Below, piece after piece: positions 1 to 42,177 of a DNA stretch of 42,177 nucleotides. Origin of the DNA: a virus; the IMG/VR virus record IMGVR_UViG_3300024259_000073, positions 1 through 42,177 of that record; one strand, 5' to 3'. The first letter of the stretch is position 1. The number at the start of each line of letters is the position of its first letter. The notes under the pieces are model-generated. The model saw nothing but the letters and a program-made list of their open reading frames with translations, did not search any database and was not told the origin of the DNA. The translations under genes and the position numbers were made by a program.

Positions 1-22
1 GGGTATTTATAGCACTAGCAAT

Positions 23-48
23 ATACCAGTTCATATCTGAACTGGTAT
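23..48. repeat. 11-bp inverted repeat near window start
   Basis: A perfect inverted repeat: ATACCAGTTCA, loop TATC, TGAACTGGTAT. It lies just upstream of the first small gene and just after a 16-nt segment (1-16) that recurs with one change at 41031-41046, where it is also followed by a palindrome. It could be an operator, an RNA hairpin in the early leader, or part of a packaging or recombination site; the sequence does not decide. Confidence 0.7.
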
Positions 49-103
49 CTCCCGAACCTTATTTTACATTTACTTATAGCTTAATAAATTAACCAATAAA
101 ACT

Positions 104-283
104 ATGGGAACTTTTAGAGTAGAACGAAATATCAGACACTCAATTTGTGAAGTCGAGGCTGATAGCAAAGAACAGGCTATTGAGGTAGCTTGTCAACAAG
201 ATATGTGGCAAGAAATAAATGATGATGATTTTGAATTCAATGTTGAGGATTGGACAGAACTTGCTAAACAAAGAACTAACTAA
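104..283 (+). CDS. Small early protein, 59 aa, DpnD/PcfM-like pattern
   Basis: This short gene begins at the ATG of the first 17-nt leader element and ends at the TAA that opens the second. The product is acidic. It starts MGTFRVERN and contains VEADSKEQAIE, a pattern resembling the beta-strand/helix core of small DpnD/PcfM-type proteins that are common on phages and plasmids. That resemblance is by eye and weak. No catalytic motif is visible. It is the first gene of the early run of seven small genes, and probably acts during takeover of the host, but no specific role can be given. Confidence 0.72.
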   Translation: MGTFRVERNIRHSICEVEADSKEQAIEVACQQDMWQEINDDDFEFNVEDWTELAKQRTN

Positions 284-294
284 CCAATAAAACT

Positions 295-555
295 ATGACA
301 AAAAAATACAACGAACAACAAGAACAAATGTGGGAACTTTGTGAAAAAATGACAGAAGCAATCTGTAAAAACCTAGACATTATTGTTTGGAAAAGACTTA
401 ATGGCGAGGACAATTTTACAGACGAGGCACAAGGTATATTCAATGACCTTGTTGACTTAACAGATAATTTATTAGATTACCAAGAAGAAACCCACAACGG
501 ACACAAAATGGGTGGCTGTTATGAGTGTAGAAACGACTTAACAACTAACCAATAA
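295..555 (+). CDS. Small acidic early protein, 86 aa, unknown
   Basis: The protein is acidic and mostly helical in composition. The middle (about residues 40-65) is rich in Asp, Leu and Asn, and a late GGCYEC segment gives a CxxC-type pair. I recognise no family. The ATG is fixed by the 17-nt leader element. Its last residues Asn-Gln and its stop are encoded inside the next copy of that element (546-562), so the spacer is part of the coding sequence here. It belongs to the early small-gene operon. Confidence 0.75.
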   Translation: MTKKYNEQQEQMWELCEKMTEAICKNLDIIVWKRLNGEDNFTDEAQGIFNDLVDLTDNLLDYQEETHNGHKMGGCYECRNDLTTNQ

Positions 556-559
556 AACT

Positions 560-766
560 ATGACAGACAGACAAAAAGAAATCATTATCAACGAGGTAGA
601 ACATTATATTGCTACCAATGGTAATGGCTTTGGCTTTGCTGACGCAATTGACATTGACGCTGTCTTTGAGTTATTAGACAGCAACGAACTTATCAATATC
701 AAAGAAACAGCAGAACTACGAGATTTTATTGAAAAAGAAATTAATAAATTATTAAAAGACGAATAA
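560..766 (+). CDS. Small early protein, 68 aa, unknown
   Basis: A 68-aa acidic protein, predicted largely helical, with two Asp/Glu-rich stretches and a Lys/Glu-rich end. No conserved motif is recognised. It starts at the ATG of the third leader element, with no Shine-Dalgarno sequence, and stops six bases before the fourth element. Its place among similar tiny genes suggests a dispensable, host-directed early function, but that is inferred only from context. Confidence 0.72.
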   Translation: MTDRQKEIIINEVEHYIATNGNGFGFADAIDIDAVFELLDSNELINIKETAELRDFIEKEINKLLKDE

Positions 767-785
767 ATAACTAACCAATAAAACT

Positions 786-968
786 ATGTCAAAAGAACAA
801 AAATGTAAAAAGTGTGGAAGCACTAATTTTAGAGTGCCTGTATATCAAAGTGTAGATGCCAAGCTATATGAAAATGGCAGAATTGATACAGGGTTTGATT
901 TTACAGACCCAGACGCAGAAAAAGAAAAGATTTTCTGTGATGAGTGTGGAGAAAATGTAAATAACTAA
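786..968 (+). CDS. Zinc-ribbon small protein, 60 aa
   Basis: Two CxxC pairs, CKKCGS near residue 7 and CDECGE near residue 51, frame a roughly 40-residue acidic middle. This is the layout of a single zinc ribbon. Proteins of this sort are common among small phage genes, where they bind nucleic acid or protein, but no precise family is recognised. The ATG lies at the end of the fourth 17-nt leader element, and the stop is the first TAA of the fifth. Confidence 0.75.
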   Translation: MSKEQKCKKCGSTNFRVPVYQSVDAKLYENGRIDTGFDFTDPDAEKEKIFCDECGENVNN

Positions 969-979
969 CCAATAAAACT

Positions 980-1174
980 ATGAAACTTTACTATGATAAC
1001 AAATCAGGGACTATCTATTGGGAAAATTTTATTACTAATAACCTAATGTTTGCCCCTATGCCAATTGATGGCAAAGTTAATACTCGAACAGACGGGGGCG
1101 AAGTAGATTTTGATTGTCTTGAAAAAGAGGACAAAAAACATTGTCAAGAAATAGCTAAACAAGTAAAACGATAA
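980..1174 (+). CDS. Small early protein, 64 aa, unknown
   Basis: The protein begins MKLYYDNKSGTIYW, has a central beta-rich part and an Asp/Glu/Lys-rich helical end. No family is recognised. The start is set by the fifth 17-nt leader element. The next gene begins four bases after the stop, behind a shortened form of the element, so translation of the two may be coupled. An opposite-strand reading frame covering this region has no leader and I regard it as a shadow. Confidence 0.72.
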   Translation: MKLYYDNKSGTIYWENFITNNLMFAPMPIDGKVNTRTDGGEVDFDCLEKEDKKHCQEIAKQVKR

Positions 1175-1178
1175 AACT

Positions 1179-1367
1179 ATGAACTTATACGACACAATAG
1201 TTTTCGAAATGGAAACTGATGACCAAAGCTCAGAAAACATATCAGCGAAACTTATTGCTAGATATAAAAACTCCACCGAAAAAGAACAAGACGCAATTGA
1301 CGACTTCTTAATAACTCTTGTTGGCTACTCCTTTAAGACGCTACAAGAACGAAAGGAGGGGTTGTAA
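1179..1367 (+). CDS. Small early acidic protein, 62 aa, unknown
   Basis: A 62-aa acidic protein with no recognised motif. It is preceded by the shortened leader ATAAAACTATG. Near the 3' end, the coding sequence contains an AAGGAGG Shine-Dalgarno sequence that serves the following gene, which starts two bases after this stop. This gene therefore marks the change from repeated non-SD leaders to an SD-led gene within one operon. Confidence 0.72.
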   Translation: MNLYDTIVFEMETDDQSSENISAKLIARYKNSTEKEQDAIDDFLITLVGYSFKTLQERKEGL

Positions 1368-1368
1368 A

Positions 1369-1596
1369 ATGAAACTATACTCCCAATCTAAAACTGAACG
1401 AGCAACCAAAACGCAAGGGGGAAACGAATTTTTAGAGGTTGAAATAACCGCCGACAGGAGAAGTCTAGTGGAAATAAAAGTCCACGAACAAAAAGACAAC
1501 TGGCATATTGATATTTGGGACAGGGAAAACAACCGCCACCGCTTGTTCGCAATACCAACTGAAGAAGCAATACAAAAAAATATGAAAAGGCAATAA
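1369..1596 (+). CDS. Small early protein, 75 aa, SD-led, last gene of operon
   Basis: The start is the ATG at 1369, because AAAGGAGG lies about ten bases upstream; a longer frame opening at 1318 has no leader and overlaps the previous gene. The product (MKLYSQSK...) is basic to neutral. It has a beta-rich middle with WHIDIWDREN and a helical end. No family is recognised. It is the last gene before the terminator at 1638-1661. Confidence 0.7.
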   Translation: MKLYSQSKTERATKTQGGNEFLEVEITADRRSLVEIKVHEQKDNWHIDIWDRENNRHRLFAIPTEEAIQKNMKRQ

Positions 1597-1604
1597 GCAA
1601 TAAT

Positions 1605-1686
1605 TCCAAACTAAAGTTTGGACTAAAACGCAAACAGCCGACGATAATATCGTCGGTTTTTGATGTCTTTATTTTATAAAGACATC
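1605..1686 (+). terminator. Early-operon terminator flanked by two more hairpins
   Basis: The core is a factor-independent terminator: CCGACGAT (1638-1645), loop AAT, ATCGTCGG (1649-1656), then five T. It is preceded by the hairpin TCCAAAC-TAAA-GTTTGGA (1605-1622) and followed by GATGTCTTT (1662-1670) pairing with AAAGACATC (1678-1686). Three stems in a row between the small-gene operon and the next promoter should insulate the two units well. Confidence 0.88.
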
Positions 1687-1736
1687 CCCCACACAAGTCA
1701 CAATCACACACTGACAGGGTTCCCGAAACCTAAAGG

Positions 1737-1764
1737 TTGACAAACTCAGCCCATATGCTATACT
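1737..1764 (+). promoter_or_regulatory. Sigma-70 promoter for the replication operon
   Basis: TTGACA (1737-1742), 16-nt spacer, TATACT (1759-1764); transcription should start near 1771. The spacer is almost the same as that of the promoter at 41926-41953: both read TTGACAA, one variable base, CTCAGCCCAT, one variable base, TGCTATA. Such conservation outside the two hexamers suggests a shared regulator or recent duplication. Confidence 0.85.
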
Positions 1765-1770
1765 TACCTC

Positions 1771-1890
1771 CTACACTAATATTTCAACCATGCTACAAAT
1801 TCTGAAACAACAACTAAATAAGTTGACAAAAATTCCCAAGAGAGCAAGGGGTTCTTCAGAGCCTGTAGCTGTTCTCTTGGGGTTTTTTGT
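1771..1890 (+). ncRNA. Attenuator-type leader or about 120-nt small RNA
   Basis: Between the promoter start point and the helicase gene lies a stem CCCAAGAGA (1835-1843) with TCTCTTGGG (1873-1881), with an inner GGTTC/GAGCC hairpin, followed by six T (1883-1888). This is a complete terminator, so the default product may be a short RNA of about 120 nt, with read-through needed for replication genes. A 36-codon frame (1790-1900, MLQILKQQLNK...) runs through the hairpin and could be a leader peptide, but it shows no run of one amino acid of the classical attenuation kind. Confidence 0.65.
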
Positions 1891-1905
1891 TTATTTATAA
1901 GTATT

Positions 1906-3285
1906 ATGGCTCAAAAATACGTACCAAAACCACAAGAACTAGTCCTAGACTTCCTCGAATCAGAAGATAGAATGAGGGATGTTCTTTATGTTGAAGGTAT
2001 GGACGCCCTATACCAATGGCAGGGTGGCTGGTATAAACATATTTCAGACAAACAAATGGCAAAGGAACTCTACGCCTTTTGTTTGAAAAACCATTCCGAT
2101 GTTCGTATGACTAGAAACTTTATAGTTGACCTTGTAAGCCAACTAAAGTGGCAAGTCTTGAACACCGTCGACCAACTCCCAAACCATTACATCTGCTTCC
2201 GTGACTGCTTGCTTAACACCGAGACTTGGAAAACTGAAAAACACAACCGAGATAAGATATCAATCTTCTATTTACCATACACATACAAAGACTTACCAGA
2301 CGAACATCCGGCTTGGGACAAGTTCCTTGCCACCTCACTTGTTGATAGGGAGGACAAGACTAAAGAAGACAACGAACTAAAGTTCGTTGTTCAAGAAATG
2401 TTTGGGGACTTCCTGCTCCCAAACCTGAAGTCCGAAGCGGCTTACTTTTTAGTAGGCGGTGGGGCGAATGGCAAATCTGTTATGCTTGACATTGCCACCA
2501 AGATTATAGGCTCACAATTTATCAGCTCTATGAGTATAGAAACATTGACGACCGATAAGTTTTCAGCACCCTCTCTTATAGGTATGCGTGTCAACCTATC
2601 TAACGAAGACGAGTCTAAGTTCATCAAGGCTGATAAATTCAAAGCTCTAGTCACCGGCGATACAATATCTGCCGAACGTAAATTTGGTGACAGGTTTGAT
2701 TTCCGTCCAACTTGCAAGTTTGTCTTTGCTAGTAATAAGATACCAACATTCTCTGACCTGAATTTTGGAACTATGAGACGTGTGCATATCATTCCGTTTA
2801 ACCAGAGGTTTGATAAACATAATCCGCTGACCGACAAGACAATCCGTGCCAAGATAATGGAAGAACTGCCGGCCATAGTTAAGTGGGCGATTACTGGTGC
2901 CCAAAGGCTTCAGGAAAACGATTACGAACACTCTCCATCAGTTCAAATGGATTCTGCTAAAGAAGATTTCCAAGGCGATATTTCATCAGCAGTCTTGTTC
3001 TTCCGTGAGAATTATGTTGTAGATTCACAATCTTGGACATCCAACACTGACCTTTATGGTCATTATAAGGCTTGGTGTGAAGAAGTTGGTAAGAAACCAT
3101 TTGCTATGGCGAATTTTGGTAAAGACCTTATGACATCATTTCCTGAACTTGAAAATAAAGTGAGGCGTGTTGAGGGTAACCAAACACGTGGTAAGACAGT
3201 TATGCTCCGCAACTACGAAGACGAACATAATCTTGTTGAGGGTGCTAATACCGATGGAATTAGTATTGATGAGATACCTATATGA
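1906..3285 (+). CDS. P4/D5-type SF3 helicase (replication initiator)
   Basis: The 459-aa protein has an N-terminal D5-like region (about 1-150) and then an SF3 helicase core. Walker A GGGANGKS lies near residues 184-191, an acidic NEDES stretch consistent with Walker B near 230, and the sensor-like FVFASNKIP near 272. A C-terminal winged-helix-like part follows. Phage/plasmid primase-helicases of the P4 family unwind DNA after binding origin repeats. The protein is shorter than P4 alpha and shows no primase catalytic domain. The next gene overlaps it in ATGA and carries a CHC2-like domain, so primase functions may be split. The likely target is the dyad at 41460-41718. Family assignment is firm; the origin link is inference. 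Confidence 0.92.
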   Translation: MAQKYVPKPQELVLDFLESEDRMRDVLYVEGMDALYQWQGGWYKHISDKQMAKELYAFCLKNHSDVRMTRNFIVDLVSQLKWQVLNTVDQLPNHYICFRDCLLNTETWKTEKHNRDKISIFYLPYTYKDLPDEHPAWDKFLATSLVDREDKTKEDNELKFVVQEMFGDFLLPNLKSEAAYFLVGGGANGKSVMLDIATKIIGSQFISSMSIETLTTDKFSAPSLIGMRVNLSNEDESKFIKADKFKALVTGDTISAERKFGDRFDFRPTCKFVFASNKIPTFSDLNFGTMRRVHIIPFNQRFDKHNPLTDKTIRAKIMEELPAIVKWAITGAQRLQENDYEHSPSVQMDSAKEDFQGDISSAVLFFRENYVVDSQSWTSNTDLYGHYKAWCEEVGKKPFAMANFGKDLMTSFPELENKVRRVEGNQTRGKTVMLRNYEDEHNLVEGANTDGISIDEIPI

Positions 3286-3821
3286 CCCTAAGTGAACAAA
3301 TACAAACCTTTGGAAAGGAAGCCACAGAAGACGCTATCCAATCCATAATACTCGACCACCAATATCACCTGTCACTTATAGAGACAGAGAATGAGTTTAT
3401 ATTCCAAGATTATCTTAAGAACTCTGAACCATCAATCGACTGGGTATTCAACTACCGCATGGCACAAAACAAAGAAGCCGAACGCAAACTCCGTAAGCTA
3501 ATCCGCAAGTGGGAGGTAAAATTAAAGATAGCACGTGGCGAACTAGACGAATCTAAAGTCCTCATAGACCTAGACGTAATTAAACAAGTCCAGATAACCC
3601 AATTCCTTGGTGAGCCAAGTATGCGTGGTAGTAAGAAACTCCACTACAAAGCACCGTGGCGGCCAGAAGAAAAGCAAGGCTCACTAGTTATCTTCACAGA
3701 CCAGAATAGGTTCTACGACTTCGGCGACCACGATAAAAAAGGTTCTGTCATTGACTTTATAATGCTGACTGAGGGACTAGAATTTAAGGAGGCAGTTAAT
3801 TATCTAAAAAACTACTTATGA
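3282..3821 (+). CDS. CHC2-like (zinc-less) primase-associated protein, 179 aa
   Basis: The N-terminal two thirds is helical, charged and unassigned. The last 65 residues follow the DnaG-type CHC2 zinc-finger layout: an APWRPEEK segment where CPFH is usual, then FYDFGDHDKKGSVIDFIML and the closing EGLEFKEAVNYL helix. The zinc ligands are replaced, as in other mobile-element CHC2 relatives with a DFG-type core. No Toprim or archaeo-eukaryotic primase domain follows, so on its own this is a template-binding module rather than a primase. It overlaps the helicase gene by four bases, which suggests translational coupling and a joint role in replication initiation. Confidence 0.72.
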   Translation: MTLSEQIQTFGKEATEDAIQSIILDHQYHLSLIETENEFIFQDYLKNSEPSIDWVFNYRMAQNKEAERKLRKLIRKWEVKLKIARGELDESKVLIDLDVIKQVQITQFLGEPSMRGSKKLHYKAPWRPEEKQGSLVIFTDQNRFYDFGDHDKKGSVIDFIMLTEGLEFKEAVNYLKNYL

Positions 3822-4087
3822 ACTTCACCTGCCTAAAATGTAATAGACCATTGAGTGGTTATCAGAGAAAATATTGTAGCACTAAATGCAAGGGTGATTT
3901 TAAAACTGTTAAATTGAAGGCTGAATCAGTACCCACCTTCCCGCACTTTACCTGCGATTGTGGTCATACTACCCACCTAGATTTTGACCCTAGAGCACGT
4001 GTAAATCACAGAACTTGGAACACTTTTGTGTGCCCAAAATGTAACGAACCACGAAACGCCAGTGTTTATAGGCTATTGAAAGGTTGA
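3818..4087 (+). CDS. Double zinc-ribbon protein, 89 aa
   Basis: The protein carries two zinc-binding segments. The first is CLKCNRPLSG followed by YCSTKCKG (residues 5-25). The second is CDCGH with CPKCNEP (about 46-78). This is typical of small phage zinc-ribbon proteins that bind nucleic acid or replication partners; no exact family is recognised. The start ATG overlaps the stop of the CHC2-like gene in ATGA, so it is translated with the replication genes. The next promoter begins within its last codons. Confidence 0.8.
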   Translation: MNFTCLKCNRPLSGYQRKYCSTKCKGDFKTVKLKAESVPTFPHFTCDCGHTTHLDFDPRARVNHRTWNTFVCPKCNEPRNASVYRLLKG

Positions 4088-4113
4088 CAAAACTAAGTCT
4101 TCCATGCTACAAT
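4084..4113 (+). promoter_or_regulatory. Promoter with adjacent palindromic operator
   Basis: TTGACA (4084-4089), 18-nt spacer, TACAAT (4108-4113). It overlaps the end of the zinc-ribbon gene and should start transcription near 4120. Immediately downstream is the palindrome TTAAC-AA-GTTAA (4122-4133), placed where a repressor would block initiation. The next gene's product has a DNA-binding look, so autoregulation is possible but not shown. Confidence 0.75.
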
Positions 4114-4143
4114 TAGAGAACTTAACAAGTTAACCAAACAACT

Positions 4144-4524
4144 ATGGAATTAAGACTAGAAAACAAAATCTGTACCCTAAGCACAAAGGACACAGATTTA
4201 CTAGGGCTTGTCGCTCAGTATTGTGCAAAGCAAGGTGAACCAGTTATAATCAAACATGATTATACTAACCCTACCTTGTCAGTACCAGAACCAAAGAAAA
4301 GACCAAGCAACAGGAGTAAGAGACCAAGATGGATTCAAGAAGAAATTGACTTCGTTATGGACAACGACCCCTACAACAAAACAGCTGGCTGGTTCGTCGG
4401 TCAACCAGAATTGTCAGCACACACTAAGAAAGCGATTCAATCACTTATTTACAAAATCAAGAATCCAAAGTTTGCTAACGACCACATTATAGAGTTATGT
4501 AGCAACTGGGAAAGGAGAAATTAA
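4144..4524 (+). CDS. Putative SANT/Myb-like DNA-binding protein, 126 aa
   Basis: After a short beta-rich N-terminal part there is a basic patch (about 55-65, RSKRPR), followed by W-x-x-EE-x-x-F, about 15 residues, then T-x-x-AI-x-x-L-I-x-K. This spacing resembles a SANT/Myb-like helix-turn-helix. The assignment is by pattern only. The gene has its own promoter and a TAACC-type non-SD leader, and it heads a three-gene group that ends with an SSB-like protein. It may be an early regulator. Confidence 0.6.
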   Translation: MELRLENKICTLSTKDTDLLGLVAQYCAKQGEPVIIKHDYTNPTLSVPEPKKRPSNRSKRPRWIQEEIDFVMDNDPYNKTAGWFVGQPELSAHTKKAIQSLIYKIKNPKFANDHIIELCSNWERRN

Positions 4525-4526
4525 TT

Positions 4527-4718
4527 ATGGAAAATCCATTGAAAACCTATTTAAAAACTCACAGCTTAAAAAAGTCACACAAGCATTGTGGTTTGTCAGA
4601 AAACACACTGCGTGCCAACTCTCGTATGACCAGAGAAGAAGTTATGCGTATTTATCTAGGTAACTATTTAAAAATTAAGAAACATCTAGGAGTTGACCTC
4701 TTGGATTGGAAAGAATAA
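4527..4718 (+). CDS. Small basic helical protein, 63 aa, possible HTH
   Basis: The protein is small and basic. It contains an HCGLSENTLRANSRM segment that could be the turn and recognition helix of a Cro-like fold, followed by TREEVMRIYLGNYLKI, a plausible dimer helix. The match is suggestive only. It starts two bases after the previous stop, which points to coupled translation; an AAAGGAG sequence at the end of the previous gene may help. Confidence 0.58.
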   Translation: MENPLKTYLKTHSLKKSHKHCGLSENTLRANSRMTREEVMRIYLGNYLKIKKHLGVDLLDWKE

Positions 4719-4739
4719 TTTATTAATTAACATATATAT

Positions 4740-5153
4740 ATGGCAAAAGAAGAAAAAAATGTATTTGGTGAGGGCTTCGAAGAAGTCAAAGCCGGAGAGT
4801 TCATCAAATGGACTGAAGTAGGACAAATGGTCAAAGGTATCTTCGTTGACCGAGAACTCAAAGACGACCAACTTAAAGGCGGTCAGCAATGGGTTTATAC
4901 CCTAGAGGGTGAAGATGGCGTAGAGTTCCGTGTGGGTTCTCGTGGTAAAGGATTTGATTCAGCTATGAAGAAAATCGTTCCTGGCCAATGGGTTGCACTA
5001 CACTATGCAGAAGATATTAAATCAAAGACTGCAGGTAACCACGACTTTAAACTAATCAAAGTAGGTGCCGGTGGTATGGATGACGAATGGGTAGCAAAAA
5101 ATGTTACCACTGAAGAAACAGGAACTCCTATTGAGGATATTCCTATGGAATAG
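4740..5153 (+). CDS. SSB-like OB-fold protein with acidic tail, 137 aa
   Basis: A compact beta-rich region (about 28-110) has the alternating pattern of an OB fold: VKGIFVDREL, WVYTLEGEDGVEFRVGSRG and WVALHYAEDI. The C-terminus is acidic and ends TPIEDIPME, similar in kind to the acidic tip by which single-stranded DNA-binding proteins recruit partners. The gene sits between the helicase group and a PD-(D/E)XK exonuclease, where an SSB or recombination mediator is expected. The leader is AT-rich without SD. SSB function is inferred from fold pattern and context. Confidence 0.65.
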   Translation: MAKEEKNVFGEGFEEVKAGEFIKWTEVGQMVKGIFVDRELKDDQLKGGQQWVYTLEGEDGVEFRVGSRGKGFDSAMKKIVPGQWVALHYAEDIKSKTAGNHDFKLIKVGAGGMDDEWVAKNVTTEETGTPIEDIPME

Positions 5154-5154
5154 A

Positions 5155-5400
5155 CAGCTACGTAGTAGCTGGATAATAAGCCAATCACTTCGTGATTGTC
5201 TATACTGGAGAATTCGTATCGTTGTAGGAGTTTAGGTAACCCCTTTAGCCTCCATCTGGTATCGGTTGTCCGGTATTTAAGACCCCAGAAAACCTAACGG
5301 TTTTCAGGGTCACCCGAGTAGCGTGGAGAGTTTAGTCACTCAAGAACGCTACGACATAGGTGTATCGGAGGGCTACGATAATTGGTTCCAGTTATCGTAG
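5155..5400 (+). ncRNA. Strongly folded intergenic segment (five hairpins)
   Basis: No gene is seen in 5154-5418. Stems visible in order: CAGCTAC/GTAGCTG (5155-5171); CAATCAC/GTGATTG with a TTC loop (5182-5198); GACCC-CA-GAAAACC pairing with GGTTTTC-A-GGGTC around a TAAC loop (5281-5311); GTAGCGT/ACGCTAC (5318-5352) enclosing GAGT/ACTC; and CTACGATAA/TTATCGTAG (5373-5400) whose loop holds TGG/CCA. No T run follows, so these are not simple terminators. The segment may be a structured RNA or a regulatory 5' leader for the exonuclease gene that starts 18 bases later. Confidence 0.65.
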
Positions 5401-5418
5401 TCCGAATGAGATACTTAT

Positions 5419-6201
5419 ATGAGACTAACCAAAAAAAACTATCACACGAGGGATAATCAATATCTCTCCAACTCCAAGGTAAAAGAGTTTTTACGTGACC
5501 CCTATTATTTTTATCAGAGGTTTGTTACAGGCGATTTGGTTTTCGAACCAACCCCTAGTATGCGTGTCGGCTCTGCGGTTGATACTTATCTTACTGGGTC
5601 ACGGGCACAGTTCAATAAGCAATACCAAGAGAAGGTGCTTAAGAAAGATAATCCTGAATTGTTTGATGTGCAGAAGTTCCTTGACCCCGCTGGTCTTTTA
5701 AGCCCCGCAGAGTTCACAAAGGTCATGGATATCGTAGAGCGTGTCAAAAAACTGACAGTCTATAAAGATATTAAGAAGGAATACAAGGCACAGCGAATCT
5801 TGAAACTCGACAAGAAGCTCGGAATGTTTGATGGTATCTGTGGGATACCTGATTGGTATCGCGTTGTCGAAGACAAAGCGATAATCATCGATTTAAAAAC
5901 CACAGCTAGCGTAGACGAACGCAAGTTCAAGTATTCCTGCTATGACTTCGGCTACTTTATGCAACAAGCAATGTATCAGATGTTATTGTCTAGTTCAGAC
6001 AATGACATCAAGACCTTCAAATCCTTCATCCTTGCCGTCGAAACGACACAGCCTTACTCCGTAAGACTGTACGAACTAGACCAAAAGGAGATAGAAATGT
6101 TTAAGATGGAGTTGACCGGAGTCCTTGACCTCATTGCAAGCTATGATGCCAAAGACTTTAAGCCCAAGGATTTAACTTGGGGTGATGCGATAACATTATG
6201 A
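5419..6201 (+). CDS. PD-(D/E)XK exonuclease (RecB/Cas4-like), 260 aa
   Basis: Nuclease motifs appear in order: SMRVGSAVD (about 47-55, the region where GTxxH is usual), GIPDWYRV (about 142-149, the motif II Asp), IIDLKTTAS (about 156-164, the D-x-K motif) and FMQQAMYQ (about 180-187). These are the marks of phage-type RecB-like exonucleases that resect DNA ends for single-strand annealing. It follows the SSB-like gene, consistent with a recombination or replication-repair unit, but no annealing protein of the RecT/Erf type is recognised. The start follows a folded 265-nt segment and has no SD. Family confidence is high; exact substrate is unknown. Confidence 0.85.
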   Translation: MRLTKKNYHTRDNQYLSNSKVKEFLRDPYYFYQRFVTGDLVFEPTPSMRVGSAVDTYLTGSRAQFNKQYQEKVLKKDNPELFDVQKFLDPAGLLSPAEFTKVMDIVERVKKLTVYKDIKKEYKAQRILKLDKKLGMFDGICGIPDWYRVVEDKAIIIDLKTTASVDERKFKYSCYDFGYFMQQAMYQMLLSSSDNDIKTFKSFILAVETTQPYSVRLYELDQKEIEMFKMELTGVLDLIASYDAKDFKPKDLTWGDAITL

Positions 6202-6389
6202 TAACCGAACACCAAGAAAAATTCATAAAGTTGATGAACAAAGACTTGAAGAAGCTGACTGTAAATAACACAGCACAGCGTGAACTTGGTAATATTTTAA
6301 TTAACCTAGCAACGATACACCTGAAAGATATCCTCGAAAGTTTTCGAGACGATATCGATATCCTAGACGATAAGATTCGTGATAATTAA
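6198..6389 (+). CDS. Small helical protein, 63 aa, unknown
   Basis: A charged, almost entirely helical protein (MITEHQEKFIKLMNKDLKK...) that ends in an Asp-rich stretch. It begins inside the end of the exonuclease gene (ATGATAA overlap), so it is co-translated and may be a partner of the nuclease. No family is recognised. Confidence 0.68.
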   Translation: MITEHQEKFIKLMNKDLKKLTVNNTAQRELGNILINLATIHLKDILESFRDDIDILDDKIRDN

Positions 6390-6406
6390 TAATTAAAAAA
6401 TACAAC

Positions 6407-6664
6407 ATGACACAAGAGACTTATTTTGATTTGTCAGCCGCCAAATCATACGTATCAATTTTAAGCACACAACGTTCACAGATAAATACTATGCTTGAAC
6501 AGTGGAAACAGGTTGAGAAAAAAAACGACAAGAACAAACGAGCCATAGCTAAAGCTAAAAAAGATTTACCTAAGATTGAAAAGGCCTTAGCTGTTTGGGA
6601 AGCTGAAGAAGAACGCATTATCAAATCTGAGTTCAGTGCCGCACATTTAGTACCTAAATTATAG
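6407..6664 (+). CDS. Coiled-coil small protein, 85 aa
   Basis: Residues 10-75 are rich in Lys, Glu, Ala and Gln with heptad-like hydrophobic spacing, so a helical hairpin or coiled coil is likely. No catalytic motif is seen. The leader is AT-rich, without SD. The three-hairpin segment begins immediately after its stop. The role is unknown; the context is DNA recombination. Confidence 0.68.
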   Translation: MTQETYFDLSAAKSYVSILSTQRSQINTMLEQWKQVEKKNDKNKRAIAKAKKDLPKIEKALAVWEAEEERIIKSEFSAAHLVPKL

Positions 6665-6669
6665 GTATA

Positions 6670-6794
6670 TTCCCCGCATGGGAACAAGTTATGGCAAACA
6701 CCCACCTCCAGTTTGCCATCTCTTGCAGGGATTGGTGGTAAAATTTATCAGGAAACTGGTGGTCAGTTCAGTCCTACCAATCCCTACAAGAGAT
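6670..6794 (+). ncRNA. Tandem hairpins including a 19-bp stem
   Basis: Between two genes lie TTCCC-CGCAT-GGGAA (6670-6684), ATGGCAAAC/GTTTGCCAT (6691-6719, loop of 11), and a long stem pairing 6718-6736 with 6776-6794 over 19 positions with one mismatch. The loop of the last stem carries a further AACTG/CAGTT hairpin (6754-6768). The second and third stems share two bases, so they compete or stack. No T run follows. This looks like a structured RNA or a regulatory or processing element. No ORF is seen in 6665-6842. Confidence 0.65.
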
Positions 6795-6842
6795 TAAATC
6801 AAAATGTGGTATATTGATTAAGAGATTATTAACTTCAAGTAT

Positions 6843-7055
6843 ATGTTTCACAAACACAAATTTAAAAAAGACAAAAATATTCTTTGGTGTGAGTGCGGAA
6901 AAGTTAAAGAAATTAAATGTTGTCATAGTTGGAAAGTTCATTCAGAAGAAAGAATTATGGTTATGAATAGAAACCAACAAACACAGCAAATTTTAATATG
7001 TAAAATTTGTGGTAAATTTCAATCTGTTAATTTAATTACTGGACATATAGTTTAA
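6843..7055 (+). CDS. Zinc-binding phage protein, 70 aa
   Basis: The protein has MFHKHKF, then WCECGKVKEIKCCHSWKVH, and CKICGKFQ near residue 53. The His/Cys spacing suggests one or two zinc knuckles. Short proteins of the type 'HxW/C...CxxCG' are common in phage genomes and have no agreed function. The start ATG follows an AT-rich leader after the folded segment. Confidence 0.72.
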   Translation: MFHKHKFKKDKNILWCECGKVKEIKCCHSWKVHSEERIMVMNRNQQTQQILICKICGKFQSVNLITGHIV

Positions 7056-7298
7056 AACTATGCCATTAGAAAACTACATAGTTCATTTATTTTGAATGGA
7101 TTCGATGTCATAAAGATAATTGTGAAAAGATTAACAAATAAACGAAGTAAACTTAAAACTAAAGAATAAGAGAAGTATAGTTTGTTTCTGTAGCTGAATA
7201 ATAGCGTGGTTCTCCGCATTTTCCGAGAATACTCTGAAATTAGTAAGAGGCGGAATTTATTCAGCTATAATAGCAAATTACTAATAACCTAAAATAAT
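7056..7298 (+). ncRNA. Intergenic stretch with a multibranch-type fold
   Basis: No convincing gene is seen in 7056-7298; an 11-codon frame at 7060 is too short to call. At 7191-7267 a closing stem TAGCTGAATAA (7191-7201) / TTATTCAGCTA (7257-7267) encloses two smaller hairpins, TTCTC/GAGAA (7210-7229) and CTCT/AGAG (7232-7249). This is a three-way-junction layout, typical of a folded RNA rather than of a terminator. Confidence 0.55.
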
Positions 7299-7379
7299 AT
7301 GATTGAGAATTTAATTATAGTATTGTTTATAGGGTTTATAATATTTGTAGTATATGCAATTAATTTTGTTATGAAATAA
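7299..7379 (+). CDS. Single-pass membrane micropeptide, 26 aa
   Basis: An ATG preceded by the leader variant TAACCTAAAATAATATG (7285-7301), the same 17-mer that precedes the gene at 8599, opens a 26-codon frame. The product starts MIENLIIVLF and ends AINFVMK; apart from the ends it is one hydrophobic helix. The shared leader argues that it is translated. It may be a membrane-acting peptide (inhibitor, anchor or superinfection factor). The role is unknown. Confidence 0.55.
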   Translation: MIENLIIVLFIGFIIFVVYAINFVMK

Positions 7380-7392
7380 ATAAGTAAAAGTT

Positions 7393-7584
7393 ATGTTAAA
7401 CCCAAAATCTTATTATTATCAACCCTACTTAAATAGTGATAATTGTGAAAAGATTTATCATAATCATCACGATGATATGTGTTCAAGGTACAATGGTGAG
7501 GGTGGTAAAAGAAAATTTAGTCGTCAAGAAATTATAGAATTAAGAGAAGAAGGTTTAATTAAAAATCCCGCCTGCAACATCTAG
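7393..7584 (+). CDS. Small protein, 63 aa, unknown
   Basis: The protein is rich in Tyr, Asn and His (YHNHHDDMC) and has a helical FSRQEIIELREEGLI end. The His/Cys cluster could bind metal, but no family is recognised. It lies between the membrane micropeptide and the methyltransferase, with an AT-rich leader without SD. Confidence 0.62.
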   Translation: MLNPKSYYYQPYLNSDNCEKIYHNHHDDMCSRYNGEGGKRKFSRQEIIELREEGLIKNPACNI

Positions 7585-7603
7585 CAAAATAATCAATAAT
7601 AAT

Positions 7604-8572
7604 ATGAAATACTTATCATTATTTAGTGGTATCGGAGGATTTGAACTCGGTATCCAACAAGCGTATGAAAGTAATAATAAACCCCAAGTTGAGGGATTAC
7701 CAACCGAAGACAATTTGTCCAACATTAATAGCGACAATGTACAAAGAACCCCCACTTGTATTGGATATTCCGAAATCGACAAGTATGCCTGCCAAATCTA
7801 TAACAAACAATTCGCTAACCACAAAAACTATGGAGACATCACTACCATTGAACCTAAAGAACTCCCAGACTTTGACCTCTTGGTTGGAGGATTTCCTTGC
7901 CAAGCATTCAGCGTTGCTGGAAAAAGGAAAGGATTTGACGATACAAGAGGAACACTCTTTTTTGACATCGCAAGGATTTGTGCAGAAAAAAGACCAAGAC
8001 TTGTGGTACTTGAAAATGTTAAAGGTCTACTATCTCACGACAGCGGCAAAACTTTCCAGACAATACTTGGGGTTCTCTCCGACTTGGGGTATAGAGTTGA
8101 ATGGCAGGTACTTAACAGCAAAAATTTCGGAGTTCCCCAGAATAGGGAAAGAGTGTTCATTATCGGACATCTTAGAGGAACAAGTAGACCAGAAGTATTT
8201 CCTATCGGAGAAGCAGCAAGAGTATCTAAAAAAGAGAATAAAAAAGGGGATGGCAAACTTGCGGCAACCCTAAGAGCTGGTGGTAATTTAGAACGAAATG
8301 CTTTAATGATAAAAGATAGAAGGCAATCAGATGAAATAAGAATTTATAAAGATATATCAGAAACAGTTAGTTCAACATATGGAACTGGTGGTGGAAATAC
8401 ACCAATAGTTATGCCAGCAATTCGAAGACTAACTCCCACAGAATGTGAACGCTTACAAGGATTCCCTGATGGCTGGACAGAGGGGTTATCAGATACGCAG
8501 CGATATAAAACACTTGGTAATGCTGTCACAGTAAATGTAATTAAAGCAATATTTAAAAATATATGGATATAA
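7604..8572 (+). CDS. DNA C5-cytosine methyltransferase (Dcm family), 322 aa
   Basis: Canonical motifs are present: I FSGIGGFELG (7-16), IV GGFPCQAFSVAGKRKGF with catalytic Cys99, VI ENVKG (137-141), VIII QNRERVFIIG (179-188), a target-recognition region (about 200-270), IX RRLTPTECERLQGFP and X TLGNAVTVNV. The enzyme adds a methyl group to C5 of cytosine using S-adenosylmethionine. No restriction enzyme is adjacent, so it is an orphan enzyme, probably shielding the phage genome from host restriction. An extra stretch of about 25 residues (25-50) separates motif I from motif II. The leader is AT-rich without SD. Confidence 0.95.
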   Translation: MKYLSLFSGIGGFELGIQQAYESNNKPQVEGLPTEDNLSNINSDNVQRTPTCIGYSEIDKYACQIYNKQFANHKNYGDITTIEPKELPDFDLLVGGFPCQAFSVAGKRKGFDDTRGTLFFDIARICAEKRPRLVVLENVKGLLSHDSGKTFQTILGVLSDLGYRVEWQVLNSKNFGVPQNRERVFIIGHLRGTSRPEVFPIGEAARVSKKENKKGDGKLAATLRAGGNLERNALMIKDRRQSDEIRIYKDISETVSSTYGTGGGNTPIVMPAIRRLTPTECERLQGFPDGWTEGLSDTQRYKTLGNAVTVNVIKAIFKNIWI

Positions 8573-8598
8573 AACAAACTAAATTAACCTAAAATAAT

Positions 8599-8838
8599 AT
8601 GGAAAAAGACTTAATTAAAATACAAGAATGGTGTGATAAAAACTCTAACACTTTCCAAAGCTGGTACACAGAATTATGGTTTAATCGTGATTATGAAGAT
8701 GAAATAGAGTGGGGATGTGGTTTATTATATGGATATTCAAGAGACCATATTCTTGTTCAACATAATTATTTTAGTGTTACACCAGCAAAGGCTGTTAAAA
8801 AAGCATTAAAGGATTTAAAAAATATATGCCAAAAATAA
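8599..8838 (+). CDS. Small acidic protein, 79 aa, unknown
   Basis: The protein contains several Trp residues and a WFNRDYEDEIEWGCGLLYGYSRDH core, with a Lys-rich C-terminal helix. It resembles small phage proteins of unknown function by composition only. The leader is the 17-mer TAACCTAAAATAATATG (8585-8601). It overlaps the next gene by 13 bases. Confidence 0.68.
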   Translation: MEKDLIKIQEWCDKNSNTFQSWYTELWFNRDYEDEIEWGCGLLYGYSRDHILVQHNYFSVTPAKAVKKALKDLKNICQK

Positions 8839-9026
8839 CTAAAGAAGAAATAGAAGACTATTCACCAAAAGCTGGTGAATATAGTGAAATAGAAAATGGT
8901 CAATATATGACTTGTTGCGATTGTAACTTGGTACATAAAATAAAGTATAAGATTGTAGATGGTAAATTGTTTATGAGATTCTGGCGAAATGAAAAACTAA
9001 CTAAAAAATATAGAGATGATAAATAA
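8826..9026 (+). CDS. Small CxxC protein, 66 aa
   Basis: After an acidic start comes GQYMTCCDCNLVHKIKYKI, a CC-x-C-x(3)-H arrangement seen in a common class of small phage proteins of unknown function. The second half is basic. It overlaps both neighbours (8826-8838 and 9016-9026), so the three genes are translated as a chain. Metal binding is likely but unproven. Confidence 0.68.
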   Translation: MPKITKEEIEDYSPKAGEYSEIENGQYMTCCDCNLVHKIKYKIVDGKLFMRFWRNEKLTKKYRDDK

Positions 9027-9285
9027 AAAAGAGATAGAAAAAGAATTTGATAAACTACTACCAAAAGTTGATGTGGTTAGAATTAAAGCTGTGTTTAGTA
9101 ATACAAAAGATGAGGTGTCTCAAATTGTTGCTGCTGAAACCCATAATACACAAGTAGAAATAGTAAAACAATTCATCTTCAAATCTATAACTAAAGTATT
9201 AGATGCTGTAGAAAAAGAATATGAAGACGGCGTTTTTTTACATCACGATGAATTCAAAGCCAAAAGAAAGGAGATAGGATTTTAA
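9016..9285 (+). CDS. Helical small protein, 89 aa, unknown
   Basis: A Lys/Glu/Val-rich protein, predicted helical throughout, ending KAKRKEIGF. No motif is recognised. The start lies inside the previous gene. It is the last gene before the promoter at 9304-9318. Confidence 0.65.
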   Translation: MINKKEIEKEFDKLLPKVDVVRIKAVFSNTKDEVSQIVAAETHNTQVEIVKQFIFKSITKVLDAVEKEYEDGVFLHHDEFKAKRKEIGF

Positions 9286-9303
9286 TGGCTAAAAACTTGA
9301 ATT

Positions 9304-9318
9304 TATGGTATAATTACT
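9304..9318 (+). promoter_or_regulatory. Extended -10 promoter TATGGTATAATTACT
   Basis: TGG followed by TATAAT (9309-9314) makes an extended -10; the -35 position (9286-9291, TGGCTA) is poor. The same 15-mer occurs on the minus strand at 40781-40795 and 22759-22773, so it defines a promoter class in this phage. Transcription should begin near 9321 and read the HNH gene at 9343. Confidence 0.75.
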
Positions 9319-9342
9319 TATATATTATTAACTATAAGCACA

Positions 9343-9609
9343 ATGCCTCCAATAAAAGGAAAGAAAAATCCAAACATGGCTCGCAAGGGCAAATCTAATG
9401 GTCGCTGGAAAGGCGGTAAGTCTTCTGACTACCGCAGACGTGTAACTGGTGCTAAGAAAGGCGAAGAAGTACACCACAAAGACCATAATAAAAGCAACAA
9501 TAAGGTATCTAACTTCTCAAAGATGTCTAAAGGTAGCCACAACAAAGCTCACCCTGAAAAGGGTGGTAACCACATGCCTAGTCGGAAAAGACGTAAGAAG
9601 AAACGATAA
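9343..9609 (+). CDS. Small HNH-type nuclease, 88 aa
   Basis: A very basic protein whose centre reads EVHHKDHNKSNNKVSNF, the His-His...Asn core of an HNH (HNH_3-like) nuclease, followed by SKGSHNKAH. N- and C-terminal tails are Lys/Arg-rich and should bind DNA. Such small HNH proteins act as homing endonucleases or as nicking enzymes. It has its own extended -10 promoter and therefore looks like an inserted or independently expressed gene. No intron or intein is seen around it. Confidence 0.8.
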   Translation: MPPIKGKKNPNMARKGKSNGRWKGGKSSDYRRRVTGAKKGEEVHHKDHNKSNNKVSNFSKMSKGSHNKAHPEKGGNHMPSRKRRKKKR

Positions 9610-9860
9610 TGGGCTTGGTAGGTCGTTGGCTCAATGAAGATGAGTTCCACACACCCCCAAAAGAGTTGCTAACAGACGAGCAAATATACGACAGAGAGCC
9701 TGACCGCACCGATAAACAGGCGGTCTTTATAATGAAGCTGATGATGGAGAAAGGCTATAAGCGAGTCGAGGATGTACACTCATCTATTAAACTAAAGTCT
9801 AACGGTAAAATTTCAATCGGGGTCGCGGCTAAAGTGATTGATTATTTACTTAAAAAATGA
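9609..9860 (+). CDS. Small protein, 83 aa, next to SNF2 helicase
   Basis: The first half is acidic and Pro-containing; the second half (DKQAVFIMKLMMEKGYKRVEDVHS and following) looks like a small helical DNA- or protein-binding domain. No family is recognised. The ATG overlaps the HNH stop (TAATG), and its own end overlaps the helicase start by four bases, so it may be a helicase partner. Confidence 0.65.
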   Translation: MGLVGRWLNEDEFHTPPKELLTDEQIYDREPDRTDKQAVFIMKLMMEKGYKRVEDVHSSIKLKSNGKISIGVAAKVIDYLLKK

Positions 9861-11047
9861 AACTCTATAAACATCAACAACAACTCCTAGAGCTGAATCC
9901 TAAAAGACACGGTCTTTTTTTTGATACTGGCACCGGAAAAACATTAACAGCAATAAAGTTAGCTGAAAAAAATTCAGACAATTGTTTGGTTTTATGTCCA
10001 AAAAGTTTAAAGGAGCAGTGGTATGAAGAAATAGATAAATTCTCTGAAAGAAAAATAGACTGGCTAGTCAAAACTAAGGAAGAATTTCGTCGTGATTGGA
10101 ATTTATTATCTAAATATAGTTGTTTGGTCTATGATGAATTTCATTTTTGGGGCAACCATAAAAGTCAACTACATAAAAATACAATGAAATATTGTATTAA
10201 ACACCAGCCAGAATTTATTTATGGTCTAACAGCGTCGCCCTATATGTCATCAATAATGAATATTTTTGCACTAGAAAGATTATTGGGTTACACACCAAGA
10301 TGGATTGATTACAATAAAAAATACTTCTATCCTATGAAGATTGGTAGGAGAATAATACACAAACAAAAAGACGGCCTTGAAAAAGAGGTGGCTAGACTTT
10401 GTAATAATATTGGTACAGCCGTTAAATTAGAAGATTGTATTGATTTACCAGAACAAATATTTAAAACAGAATATTTTTATTTAACCACTGACCAAAAAAA
10501 AGCAATTAAAAATATTACTGACTTAGAAGCTATAGTAAAATTTACTAAAACTCATCAAATTTGTGGTGGTACGTTAAAATCTGACGGTTATACCGAAGAC
10601 AAGGAATTTGATTCTGAAAAAATGAAACGAGTTATAGAGTTGGCTCATGAACATAGAAAAATAGTAATAGTATGCAGATACAACCACGAAATAAAGATAT
10701 TGCGTGATAAGCTCAAAAATATCCTTAATTGTGTTGTTATTACCGGTGCGACCAAAGATAAACATCACGCCTTAAAAGACGCAGACAAGGCTAAATCTTG
10801 CGTAATTTTAACTAATGCAGCCTGTAGTGTTGGTTGGCAGGTGCCTTCCTTTAATTTTATGGTATTTTATAGTTATAGTTTTAGTTTAGTTGACGCTATA
10901 CAGATGCGTGGTAGAATTAATCGTATTAACTTTCCATCGTCTAATATATATCTTTCATTAGTAGTTAAAGATACTATTGACGAGCATGTTTATGATAATA
11001 TTGTAAACAAGAAAATGGATTTCCAAATAGCCCTTTACAATAGTTGA
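9857..11047 (+). CDS. SNF2/DEAD-like superfamily 2 helicase, 396 aa
   Basis: Motifs in order: Q-like YKHQQQLLEL, I DTGTGKT (23-29), Ia VLCPKSLKEQW, II DEFH (94-97), III LTASP (125-129), and, in the second RecA lobe, IVICRYNHE-type strands and VI QMRGRINR. This is the phage-type SNF2-like ATPase that moves along duplex DNA; it lacks accessory domains. Likely roles are replication restart, recombination or clearing of proteins from DNA. It is co-translated with the preceding 83-aa gene (overlap of four bases). The coding sequence is more AT-rich than that of the late genes. Confidence 0.9.
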   Translation: MKLYKHQQQLLELNPKRHGLFFDTGTGKTLTAIKLAEKNSDNCLVLCPKSLKEQWYEEIDKFSERKIDWLVKTKEEFRRDWNLLSKYSCLVYDEFHFWGNHKSQLHKNTMKYCIKHQPEFIYGLTASPYMSSIMNIFALERLLGYTPRWIDYNKKYFYPMKIGRRIIHKQKDGLEKEVARLCNNIGTAVKLEDCIDLPEQIFKTEYFYLTTDQKKAIKNITDLEAIVKFTKTHQICGGTLKSDGYTEDKEFDSEKMKRVIELAHEHRKIVIVCRYNHEIKILRDKLKNILNCVVITGATKDKHHALKDADKAKSCVILTNAACSVGWQVPSFNFMVFYSYSFSLVDAIQMRGRINRINFPSSNIYLSLVVKDTIDEHVYDNIVNKKMDFQIALYNS

Positions 11048-11062
11048 GCACTCCTGTATACT
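11034..11062 (+). promoter_or_regulatory. Promoter giving a leaderless or nearly leaderless HNH mRNA
   Basis: TTTACA (11034-11039), 17-nt spacer, TATACT (11057-11062). The expected start point, six to seven bases after the -10, falls on the ATG at 11069, so the mRNA would have almost no leader. It overlaps the last codons of the helicase gene. Confidence 0.65.
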
Positions 11063-11068
11063 CTATGT

Positions 11069-11734
11069 ATGAGTTATGGTATAAAAAATATAATAAAGTC
11101 AGGCCAAAAGTTTAATAGGCTTACTGTTATTAAAGAAGTACCAGGCGAGACTAATCGTAAGGTATTATGTCAATGTGATTGTGGTAATAAATCCACCTCA
11201 TCTTATACTAATATCAAAAATGGTCATACTAAAAGTTGTGGTTGTTTGGGTAGAGAAAATGCTGCTAATAGACAATATAAACATGGTTTAGCTAGAACAA
11301 AATTTTATGATGTTTATTCTAAAATAAAATCACGTTGTGAAAATAAAAATGACAAGGATTATAAAAATTATGGTGGCCGTGGTATTAGATGTTTCTGGAA
11401 ATCGTTTAAAGAATTTAAAGATGATATGTATAATGATTATTTAAAGCATAAAAAAAATAATACTGGTACCAACACTAGAATAGACCGCATAGATAATGAT
11501 GGTAATTATTGTAAAGAAAATTGTAAATGGTCTACTCATAAAGAACAAGCCAGGAATAGAAGGGGCAATCATTTATTAACTTATAAAGGTAAAATTCAAA
11601 CTTTAACTGAATGGGCAGAAGAAGTTAAATTACCAAGACACACTTTAAATAATAGAATAGTAAAATATGGTTGGTCTATAAAGAGAGCGTTGACTTTACC
11701 AAATAAATTCTATGCCAAAAATAAAACGCCATGA
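11069..11734 (+). CDS. HNH homing-type endonuclease, 221 aa
   Basis: An N-terminal zinc-ribbon-like part (CQCDCG, then SCGCLG) precedes GGRGIRCF...FKEFKDDM and the HNH core TRIDRIDNDGNYCKENCKW with the following THKEQARNRR. The C-terminal LTEWAEEVKLPRHTLNNRI segment resembles a NUMOD-type DNA-binding motif. This is the layout of freestanding phage HNH homing endonucleases. It is the most AT-rich gene around, has its own promoter, and its end overlaps the next gene by 23 bases: signs of a mobile gene inserted between the helicase and the RecU-like gene. Confidence 0.88.
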   Translation: MSYGIKNIIKSGQKFNRLTVIKEVPGETNRKVLCQCDCGNKSTSSYTNIKNGHTKSCGCLGRENAANRQYKHGLARTKFYDVYSKIKSRCENKNDKDYKNYGGRGIRCFWKSFKEFKDDMYNDYLKHKKNNTGTNTRIDRIDNDGNYCKENCKWSTHKEQARNRRGNHLLTYKGKIQTLTEWAEEVKLPRHTLNNRIVKYGWSIKRALTLPNKFYAKNKTP

Positions 11735-12128
11735 AGCCCGCTTCACCACCGAAGTACAGAAGTGGCTCCGCCATAACGCCAAAGATTTACCTTTGGCGTT
11801 CGCTTGGGAAGCTAAAGTTGCGACTACTCCAAACCTGTTCTTCTCACAGGTTCCTAAACATCAGCGAGATGCCCTAGAGATTGCCAAGTGGCAGGTGTTC
11901 TGCTATAAGATATCAGATTACGACCAAATGAAAAAACCCTGCGACGGGGTTTTTATGAGGGATGCCGGTGGTATGTTACTGCTCCACTGGATTCGCAAAG
12001 GTAACAAAACATTCTATATGATAGACATAGACAGGTTCCAGGCGTTTGAAAAAAGCTGTGGTAAAAAAAGCCTTAACGAAGATGATGCTAGGAAGATTGC
12101 GTTTAAGGTAGGCACACTAAAAAACTAG
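11712..12128 (+). CDS. RecU-like nuclease-fold protein, 138 aa
   Basis: The pattern EAK, F-x-x-V-x-x-HQ-x-x-AL, CYKISDYDQ, KPCDGVF, TFYMIDIDRFQ and KSLNEDDARKIA resembles small phage proteins described as RecU-like or Holliday-junction-resolvase-like with a PD-(D/E)XK-type fold. Catalytic residues cannot be assigned with certainty. If the assignment is right, the protein would resolve branched DNA before packaging, fitting the neighbouring helicase. It is the last rightward gene; its TAG stop is part of the CTAG shared with the convergent gene. Confidence 0.6.
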   Translation: MPKIKRHEARFTTEVQKWLRHNAKDLPLAFAWEAKVATTPNLFFSQVPKHQRDALEIAKWQVFCYKISDYDQMKKPCDGVFMRDAGGMLLLHWIRKGNKTFYMIDIDRFQAFEKSCGKKSLNEDDARKIAFKVGTLKN

Positions 12129-12152
12129 TCCTTTGGGACTAGCTTTTTTTTA
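12125..12152. terminator. Bidirectional terminator at the convergent gene ends
   Basis: CTAGTCC (12125-12131), loop TTTG, GGACTAG (12136-12142). Rightward it is followed by nine T (12144-12152); leftward the minus strand has a run of six T just beyond the stem. It ends both transcription units. CTAG at 12125-12128 supplies the stop codon of the plus gene (TAG 12126-12128) and of the minus gene (TAG, read from 12127 to 12125). Confidence 0.9.
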
Positions 12153-12283
12153 GTTTGATGATAAACCTTATTGGCCATCTGTTTAGATATACCCAACTGT
12201 TCACCTATCTTCGCAAAAGATAAGCCTGTATCATCACGCATATTGACTAGCTTTATATTACGTTCTATTTTTTCTTGGTTCAT
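12125..12283 (-). CDS. Helix-turn-helix regulator, 52 aa
   Basis: The frame starts at the ATG that overlaps the stop of the 1231-aa gene (TAATG) and ends in the shared terminator, which lies inside its last codons. The segment LSFAKIGEQLGISKQMANKV (residues 21-40) is a clear helix-turn-helix of the sigma region 4 type, with basic residues after it. The protein is tiny, so it probably acts as a dimer. As the last gene of the late unit it may shut down or tune phage transcription. Candidate targets are the palindromes near the early and late promoters. Confidence 0.75.
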   Translation of the reverse strand: MNQEKIERNIKLVNMRDDTGLSFAKIGEQLGISKQMANKVYHQTKKKLVPKD

Positions 12284-15200
12284 TAGTCTGATTCAAAATA
12301 TTTTTCAAATTTGCCAACCTCGCCTTCACGCATCAAAATATCAAGAAGTTCCTCACGGGTCTTCTCTATTTGTTTTCGCTTACTATATTGTAAGTCGACC
12401 TGATAGTCTTTGATACTTGTGACTAGTGGGATAAACCACTGCTTCTCGTCTTCTGAAAGCATAGCCAGCATAGTAGCTACAAACCTACTTGTCCCGGGTG
12501 TATTTTCAAATATATATTTTCGCTTGGGGTCTACCCTAGCAAATGTTTTTATTTCACCAGTGTCTTTATCTCTGTATTCTTCTTCGTGATATCTCAATAG
12601 CTTCTTGATATAATCAGGAGCATTTTTATAACGAGTACCAGATGTGTCATCTTTAATCTTCATGTTTTTAAACATATTGTAACCAGTCATCATTTCAATA
12701 GGATATTTAATCGCAGGAGATAATGACATAGCAAAGCCACGCTTGGGGTCACCAAGTTTTTCAAATGCTTCCTCTACTGGCAAACCAAATCCTGTTAGGA
12801 ATTTGTCAGCCGCTGTTCTAAATATAATTCTATCCTTCAACCAGTCTGGTAAATATTGTCTTTCCTCACTATTCATATCCGACATTGCACGCTGTGTCTT
12901 GAACACACCAGCATACTTACCCGGTTTAGCTATCATCTGTTCTAACTGTAGGGGTATGTTATGACGCGTGAAAGTATAAAAAGGAATCAAACGCTTTGTA
13001 AATGTTCTCTCAAACTTGGTAAAACCTTCGGGCATATAGTCAAAGTGAAACTTTAATACCTTGTCTGCGGCAGTAAATGCTTCGTCACCCTTGATAAGCC
13101 TATCAATAAACAAGGTAGTACGCAGCCTATCTTCAATCGCTCCCATAGCCGTAGCAGGATATTTAGCCAATTTCTGTGAAAGTTTAGGGTCTAATGTCTT
13201 CTGTAAGGCCTCGGCTACATCAAGGTAACCTACTTGACCTGTAACACCGTATTCTTTTACTAGTTTTCTAACAGCGTCATAAGACATTTCTTTCCCGTTT
13301 TTTAGGGTTATAAAACCAGCTTTCTTATGTAATATTTTTTCAGCCTCTGAATATCTCAATGGGTTATTGACACCAGCTATCCAATTATTAAAGGCACCAC
13401 CAATAGCATTACGGGTGTGAAAGGCTGGGAACCAACCAGTCACTGAACCTTTCCATAGGAACATTGCCTTGTCATACATTTTCAAGAACTCGTTCATTGA
13501 TTCATCGTTGCTCATAATACTGGAAGCCTTGTCAACATATTTGGCAAATGATTCTGGTAATAATTTACCTTCTAGTTGTGGAGCACTGGACTTAATCCAT
13601 TTCATGCCATCAACATCAGTCATAAAGTCTAGGCCCTGTGGATTATCTTTACCAAATTTCTTCATACCCTGTAAAAAATGGTCTGTGCGTAAGGCCTTGA
13701 TACTATTTACATTACGAGCAGCGTATGCTCTAAAGGCATCGTCTTCGAATAGTTTGAAGCCGTAACGCTCTAGGAACTCTTTATTTATTGCTTCGATTGT
13801 AGTTTGTTCTAGTTTGAAATAGTTACCAGCTTTATTAACAGCATCAAAGTTCATTAGGTTAGCTATCTCATCGGCTTCTCTGTTTGATAACTTCATTATC
13901 TCATCCTGAAGTTCAACAAGTTTAGTGGCTTTGGTTTTCTTTTTGCCGACAGCTTTAGCAGCCCCTTCACTAAGTTCATCAACAAAATCAAAAGCACCAC
14001 TCTCAATATCTTTTTGTAGTTTAGCTAGATAAGTTTCAAGGTCTGATTTTTTAGCGTTAACAATACCGTTGATAATAGCACTAGCATCATCTGCTGATGC
14101 TTCTGCGAAATCGTCTAAGACACCACCAGATATCTTGGTAGGTTTAGCTAGACCTTCTTTAAGCTCTGCTATCTTAGCTAGTATTTCACCAGTACCTTTT
14201 TTAACATCACCGGCAACTAGTCTGTCTTGTATAACTTGTAAGGCCTGAATCTTTTTACCTGTAGCCTTCTCAAGTTCTGCAACTAGCTTTTCTTTATTAT
14301 AGGTCACAAGACCCATACGTTTATAGTTACCAACTACTTCTTTGCCATTTTCATCAATAATTTTAAACCATTGTCGCTTCTTTGAAGAACCAAGTTTAGT
14401 CCGCATCTCTTTAGACATAGCAGTATAGACATCACCACCTTGGTCCATAAACTCCCTACCTTCTTTGGTAAGCATACGATATTGATATGATGGTACCTGT
14501 CCTTTTAATAAACCACCGGCCATCTCAGCTTCTTTAGATGCTAGATGCCCTGCATGCATATAATGTAGTATGTCGTCTAGTAATTCATTTCCTGTTGAAG
14601 CTGGTAAGTCCATGGTTTTGAATATTTCCATTCCTGGTTTTAAATCACCAGTCTTCTTTAGTTCTTTTATCCAAGCGGCTTGATTTTTAATATTATCAGA
14701 CGAACCCCTAACAAAAGATTTTATTGTTTCAAAAACATCGTCACTATCGTCAAAGTGTCTAATAATTTTTTCATACAGTTCGTCTTGATTTCTAACAGCA
14801 CCAAATTTAATGTTTGATACTGTCTTTACAGCATCGTCTACTTTATTTGCAGGTAATTTTGTTGTAAACTTACCAATTAAATCTTTTCTAATTGTTTCTA
14901 AAAATTTATCTGTGACCACCTCAGTTGGTATACCCTTGCCCTGCAAAGCCTTATTCAATATCTTTCCAGCGTCTGGAATATCTTTAGACTTCTTAGCCCA
15001 ATCCATGACTTCGGTCATCATGTCATCAATCTCAATACGAGTACCTTTGTAGTACGGTGAGAGTAACTTCTTCATTTCATTACCCTTGATACCCATTTTC
15101 TCGATATCATATAAGGGATTAAAAGCTCGTCTAACGCCTTCATAGGCATCAGTTATTCTACGTGGCTGTATAAATTCTCCGCCACGAATATATTTTGTTG

Positions 15201-15978
15201 GATTTTTTCTAGCTAATTTCAACACATCTTTAACAGATGAACCACCATCAATCAATTTTATAGCCGCTTCATTCAAATCTGTCTGCGAAACCTTACGTAA
15301 AGCACTTAACTTATCAAAGCTACCGATTGGTATTTGACCTACCGCACCACCAACTTTTTTAAATGGAGCTTTAGCTACACCTCTAGGAATAAATTCTTTA
15401 CCCATAAAGGCAATACCTTTGGCATATTTATCTGGGTTCTTTCTGGCTAGGCGTAAGACTAAGTCAGGATTTATACCCTTCTTTATCATCTTAGTTGCCT
15501 TTGGTCCTAAATCTTTCATACCAATCCTAGCACCTTTTTTTAGTAGACCACCAGTAACATAAGTTGTTGGGTCAAACAAAATATCACCCATAAGACCACC
15601 GACATCTACCCAGTCGATTTTTCCTTTACGGTCTTTGGCACCTAGTTTGATTAGTATGTCTTTAGTATATTTGCGTCGTTCTTTTCTAATACGACGGCCT
15701 GTTGCAGCTTCGTAAATGTTAGTCAGTATATCTTTACCGTATGTCGCAAAGAAGTTTTTCTTTTTATACTTAGCCTGATAAAAAGCGTTGACCGGTTCAA
15801 AGGTTTCGAATAATGTACCAACTCTTTCAAGGAAACGCAATTTAGGTGGCTCTAAAGCCGACCTTGATTCTCCTCTATAACCCAAAGCTGATGTTCTACC
15901 AGCTATACTTTGTATGTTATCGACATCAAGACTACCTCTACCAGAACGTAATCTTGATATTACATCATCGTAACCCAT
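12283..15978 (-). CDS. Large internal virion (ejection) protein, 1231 aa, LPD38-like
   Basis: The largest gene of the window. The product is basic, mostly helical, without signal peptide. Around residues 975-1025 there is a conserved-looking block with FHFDYMPEGFTKFE and RLIPFYTFTRHNIP, which resembles the LPD38 domain of large polyvalent phage proteins. An internal repeat is visible: LRLARKNPDKYAKG (about 175-188) and LKLARKNPTKYIRG (about 250-263). Large proteins at this place in podovirus late operons are ejected with the DNA and protect or process it. No catalytic motif was found. Start: ATG at 15978, AT-rich leader. Confidence 0.75.
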   Translation of the reverse strand: MGYDDVISRLRSGRGSLDVDNIQSIAGRTSALGYRGESRSALEPPKLRFLERVGTLFETFEPVNAFYQAKYKKKNFFATYGKDILTNIYEAATGRRIRKERRKYTKDILIKLGAKDRKGKIDWVDVGGLMGDILFDPTTYVTGGLLKKGARIGMKDLGPKATKMIKKGINPDLVLRLARKNPDKYAKGIAFMGKEFIPRGVAKAPFKKVGGAVGQIPIGSFDKLSALRKVSQTDLNEAAIKLIDGGSSVKDVLKLARKNPTKYIRGGEFIQPRRITDAYEGVRRAFNPLYDIEKMGIKGNEMKKLLSPYYKGTRIEIDDMMTEVMDWAKKSKDIPDAGKILNKALQGKGIPTEVVTDKFLETIRKDLIGKFTTKLPANKVDDAVKTVSNIKFGAVRNQDELYEKIIRHFDDSDDVFETIKSFVRGSSDNIKNQAAWIKELKKTGDLKPGMEIFKTMDLPASTGNELLDDILHYMHAGHLASKEAEMAGGLLKGQVPSYQYRMLTKEGREFMDQGGDVYTAMSKEMRTKLGSSKKRQWFKIIDENGKEVVGNYKRMGLVTYNKEKLVAELEKATGKKIQALQVIQDRLVAGDVKKGTGEILAKIAELKEGLAKPTKISGGVLDDFAEASADDASAIINGIVNAKKSDLETYLAKLQKDIESGAFDFVDELSEGAAKAVGKKKTKATKLVELQDEIMKLSNREADEIANLMNFDAVNKAGNYFKLEQTTIEAINKEFLERYGFKLFEDDAFRAYAARNVNSIKALRTDHFLQGMKKFGKDNPQGLDFMTDVDGMKWIKSSAPQLEGKLLPESFAKYVDKASSIMSNDESMNEFLKMYDKAMFLWKGSVTGWFPAFHTRNAIGGAFNNWIAGVNNPLRYSEAEKILHKKAGFITLKNGKEMSYDAVRKLVKEYGVTGQVGYLDVAEALQKTLDPKLSQKLAKYPATAMGAIEDRLRTTLFIDRLIKGDEAFTAADKVLKFHFDYMPEGFTKFERTFTKRLIPFYTFTRHNIPLQLEQMIAKPGKYAGVFKTQRAMSDMNSEERQYLPDWLKDRIIFRTAADKFLTGFGLPVEEAFEKLGDPKRGFAMSLSPAIKYPIEMMTGYNMFKNMKIKDDTSGTRYKNAPDYIKKLLRYHEEEYRDKDTGEIKTFARVDPKRKYIFENTPGTSRFVATMLAMLSEDEKQWFIPLVTSIKDYQVDLQYSKRKQIEKTREELLDILMREGEVGKFEKYFESD

Positions 15979-15981
15979 AAT

Positions 15982-17286
15982 TTAATTTGTTAAACCAGAC
16001 CAATTACCAAGAAATGTAAAAGCATCACCTAATTTTGTACCAGACCACTTAGCAGCATTACCAGCCCACTCTAATGGATTAGACCACTCCACACCGAAAT
16101 CAATACCACCAAGCACATCTATGTTTTCTTGAGTATCAATAGCTATTCCAGCTTGTCCGAGTCCGGAAATAATTTGGTCTTCTTGATAACCTATTGCTAT
16201 TAAATCAGCTCTAATTTCTTCATCGTCTTTACCTTCTGCTCTACCTGCAGCAATTGCACTATTAATGTCAAATTGTTGAGAAAATCCTGTAACAGCATCA
16301 CGATATTTTTCAGGTATGTCATCCCAAGCCATTCTCCCTTGATTAAACATAGTAGCATAATTTTTAACAATGGCTTTGTCAGAATCTGACATATCTGCCA
16401 TAGCCAAAGATTCAGTACCACTAGCAAGTCTAGCCTGTTCAGCAAGTTGAATAGCTTCAATAACTTTATTATGTCTAATATTCTCTTGAAGTTGTTGAGC
16501 TTGTAAGGTTGGTCTTATATTTCCCTCATCATCAGTAGCAAATCCCATAATCTGTGCCCACTGCATAGCTTTTTCATCACCGAATTGTTCTTTACGGAAG
16601 TCAAATTCATCAAGCATAAGACCGAACTGGTCTTCTTTAAGGCCAAATTCTTTGAGAGCCTGTCCTTGATTAAAGGTGAGTTCACGTTCAGCAAGACCAA
16701 TTCTTTGTTGCTCACGCTCCCCAGAACCAATCTGTAAAGCTAAAGTAGCCCGGTTCATCATAAACTGTTGTTTCTTATCTTCAAGTTCAGCTAGTGCTTT
16801 ATCAGCTCTCTCTGAAGCTGCAAAATTACCAGAAGCTATAAATTCTGCTTTAGCGGCTTGTATTTCATCTATCCTAGCATCCACGTCGCTTTGAACAGAT
16901 TGTATAAACTGTGCTTCTGCTGTTGATAGATTAAAGCCAGCACGTTGTCCTGAAGCACCTTCAGCTGTACCAACTTGTTTTCTACCAAGCTCTGCAGCCC
17001 TATTTATACGTGGACCAAATATAGATTCAGCTTGTTGTCCTATACGTTCACGAGCAAGTCTTGCTCTCTCTGCTATTGATTCAGGTGTTTGTGACGACGA
17101 ATAACCACCAAGCATTTCATCTGCTTGGTCTAGTGGGGTTGGTGGTTCTTCCGGTGGAGGTCCCGTAGGGGGTGTAGGAGGGGTTGGTGCATCACCAGCG
17201 TGTGGTGAATCAGGGGTCCAACCGGGTGGCATTTCTAATGGGTCACCTTGTTGTCTCCAGTTTTCGTATTCAATGTTAATTGGCAT
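15982..17286 (-). CDS. Proline-rich, coiled-coil internal virion protein, 434 aa
   Basis: Residues 1-55 are Pro-rich (PTPPTPPTGPPPEEPPTP). Then comes a long Ala/Glu/Gln-rich region (about 65-300) with the composition of extended coiled coils, including GLKEDQFGLMLDEFDFRKEQFG. A more globular, Trp-containing C-terminus follows. No enzyme motif is seen. It stops four bases before the 1231-aa gene and is probably a second internal or ejection protein, analogous in place to the smaller core proteins of other podoviruses. Confidence 0.65.
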   Translation of the reverse strand: MPINIEYENWRQQGDPLEMPPGWTPDSPHAGDAPTPPTPPTGPPPEEPPTPLDQADEMLGGYSSSQTPESIAERARLARERIGQQAESIFGPRINRAAELGRKQVGTAEGASGQRAGFNLSTAEAQFIQSVQSDVDARIDEIQAAKAEFIASGNFAASERADKALAELEDKKQQFMMNRATLALQIGSGEREQQRIGLAERELTFNQGQALKEFGLKEDQFGLMLDEFDFRKEQFGDEKAMQWAQIMGFATDDEGNIRPTLQAQQLQENIRHNKVIEAIQLAEQARLASGTESLAMADMSDSDKAIVKNYATMFNQGRMAWDDIPEKYRDAVTGFSQQFDINSAIAAGRAEGKDDEEIRADLIAIGYQEDQIISGLGQAGIAIDTQENIDVLGGIDFGVEWSNPLEWAGNAAKWSGTKLGDAFTFLGNWSGLTN

Positions 17287-17308
17287 AATATTATTAGTTA
17301 TTTGTTTA

Positions 17309-19030
17309 TTATTCTGTTGAAAGCACTACCTGTGGTCTAGCTGTTGTCTCCCCCGTGATAGTTCCTAAAGTTGCAGGAAGCTGCCCGGCCGAACCAACAT
17401 TTCCAAGTCCATATACATCAGCACCAGCATTTAATAACGGTGCTGTAGTACCAAGTGTCACTGACCTGAGTATAACACTACCACTACTTTCTGTGACTGC
17501 TAAAAGATACGGACCAGAATTCAAAGTGACTGATGCTCCTAATGTCACTACTTTAACCCCTGAAGAAACTATATCTTGAGGACCAGTATCAATATGACGA
17601 GTATTACCATCAGCACTATAAACCCCCACACCAACATATCTTCCTGCTGTATGGCCACTAGTTACTTCGAAATAAACTTTAGTGATTGTCATTTTATAAG
17701 GAATAGTTATAGGTGAAACTTTTGTTGTGTTAGCTGCAAAAGATACAGTTGTTGAGGCATCCTCATTAGTAGGAAGTAATAAATATGAATTACCAGGTGC
17801 AATTCCATTTGTACCAACTTGAGATTGCATTTGAAAACTAGTGCCATCATAAACTACCGTAATAATTTGCCCTGCTTCAATATCTCCTGTCTCTAATGTT
17901 TTATCATTGTGTTTCAAGATATTTTTTGCTCCTAATGAATTAATATTTAATGTAGCAGCACCAGTATTAGCTGTGTTGGCTTTGAAGTTAATAACCATAC
18001 CAGTATAAAGACTAGCTGGTACTGGTGATAAGGTTATCACATAAGTATCTGAGGCCTCTGCGTCTGCGGCATAAACTTCTGCCCCTTTTTGTAAACCAGT
18101 TTGAGTAACTAATAAATCAGCTGAACTTGGTGTACCAAGATTACCTGCTAAAGCATCTTGTTGGTCTCCGGTTAACATTAATGAGAACCTTGGTGAGAAA
18201 TATAATTCAGTAGCACTCTTTGCGATACCAACTACAACTTCTTCAGTCCCCGCAGAAGACGCAATGTCACCCGCAGTATTTGAAGCATACATTACATCAC
18301 CAATGGTCATACCAGCTTGAGCGTCATCTACACCTTTAAGCAAGACACCATTTGATATTGCCGCACCGTCAGTTCCTGCTCCTTGTGCAATACCCAAGAG
18401 AACATTATCTACGGTCGCAGCTGTATCTGCGTCACATAGCTTCCACTCATCGTCTGTAGTGTCAAAATAAATTAAGTCACCATCTGCAATAGTTGCTCCA
18501 CCAGTACCAGCAACGACTAGTCTATCGGCTGGAAATGAACCTGCAACTACAGAATCGACATAGGCCTTACGAGCTACATCGTTATCAGCTACTGGATTAC
18601 CTGCAGTAATAGCTGGGAGTGCAGAAAATGTTTTGATACCAGCTATGGTTTGTGCGTCATCTACATTTACGAATTGAACACTTAACCAGTGGTCATCGTT
18701 GGTAATAATAATTGAAGCACCTGAAGTGTGTTTCTTTTTATTTGCATCTACGTCGCCTGTGTTTACGTGAAATTGATATCCCCAAGTAACACCAGTCAAC
18801 TGATAAGTTGTGGTGTTATCTGTCATACCAGTAAATGATATGATTTCTTCGGTAGATTTACCGGGGTCAATCTTTGCGTAACCTATATCACCAATATGGG
18901 CCATCGTTACACGAGTACCAGCTTTGGTAATTATAGGGTCAATGTTTAGTGTAGTACCAGAACGAGAAGACCCAGCGACGAGGTCTTGTCGTATAAATAC
19001 TGATATTCCACTTGGTCTGAAAACAGCCAT
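17309..19030 (-). CDS. Tail fibre / appendage protein, 573 aa
   Basis: Beta-rich, low in Cys, with repeated Gly/Ala/Asp turns. QTIAGIKTFSALPAI and VARKAYVDSVV form the classic short motif of phage tail fibres. A middle block (IGDVMYASNTAGDIASSAGT) matches in style a block of the 918-aa fibre at 28011-30767. The C-terminal 150 residues look like a carbohydrate-binding or tip domain. It sits after the nozzle-like gene, which suits a receptor-binding appendage. Confidence 0.75.
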   Translation of the reverse strand: MAVFRPSGISVFIRQDLVAGSSRSGTTLNIDPIITKAGTRVTMAHIGDIGYAKIDPGKSTEEIISFTGMTDNTTTYQLTGVTWGYQFHVNTGDVDANKKKHTSGASIIITNDDHWLSVQFVNVDDAQTIAGIKTFSALPAITAGNPVADNDVARKAYVDSVVAGSFPADRLVVAGTGGATIADGDLIYFDTTDDEWKLCDADTAATVDNVLLGIAQGAGTDGAAISNGVLLKGVDDAQAGMTIGDVMYASNTAGDIASSAGTEEVVVGIAKSATELYFSPRFSLMLTGDQQDALAGNLGTPSSADLLVTQTGLQKGAEVYAADAEASDTYVITLSPVPASLYTGMVINFKANTANTGAATLNINSLGAKNILKHNDKTLETGDIEAGQIITVVYDGTSFQMQSQVGTNGIAPGNSYLLLPTNEDASTTVSFAANTTKVSPITIPYKMTITKVYFEVTSGHTAGRYVGVGVYSADGNTRHIDTGPQDIVSSGVKVVTLGASVTLNSGPYLLAVTESSGSVILRSVTLGTTAPLLNAGADVYGLGNVGSAGQLPATLGTITGETTARPQVVLSTE

Positions 19031-19034
19031 AATT

Positions 19035-21359
19035 TTATGAATTACTATTAATTATTGTATTCCCATCAACGGTTTTTAAACCTGGGTTTGTAGACAGATT
19101 ACTTATAGCCCAGAAACTTTCGTCTGTAGTTTCTGAATCATATTCTGTCTCAAATTTTATTTTATATCTTGTTGCTTTATTTACATCAAAATGAATTGGT
19201 ACTTCAAATGCGTAACTATCTTGAATATCCGCAGATGACGCACCGATAGAGTTTGAACCTAAGACATCGTCACCAAGAGCCTTTACTTTAGTATCTGATA
19301 CATAATCAGCGTCCCACTCTATAACCTTTGACTTGGTTCCTTTACTACCTAAATTTCCATATAATACTGTGGCTTTAATTTTAGTAGCTTCTTTGATAAA
19401 ACCTTCCACATATAAGGTATTAAACTCTTTACCACGAGCTGGTTCACCAAAGGTAAATTCTTTAGATGTCCAAGAATGATTAACACCAGAACCATTATCT
19501 GAATTTTGGCCATACATCTTATAAGAATTTTGGTCAATAGATGATACAAAATAAAGTTTAGTACCATCAACAATCCAGTCAGCGACAAATAAATTATCGA
19601 TTGAAAAGTCCCCACTAAAACTGCCGCCCTCGCCCCTACGTATATAGTAAGCAATAACCTTGTCATTGACTGATACATCAGATGATGACTTACAAGCAAT
19701 GAGTAAAACCTTTTTAGGTGGGAAATAAACAGAAGCTGCAGATGAGAAGTCATAGTCTTCAATGGTAGGTGCTATAACGTCAGTAATACTCTCAAGGTTT
19801 AAAGAGTCATCTTGTATGGCCTTCTGTAAAGACTTTAGACCCTCGGTCTTTGTCATATAATATGCTATTTGGTTAAGGCCTGCACCTGCTTTAAGGTTTG
19901 AGGCTCCCACATCAGCGTTCTGTGATAGGGTATCAAATTGTTCTATAACGTTGGTACCATCATTACCACGAATATATTTAACCAAAGCATTTTCTTTATG
20001 GATAATTAAACCGTCTTTACCAAAAGCATCAAGTAAGGTTATACCACCCGGAGCGTCAAGAAGTGTGAATGAGCCGTAACTATCAAGACCTGAGCCAGAT
20101 GAAAAGTCTGTGACATCTCCTGTCTCTGAATAGTTGACTCTGTTTTCATAATCAACCTCACCAGCAATCCATAGTTTACGTTGGGTGGTGAGTAAGATAT
20201 TTCCTTTAGTGAGTCCTGAATGTGTAGTAGTATCTGCTTTTTGGGCTATACCAGAGTTAGCATCTGGGTTCTGTGTAGTTGGGTCTGGGGTTACACCAAT
20301 TAAACGTGTGCTTGTAATTGTTATTGCACTACCAGCGGTAAATGTTGAAACTGAATCACTAGCGATTAATGTAATAGTACCGGCAGTAACTGTATCAATT
20401 GTAAAATAACCAGTATTGTCAGCTGACCCAGAAGCATAAATTACATCACCGGCTTTAAACCCGGCGGTGAGAAAACCATTGTTCGAATCAGTAATTGTAT
20501 CAGGATTTGAATTTACAAAAGCTATAGTAGTATCTGTTATTGTACTATTACTATCATAAGCATAACTTGTTCCGTCGATAATAATATTACCAGAAGCAGT
20601 AAATCCTTCCTGAATAAATGTACTTGTACCAGTCTTAACTATTGTTCCGGCTACAATTGTAAAGTCAGTTCCAGCCCCTTCGGCTGTCAAGGCATCACTC
20701 GCTATTAGTGTAATTGTACCAGCTGCGACTGTATCTATTGTATATGTACCATTATTATTTGAAGTACCACTAACAACTATTTTATCTCCAGCTACAAAAC
20801 CAGCGGTAACAAAACCATTACCTGAATCAGTAATTGTATCTGGATTACTATCTACAAAAGCTATGGTATCAGCTGTTATACTTGTGCTAGTAACTGAACT
20901 AACTAAAGCAGTAGCACCATTCCAAGTAGAAAGGTTGTTCACACCATTACAGAAGACTACTAGATTAACATTCGAACCACCATTACCATTGGCAGTAGCG
21001 AAACCCATCACTTTCCCAGTTGTGAGACCTGTTACTAGGTCTTCCCATTTACCATCTCCGGTTGAGGGATTTGATGGGTTGTGCCACTGTAACACCGAGG
21101 TTGTAAGGTTATCTATCACACGCAATTTTATTCTTTTGTTATCTCCAAAGTTTTTGATAAACAAATACCCACGCAAAGAAACTCCTACAGCAGTAGTATC
21201 ATCAGCGAACTTCTCATACCCCCCACGAGTTTGTATTAAACCTCGTTGGGATAAATCCATGTTGGCTATATCTGAAGCACTAGTAATTGGTATTTTATCG
21301 GCTGGTCTATCTGTTATTAGACCACCGAGTTCTGTTAAATTTTGATATGGATTTGACAT
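19035..21359 (-). CDS. Tail nozzle-like protein, 774 aa
   Basis: The start chosen is the ATG at 21359, which overlaps the previous stop (TAATG); a GTG two codons upstream is less likely. The N-terminus (NMDLSQRGLIQTRGGYEKF) follows the pattern of podovirus tail tubular B / nozzle proteins. Two tandem copies of a beta-domain of about 68 residues are visible, each containing NPDTITDS, GF-x-AGD and TIDTV-x-AGTITLIASD (about residues 188-255 and 284-350). The order adaptor-nozzle-fibre-internal protein supports the role: closing the short tail and forming its channel. Confidence 0.7.
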   Translation of the reverse strand: MSNPYQNLTELGGLITDRPADKIPITSASDIANMDLSQRGLIQTRGGYEKFADDTTAVGVSLRGYLFIKNFGDNKRIKLRVIDNLTTSVLQWHNPSNPSTGDGKWEDLVTGLTTGKVMGFATANGNGGSNVNLVVFCNGVNNLSTWNGATALVSSVTSTSITADTIAFVDSNPDTITDSGNGFVTAGFVAGDKIVVSGTSNNNGTYTIDTVAAGTITLIASDALTAEGAGTDFTIVAGTIVKTGTSTFIQEGFTASGNIIIDGTSYAYDSNSTITDTTIAFVNSNPDTITDSNNGFLTAGFKAGDVIYASGSADNTGYFTIDTVTAGTITLIASDSVSTFTAGSAITITSTRLIGVTPDPTTQNPDANSGIAQKADTTTHSGLTKGNILLTTQRKLWIAGEVDYENRVNYSETGDVTDFSSGSGLDSYGSFTLLDAPGGITLLDAFGKDGLIIHKENALVKYIRGNDGTNVIEQFDTLSQNADVGASNLKAGAGLNQIAYYMTKTEGLKSLQKAIQDDSLNLESITDVIAPTIEDYDFSSAASVYFPPKKVLLIACKSSSDVSVNDKVIAYYIRRGEGGSFSGDFSIDNLFVADWIVDGTKLYFVSSIDQNSYKMYGQNSDNGSGVNHSWTSKEFTFGEPARGKEFNTLYVEGFIKEATKIKATVLYGNLGSKGTKSKVIEWDADYVSDTKVKALGDDVLGSNSIGASSADIQDSYAFEVPIHFDVNKATRYKIKFETEYDSETTDESFWAISNLSTNPGLKTVDGNTIINSNS

Positions 21360-22561
21360 TACCACATTTTTTTAATTTTCATCTTACGACCGGGAGTCTT
21401 TGGTCGTTCTGCTATATCTAAATCTAGTTCTTTCAAGGCGTTGTTGTAGTCACTTCTTACATTACGAAGTGGTATTTCTGAATCATCGCCCAAAGCTATT
21501 GGATATAGATATTTCAATGCCCCAAAAGTTAGTAAACTCTTAAAGCGTTTTGGTAATAAAAGTACGTCACCACCTGTTGTGGTGCCTTCTTCTTGGAAAG
21601 CATCTGAAGAATCGTGTGAAACAAAATATGTCCAGTAAACAAGTTTCACTGATTCTGGTAGATACATCTTTAAGGCTTCAACTTTAAATCCTGTCTGGTC
21701 TGTGTAACCGGCAGCGTAATTCATAACAACTGCTAGATAGTCAGTAGCTGATTCTGTAACACTGCCTGTTTCTGTAGCATCTTCCCAGTTAAGATTAATA
21801 AAGTTCCAACCAGCAACTAGTGCACTGCCATCAGCTTGAGTAGTAGCAGTAAGGCTCCAGTAAGCACTAGATGATGAACCCCATCTTATTTCTACTGATG
21901 TAAAGTTAGTAACTGATGGAATTTTTACCCAAAATCTAATACGACCTAGGTTTTTATAGTCATCTAGGTCTATGTCTGTTACTGTGCTGTTTTGAATAAT
22001 AGCTGTGTTATTAGCTGTCTGTGAAACATCAACATCAAAGCTAATATTTGCAGTTTGTGTGAGTGTGATAACTTCTTCAAGTGCCACATTGGTCGCATCT
22101 CCGTTCGTTGCATCGGTTGCCCAAGTACCATCTACTGTGAGACCTGTCATAGAATGCAAATGTTTTACGGTTACGTCGTCTGAAGTATTACCTTTAAGAT
22201 AAAGTTTTCCGTCATTATAACTGGTAGAGTATTCATTTATCTTACGACCTTCGCCAATATGTACTGTCAACAAGTCATCATCAACATAACTAAACTCCTG
22301 TGTTTGTTTGTTAGGAGCCAGATATCTTAAATCTGATGGTCTCTTAAAATCTGAAACCAAATCACTTATTTTCAATGGTTGCCCGTCAAACACCATATAA
22401 GTAACCAAGTCCCGCTTACTTGAGTCAATGTCGAATCTGGCATAAATATCCTGCATGGCGGTATTTATGGCGGCCAGACGTTGAGTTTCGTCAGGGGCTT
22501 GTTGTGCCATCCTTTGTTGGATAGCTGTATCTATTTCAGATACTGTTAAAAAAGTGCTCAT
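21359..22561 (-). CDS. Head-tail adaptor (tail tubular A-like) with inserted beta domain, 400 aa
   Basis: The two ends form a helical frame like that of podovirus adaptors: ETQRLAAINTAMQDIYARF near residue 25 and FKSLLTFGALKYLYP...YNNALKELDLDIAERPKTPG at the end. Between them, about residues 150-310 form a beta-sandwich-like insert (GRIRFWVKIPSVTNF, WNFINLNWEDATETGS) reminiscent of carbohydrate-binding modules. The family call rests on this pattern and on position just before the nozzle gene. The gene is preceded by its own promoter and a folded leader of about 195 nt. Confidence 0.68.
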   Translation of the reverse strand: MSTFLTVSEIDTAIQQRMAQQAPDETQRLAAINTAMQDIYARFDIDSSKRDLVTYMVFDGQPLKISDLVSDFKRPSDLRYLAPNKQTQEFSYVDDDLLTVHIGEGRKINEYSTSYNDGKLYLKGNTSDDVTVKHLHSMTGLTVDGTWATDATNGDATNVALEEVITLTQTANISFDVDVSQTANNTAIIQNSTVTDIDLDDYKNLGRIRFWVKIPSVTNFTSVEIRWGSSSSAYWSLTATTQADGSALVAGWNFINLNWEDATETGSVTESATDYLAVVMNYAAGYTDQTGFKVEALKMYLPESVKLVYWTYFVSHDSSDAFQEEGTTTGGDVLLLPKRFKSLLTFGALKYLYPIALGDDSEIPLRNVRSDYNNALKELDLDIAERPKTPGRKMKIKKMW

Positions 22562-22589
22562 AATATAGGTTTAGTATTTAAGAATATGG

Positions 22590-22756
22590 GACGGTAGCTA
22601 TCAAAGATAGCTAACGTCACGACTCTCAAATCCTTGTCGTATAGCGTGAATATAAGTCGGTTCCGTCCGTTTAGTATCGAACCCTTATATTAACTTTTGA
22701 CTTTGTAACGGACTTGCCCAAATGTAAGGGCTTTCACCCTCTCATCTAGGTCGTCT
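22590..22756 (-). ncRNA. Structured 5' leader with pseudoknot potential
   Basis: No gene is seen in 22562-22774. Stems: GACG-G-TAGCTATC / GATAGCTA-A-CGTC around an AAA loop (about 22590-22617); ACGAC/GTCGT inside CAC/GTG (about 22618-22652); and ATATAAG/CTTATAT enclosing GGTTC/GAACC (about 22651-22690). The loop of the last contains GTCCGTT, which is complementary to AACGGAC near 22714, so an H-type pseudoknot can form. The promoter at 22763-22791 would start RNA near 22756, making this a 5' leader of about 195 nt ahead of the adaptor gene, or a separate small RNA. Confidence 0.65.
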
Positions 22757-22762
22757 GTAGTA

Positions 22763-22791
22763 ATTATACCATATTTAAGGCTTCTTGACAA
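22763..22791 (-). promoter_or_regulatory. Internal late promoter
   Basis: On the minus strand, TTGTCA (22791-22786), 17-nt spacer, TATAAT (22768-22763) with an extended TGG. The 15-mer TATGGTATAATTACT is identical to those at 9304-9318 (+) and 40781-40795 (-). It overlaps the end of the 41-aa gene and drives the folded leader and the adaptor-nozzle-fibre group. Confidence 0.8.
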
Positions 22792-22900
22792 TTTTTTTAT
22801 CACATCTTTCACAAATTTCATGCTCTGGAAAGTTAGCAAAAAGCCTAACTTCGTATGACCATTTATGAAAACCTAGAAAACATAGTAGTTTTCCGAACAT
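22775..22900 (-). CDS. Small CxLGxHKW-type zinc protein, 41 aa
   Basis: A short gene with a strong Shine-Dalgarno sequence (AAAGGAG, five bases of spacing after GGAG). The product starts MFGKLLCFLGFHKWSYE and has CERC in the second half: the 'C-x-L-G-x-H-K-W ... C-x-x-C' layout found in many tiny phage proteins, probably a zinc knuckle. It begins one base downstream of the holin-like stop. Confidence 0.72.
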   Translation of the reverse strand: MFGKLLCFLGFHKWSYEVRLFANFPEHEICERCDKKIVKKP

Positions 22901-23104
22901 CTATGCTCCTTTTTTCCACTCCTTAATAGCGTTCACAAAAATAGGTACTAACATAGCTATTAGTGGAGTCCAAGTTGAACCAAAATCAATTGTGGAAACC
23001 CAGGAAAGAATATAAAGAGCGGCAGCACCTGTAGCTGCAATGATAGCTCCTTTACCAATCTTCAGTAATGTTGCGTTATCAAATGAATTTTTTACCTGTG
23101 ACAT
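22901..23104 (-). CDS. Putative holin, 67 aa, two membrane segments
   Basis: The start chosen is the ATG at 23104, just after the stop of the protease gene; the frame is open 13 codons further but that part overlaps the neighbour. Two hydrophobic helices are visible: GAIIAATGAAALYILSWV (about 18-35) and TPLIAMLVPIFVNAI (about 45-59), followed by EWKKGA. Short size, two helices, charged C-terminus and position directly after a candidate lysis enzyme fit a class II holin. Inferred from topology and context. Confidence 0.62.
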   Translation of the reverse strand: MSQVKNSFDNATLLKIGKGAIIAATGAAALYILSWVSTIDFGSTWTPLIAMLVPIFVNAIKEWKKGA

Positions 23105-23105
23105 A

Positions 23106-24194
23106 TTATTTTTCGTTAAGTTTATTAACTGCTGATAAGCCATCGTCTTTAAATGGAATACCAGCTAACTCTATATATGATGTTAAATCTTCAAAATCTT
23201 GTTCTGATATACCAGTAAAGTTTCCCTTTTGTTCTTGTTCTCTAAGCCATTCGTTGATACCACCTTTTAACCAAGGACTATTTGACCACCAACCTTCAAA
23301 AACTACTTCTTCAGGACCAACATAATAAATCTCACCTTTTGCGTGTGCTCTGTGAATGTGCATACCTTCTAGTCTTTTAAATAGGTCGTAACCCTTATCT
23401 TCTTGTTCTTGATTTTTCTTTTCTAAAGTATATCGTTTAGCAAAAGCCCAAGGATAATCCCAAGCAATCTTTTTATGTACTTGGTCATAATGGTCATAAA
23501 CTTTCCAATATTCACCATCAACATATCCGTAACACATTACCCAGTGATTATCTCTTGCCCAAGAAGGTTTGACATAATAGCCGTCTTGTGATGCCCAAGC
23601 ATACACTCCGACACCTACTGGTGAATACTTTAAGGCGTGTTTTATAGCACCTGCCATACCACCCATAATACCTGGAGTAATCCAATCGTGACCAAATTCC
23701 CATTCAGAAGACCATCTAGCCGCACTATTTAATAGTTCCGGTGTCATTGGGTTTGGTGAATTAAACTCCTCCCAAGAATTAGCATCTTCAAAAGGAAGTA
23801 AACTATATTCAAGATTACCGTCCCTACGCCAAGCCTCAGCTACTTTGTGTGGTGAACCACCACCTTGAGTAATGCCAGCTTGTACTCCAAGAAAACGTTC
23901 GGAATATTCTTGAGACTCACCATATTTAGCTTTCATTAAGGTTTGCTCACAATTCTCTGTACCATATACGGTACAGTGCATAGTATCGCCCCAGTCAAAC
24001 TTTTGGTATTCGGCCTCTGGTAGATAGGGGTCCCACTGACCGTTTTCTTTAATAACTTGTTTAGCGGCACCAAAGCGTTCCTCTAGTTGACCATCGCCAA
24101 ACATAAAGTCGTGGTCGTAATCAATCTTGACTCCTTTGAAACCGTGACCTTTCTTCTGTTTGAAAAGTCTGATTATTGCATAAATTAAATTCAT
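23106..24194 (-). CDS. Papain-like cysteine peptidase, candidate endolysin, 362 aa
   Basis: The second half of the core has DNHWVMCYGYVDGEYWKVYD (about 215-234), the His-containing strand pair typical of papain-fold (C1-like) peptidases. The N-terminal half has MHCTVYGTENC with Cys74 as the probable nucleophile. The first 12 residues are hydrophobic (MNLIYAIIRLF), perhaps a weak signal anchor. The C-terminal 90 residues are Trp/Glu-rich. It is next to a two-helix holin-like gene, so a cell-wall or lysis role is plausible. A virion maturation protease is the alternative. The residues are assigned by eye. Confidence 0.6.
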   Translation of the reverse strand: MNLIYAIIRLFKQKKGHGFKGVKIDYDHDFMFGDGQLEERFGAAKQVIKENGQWDPYLPEAEYQKFDWGDTMHCTVYGTENCEQTLMKAKYGESQEYSERFLGVQAGITQGGGSPHKVAEAWRRDGNLEYSLLPFEDANSWEEFNSPNPMTPELLNSAARWSSEWEFGHDWITPGIMGGMAGAIKHALKYSPVGVGVYAWASQDGYYVKPSWARDNHWVMCYGYVDGEYWKVYDHYDQVHKKIAWDYPWAFAKRYTLEKKNQEQEDKGYDLFKRLEGMHIHRAHAKGEIYYVGPEEVVFEGWWSNSPWLKGGINEWLREQEQKGNFTGISEQDFEDLTSYIELAGIPFKDDGLSAVNKLNEK

Positions 24195-24195
24195 A

Positions 24196-24279
24196 CTAAT
24201 ATTCGAAATAAATTATTAATCCCGTTACTATGATAGCTGTTGCTATCCATAGCCAAAATGTAGGTGCTTGTATTTTCAT
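24196..24279 (-). CDS. Single-pass membrane micropeptide, 27 aa
   Basis: ATG at 24279 opens a 27-codon frame (starting MKIQAPTFWLWIATAII and ending YFEY). It is essentially one hydrophobic helix with charged ends, and it stops one base before the start of the peptidase gene. The place in the lysis cassette suggests a small lysis accessory (holin or spanin-like). There is no SD, so translation is uncertain. Confidence 0.5.
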   Translation of the reverse strand: MKIQAPTFWLWIATAIIVTGLIIYFEY

Positions 24280-24301
24280 ACGCTTGTTTTTAAAAATAAG
24301 T

Positions 24302-24414
24302 GCCAACAGTTACCAGCTTGCCCATTACCTAATGGGGTAGGCTAGCGTGGGTGTAGTCCAAATGACCTCATCGCTTCTGTTATTGTTGGCGTGGGCAAGC
24401 GATTACCCCTAATA
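24302..24414 (-). ncRNA. Folded leader with mutually exclusive stems
   Basis: In 24280-24482 no gene is seen. On the plus strand CCCATT-ACCT-AATGGG (hairpin) lies among longer pairings: GCTTGCCCA (near 24318) with TGGGCAAGC (near 24393), GCCAACA (near 24302) with TGTTGGC (near 24385), and ATCGCTT (near 24370) with AAGCGAT. The first two pairings cross each other and the third competes with the first, so alternative folds or a pseudoknot are possible. On the minus strand this precedes the lysis cassette. Confidence 0.5.
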
Positions 24415-24439
24415 TATAATGTACAATAATTTTAGAAAT

Positions 24440-24473
24440 GGGGAGTCTAAATCGCTGTTTAGCTTTACTCCCC
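24440..24473 (-). terminator. Hairpin after the phosphoesterase gene, terminator candidate
   Basis: GGGGAGT-CTAAA, loop, TTTAG-(4)-ACTCCCC (24440-24473) forms a strong stem ten bases beyond the phosphoesterase stop in the minus direction. The sequence after it is AT-rich but has no clean T run, so it may be a weak terminator or an mRNA 3' stabiliser that separates the SD-rich cassette from the lysis genes. Confidence 0.55.
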
Positions 24474-24482
24474 AATGTGGTG

Positions 24483-25280
24483 TTACACGCTAGCGTGTAC
24501 CGACCACCTATCAGCACGAAGCTGAATTTTGGAACTACCGAGACTGGCAGGTGGATAGCCCTTCATTTGAGCGTAGGATTTGTCGTAGGTCAGGTATGCA
24601 CCTGATAGCACCACTAGGATGCGTCTGTCTTCGACAGTCCTGTTCCTGAGATTGACTCTCTGCCTGTGCATGGGCTCGATAGCCCTTGAGTGAACATGAC
24701 CCATGGCCACAACGTCTGCTTCAAAGAACATTGCAATATCCATCACCGCTTTCAGCTTAGTATGCTTAAAGCGTGAACCACTTGAACCATGAGTCGTGTA
24801 CATGGTGTAGTTCTGTTTCCCTACTCGGATGAGATGCCAAATGGCATAGCCCAGGTAAGGAACGTCAAGCATCTTACACATGATTTTGGTGATGTTCACA
24901 CCAGTGTTCTTTGTAATGCGGTTTTCGTGGTTTCCTTCGTGGATTCCGAGCAACAGTCCAGCTTCTGCTAGAGGTTTCAAGAGTTCAATCATGAACTCCA
25001 TCTGTCCTTGCGGATTGAGTTTCTGGTTGTATACGGAATCTCCGACTGAATCACGAAGTCCACATTCGATGAGGTCTCCCATAGCTACAACGTAGATATG
25101 GTGTTTAAGACAGTAGTCTAGCATTCCAGTAGCACGTTCAATGTCACACTGAGGATGACCGTAATGGACATCACCCCAGAAAACGATTGATGCGTACTCT
25201 TTCTTGCCAGGAGTCAGCACTTTCTGATTCAAACGAATCAGCTTACCAACTCTTTCGTTTCCAACGAGAGTTTTTTTCAA
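24483..25280 (-). CDS. Calcineurin-like metallophosphoesterase, 265 aa
   Basis: Motifs: GDVHYGH (36-42), GDLIE (68-72), GNHEN (116-120), a THG in the middle and GHVHS (about 190-195), the full two-metal site of the calcineurin-like family (phosphatases, nucleases of Mre11 type, cyclic-nucleotide phosphodiesterases). The start chosen is TTG at 25280, with GGGAGGG (25292-25286) five bases upstream; an upstream GTG at 25334 would overlap the HNH gene by 92 bases. It ends the SD-rich cassette. Substrate unknown: DNA ends, cap-like or cyclic nucleotides are all possible. Confidence 0.9.
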   Translation of the reverse strand: MKKTLVGNERVGKLIRLNQKVLTPGKKEYASIVFWGDVHYGHPQCDIERATGMLDYCLKHHIYVVAMGDLIECGLRDSVGDSVYNQKLNPQGQMEFMIELLKPLAEAGLLLGIHEGNHENRITKNTGVNITKIMCKMLDVPYLGYAIWHLIRVGKQNYTMYTTHGSSGSRFKHTKLKAVMDIAMFFEADVVAMGHVHSRAIEPMHRQRVNLRNRTVEDRRILVVLSGAYLTYDKSYAQMKGYPPASLGSSKIQLRADRWSVHASV

Positions 25281-25506
25281 GGATTCCCTCCCTGTGTAGA
25301 AAATGGAATAGCATCTTAAGGTATTCCCACTCACTTTGTTTATTGTGTAAGGGAATCAAGGTTTCCAATTTCTGGTGACATGCTCTACAAATGTAGATAC
25401 ATGGAATCATGCCTTCAAAATCTTTGAAGAACCTGCGTGGAAAGACGTGGTGTTTTGTCATGTTGCGGTTCTTGTGGCAACAAGGACATTGCTTCTTACG
25501 AGCCAT
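25243..25506 (-). CDS. Small HNH nuclease-like protein, 87 aa
   Basis: CPCCHKNRNMTKHHVFPRRFF followed by CRACHQKLE gives the zinc-stabilised HNH layout: two CxxC knuckles with a central His-His and a Phe/Arg-rich beta-hairpin. SD AAGGAG lies seven bases before the ATG. The C-terminus is basic and includes the SD of the phosphoesterase gene. It is freestanding and may nick DNA or act as a nuclease in DNA packaging or exclusion. It is the catalytic-looking member of a pair with the next gene upstream. Confidence 0.75.
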   Translation of the reverse strand: MARKKQCPCCHKNRNMTKHHVFPRRFFKDFEGMIPCIYICRACHQKLETLIPLHNKQSEWEYLKMLFHFLHREGILEKNSRWKRKSW

Positions 25507-25720
25507 TTTTACTCTCCTTGTACCATCTCAGGAACAAAGTGTAGTAGAATCGCCTACGCTTCTTGGTCAGGCTGTTTGATAGTCTGAACCAATCCTGCTT
25601 ACAGCAGGCACAAAGCATCATAGCGTTGTGTGGCTCTTTCCAGTACCTCTCGGGCAGAATTGGTGTCATATAAAGTCTATTCACCGTCCTCCTGCACCTT
25701 GGGCATCGGGTCGTTTTCAT
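25496..25720 (-). CDS. Degenerate HNH-like zinc protein, 74 aa
   Basis: The protein has CPRCRRTVN...LPERYWKEP...CACCKQDWFRLSN, the same spacing as the neighbouring 87-aa HNH protein (CPCC...FPRRFFKDF...CRACHQKLETL), but the central His-His is replaced by Met-Thr. It is therefore probably a paralogue that keeps the zinc fold and has lost the nuclease site. SD GGGAGG precedes the ATG. It overlaps the gene before it by 44 bases and the HNH gene by 11. Confidence 0.7.
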   Translation of the reverse strand: MKTTRCPRCRRTVNRLYMTPILPERYWKEPHNAMMLCACCKQDWFRLSNSLTKKRRRFYYTLFLRWYKESKNGS

Positions 25721-25868
25721 TGTTTACCTCCCTGGTATCAATGTATACACCTTTCTTTGTGTTCCAAGCGAACTCAGTCATAGGAATCAGAGTCTCTGTC
25801 TTCCTATCATAAACCAAGTGATAAAATTCCGTCACTCGATACAACATGTACCTAGGTGTTATCTTCAC
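25677..25868 (-). CDS. Small protein, 63 aa, GTG start, paralogue of 25852-25989
   Basis: The GTG at 25868 is chosen because AGGAGG lies six bases upstream; an ATG at 25931 has no leader. The product contains YMLYRVTEFYHLVYDRKTET and then FAWNTKKG. This resembles the 45-aa product of the preceding gene (YEFICYQLDF, VVYDRKLKII, FIWDKE), so the two appear to be tandem paralogues. Beta-rich; no known function. Confidence 0.62.
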   Translation of the reverse strand: MKITPRYMLYRVTEFYHLVYDRKTETLIPMTEFAWNTKKGVYIDTREVNNENDPMPKVQEDGE

Positions 25869-25989
25869 CTCCGACCTCCTTGTCCCAAATGAAACGAGGA
25901 AAACGTCTGATGATTTTGAGCTTACGGTCATAGACCACAGCCACCGGAATGAAATCTAACTGGTAGCAAATGAACTCATACCTTGTCAT
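25852..25989 (-). CDS. Small protein, 45 aa, SD-led
   Basis: A short frame with a perfect SD (AGGAGG, five bases before the ATG). The product starts MTRYEFICYQLDFIPV and includes VVYDRKLKIIRRF. It overlaps both neighbours and is part of the compact, SD-led cassette. It is probably a paralogue of the following 63-aa protein. Function unknown. Confidence 0.6.
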   Translation of the reverse strand: MTRYEFICYQLDFIPVAVVYDRKLKIIRRFPRFIWDKEVGGEDNT

Positions 25990-26254
25990 GTTTACCTCCT
26001 ATCAGTCGCCTGATTTTTACAATCGCACCAAGAGGAATTATCTCATAACTTGAGCTATCAAGTACTTTGTCTGCTTTGACAGAGATTGATGGCAAAAGCC
26101 AAAGATGTGTCCTGGTCTTCTTGTAAAGCCAGCCAGATGAAAGATAAACAGTTTGTTCTTCTGTCTCGAGCTTTTTATCAAGCTCATCGTGGCTAGTCCA
26201 ACCAGCATCGCTGGAAATGTCCTGCCATTCGACTTCAACAAGTTTCAGTTTCAA
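25976..26254 (-). CDS. Small phage protein, 92 aa, TTG start
   Basis: Start TTG at 26254 with the strong SD AAGGAGGTGA three bases upstream. The product begins MKLKLVEVEWQDISSDAGW and has the pattern W-x-D, SSGWLYKKT and IPLGAIVKIRRL. This is a small beta-rich type seen in many phages without assigned function. It is the first gene of the SD-rich cassette. Confidence 0.7.
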   Translation of the reverse strand: MKLKLVEVEWQDISSDAGWTSHDELDKKLETEEQTVYLSSGWLYKKTRTHLWLLPSISVKADKVLDSSSYEIIPLGAIVKIRRLIGGKHDKV

Positions 26255-26280
26255 TGTTCACCTCCTTATATTGTAATGAA

Positions 26281-26514
26281 CTATAAATGATTTTTTAAAT
26301 AATCTACAAATACTGGTACTAAAACTATAACAACAACTGCAATAGCTCCTGATGCAAAAGCCCACTTGATTTTCAGTTCTTTAACACTACCATTAGTTTC
26401 TTTCATGTGTGTTTTCATTTCTGTATGCACCTTATCGTTGGTTTTAAACTTTTCTTCTATAAGTTCTTTCAGGCCATCCATTTTGGCTGATAATATTCGT
26501 TCTTGTGGGCTCAT
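26281..26514 (-). CDS. XhlA-like coiled-coil membrane protein, 77 aa (second holin candidate)
   Basis: An N-terminal coiled-coil region (about 1-48, with KMDGLKELIEEKFKTNDKVH) is followed by a single membrane helix (WAFASGAIAVVVIVLVPVFV, about 51-70) and a short basic end. This is the layout of XhlA-type lysis proteins. It may work with the two-helix holin at 22901-23104. Alternatively it is a membrane-anchored virion or exclusion protein. Confidence 0.62.
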   Translation of the reverse strand: MSPQERILSAKMDGLKELIEEKFKTNDKVHTEMKTHMKETNGSVKELKIKWAFASGAIAVVVIVLVPVFVDYLKNHL

Positions 26515-26538
26515 AAACTATGTTATTAATTATTGTAT

Positions 26539-27795
26539 TTATGTGATTACTACTCCTATTACTTGTCCAGATGCAGCAGGTTCTGTGTACTTGATATAAG
26601 CTACTGTTCTGTATTCTGGGTAGTTATGTTTTGTTGTGTTATTACTTATTGTTGCTACTGTTGATTGATTTACAGCGGCAGTTGTTCCGATTGTCCAAAC
26701 GTGAGTATGTAGCCACCAAGATAATGGAAAAGAGAATCCTCTCCTTACTGTGTCCATTGTTGGTGCAGCTTGCATTGATGTAGGATGGTCGTGAGCTGTT
26801 TGTGTATGAGTATGAGTGTTAGCTGTATGGTCGTGTTGGTCTGTTCCACCAGTATCTCCAAGCTCTCCATCTACTGTAGTTACTTCCAAGAACTTCTCTT
26901 GCATAGCAGTATATTCTGCCCAGTTTGTAGGTATATCTGCTTTAGCTCCTAGCCATAATCCTATAATACCATCTGGTAAATCATCTCCACCTGTCTCATT
27001 TTGTATTGTGAATATCCTTTTATATGGTGGTCTGCCATCTTCTGTACCATCTAGTGTTACTGTAGCATCTTGATTTACAGCTGTTGCTGCATTTAGGTTT
27101 ACCAAATGAGTATGACCTTTAGGATTTGAATAATCACCAGTACCAGTTCCTAATGCAGAACCTACTGATGTACCAGATGCAGTTGAAGTGTGACCGTGAG
27201 CATCTTGAGTATGAGTATGGGCTACTGTTGTATGGTTGTGGGCTTCCAAAGGATTAGCAGGTGAATTGTCTGAAGCATCGGCTGCTGCACCTGCACCTAC
27301 TAACCATTTATTATCAAGTATCTTTGTCCAACTAGCTGGTAGTGTTGCGTTATCAAAGAACGCTACTCCGTCATCTGGTACATCATCTGTACCATTTGAT
27401 TTTATAAATATTACTTTTCTACCAGTTAAGTCATTAGCAGTAGTGTTTACATCAAGAACAGTTGTTTGGTTAGTAGCAGTTGCAGTTGCTGAATTAACTT
27501 GATTATGCGTATGTGCTTTTGTGGAAAATTTTGCAGTACCAGCACCAGCAGGTTTACCTGATTCTGTATCTGCTGCACCAGTTACAGTATGTAAATGACT
27601 ATCTTGTGTATGGTTATGAGCAGGAGATGCGTGGTCGTGAGTTGTCTGTCCACCAGTAGCATTTGGTTCTACACCAGATGCTGCACCAAGAATATACTTC
27701 CCATCTAAAGTAGTTTCTCTACTGTAATTAGTTAGTGCAGTAACTTCAGCATTCGTGCCATTCCACAGCAATATTACATTATTTGGAACTGCCAT
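26539..27795 (-). CDS. His-rich repeat tail protein, 418 aa
   Basis: Three tandem units, each starting with an IxLW...W / KFLxGA-like part and ending in a His cluster: HDHASPAHNHTQDSHLH (about 53-69), HNHTTVAHTHTQDAHGH (about 187-203) and HDHTANTHTHTQTAHDH (about 322-338). Alternating His in beta-solenoid fibres bind iron or zinc ions, as known from phage tail-tip and fibre needles. The protein is probably a tail fibre or tip. SD AAAGGAGG lies upstream within the previous gene, which it overlaps by 17 bases. Confidence 0.75.
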   Translation of the reverse strand: MAVPNNVILLWNGTNAEVTALTNYSRETTLDGKYILGAASGVEPNATGGQTTHDHASPAHNHTQDSHLHTVTGAADTESGKPAGAGTAKFSTKAHTHNQVNSATATATNQTTVLDVNTTANDLTGRKVIFIKSNGTDDVPDDGVAFFDNATLPASWTKILDNKWLVGAGAAADASDNSPANPLEAHNHTTVAHTHTQDAHGHTSTASGTSVGSALGTGTGDYSNPKGHTHLVNLNAATAVNQDATVTLDGTEDGRPPYKRIFTIQNETGGDDLPDGIIGLWLGAKADIPTNWAEYTAMQEKFLEVTTVDGELGDTGGTDQHDHTANTHTHTQTAHDHPTSMQAAPTMDTVRRGFSFPLSWWLHTHVWTIGTTAAVNQSTVATISNNTTKHNYPEYRTVAYIKYTEPAASGQVIGVVIT

Positions 27796-28009
27796 TTTTG
27801 AATGCCTCCTTTAATTGAAAATCTGCTGCATACATCCTACCTAACAGATACAGCAAGTCTCCATAACTTCTTGATTCACTTTTAAAAAGAACCTTACCCT
27901 CTAACCATCTGACATCTAAATAGAAATCAGTCACACCTTCGTATCCGACTTCTTTACCTCCTAATACCTTTTCTTCTTTCTTATTTTCTGCCTTGATTAT
28001 AATTTTCAT
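27779..28009 (-). CDS. Small protein, 76 aa, between fibre genes
   Basis: Start ATG at 28009, just behind the stop of the 918-aa gene; a longer frame reaches into that gene without a leader. The product (MKIIIKAENKK...) is beta/alpha mixed and acidic-basic balanced. Its late coding sequence holds the SD of the following gene. Position between two fibre genes suggests a fibre chaperone or small structural protein; unproven. Confidence 0.65.
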   Translation of the reverse strand: MKIIIKAENKKEEKVLGGKEVGYEGVTDFYLDVRWLEGKVLFKSESRSYGDLLYLLGRMYAADFQLKEAFKNGSSK

Positions 28010-28010
28010 A

Positions 28011-30767
28011 TTAGTCAAAGTCCCAATCAATTCTTAAATGATATTGTTTTGGTGTTGAACTTGGTGTTGCATCAAACTGTAGATAGATAGCTTTACCAGC
28101 AGCTATAGTCGCATCATCAAATCCTGATGTTATTGTTTTCTTACCACTTGTAGTGTCTATAATATCTATTACTGTTGCTCCAGTTAATGCTTGAAAGTCA
28201 TCAGCCCATTTAAGGTCAGCATTTATATCGTCAGTTGTATCTATCTCAACTTGTATTTTTGTTATTGTAAGGTCAGCTAATGCCCAGCCTATAAATACTT
28301 GTGGTGTAAGACCATAAACTGTTGCTGGGTCTATAACACTAATCTGCCATTGTTTTGTTTCTCCCTTTATATTTCCAAATGTTGGTGTTGCTCCTGAAAC
28401 TACTGATTGGTCTAATGCCTTTACATCTGCAAGACTAGTACATTCTGAATCCATCAATGCTCCAGCAGAAGTTACATTTGCTGTATCAGTTACATCTGCT
28501 CCATCTTCTACATTCAAATCACTTCTAACTTCAGAATATTCTCTACCTTCTAAACCATTAGCTGTGAATTTTGCATAATCATTATCAGCAGCATCAGCAT
28601 CATCAACCTCTACAAGATTATTATCTGCTATTCCAATAGTTTGTTGTGCTAATACATCAGTACCTATAACTAAACTTAATTCAGTAGGTGTAACACTATG
28701 AGGATTACCAGATGATAGTTGTGAATGGTCATAAGCTGTTTTGGCGTGAGCAACAGTTAAGGTATTTGTTCCGTCTGTTATATTTCTTGATAGATGTAAG
28801 TCTCTCCAAAGATAAGATGAACCACCTAAGTCTTTTTGTGTTGATGCTTGTGGATATAAATCAGAACCATCCCAATTCAAAGAATTTGATGCAGCAACTA
28901 AAGTTATCTTAGTATCTGTAATAATATTACGACTACCTGTCATAATAATATCTTCAGAAAGATTTAAACCTTTAGCTGTTAAATCAAAGTTACCTACATC
29001 CCAATTAGCAGTAAGAGGTGTTGTACCATCTTTATTTATCATTAACCCAAGGTCAACATCAACATCTGCCATTGTAATTGTTCTTGTGTTTGCAGCAGTA
29101 ATTGAACCTGCATCAAAGTCTATAATTCTATCTACTTGGTCAGCATCAAATATTTTAAACTGGTTATCTGAAAATTCTGTTGTTGTTCCACTTGCTCCAC
29201 CAGTAGCTGTAGCAGGTGTCTGTCCTCGTAAATCTACAGTAGAATGATGAACCCAAGTACCACTAGATTGTCTTAATGTCATTCTACAAATAAGAAATCC
29301 TGTAGAACTTTCAAGATTAAACTCTCTTGGCATTGTCAGAACATCATAACCATCTACGTCTCCTTGAGCATCTGCAAGGTTATTATATGAACCGTTTGGT
29401 AAATTACACATAACTGGTGCATATTCTCCACCCTTATTTGCTACACCCCAAAATACTAGATTGTAATATTTGTTATTAAGAGTTGCACTTTGTGCATCAT
29501 CTATAATACTAGCTAGGTCATTTATATCATCATAAGGACCACCATTATCTGCGTGTTGATTTACAACATGAATATCGTCTGTAACAGTATCTTTGGCAGC
29601 GTAATTATGTTTGTGCATTTGGAAAATAACACCAGCAGTTGCTTTGAAATGATACACTCCACCACCTGCATCATATAAATATGTACCACCATCTCCATCT
29701 GGACCTACTCCTGAAAAGTAATAAGCTCCATCTCGTCTTGACCTTTCGGCTATGTGAGCAAGATGGCCCATGTTATCAGTACCAACTAAATGGTCATTCC
29801 AATTCTGGTTAATATAAACACCATCACTCTGTACATAAGTAGCACTAGGTACTAGGAAATAAGATACTTTAATATGCTCTGTCGCAGGCCATCCTGTAGT
29901 AGATACTTGTAGCTTTGAAGTATCAGATTGTAGTATATAAACATAATTACTCTTTGGTACGCTATCTGTTCCATCATCTATACCATCTGGTGTACTTGTC
30001 CCAGATGTTGCATAAGGCATTGTAATAACTGTATTGCCACTAGAAAATTGACAAGTAAGGTCTCCACTTACTGCATTGGTTAGTGTTGCTGTGACTGTTG
30101 TTCCATTAGAAGTAAGTAGACAATTAAAGCTCTCTCTAAAAGTACCGTTGACTAAAGCTCTGTCTACCCATGCCTCATTAGCTTTATATATATGACTTTT
30201 ATCTGGAAAGTGAACCATATTAATATATATTTCACCCTCACCATTATTGTCTCTTTGAACGTGTCCAACTACCACAATATAATAAGTGTCTGAATCTGGT
30301 AATGTATTTTGTACTGCACCAGCAGTTGTTCCGCTTAAATATAAAGTATCACCATCAGAAAATGAACTTGTATCTAAACCTCTAACTATCCCAGCAGTAT
30401 TTATATATCCAAGTTGTCCACTTGATATAGCTTCTGTAGCCATACCAATAGCTCTAAAATTAGAAGCAGCATTAGCTTGTGCTTTAGCAATAGTAACATT
30501 TGTTCCATCAGCTCCAGTAACATAAACTACATCTCCGTCTGCTATATTTTCATCAGCCTTAACTCTTATTACAAATTCTTGACCAACCTGAAGTTTTACA
30601 TTACCACCTTTTAAATCTACTTCAAGACCACCAGAATCATCATCCCAATGCATTCTGCCTTCTGCATGGTCTGGTGTAGCGTCTGTCTTAAAATCAATAA
30701 ACTCTACCGGATTTGATAGACCTACATCGTCAAAGTTACCTGTAAATGGATTGAATTTATATTCCAT
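28011..30767 (-). CDS. Large tail fibre protein, 918 aa
   Basis: Starts MEYKFNPFTGNFDDVG, a beginning common in phage fibres. Residues 60-190 contain a domain of the same style as the 573-aa fibre (GDVVYVTGADGTNVTIAKAQ, DGDTLYLSGTTAG). Residues about 200-500 form an unassigned, receptor-facing part. From 540 on there are short repeats such as TITMADVDVDLG, KTAYDHSQLSSGNPHSVT and TADxxANVTSAGALMDSEC, typical of trimeric fibre shafts. Beta-rich throughout. The ATG overlaps the previous stop (TAATG). It is likely the main host-recognition protein. Confidence 0.8.
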   Translation of the reverse strand: MEYKFNPFTGNFDDVGLSNPVEFIDFKTDATPDHAEGRMHWDDDSGGLEVDLKGGNVKLQVGQEFVIRVKADENIADGDVVYVTGADGTNVTIAKAQANAASNFRAIGMATEAISSGQLGYINTAGIVRGLDTSSFSDGDTLYLSGTTAGAVQNTLPDSDTYYIVVVGHVQRDNNGEGEIYINMVHFPDKSHIYKANEAWVDRALVNGTFRESFNCLLTSNGTTVTATLTNAVSGDLTCQFSSGNTVITMPYATSGTSTPDGIDDGTDSVPKSNYVYILQSDTSKLQVSTTGWPATEHIKVSYFLVPSATYVQSDGVYINQNWNDHLVGTDNMGHLAHIAERSRRDGAYYFSGVGPDGDGGTYLYDAGGGVYHFKATAGVIFQMHKHNYAAKDTVTDDIHVVNQHADNGGPYDDINDLASIIDDAQSATLNNKYYNLVFWGVANKGGEYAPVMCNLPNGSYNNLADAQGDVDGYDVLTMPREFNLESSTGFLICRMTLRQSSGTWVHHSTVDLRGQTPATATGGASGTTTEFSDNQFKIFDADQVDRIIDFDAGSITAANTRTITMADVDVDLGLMINKDGTTPLTANWDVGNFDLTAKGLNLSEDIIMTGSRNIITDTKITLVAASNSLNWDGSDLYPQASTQKDLGGSSYLWRDLHLSRNITDGTNTLTVAHAKTAYDHSQLSSGNPHSVTPTELSLVIGTDVLAQQTIGIADNNLVEVDDADAADNDYAKFTANGLEGREYSEVRSDLNVEDGADVTDTANVTSAGALMDSECTSLADVKALDQSVVSGATPTFGNIKGETKQWQISVIDPATVYGLTPQVFIGWALADLTITKIQVEIDTTDDINADLKWADDFQALTGATVIDIIDTTSGKKTITSGFDDATIAAGKAIYLQFDATPSSTPKQYHLRIDWDFD

Positions 30768-31051
30768 TATGTCTTAGTTACTGTACTTAATTTATCATCA
30801 GCGTTGTAAGCTAAAGTCAAAGTAGCGACTAGTGTACCACCCGCTCCTCCGTCTTTATAAACAACAGTTTCAATTTCACCTGCACCATCACCAGCCGCTA
30901 CATAAGTAATAGCTATGTAATCATGGTCAGGTATGTCCATACCGGGTAAATCTACATCGACTTCACCGTCCCAGGCAACCCAACGCTTATTGGTATCGTC
31001 CCAGATGAAAACTGCTTTCTTATCTATATTTTTTAAACTAGGTGCTGCCAT
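30767..31051 (-). CDS. Small virion protein, 94 aa
   Basis: The start chosen is the ATG at 31051 (MAAPSLKN), which overlaps the previous stop (TAATG); six codons upstream are also open. The sequence has KKAVFIWDDTNKRWVAWDG, then acidic beta strands. It looks like a short fibre or baseplate component. Tight coupling to the 918-aa fibre suggests they assemble together. Confidence 0.66.
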   Translation of the reverse strand: MAAPSLKNIDKKAVFIWDDTNKRWVAWDGEVDVDLPGMDIPDHDYIAITYVAAGDGAGEIETVVYKDGGAGGTLVATLTLAYNADDKLSTVTKT

Positions 31052-31281
31052 TATTTTCCTATAAACCAATTAAGTAATTTTAATCTACCTTCTGCAATAG
31101 CAAGGTCGTTTTCGTTTTCTTTGCGTTCAGCTGCTAAAATATCATCTTTGATTTCCTGCATCTTCATATAGATAGTACGTTTTTCAGGAAACGTAAATTT
31201 ATCAATCTCGTGATTGATTTGTCGTGTCCATTTGAAAGGTAGAACAAACTTTTTTCTAAATTTTATCAAACTTTTAAACAT
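31051..31281 (-). CDS. Small basic helical protein, 76 aa
   Basis: N-terminal part basic and Phe/Lys-rich (MFKSLIKFRKKFVLPFKW), then a long helix (about 25-72) with Glu/Asp/Leu. No family is recognised. It starts one base after the stop of the preceding gene. Possibly a membrane- or capsid-associated minor protein. Confidence 0.62.
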   Translation of the reverse strand: MFKSLIKFRKKFVLPFKWTRQINHEIDKFTFPEKRTIYMKMQEIKDDILAAERKENENDLAIAEGRLKLLNWFIGK

Positions 31282-31282
31282 A

Positions 31283-31585
31283 TTATGTTTCTCTAAATAC
31301 TAATAAGACATCAAAGGCTTCATCAACTGAAGCACTAGATATTGTCAATGTCCAATTACCATAGGCTATTTTTTGTAACATCTCGCTTAACTTTCCTGTG
31401 ATATCAAACCTCTCATAAACAACAAGCCCAAACTTATCTGTGAGGGTAACATCGAAAGTCGTTGAGGATGTTGTTGCCTCAACAAAAATCTCATAACAGA
31501 TGTTACCACCCCCACTGTTTATAGTTTGGGCTATCGTACCAGAAGCTGCAGTAATTTGATATTTTTCTGGATGTGCTACTATCAT
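31283..31585 (-). CDS. Small beta-rich structural protein, 100 aa
   Basis: The sequence alternates hydrophobic and polar residues (YEIFVEATTSSTTFDVTLTDKFGLVVYERFD), as in a small beta sandwich, and begins with SGTIAQTINSGGG. It lies in the series of small surface-protein genes between fibre and capsid genes. Probably a virion decoration or fibre-attachment protein. Confidence 0.65.
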   Translation of the reverse strand: MIVAHPEKYQITAASGTIAQTINSGGGNICYEIFVEATTSSTTFDVTLTDKFGLVVYERFDITGKLSEMLQKIAYGNWTLTISSASVDEAFDVLLVFRET

Positions 31586-31863
31586 TATTTTTTCTTTTTA
31601 GGTTCTTCTTCTTTGCTGACATCGGTACCAACTATTTTTTCTTCTTCAATGGGCATATTATATACCTTTGGTTTTTCGTAATCTTTTTTGGTCTCCCCCA
31701 CATCAGTCACAGTCAGCCACTTCTCGTGGCCGAGGTTTTTCAACAAAAGTTCGCCTGATTTATCATCAACTTCAAAAGTTGATTTAGCTTTAATTGTAAC
31801 TATGACACCATCGCCACAGTTATAATCCTTCCACTCTTTAGTGGAATTGTTTTTTAACCACAT
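31585..31863 (-). CDS. Small virion protein with Lys-rich tail, 92 aa
   Basis: The N-terminus WLKNNSTKEWKDYNCGDGVIVTIKAKSTFEV parallels the 79-aa product of 32480-32719 (MLFKNVSNDDIVEYNCGYGNIVTVKKGNVVEI). Both end in Lys-rich tails. The two genes are paralogues that alternate with the two signal-bearing proteins. A capsid-surface or neck role is likely, but no family is known. Confidence 0.68.
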   Translation of the reverse strand: MWLKNNSTKEWKDYNCGDGVIVTIKAKSTFEVDDKSGELLLKNLGHEKWLTVTDVGETKKDYEKPKVYNMPIEEEKIVGTDVSKEEEPKKKK

Positions 31864-31869
31864 ATTTTT

Positions 31870-32478
31870 TTAATTAATAGCTATGGCTTGAATATAAGCC
31901 TGTACATAGTCACTCGGGTCTGTTGAAATATCTTCACCATACATTACTAAACGTAAATATTTAGCACCATCTGTAAAATACATCCTACTTTTTGTTGTGG
32001 TATTAACCCCAAAATCTATAGCATCAACTATAGTTAGTAAAGTAGCGGGAGTAGAGGTGCCAGCTGCAAAGGGGTCAATTAATACTAATCCTTTATTATT
32101 CAAATAACCAATAGTTGATGTATTAGTATCAAAAAATGTTGAACCATCATAACTCAATTGTGGTTTAATATACAAGGTACTAGTAGCTGTTCCGCCCTTA
32201 CCTTGCATAAATACACGAACTGCATAAGCTCCATTTAAAGTAATGTCTTGCTTTACTGTTAAACCACCACCATTTAAAGCTGAGTCAGTTGTTGTACTTG
32301 AATCTTCAACATAAACATTTGGCATCCTACCCATACTTGCGGCAGCACCTATTAAAGTTAGCGGTTCAAGGTCGGCAGCTCTTGATGAACCAAACTCTGC
32401 ATTATCATACGCAGCGTAACCACCACCACCAAGTAACAAAGCGATTATGAAACCGATTATACCTTTTCTAGTTTTCAT
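31870..32478 (-). CDS. Signal-anchored beta-rich virion protein, 202 aa
   Basis: The start MKTRKGIIGFIIALLLGGGGYAAYD is a short basic N-region with a hydrophobic helix, like a signal peptide or membrane anchor. The remainder is beta-rich and Thr/Ser/Gly-rich, similar to fibre or surface domains (YIKPQLSYDGSTFFDTNTST, KYLRLVMYGEDISTDPSDYV). Hydrophobic leaders are unusual in phage virion proteins. The protein may insert in the host envelope or be processed. Confidence 0.68.
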   Translation of the reverse strand: MKTRKGIIGFIIALLLGGGGYAAYDNAEFGSSRAADLEPLTLIGAAASMGRMPNVYVEDSSTTTDSALNGGGLTVKQDITLNGAYAVRVFMQGKGGTATSTLYIKPQLSYDGSTFFDTNTSTIGYLNNKGLVLIDPFAAGTSTPATLLTIVDAIDFGVNTTTKSRMYFTDGAKYLRLVMYGEDISTDPSDYVQAYIQAIAIN

Positions 32479-32479
32479 A

Positions 32480-32719
32480 TTATTTTTTCTTTAATGTTTT
32501 TTTGTCCTTTGGTTTTTCAACCTTTTTTTCTTTTGGTTTAGCCACAGGTGTAGGTTCCTCGTCTGTGACTTCAACCAAAGGTGTAAGTAATCTCAAGAAA
32601 TTTTTAGCTGCACGTTCGCTAGCAATTTCAACTACATTACCTTTCTTTACTGTAACGATATTACCGTAGCCACAATTGTACTCTACGATGTCATCGTTAG
32701 AAACGTTTTTAAACAACAT
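32480..32719 (-). CDS. Small virion protein with Lys-rich tail, 79 aa (paralogue of 31585-31863)
   Basis: First 45 residues share with the 92-aa protein the pattern K-N-x-S, Y-N-C-G-x-G-x-I/V-V-T-I/V-K and a hydrophobic end. The last 25 residues are Pro/Lys/Glu-rich (KPKEKKVEKPKDKKTLKKK). The role is unknown. The gene lies between the two signal-bearing virion genes, in an alternating order. Confidence 0.68.
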   Translation of the reverse strand: MLFKNVSNDDIVEYNCGYGNIVTVKKGNVVEIASERAAKNFLRLLTPLVEVTDEEPTPVAKPKEKKVEKPKDKKTLKKK

Positions 32720-32747
32720 ATTGTTTTTGTTAATTAATTATCTAGTC

Positions 32748-32772
32748 CTATCCCCCACAGGGTGAGGGATAG
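32748..32772 (-). terminator. Hairpin after the Ala/Thr-rich protein gene
   Basis: CTATCCC (32748-32754) and GGGATAG (32766-32772) form a 7-bp stem with an 11-nt loop, in the gap between 32788 and 32719. No T run follows in the minus direction. It may be an attenuating hairpin that raises capsid-gene over downstream-gene expression, or a 3' stabiliser. Confidence 0.55.
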
Positions 32773-32787
32773 AGTAGGTATTTAATC

Positions 32788-33498
32788 CTAATTCGGGTCT
32801 GTGCAAGTAATCTTAGCTGCAGTTTCACCTCTACTTCGTATGATATTCCAGTTTGTTCCATCAGATATAACTTGAACAAAATCACCGATTTCTTCGCCAT
32901 CGGCAATAAAGTTAATTTTATCTTCACCAGAACAAGCAACAACAGCACTGTTTACAAATAATGTACCATTAATATTATCACCTTCAGCAGAAGCCAAAAC
33001 CCAATTATTAGTTGCAAAAGCAGCTAACACTTGAACTTCATAAATAGCACCTGTGTTGGTTACAGCAGGTAAGGTAGTAGTAGCACCAGTACCTTTAATC
33101 AACTGTACTTCACCACTTTGTGCAGCAGTTAATGTAACAGCCACTGTATCAGTAGTAGTAGCAGAACGAAATCCGTTAAGCTCACCACCAACCGCCCAAG
33201 CACCTGTGACACTACCACTCGCTAAAGTAGCAGCACCTGTTGAGGTTATGGTAGCTGTAGTCAATGCTCCACTTAAAGTAAGTGAATCATAATTAGTAGT
33301 ACCACCAAATACAGTGTCATTCATAGCATTAGCAGCAGCTAGTAAGACATCAGCATTTACTTCAGTGACAACTCCAGCTAGCTCAATCAAATCATTGACT
33401 TTGCTATCTTGAGCTGCTTTGACAGAAAAGGTAACGCTGACAGCAATAACTAAAATACCTACCAAGATGAAATGAAAATTCTTTTTAATAAATTCCAT
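32788..33498 (-). CDS. Signal-anchored Ala/Thr-rich virion protein, 236 aa
   Basis: The N-terminus MEFIKKNFHFILVGILVIAV and the following SVTFSVKAA look like a signal peptide or type II anchor with an A-x-A-type end. The rest is low-complexity, Ala/Thr/Gly-rich (SLTLSGALTTATITSTGAAT) and then a more globular beta domain with two Cys. The gene directly follows the capsid gene, so the protein should be made in quantity. The hydrophobic leader hints at membrane contact or processing. Confidence 0.7.
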   Translation of the reverse strand: MEFIKKNFHFILVGILVIAVSVTFSVKAAQDSKVNDLIELAGVVTEVNADVLLAAANAMNDTVFGGTTNYDSLTLSGALTTATITSTGAATLASGSVTGAWAVGGELNGFRSATTTDTVAVTLTAAQSGEVQLIKGTGATTTLPAVTNTGAIYEVQVLAAFATNNWVLASAEGDNINGTLFVNSAVVACSGEDKINFIADGEEIGDFVQVISDGTNWNIIRSRGETAAKITCTDPN

Positions 33499-33519
33499 GT
33501 GGTATTTAGTTTAAGTTAA

Positions 33520-34488
33520 TTAATCAGCTGTTCCATCTGATGCTGCTGTATATTCAAAGTTTGAGAATCCAAAGGCACAAGCCATGTCAACTGAGACACG
33601 AATAGACTTTGTATCAAAGTCAACTTCTTGTTCAATCTTTGGGTCAATCAATGAGACATACTTAAACGGCATGTTAGGAGCATCTTTAGCAACTACATAC
33701 CAAGCGGTTTCAGAACCACTGTTAGCAGAGCCAAGATATACAGAAGTAATAACATCAATCATACCACCGTTAAAGTAGTTGACATCATTATTACCTGTGC
33801 CACTTCTCAATTGAGAATCAGTAATTTCAACTGCTGTTTTCTCCAATGCTGGAGGAACAATCAATAAAAATTTACCTTCATAAGCAATAGGAAGGCCACG
33901 ACCGTTTAACTGTTCACGCACCATCTTAAGGGCTGTGTACAGATTTGTTTCACTTAATACTGGGTCTGAAGTCAATCTGTTAGACCGATTAGAAACACCA
34001 GCAACAAGTGATGGATGAGCTGTAGAATAAAGAGCTACAGCGTCGCTCAAACGAGCGGTAGGAAAATTAGAACTAGAATCAGATGTAGCAAAACCGTCTA
34101 CGAATACTTGCCATGCCCATTTGTTCAATGTGCGGTTGGCAGCAACCATATTTTGTTTTACTTCACTCAATTTAGCTTCTAATTCAGAGCTTCTGGTGTT
34201 AGCTAACATCTGTGTGATGCTAACGACTTTACCAGATTGTTTCATGACATATTCTGTCTTGTAAGCATGATATGTTTTATCTTCTTTGACAGAATCGCCT
34301 TCTGCGAAAATCTCTAGGTAGTTAAGACCAGTAACGCCTTCGGTTCGATAAATCAAACCATCAGACTGTACTTTTTCAAAGATGCCTGCATCCATGAAAG
34401 ATGGACCTAACTCCCGAGTTTCGTCGATGATTTCGTGAACACGTGCGGACACGCCTTCTACGAAGTCACCCCAATTACCTGTAATCAT
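33520..34488 (-). CDS. Major capsid protein (HK97 fold), 322 aa
   Basis: The 322-aa protein has the length and feature order expected of HK97-fold capsid proteins without a fused protease: an N-terminal helical arm (about 1-45), the E-loop-like part around YHAYKTEYVMKQSG, a helix with LSEVKQNMVAANRTLNKWAWQVF (spine helix, about 110-132), and a C-terminal P/A domain with LLIVPPALEKTA. Position after scaffold-like and decoration genes supports it. The leader has no SD. Confidence comes from context and pattern, not a search. Confidence 0.82.
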   Translation of the reverse strand: MITGNWGDFVEGVSARVHEIIDETRELGPSFMDAGIFEKVQSDGLIYRTEGVTGLNYLEIFAEGDSVKEDKTYHAYKTEYVMKQSGKVVSITQMLANTRSSELEAKLSEVKQNMVAANRTLNKWAWQVFVDGFATSDSSSNFPTARLSDAVALYSTAHPSLVAGVSNRSNRLTSDPVLSETNLYTALKMVREQLNGRGLPIAYEGKFLLIVPPALEKTAVEITDSQLRSGTGNNDVNYFNGGMIDVITSVYLGSANSGSETAWYVVAKDAPNMPFKYVSLIDPKIEQEVDFDTKSIRVSVDMACAFGFSNFEYTAASDGTAD

Positions 34489-34510
34489 ATAATTTTAAAA
34501 GTTAGGTTTA

Positions 34511-35035
34511 TTAAGATTCGTAATGTGTCCAAGGTGATTCATAAATCATAACTAGGACTGAGTTGTCCGGTGCAGATGGGTCTGGGTCTTGGTCAAAAAT
34601 TACCCATGATGATGAAGTGGATGTATGAGCTGTAGATTCATCAAGTTGAAGTCCACCTGCTAGATGGTCAATGAAATAACCACGCATATCAGAACCAGCT
34701 GTGGTTCCGGCTGTGGCATCCAAAGTTACACTGTAAAGAGATGAACGAGAAATATCAATCAATGCTCTTACAGTATTACTTGCAGGAGTAGTATAGTCAC
34801 CGACAAAATCTCCGCTAGCACCATTATCAGTAACAGGAGAACCATCAGCTTTAACAAAGCCTGTAATTACTCCACAAACTGAACCGCCTGCTCCAGAAAA
34901 TACTGCTACAGTTAAGGCATCGCCAGATAAAGAGACAGCTTCACCGACTGACCATGTTGATGAGTCAGCTAGTAGAAAGTCAGTAATTTCTCTACCACCA
35001 TTAGGATTTAGACTCTTTTTATAAACAAAAGCCAT
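34511..35035 (-). CDS. Head decoration / fibre-like protein, 174 aa
   Basis: A beta-rich, Ser/Thr/Gly/Asp-rich protein without Lys-rich regions apart from the N-terminal FVYKKSLNPNGG. It lies between scaffold-like and capsid genes, where capsid decoration or stabilisation proteins are common. The CSGVITGFVKADG-like centre and SSSWVIFDQDPDPSAPDN end fit a surface beta-tulip or sandwich. No catalytic residues are seen. Confidence 0.68.
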   Translation of the reverse strand: MAFVYKKSLNPNGGREITDFLLADSSTWSVGEAVSLSGDALTVAVFSGAGGSVCGVITGFVKADGSPVTDNGASGDFVGDYTTPASNTVRALIDISRSSLYSVTLDATAGTTAGSDMRGYFIDHLAGGLQLDESTAHTSTSSSWVIFDQDPDPSAPDNSVLVMIYESPWTHYES

Positions 35036-35057
35036 AATAGTAAGGTTGTTAAATTAA

Positions 35058-35789
35058 TTAAGCATTATCTCTAGCCACTTTGGTTTTGAGATAACGTTCA
35101 ACATCGCCACCGAAATACTTCTCAGCCAATTTAATATCCTTGGGAGTGGCTTTAGATACGTCGACACCAGTAGCTCCTTTAGGGGGAACACCGGTACCAG
35201 CACCTGTACCACCAGCTTGGATATTTGAATCTTCTGCCAAGACCTTCGAACGCACCTTATCCTCAAGGGACTTAGTATATTCTGAAGGAAAGTTTTCCAA
35301 TGCGGCTCTGTCGAGTTGTTCTGAGAGTTCTTCAACAGTCAAAGCACTACCTCGTTTAAAGCTATTGCTTATCTGGTCGATTCGCTCATCAGTATTAGCC
35401 CACGGATGTTTCTTTGTAAACTGCGAAAAAGCAGTTGCCAAATTAACCTCGTATGTAGACTTATTAAATTCTGTGATACGGGCATCAGCTGCAGCTTTAC
35501 CGGCTTCTTCAGCCTTCTGCACCAGAGCTTCTTCGTCTATGGTAGAACCTTCAGGCTTTGTAGCCGGAGGTGCGTCTTTGCTTGCAAGTTTCTTAAGACG
35601 ATTTTTTTCTACCATGCCGTCGAAGTCGGCTGCCTTCTTAGATTTAGTATCAAATTCCTTCTTAGGAATAGTTACTGTTTCTTCTCCTGTATCTTCAGGA
35701 TTCTCAGGTTTTTTATCTTCAACAGCAGGAACGGGCTGTTCAGTGGTTTCCTCCACTACTTTTTCGGTTCCTTTTTCTTGTTCTGTCAT
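35058..35789 (-). CDS. Scaffolding protein candidate, 243 aa
   Basis: The first 60 residues are very acidic and Pro/Glu-rich (KGTEKVVEETTEQPVPAVED), the middle is helical and Ala/Lys/Glu-rich, and the end (LAEKYFGGDVERYLKTK) is basic-helical. That is a usual make-up of phage scaffolds, which bind the capsid protein with the C-terminal helix. The place between portal and capsid genes supports it. No protease motif is visible. Confidence 0.75.
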   Translation of the reverse strand: MTEQEKGTEKVVEETTEQPVPAVEDKKPENPEDTGEETVTIPKKEFDTKSKKAADFDGMVEKNRLKKLASKDAPPATKPEGSTIDEEALVQKAEEAGKAAADARITEFNKSTYEVNLATAFSQFTKKHPWANTDERIDQISNSFKRGSALTVEELSEQLDRAALENFPSEYTKSLEDKVRSKVLAEDSNIQAGGTGAGTGVPPKGATGVDVSKATPKDIKLAEKYFGGDVERYLKTKVARDNA

Positions 35790-35823
35790 ATTGGTTTTTT
35801 TATTGGTCGATTACCCTTACCGA

Positions 35824-36156
35824 CTAGTGTATCTTAAACTTATTTTTAAAACTTTGCCATTTTTCTAATTTCTTTGTATCGCTATCAGTTTCTTCTTCAA
35901 TTAACATCACCATACGATGTGCGTCCAGTAATATCTTACAAATATTTGCCGCACCTTTAGCAATGGCACGGTCAGCTGCATCTCTGGCCTCCCAATGATT
36001 GAGAGTCTGTTGCGTCATTGTTACTTTCAATAACTTCACGACATCTTCACGAGTCTTAAACTTAAATAGTCCATAATGCTCCTGCTCAGATGTCTGTGTA
36101 ATTTCCCTTTGCGATTTTAAATATACTCTCAATAACAAACGGTTAATAAATTTCAT
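35824..36156 (-). CDS. Small virion-region protein, 110 aa, unknown
   Basis: Basic N-terminus (MKFINRLLLRVYLKSQREI), central helical part with TREDVVKLLKVTMTQQ, and an acidic then basic end. It overlaps no gene but starts one base after the portal stop. No family is recognised; a minor head protein is possible. Confidence 0.65.
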   Translation of the reverse strand: MKFINRLLLRVYLKSQREITQTSEQEHYGLFKFKTREDVVKLLKVTMTQQTLNHWEARDAADRAIAKGAANICKILLDAHRMVMLIEEETDSDTKKLEKWQSFKNKFKIH

Positions 36157-36157
36157 T

Positions 36158-38101
36158 TTAGAATTGTTCTAATGATTTTTCCGTTGAAGGTGCCGGAGGT
36201 GCGAACTCTGGGTTACGTGGACCAACTCCTTGGTTAGTCACTTCTTGTGGACTAGGACCTTGTTGTTGCGGTTCCACAACCACAGACTCTGGTTTATCAA
36301 ACGCTTCAGCCAAATCCTTAGCACCATCAACAGGATTGAATAATGGGTCTTGACGTGTAAGTTGAAAATACTGAATGTTCTTATTCTTACGGTCAATCTC
36401 TGAATCCTTGACTGAGGCATTAGGTATCATTCTAACATCCAAATCAAATTCCCTGTGCATTAGATAGTCACGGTCTAAAACAATTGCTTCCACTTTTTGT
36501 TCTTCTGGCGGTAGAGCAGCTTGGTCAGCTCCTAAAAATTGTGGAGACTGTAGCTGTTCACCAGGAACAACTTCACTCGGACCACCAACAATCTGAATCT
36601 TCTTCGTACCAATTTTATTATTAGTCAACTTAGCATTTTCAATTTCAATATATTTGAATTGTTTCTTACCTGACTTTTTACGAGACGGCATAGAATAATA
36701 CTGCAAGATGTTATACATTCTCAAACGATACTTGCGAGTCATATAGTCTTCCATCAACTGCAGTGTCAGTGCCGCAATATTCATAGCACCTTCCTGCAAA
36801 GACTGAACCTCAAACTTAGTTTTCCGCCCCCCTGTAGGAACTCCTTGAGCTTGGTCAGACAATGATGAAGTCTCCATACTTCTACGGATAAGGTTCAACA
36901 TTGGAAAAGAAGCTGAATCAACATTACCGACATTAGCTTGCTGAACTTTAGCACCAGCGTCGATTTCATATATACGTCCAGGCTCTAAATATCCTTCTTC
37001 AAGGTTTGCTACACCATCAATAAATGTTGGAGAGTTCAAAGCTAGATATAGTTGGTCGAGCATAGCATTGAAAACTGCGTTATCAATATCTTGCATACCC
37101 ATCAACTTATCTGGGAGTGATTTACCCCACAACAACTGGTGATGAATTGGTTCCCCAATACCTAACCAGAACGGTAACTTCTTATGATTCCAAGGGAAAC
37201 ATCCCCAATAAAGTTCTGTACCATTTGCCCATATACCGTGTTTATCTCTGGTCTCATCGTACCAATAAAGAACCAAAACATTAGATTGGTCGATATCAGA
37301 GGATATACCCCACGGCAATTTACCATCAGCATCCATATAAGAATTTGCGGCATATACAGTCTTAGCTTGTGGATATGCACCAAACTCTGCCATGAATCCA
37401 TCGAGGGTCATCTCTCTAGCACGGAAACACTTCTTCATCTTAATACCGAAATCACGTGCTGACATCCACATCGTCTCAGGATAGAACTCATCAATCGGTA
37501 CTATCTCACCATAGACATCATCCCAATCATCAATAGTCATGCTTTCAGTTTTCTTAGCACCAGTGTCTGGGTCAAACTCCTTGACATAATCTACCTTTCG
37601 TGTCCCTTTCATCCACGACTCATAACCAATTACTGTACCTTCCGACAGCACTGTAAATAATTCCCATATCAATTGGTTGCCATCACTATTGTGATAGTTG
37701 GCAGATTCCAACAAGTCGGTATAAACATTACGTCTGGCCGCTATATCATCTGTAGAGAAAATCGAAAACGGTTTCATTATAAGCTCCGGCTTCATTCTAG
37801 CAGAGGCTAACTTAGAAAGTATCGCAATCAATTTATCACGGGTTATTGGGTCAAAGACATTGTTCTGCCAATCCTCTTTGTGAGCCGGCTTCAAATGATA
37901 CTCATTCATTCTATCAACGCTATCCTGAACATAGTTTAGGATATTACGATTGATGCCGTTTTTGTTAAAGGAACGAACTGATTGCAGTTTATGGTCTTTG
38001 TAGTCCTGAAACAAACTATAGTATTCACTATATCTTTGGTCCTTTCCAGGGCTATCGTTAAACGGAACCCGCTTCAATTCGTCGTTTATTTTATCTGGCA
38101 T
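36158..38101 (-). CDS. Portal protein, 647 aa
   Basis: The position after the large terminase, the length and the internal pattern (helical N-terminus, RNVYTDLLESANYHNSDG region, a LMGMQDIDNAVFNAMLDQLYLAL helix near 350, acidic-Pro tail) fit a podovirus portal. The segment TLQLMEDYMTRKYRLRMYNILQYYS (about 465-490) would be the stem/crown helix region. The tail is rich in Pro/Gln (PQQQGPSPQEV). The dodecameric portal holds the packaging motor and later the adaptor. The specific subfamily is not assigned. Confidence 0.85.
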   Translation of the reverse strand: MPDKINDELKRVPFNDSPGKDQRYSEYYSLFQDYKDHKLQSVRSFNKNGINRNILNYVQDSVDRMNEYHLKPAHKEDWQNNVFDPITRDKLIAILSKLASARMKPELIMKPFSIFSTDDIAARRNVYTDLLESANYHNSDGNQLIWELFTVLSEGTVIGYESWMKGTRKVDYVKEFDPDTGAKKTESMTIDDWDDVYGEIVPIDEFYPETMWMSARDFGIKMKKCFRAREMTLDGFMAEFGAYPQAKTVYAANSYMDADGKLPWGISSDIDQSNVLVLYWYDETRDKHGIWANGTELYWGCFPWNHKKLPFWLGIGEPIHHQLLWGKSLPDKLMGMQDIDNAVFNAMLDQLYLALNSPTFIDGVANLEEGYLEPGRIYEIDAGAKVQQANVGNVDSASFPMLNLIRRSMETSSLSDQAQGVPTGGRKTKFEVQSLQEGAMNIAALTLQLMEDYMTRKYRLRMYNILQYYSMPSRKKSGKKQFKYIEIENAKLTNNKIGTKKIQIVGGPSEVVPGEQLQSPQFLGADQAALPPEEQKVEAIVLDRDYLMHREFDLDVRMIPNASVKDSEIDRKNKNIQYFQLTRQDPLFNPVDGAKDLAEAFDKPESVVVEPQQQGPSPQEVTNQGVGPRNPEFAPPAPSTEKSLEQF

Positions 38102-38113
38102 ATTTTTAAATTA

Positions 38114-38599
38114 TTATCTATATTTACGTGGGATTTGTTTTTTGAGACCTTTTTTTGTTTTCCTGTAAGCTCTCTCCGCCCTATTAAAGGCATTATTATA
38201 ACCTCTTTGTTCAATAGGGAGTGTTTTGGTCTTCTTTAATTCTGCTTTAAAAGAAGTCTTTGCCATAGACTTGATATTCTTACGAGTCTGTTTTTTAGCT
38301 CTGCGTTTTTGACCAATAGCTTTTACACCTTTTTTGAACTGTTTCATGCTGTGCTCAAACAAAGCAGTGTTCTCTGGATTATCTGTAACATCCAAAGCAA
38401 ATGGATTGTAATCCTTGCTAGTGTATTTCTTCTTAGTTGTTTTTGGTTTTGCTTTTTTGTAAACCGGTTTCCTTTTTTTACCAACTGGTTTAGTCTTTCT
38501 AGTTATCTTTGGCCTGGATTGTAAGGTAGGTTTCCTCTTTGGTCTTGATTGTAGAGTAGGCCTCCTTTTTTTTATTACTCGTCTTCTTTTTACTGGCAT
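38114..38599 (-). CDS. Histone-H1-like very basic protein, 161 aa
   Basis: The first 60 residues are almost only Lys, Arg, Pro, Thr, Ser, with a duplicated RPTLQSRPKRKPTLQSRPK part. A small central acidic stretch (NPFALDVTDNPENTALFEH) follows, and then another Lys/Arg-rich helix region. It looks like histone H1/AlgP-type DNA-binding tails. The gene lies between large terminase and portal. It may condense DNA, be a head internal protein, or neutralise charge during packaging. No phage head family is recognised. Confidence 0.7.
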   Translation of the reverse strand: MPVKRRRVIKKRRPTLQSRPKRKPTLQSRPKITRKTKPVGKKRKPVYKKAKPKTTKKKYTSKDYNPFALDVTDNPENTALFEHSMKQFKKGVKAIGQKRRAKKQTRKNIKSMAKTSFKAELKKTKTLPIEQRGYNNAFNRAERAYRKTKKGLKKQIPRKYR

Positions 38600-38616
38600 A
38601 TCTTTATATTAGTTTA

Positions 38617-40182
38617 TTATGTGACACCTGATATTGATGGTGCGTATGATTTCTTTTTAGTTTTATTCATTTGTTCAAAACGTTTGGTGAAGTTAAAGGC
38701 ATAATATGTATATGCTTCACCGATATGCGAATGGATACTATGTTCCGGCACCTCAGATGTATTCATACCTGTCTTTGGTCGACGCATCTGCCAAGCAGAG
38801 AACATATCAATAGCCAGCGAGCAGACAGGTGAAATGCGGACTTGAGGAAGGAGATTCCTACCAGCAGCAACACGGGTTGCAATCTTCGTACGCTTGGAGC
38901 GGAATCTGATACCGTGCTTCCGTAAGATGTCTGCGTTGCTTTGACCAGAGGTTAAGGAACGGTTCTCGCCGGAATGTGGGTCACCGAAATGCAGAGCGGA
39001 CTTATAAGGTTTAGAATCTACAACATCAATGTAGTGAAGGATGTTATCTCCCTCTCCACGACCATCGTTCACATACTCGTCTATAATATAGTGCTTGCGT
39101 TTATGTGGGTCATGCTGAATCCAAAGGAGTGCTGTTTGGTCAAGACCAAAATCCCAGGCAACATATAATGGGAGAGCGGGGTCGTACTCAAGGTCTTCCT
39201 GTACGTGTACATCAAGGGCAAACTCCCCAAAAACCTTACCAGCCATAGATGCTTCGTAATCGATATCCAACTCCTGATAAACTTCTGCCATCGTTGCAGC
39301 ACGCTTACACTCACTATCATACCAAGGGGAACGTGGTTTCTCTAAGTCGTCATAATATATCTTTTCGGAGAACACAGGATGTAACGGCCAATGCAGGCGT
39401 AGGTATGGTTTCTCTTTCTTCCTATGGTCTTCAACAATCTGATAGAAGTAACAGTTCACACCTCTAGTATTCGGAGTGGATAGTGGTATACGACACTTGG
39501 TCGTAGCACTACATGATTGCCATGCAGCTCTATCTGTTTGCTCCCAAGATGTAAACTCATCAAAGAGAATTACTTTACGACGGTCAGAACGTCCAAAGTT
39601 TGTATTGTTGGATTCTCCGGCTATAGATGCAGAGTGTTGCGGGTGTACTAATATCATCGACTTATCATGCACACCTCGTTGGAGTGGAGGACATAAGAAT
39701 GATGGTAGCTTCTCTGTGATGTATCTCGCCTTTTCCAGCAGTGACTTAATATTTCCACGGGTATCTACGTTCTCAGCTTTCTGAGAACCGACAAGACATT
39801 CCCATTCATGGAAATTCCAACCCCATACTAGAATAGCAATCAGTAACCAAGACATACCCATATCACGAGATTTCTCAATCGGGAGGTCATAACCTTTGGT
39901 TATGGCTTTGATGATATGGTTGGCTGCTTGTTCCTGAAAATCCCAAAGGAGAAACGGAATATCCTTACCTTCCGGGGTTACGGAACGTGGATTCTGAATC
40001 CATATATAATTATTGGCAAAGAACTTAAATGAGTTACGGCAAAGATTATATGTAACAGGTTGAGTAAGTTGTGACTGGGGATTGTTAGGGTCAGTGAGTA
40101 ATTGATTATCAGTTCGTTCCTTAAGATGTTTCTTAAGAAGCCGCTGTTGCAGGCTGTTGGGTATAGGTTTTATTTCCAGCAT
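38617..40182 (-). CDS. terL: Terminase large subunit, 521 aa
   Basis: The ATPase half has EKSRDMGMSW (103-112; a deviant Walker A of the K-S-R-x-M-G-x-S-W type) and VILFDEF (Walker B, about 208-214). The nuclease half has VAWDFGLDQTALLWIQ (first Asp, about 338-345), later an FGDPHSGEN stretch, and near the C-terminus a Ser/His/Tyr part before the basic tail. It packages DNA into the prohead through the portal. The start overlaps the small terminase gene by 50 bases. Confidence 0.92.
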   Translation of the reverse strand: MLEIKPIPNSLQQRLLKKHLKERTDNQLLTDPNNPQSQLTQPVTYNLCRNSFKFFANNYIWIQNPRSVTPEGKDIPFLLWDFQEQAANHIIKAITKGYDLPIEKSRDMGMSWLLIAILVWGWNFHEWECLVGSQKAENVDTRGNIKSLLEKARYITEKLPSFLCPPLQRGVHDKSMILVHPQHSASIAGESNNTNFGRSDRRKVILFDEFTSWEQTDRAAWQSCSATTKCRIPLSTPNTRGVNCYFYQIVEDHRKKEKPYLRLHWPLHPVFSEKIYYDDLEKPRSPWYDSECKRAATMAEVYQELDIDYEASMAGKVFGEFALDVHVQEDLEYDPALPLYVAWDFGLDQTALLWIQHDPHKRKHYIIDEYVNDGRGEGDNILHYIDVVDSKPYKSALHFGDPHSGENRSLTSGQSNADILRKHGIRFRSKRTKIATRVAAGRNLLPQVRISPVCSLAIDMFSAWQMRRPKTGMNTSEVPEHSIHSHIGEAYTYYAFNFTKRFEQMNKTKKKSYAPSISGVT

Positions 40183-40675
40183 TGTTTTGAATATGACTAT
40201 TCAGCTGAGCACGAAGAAATTCTTCCTGCTTCTCTTTTGTGTCTAGGGCTCGGATAGTTTCTGCGACATCGAATCTTGTATGTGTGGTGTTAGTTTGTTT
40301 TATTTCTGTGGCACGGTTTAGATTAAGACGAGCAATGCGGTCCATCTTTTCAATAGCAGAAGACACCTTATCCATAAATAGATGAGGGTTCTCGGAGTTC
40401 TGGGCGTGGGTAATAGCTTCCTTGAGATAAGTAAGACCGGCATCGGTAAGCTCTTGGATAGCATCGGTTTGCTTGTCGAACTTTAGCTGAATGTTTTCTT
40501 CGGCTAGGCGTTTAGCTGATGTGTCTTCAGAGCGGAGGATTTGCTGAACCTTGGTTTGAGAGATTTTATAGTTCTCGGAAATGTTTGTAATAGAAAGACC
40601 GGACAGGTAGTCTGTCCGTACTGATACGGCGAGGTCTAATGGGGTCTCGGGTTTTATGAGTTTTTTATTAGGCAT
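40133..40675 (-). CDS. Terminase small subunit, 180 aa
   Basis: The N-terminal part carries a helix-turn-helix: LSGLSITNISENYKISQTKV (about 29-48), followed by a long helical region (60-130) for ring formation and a Gln/Asn/Thr-rich tail. It fits small terminases, which bind the packaging site. The gene starts the late unit; the packaging site is expected close by, perhaps in the palindromes upstream at 40929-41075. Confidence 0.82.
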   Translation of the reverse strand: MPNKKLIKPETPLDLAVSVRTDYLSGLSITNISENYKISQTKVQQILRSEDTSAKRLAEENIQLKFDKQTDAIQELTDAGLTYLKEAITHAQNSENPHLFMDKVSSAIEKMDRIARLNLNRATEIKQTNTTHTRFDVAETIRALDTKEKQEEFLRAQLNSHIQNNAGNKTYTQQPATAAS

Positions 40676-40784
40676 GGGGTTCTAATATACTTGGCATCCG
40701 ATACGAGCCTATGGAAGAAACTCATTGTATCGGGGGCAAAAGAAAGCCAACCAAATCGGAAGCTAAATATATTAGGATATAGTA

Positions 40785-40813
40785 ATTATACCATAGGACA
40801 GTGTTTAGGGCAA
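40785..40813 (-). promoter_or_regulatory. Late promoter upstream of the terminase genes
   Basis: On the minus strand TTGCCC (40813-40808), 17-nt spacer, TGG-TATAAT (40790-40785). The extended 15-mer TATGGTATAATTACT matches those at 9304 (+) and 22759 (-). Transcription should start near 40778 and read terminase and head genes. Confidence 0.82.
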
Positions 40814-40909
40814 GTTTATAAGCGTCAACCTTTGGAATCTGAAAAATGGATTGTAAATTCTGAGGGTGCCTATAATTAATACAGGGGGCGGGGGAGGGTG
40901 GGTTGGTCA

Positions 40910-40965
40910 GTTATGGCACGATTGGACATTTTTGTCAAGTTATGTTATAACAGCATTGACAAAAA
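40910..40965 (-). promoter_or_regulatory. Second late promoter with operator-like inverted repeat
   Basis: On the minus strand TTGACA (40938-40933), 17-nt spacer with TG at the extended -10, CATAAC (40915-40910). TTTTTGTCAA (40929-40938) and TTGACAAAAA (40956-40965) form a 10-bp inverted repeat, so a TTGACA box points outwards on each strand. The layout suggests divergent promoter boxes or a repressor site. Confidence 0.62.
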
Positions 40966-41030
40966 CAGCTATACATTATCTAATATAGCCCGCCACATAT
41001 TGAGCGGTGGGGATTTTGGCTAATGTTAGC

Positions 41031-41075
41031 GGATATTTATAGCACTTCGCTTAACATTGATTAAGCGAAGTGCTA
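41031..41075. repeat. Perfect 15-bp inverted repeat
   Basis: TAGCACTTCGCTTAA (41040-41054), six-base loop, TTAAGCGAAGTGCTA (41061-41075). The left part begins in a 16-nt segment (41031-41046) that also occurs, with one change, at 1-16. It lies about 360 bases upstream of the small terminase gene. A packaging site, operator or RNA hairpin is possible. Confidence 0.8.
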
Positions 41076-41080
41076 CACAC

Positions 41081-41299
41081 TAGCGACGGCTTAAAACAGC
41101 AACGGCTTAAACTGTCAACGGGATAAGTTTAAACTACTGACAACTACTAATACAGCACGCCACCAGACGCCACCAGACGCCGTCTAAGCCCTTTAAATGC
41201 TATACACGAGCCCCAGTCCTGACGCAATGCTATATATCTAGCCAAAAAATTTTCGCTCGCTCGCTGTCGCTCGCTCGCCGGCCGAGGCTAAAGCCTCGA
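41081..41299. repeat. Repeat-rich intergenic stretch before the origin-like dyad
   Basis: GACGGCTTAAA and AACGGCTTAAA near 41085 and 41100 resemble the CAAGCCGTC boxes of the dyad. CGCCACCAGA occurs twice in tandem near 41159. A GC-rich part contains GCTCGCTCGC twice (near 41254 and 41269). Hairpins CGAGGC/GCCTCG (41283-41298) and GTCGGC/GCCGAC (41310-41326) follow. No gene is seen. Confidence 0.65.
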
Positions 41300-41329
41300 C
41301 CAATAAGGAGTCGGCTACTCGCCGACAAG

Positions 41330-41416
41330 TTGACACCTACCAACATAATCAGTATAACCTACCGTTTCCTTGACAATATACACCAACAATCAGTATAACA
41401 TACCGTTTTCTTGACA
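41330..41416 (+). promoter_or_regulatory. Tandem promoter-like repeats, about 40-nt period
   Basis: Two copies carry TTGACA (41330-41335; 41370-41375), spacers of 17 and 18, and TATAAC (41353-41358; 41394-41399), and share AATCAGTATAAC and TACCGTTT. A third TTGACA (41411-41416) follows at the same period without a -10. They point rightwards into the dyad. They could be replication-priming promoters or tandem binding sites. Confidence 0.7.
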
Positions 41417-41459
41417 ATATCCACTGATTATCCTCAAACCAACAACACAACAAAGCCAG

Positions 41460-41718
41460 TGCGTCGACGGCTTGATGATAGCTGGAAAGTTCTGCCGTAT
41501 ACACCTTTTGACCAATAAACATCGCATCAAAGTGCTTGCTGTATACGGGTGTACGGCAAAAACGCTAACTTATATAACTTTATTATATATAATATCTACT
41601 ATTCTTAAATATACTATAACAGCCGTATACCCGTATACAGCAGGTGTTTTGACCAATAGAAATAGAGGGTTTGCTGTGTACGGCAAAAAAGTTTTGCTAT
41701 CAACAAGCCGTCGACGCA
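41460..41718. other. 259-bp dyad with AT-rich core, replication origin candidate
   Basis: Three sets of inverted arms share one centre near 41589. Outer arms: 41460-41482 with 41696-41718, 22 of 23 positions. Middle: GCCGTATAC (41494-41502) with GTGTACGGC (41676-41684). Inner: GCTGTATACGGGTGTACGGC (41538-41557) with 41622-41641, 19 of 20. The 64-nt core (41558-41621) is nearly all A and T and includes TATTATATATAATA. TTTTGACCAATA occurs twice (41506, 41647). SF3 initiators of P4 type bind such repeats beside an AT-rich region. Frames across it on both strands look spurious. Confidence 0.75.
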
Positions 41719-41900
41719 ATCCATAAGACGACTTAGCTTTTCCAACCATCTTAAGGTCATGCGACCTCCACATAAGACACAAATAAGGTGTGCGATTTGA
41801 CGACACCCGCACATTATGGCTTAATATACCCCCGCTAAAGACACAAACAAGGAACGCCCGCAAGCGGACGACCATTAGACCGCCGACGACTTGCCAGAGG

Positions 41901-41953
41901 CAAGCCGTCAAGCCGTCAAAAAGACTTGACAATCTCAGCCCATCTGCTATAAT
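41901..41953 (+). promoter_or_regulatory. Rightward early promoter with two upstream boxes
   Basis: TTGACA (41926-41931), 16-nt spacer, TATAAT (41948-41953). The spacer nearly repeats that of the promoter at 1737. Two overlapping CAAGCCGTC boxes (41901-41909, 41909-41917) sit just upstream; the same 9-mer forms the outer arms of the dyad. If the genome is circular, this promoter reads into the small-gene operon starting at 104, with a leader of about 320 nt. Confidence 0.8.
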
Positions 41954-41959
41954 GGAGAT

Positions 41960-42177
41960 AGCCCCCAAGAGTGCGACCAAATCAAATTGGCACTACTACG
42001 GGACAGTGAACAAGCAAAGGCACGCCACCGCTTCAGGCGGGGAATAAACACCCCGCCAGAGGCTCAAGGCTGACGCCTAAGCGACAAAACAATAACACTT
42101 AATCAATAACACCTACGCCCCGAAATTTGCCATACACGGCAATATAAGAGGCGAGGCACAACAAATGGAATATCAAA
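41960..42177 (+). other. Early leader with hairpins and one origin-like box
   Basis: No convincing gene is seen. A hairpin GGCGGGG / CCCCGCC (42036-42057) has an 8-base loop and no T run. TTGCCATACACGGCAA (42127-42142) matches TTGCTGTGTACGGCAA of the dyad (41671-41686) at 12 of 16 positions, the rest being transitions. The segment would be the 5' leader of the early operon in a circular genome. Confidence 0.55.

Follow-up and report, generated by a model that had tools for sequence, protein, structure and literature searches.

A concentric dyad around an AT-rich core as the probable replication origin of an uncultured phage with a D5/SF3 helicase

Results

Gene layout around the dyad

The window, by which we mean the whole stretch of DNA analyzed, comprises all 42,177 bases of an IMG/VR record that is classed as linear. 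Its genes form two divergent blocks, an early block running rightward from 104 to ~12.1 kb and a late block running leftward from 40.7 to 12.3 kb, and the intergenic region between them contains a large dyad. The late block carries terminase, portal and head genes, and the early block encodes a D5/SF3 helicase, a DnaG-type zinc ribbon, an exonuclease-like protein, a cytosine methyltransferase and an SF2-type helicase. The cytosine-C5 methyltransferase gene (7604-8572) and an HNH endonuclease gene (11069-11734) both lie in the early region. No DNA polymerase was found in the window among the families listed, scans with Rfam and for tRNAs gave no matches, and the exact DnaA box TTATNCACA is absent from the window. 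Two 37-nt direct repeats (41347-41383 and 41388-41424), 92% identical and each containing CTTGACAATAT, stand between the dyad and the late genes and may act as promoter or operator repeats. In L003, a phage with 99.96% identity to the window, the contig ends at window position 41240, and this break adjoins CTCGCTCGCTGTCGCTCGCTCG (window 41240-41280).

Table 1. Features of the dyad and of the genes and promoter discussed with it (window coordinates).
Feature	Position	Strand	Remarks
Outer left arm, holds box variant GTCGACGGC	41460..41482	+	22/23 positions symmetric with 41696-41718
Middle left box TGCCGTATACA	41493..41503	+	Partner 41675-41685, common centre
Direct repeat TTTTGACCAATA, copy 1	41506..41522	+	88% identity over 17 nt with 41647-41663
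Inner left arm, tandem boxes GTATACGG and GTGTACGG, period 8	41538..41557	+	Inverted match to 41622-41641
Core, 64 nt, proposed melting site	41558..41621	.	84% AT
Inner right arm, two boxes in tandem, period 8	41622..41641	-	
Direct repeat TTTTGACCAATA, copy 2	41647..41663	+	
Middle right box	41675..41685	-	
Outer right arm	41696..41718	-	Partner of 41460-41482
Outer box CAAGCCGTC twice in tandem (41901, 41909), period 8	41901..41917	+	9 bp before the early-promoter -35
Early promoter, TTGACA-16-TATAAT	41926..41953	+	TG before -10
Outlying box-like sequence TTTGCCATACACGGCAA	42126..42142	+	76% match
Stand-alone D5/SF3 helicase, 459 aa, proposed initiator	1906..3285	+	PHROG/Pfam hits
Possible primase part, 179 aa, DnaG-type CHC2 zinc ribbon	3282..3821	+	Profile hits

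Geometry of the dyad

A sequence-only reading of this DNA had described three nested pairs of inverted arms with one centre, a 64-nt AT-rich core, a directly repeated 12-mer, two outer boxes beside the early promoter and an outlying echo of the inner box. All of these elements were recovered (Table 1). The outer and middle pairs are centred at 41589.0 and the inner pair at 41589.5, placing all centres within 0.5 bp, and the AT content of the core is reached by only 0.14% of equal-size windows in the record. The 12-mer TTTTGACCAATA, which starts at 41506 and 41647, is repeated directly rather than inverted, and the element is therefore not simply a decayed inverted duplication. Exact boxes cluster at a single place in the window.

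The same reading had named telomere resolution as an alternative. Nested inverted repeats like those of the dyad are found at telomere-resolution sites, integrase attachment sites and partition centromeres, but its 64-nt core is non-palindromic except for a short central stretch, and integrase, protelomerase and ParA/ParB families are all missing from the complete Pfam list for the 57 ORFs of the window. With neither a central perfect palindrome nor a protelomerase family among the Pfam hits, we rejected a telomere-resolution site; the lack of integrase and ParA/ParB families among the Pfam hits led us to reject an attachment site and a centromere as well. We consider a role of any of these three kinds extremely improbable.

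Chance expectation and folding

The concentric-dyad score of 28 at 41589 is the highest in the record and marks its strongest long-loop dyad; the runner-up scores 14-16. Shuffling gave maxima of 17 (300 shuffles of the intergenic region) and 19 (20 shuffles of the whole record). When short-loop hairpins were left out, scores of at least 28 occurred in just 2 of 140 real control loci (2.1 Mb). Very strong dyads are present in the unrelated control loci L027 (centre 1979, score 50) and L126 (centre 6185.5, score 38). As single-stranded DNA the dyad folds at -60 kcal/mol (z = -9.5), and such folding beat shuffles in all seven phages considered, the window and the six relatives described below (z -2.1 to -6.8).

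A turn in GC skew near 41.6 kb had been predicted. The minimum at 38-40 kb agrees with this and the maximum lies at 11-12 kb, but the skew follows gene direction and is thus confounded; we judged it uninformative rather than independent support for an origin.

The phage-encoded helicase

Pfam matches in the 459-aa helicase are D5_N, DUF5906 and an RFX/Pox_D5 winged helix at residues 362-430. Relatives of the protein were retrieved by alignment query only; a single-sequence query gave none. An AlphaFold model built from 17 sequences had a mean pLDDT of 85.7, an earlier one from 4 sequences having been too poor for use, and in this model residues 361-430 show the H-S-H-H-S-S order of winged-helix elements. 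The top Foldseek match was the SaPI5 primase-helicase (7ola, TM 0.68-0.72), followed by relatives from ASFV and poxviruses. The predicted structure supports the 459-aa helicase as an initiator with its own putative origin-binding domain. The helicase gene would lie ~2.4 kb from the dyad if the record ends join, a distance that is an assumption because the record is linear.

The layout recurs in relatives with different boxes

Searches with TerL, portal and helicase uncovered six relatives that have the corresponding intergenic region (L004, G001, L083, L084, L117 and L142). In each, inverted sets of short repeats surround an AT-rich core in the same divergent intergenic region, with core AT contents of 78-89%. 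The box sequence differs in every relative and the dyads do not align with one another; the layout alone recurs. The expectation of a conserved dyad in related phages thus held for the arrangement, which occupies the same place in all six, and failed for the arm sequences, a lack of conservation that the sequence-only reading, taken to the letter, had counted as refuting an origin. A DNA search of the phage collection with the dyad region found no match, and neither did a search of viral contigs with the inner-arm pattern, so that no copies of the exact dyad at intermediate divergence are known.

L004 and G001 are concentric like the window, and the other four are looser. The L004 arms (5088-5107/5307-5326 and 5135-5166/5248-5279) share a single centre around an 81-nt core. 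G001 comprises L140 and L085, and its dyad spans the join of its contig ends: the inner arms in L140 (7847-7881/7965-7999) carry boxes GTGTACAC and enclose an 83-nt core, and the joined dyad scores 33. The end of L140 and the start of L085 overlap by 17 nt, which makes G001 circular, and a dyad that spans the join of a closed circle also argues against the telomere, attachment and centromere readings. G001 corresponds to IMGVR_UViG_3300028045_000032 (43.9 kb), a record classed as linear though circular by overlap.

L083 has three arm pairs with centres at 250-255.5 around a 95-nt core, and its box GTGCCAA occurs 11 times, every copy in the 8.9-kb locus falling in the dyad. L084 has TTGTGCGGAA boxes on either side of a 130-nt core. 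In L117, AGTGTAAC occurs seven times around a ~90-nt core, where every copy in the 11-kb locus is found, and L142 has AAAGTGGCATAAG and CTTATGCCACTTT, a perfect 13-bp match, around a 105-nt core. In shuffle tests the window, L004 and G001 lay beyond all shuffles, and L083 was narrowly above all 300. L084 gave p = 0.003 and L142 p = 0.013, but the top-scoring centre was not the assigned one in either; L117 gave p = 0.06. The dyad lies ~4-6 kb from the helicase gene on the same contig in L142, L117 and G001. No helicase was seen in L004, L083 or L084, all of which are fragments.

A GTG core is common to the boxes GTGTACGG, GTGTACAC, GTGTAAC, GTGGCATAA, GTGCCAA and GTGCGGAA, to P4 GGTGAACA and to Cch2 AAGTG. 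This likeness was noticed post hoc and misfits L004 and L150, and we regard it as suggestive.

Other repeats were seen near these dyads. Clusters of perfect DnaA boxes (TTATCCACA/TTATACACA) occur in L004 (4896-4980 and 2958-2977) and L117 (9129-9191). A palindrome like GCTAANNTTAGC, which could be a site for a host factor, flanks or neighbours the dyad in L142 (5530-5547/5687-5704), L117 (8465-8480 and 8654-8668) and L140 (7842-7855). TTGACA-N-TGTCAA palindromes are repeated in the intergenic regions of L084 (2627-2995) and L004 (5660-5780) and are probably operators.

The dyad accompanies the helicase rather than the packaging genes

A pac or cos site recognized by the small terminase would account for a dyad ~0.5-0.85 kb upstream of a terS-like gene, as it is placed in the clade. 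L142 speaks against this explanation. Its helicase, 41% identical to that of the window over 421 aa, is the sole detectable homolog of the window proteins, and its terminase and portal have no detectable homology to those of the window. L142 nevertheless retains the layout beside a non-homologous terminase, and the element therefore lacks the linkage to terminase that a packaging site would have.

Thirteen more distant relatives of the helicase, mostly primase-helicase fusions, bear on the same question. In 4 of the 13 (L146, L148, L150 and L151), the top long-loop dyad anywhere in the locus is found at most ~150 bp beyond the helicase stop codon, on its 3' side, against an expectation of ~2.7% each (binomial p ~3e-4, a test weakened because the 13 are partly interrelated). 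Inverted boxes GTGGC and GGTGTCC flank cores of 72-80 nt with 73-83% AT in L151 and L148. No dyad follows the helicase gene on its 3' side in L143, L144, L145 or L153. Because L142 shares only the helicase with the window, and because dyads also lie 3' of distant helicases, the element tracks the helicase and not packaging. We rejected a packaging site on these two grounds and consider it very improbable.

The dyad could also be an array of operators, at which a regulator would bind the boxes, loop the DNA and control the divergent early and late promoters. Its position between the divergent early and late operons and the two outer boxes immediately before the early promoter are in keeping with such a role. 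However, no promoter-like site was detected inside the dyad, an operator array has no need of an AT-rich core, and in distant relatives the dyad lies 3' of the helicase gene and not at divergent promoters. An operator array is accordingly an improbable explanation of the element. Initiators often autoregulate, so operator and origin roles may coexist, and the tandem CAAGCCGTC boxes suggest a possible autoregulation site through which the helicase would control its own operon.

Discussion

We consider it highly probable that the dyad is a phage replication origin with a P4/PICI-type initiator helicase. An origin linked to the 459-aa P4/D5-type SF3 helicase, as the sequence-only reading had proposed, is the best reading of the locus: the layout recurs in six relatives and near distant helicases. 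The closest precedents are the origins of P4, SaPI/PICI elements and pRN1, and the window element, which probably works like them, would add a new member to the wider class of origins that depend on D5/SF3 helicases.

The single centre had been thought unusual beside simple rows of iterons. That contrast does not stand: every PICI origin has an AT-rich region with a set of iterons on each side (PMC6092414), and in P4 ori1 two sets of octamers lie on either side of an AT stretch. The window too has two sets of boxes around an AT-rich region, its helicase has the SaPI5 primase-helicase as nearest solved fold, and, as in PICI/SaPI elements, the Rep-like helicase is encoded by the element itself and has a C-terminal domain, here a predicted winged helix. 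SaPI/PICI Rep binds via its C-terminal domain (PMC7581432). In PICIs, however, the origin is directly 3' of rep, a position found in L146, L148, L150 and L151, whereas the window dyad lies between the divergent operons, upstream of the early one and several kb ahead of the helicase gene. We therefore do not file the window element as a PICI origin, although it probably works like one. Further differences are that the window helicase has no fused primase, that the window is a tailed phage without a recognizable integrase and not a satellite island, and that its arms are more strictly concentric.

In P4 ori1 (NC_001609), octamers GGTGAACA in both orientations, spaced 9-11 bp apart, surround an AT stretch between divergent operons, and the alpha protein binds its repeats through a winged helix (PMC4234260). 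The window shares the P4-type combination of octamer iterons in both orientations, a location between divergent operons and an element-encoded SF3 helicase. Unlike the window dyad, ori1 is not concentric (p = 0.2) and has an AT core of ~35 nt; P4 also needs a second site, crr, and its alpha protein is fused to its primase. In SCCmec, the C-terminal domain of Cch2, another D5-type helicase, binds short iterons whose core is AAGTG (PMC7581432). This core resembles AAGTG in L117, G001 and L142, but Cch2 uses just three direct iterons located immediately downstream of its gene.

The pRN1 system raises the question of whether structure rather than sequence is recognized. Its initiator ORF904 is likewise an SF3 helicase with a winged helix, and its origin requires an intact stem-loop of poorly conserved sequence with a 58-nt loop (PMC4234260), similar in size to that of the window. 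An initiator of this kind would recognize the long imperfect hairpin, as a cruciform or in single-stranded DNA, and the strong stem-loops predicted in the window and its relatives are consistent with such recognition. Inverted box sets yield a hairpin even without a hairpin role, though, the boxes are not strictly symmetric in L083, L084, L117 and L142, and cruciform extrusion over a 64-nt centre is unfavourable. An origin recognized by structure is thus unlikely, if less so than the non-origin roles considered above. pRN1 itself differs from the window, which has repeated boxes, in having no iterons and in carrying its stem-loop 3' of its rep gene.

For the box-directed origin that we favour, the C-terminal winged helix of the helicase would bind GTGTACGG/GTATACGG and their variants in the two inverted sets, and one helicase ring would assemble on each side of the core. 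The AT-rich core between the rings would then be melted and two forks would depart in opposite directions; a primase of the phage or of the host would supply the primers, and the host polymerase would extend them. Winged-helix binding, ring formation and core melting are proposed by analogy with P4 alpha, SaPI Rep and Cch2 (PMC4234260, PMC6092414, PMC7581432).

More tentatively, the stand-alone helicase and its origin may be a separable pair in this lineage. The origin would have moved to the divergent promoter region and become strictly concentric with a long stem-loop, and the boxes would have changed along with the winged helix in every phage. Such an element would combine the iteron type of origin (P4/PICI) with the stem-loop type (pRN1) in one hybrid.

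The phage belongs to an undescribed lineage of uncultured phages, for which a defined origin and initiator would become available if the origin reading is true. Because each phage combines different boxes with a homologous winged helix, these phages would form a natural library for studying origin recognition by a widespread helicase family, whose nearest solved relatives include poxvirus D5.
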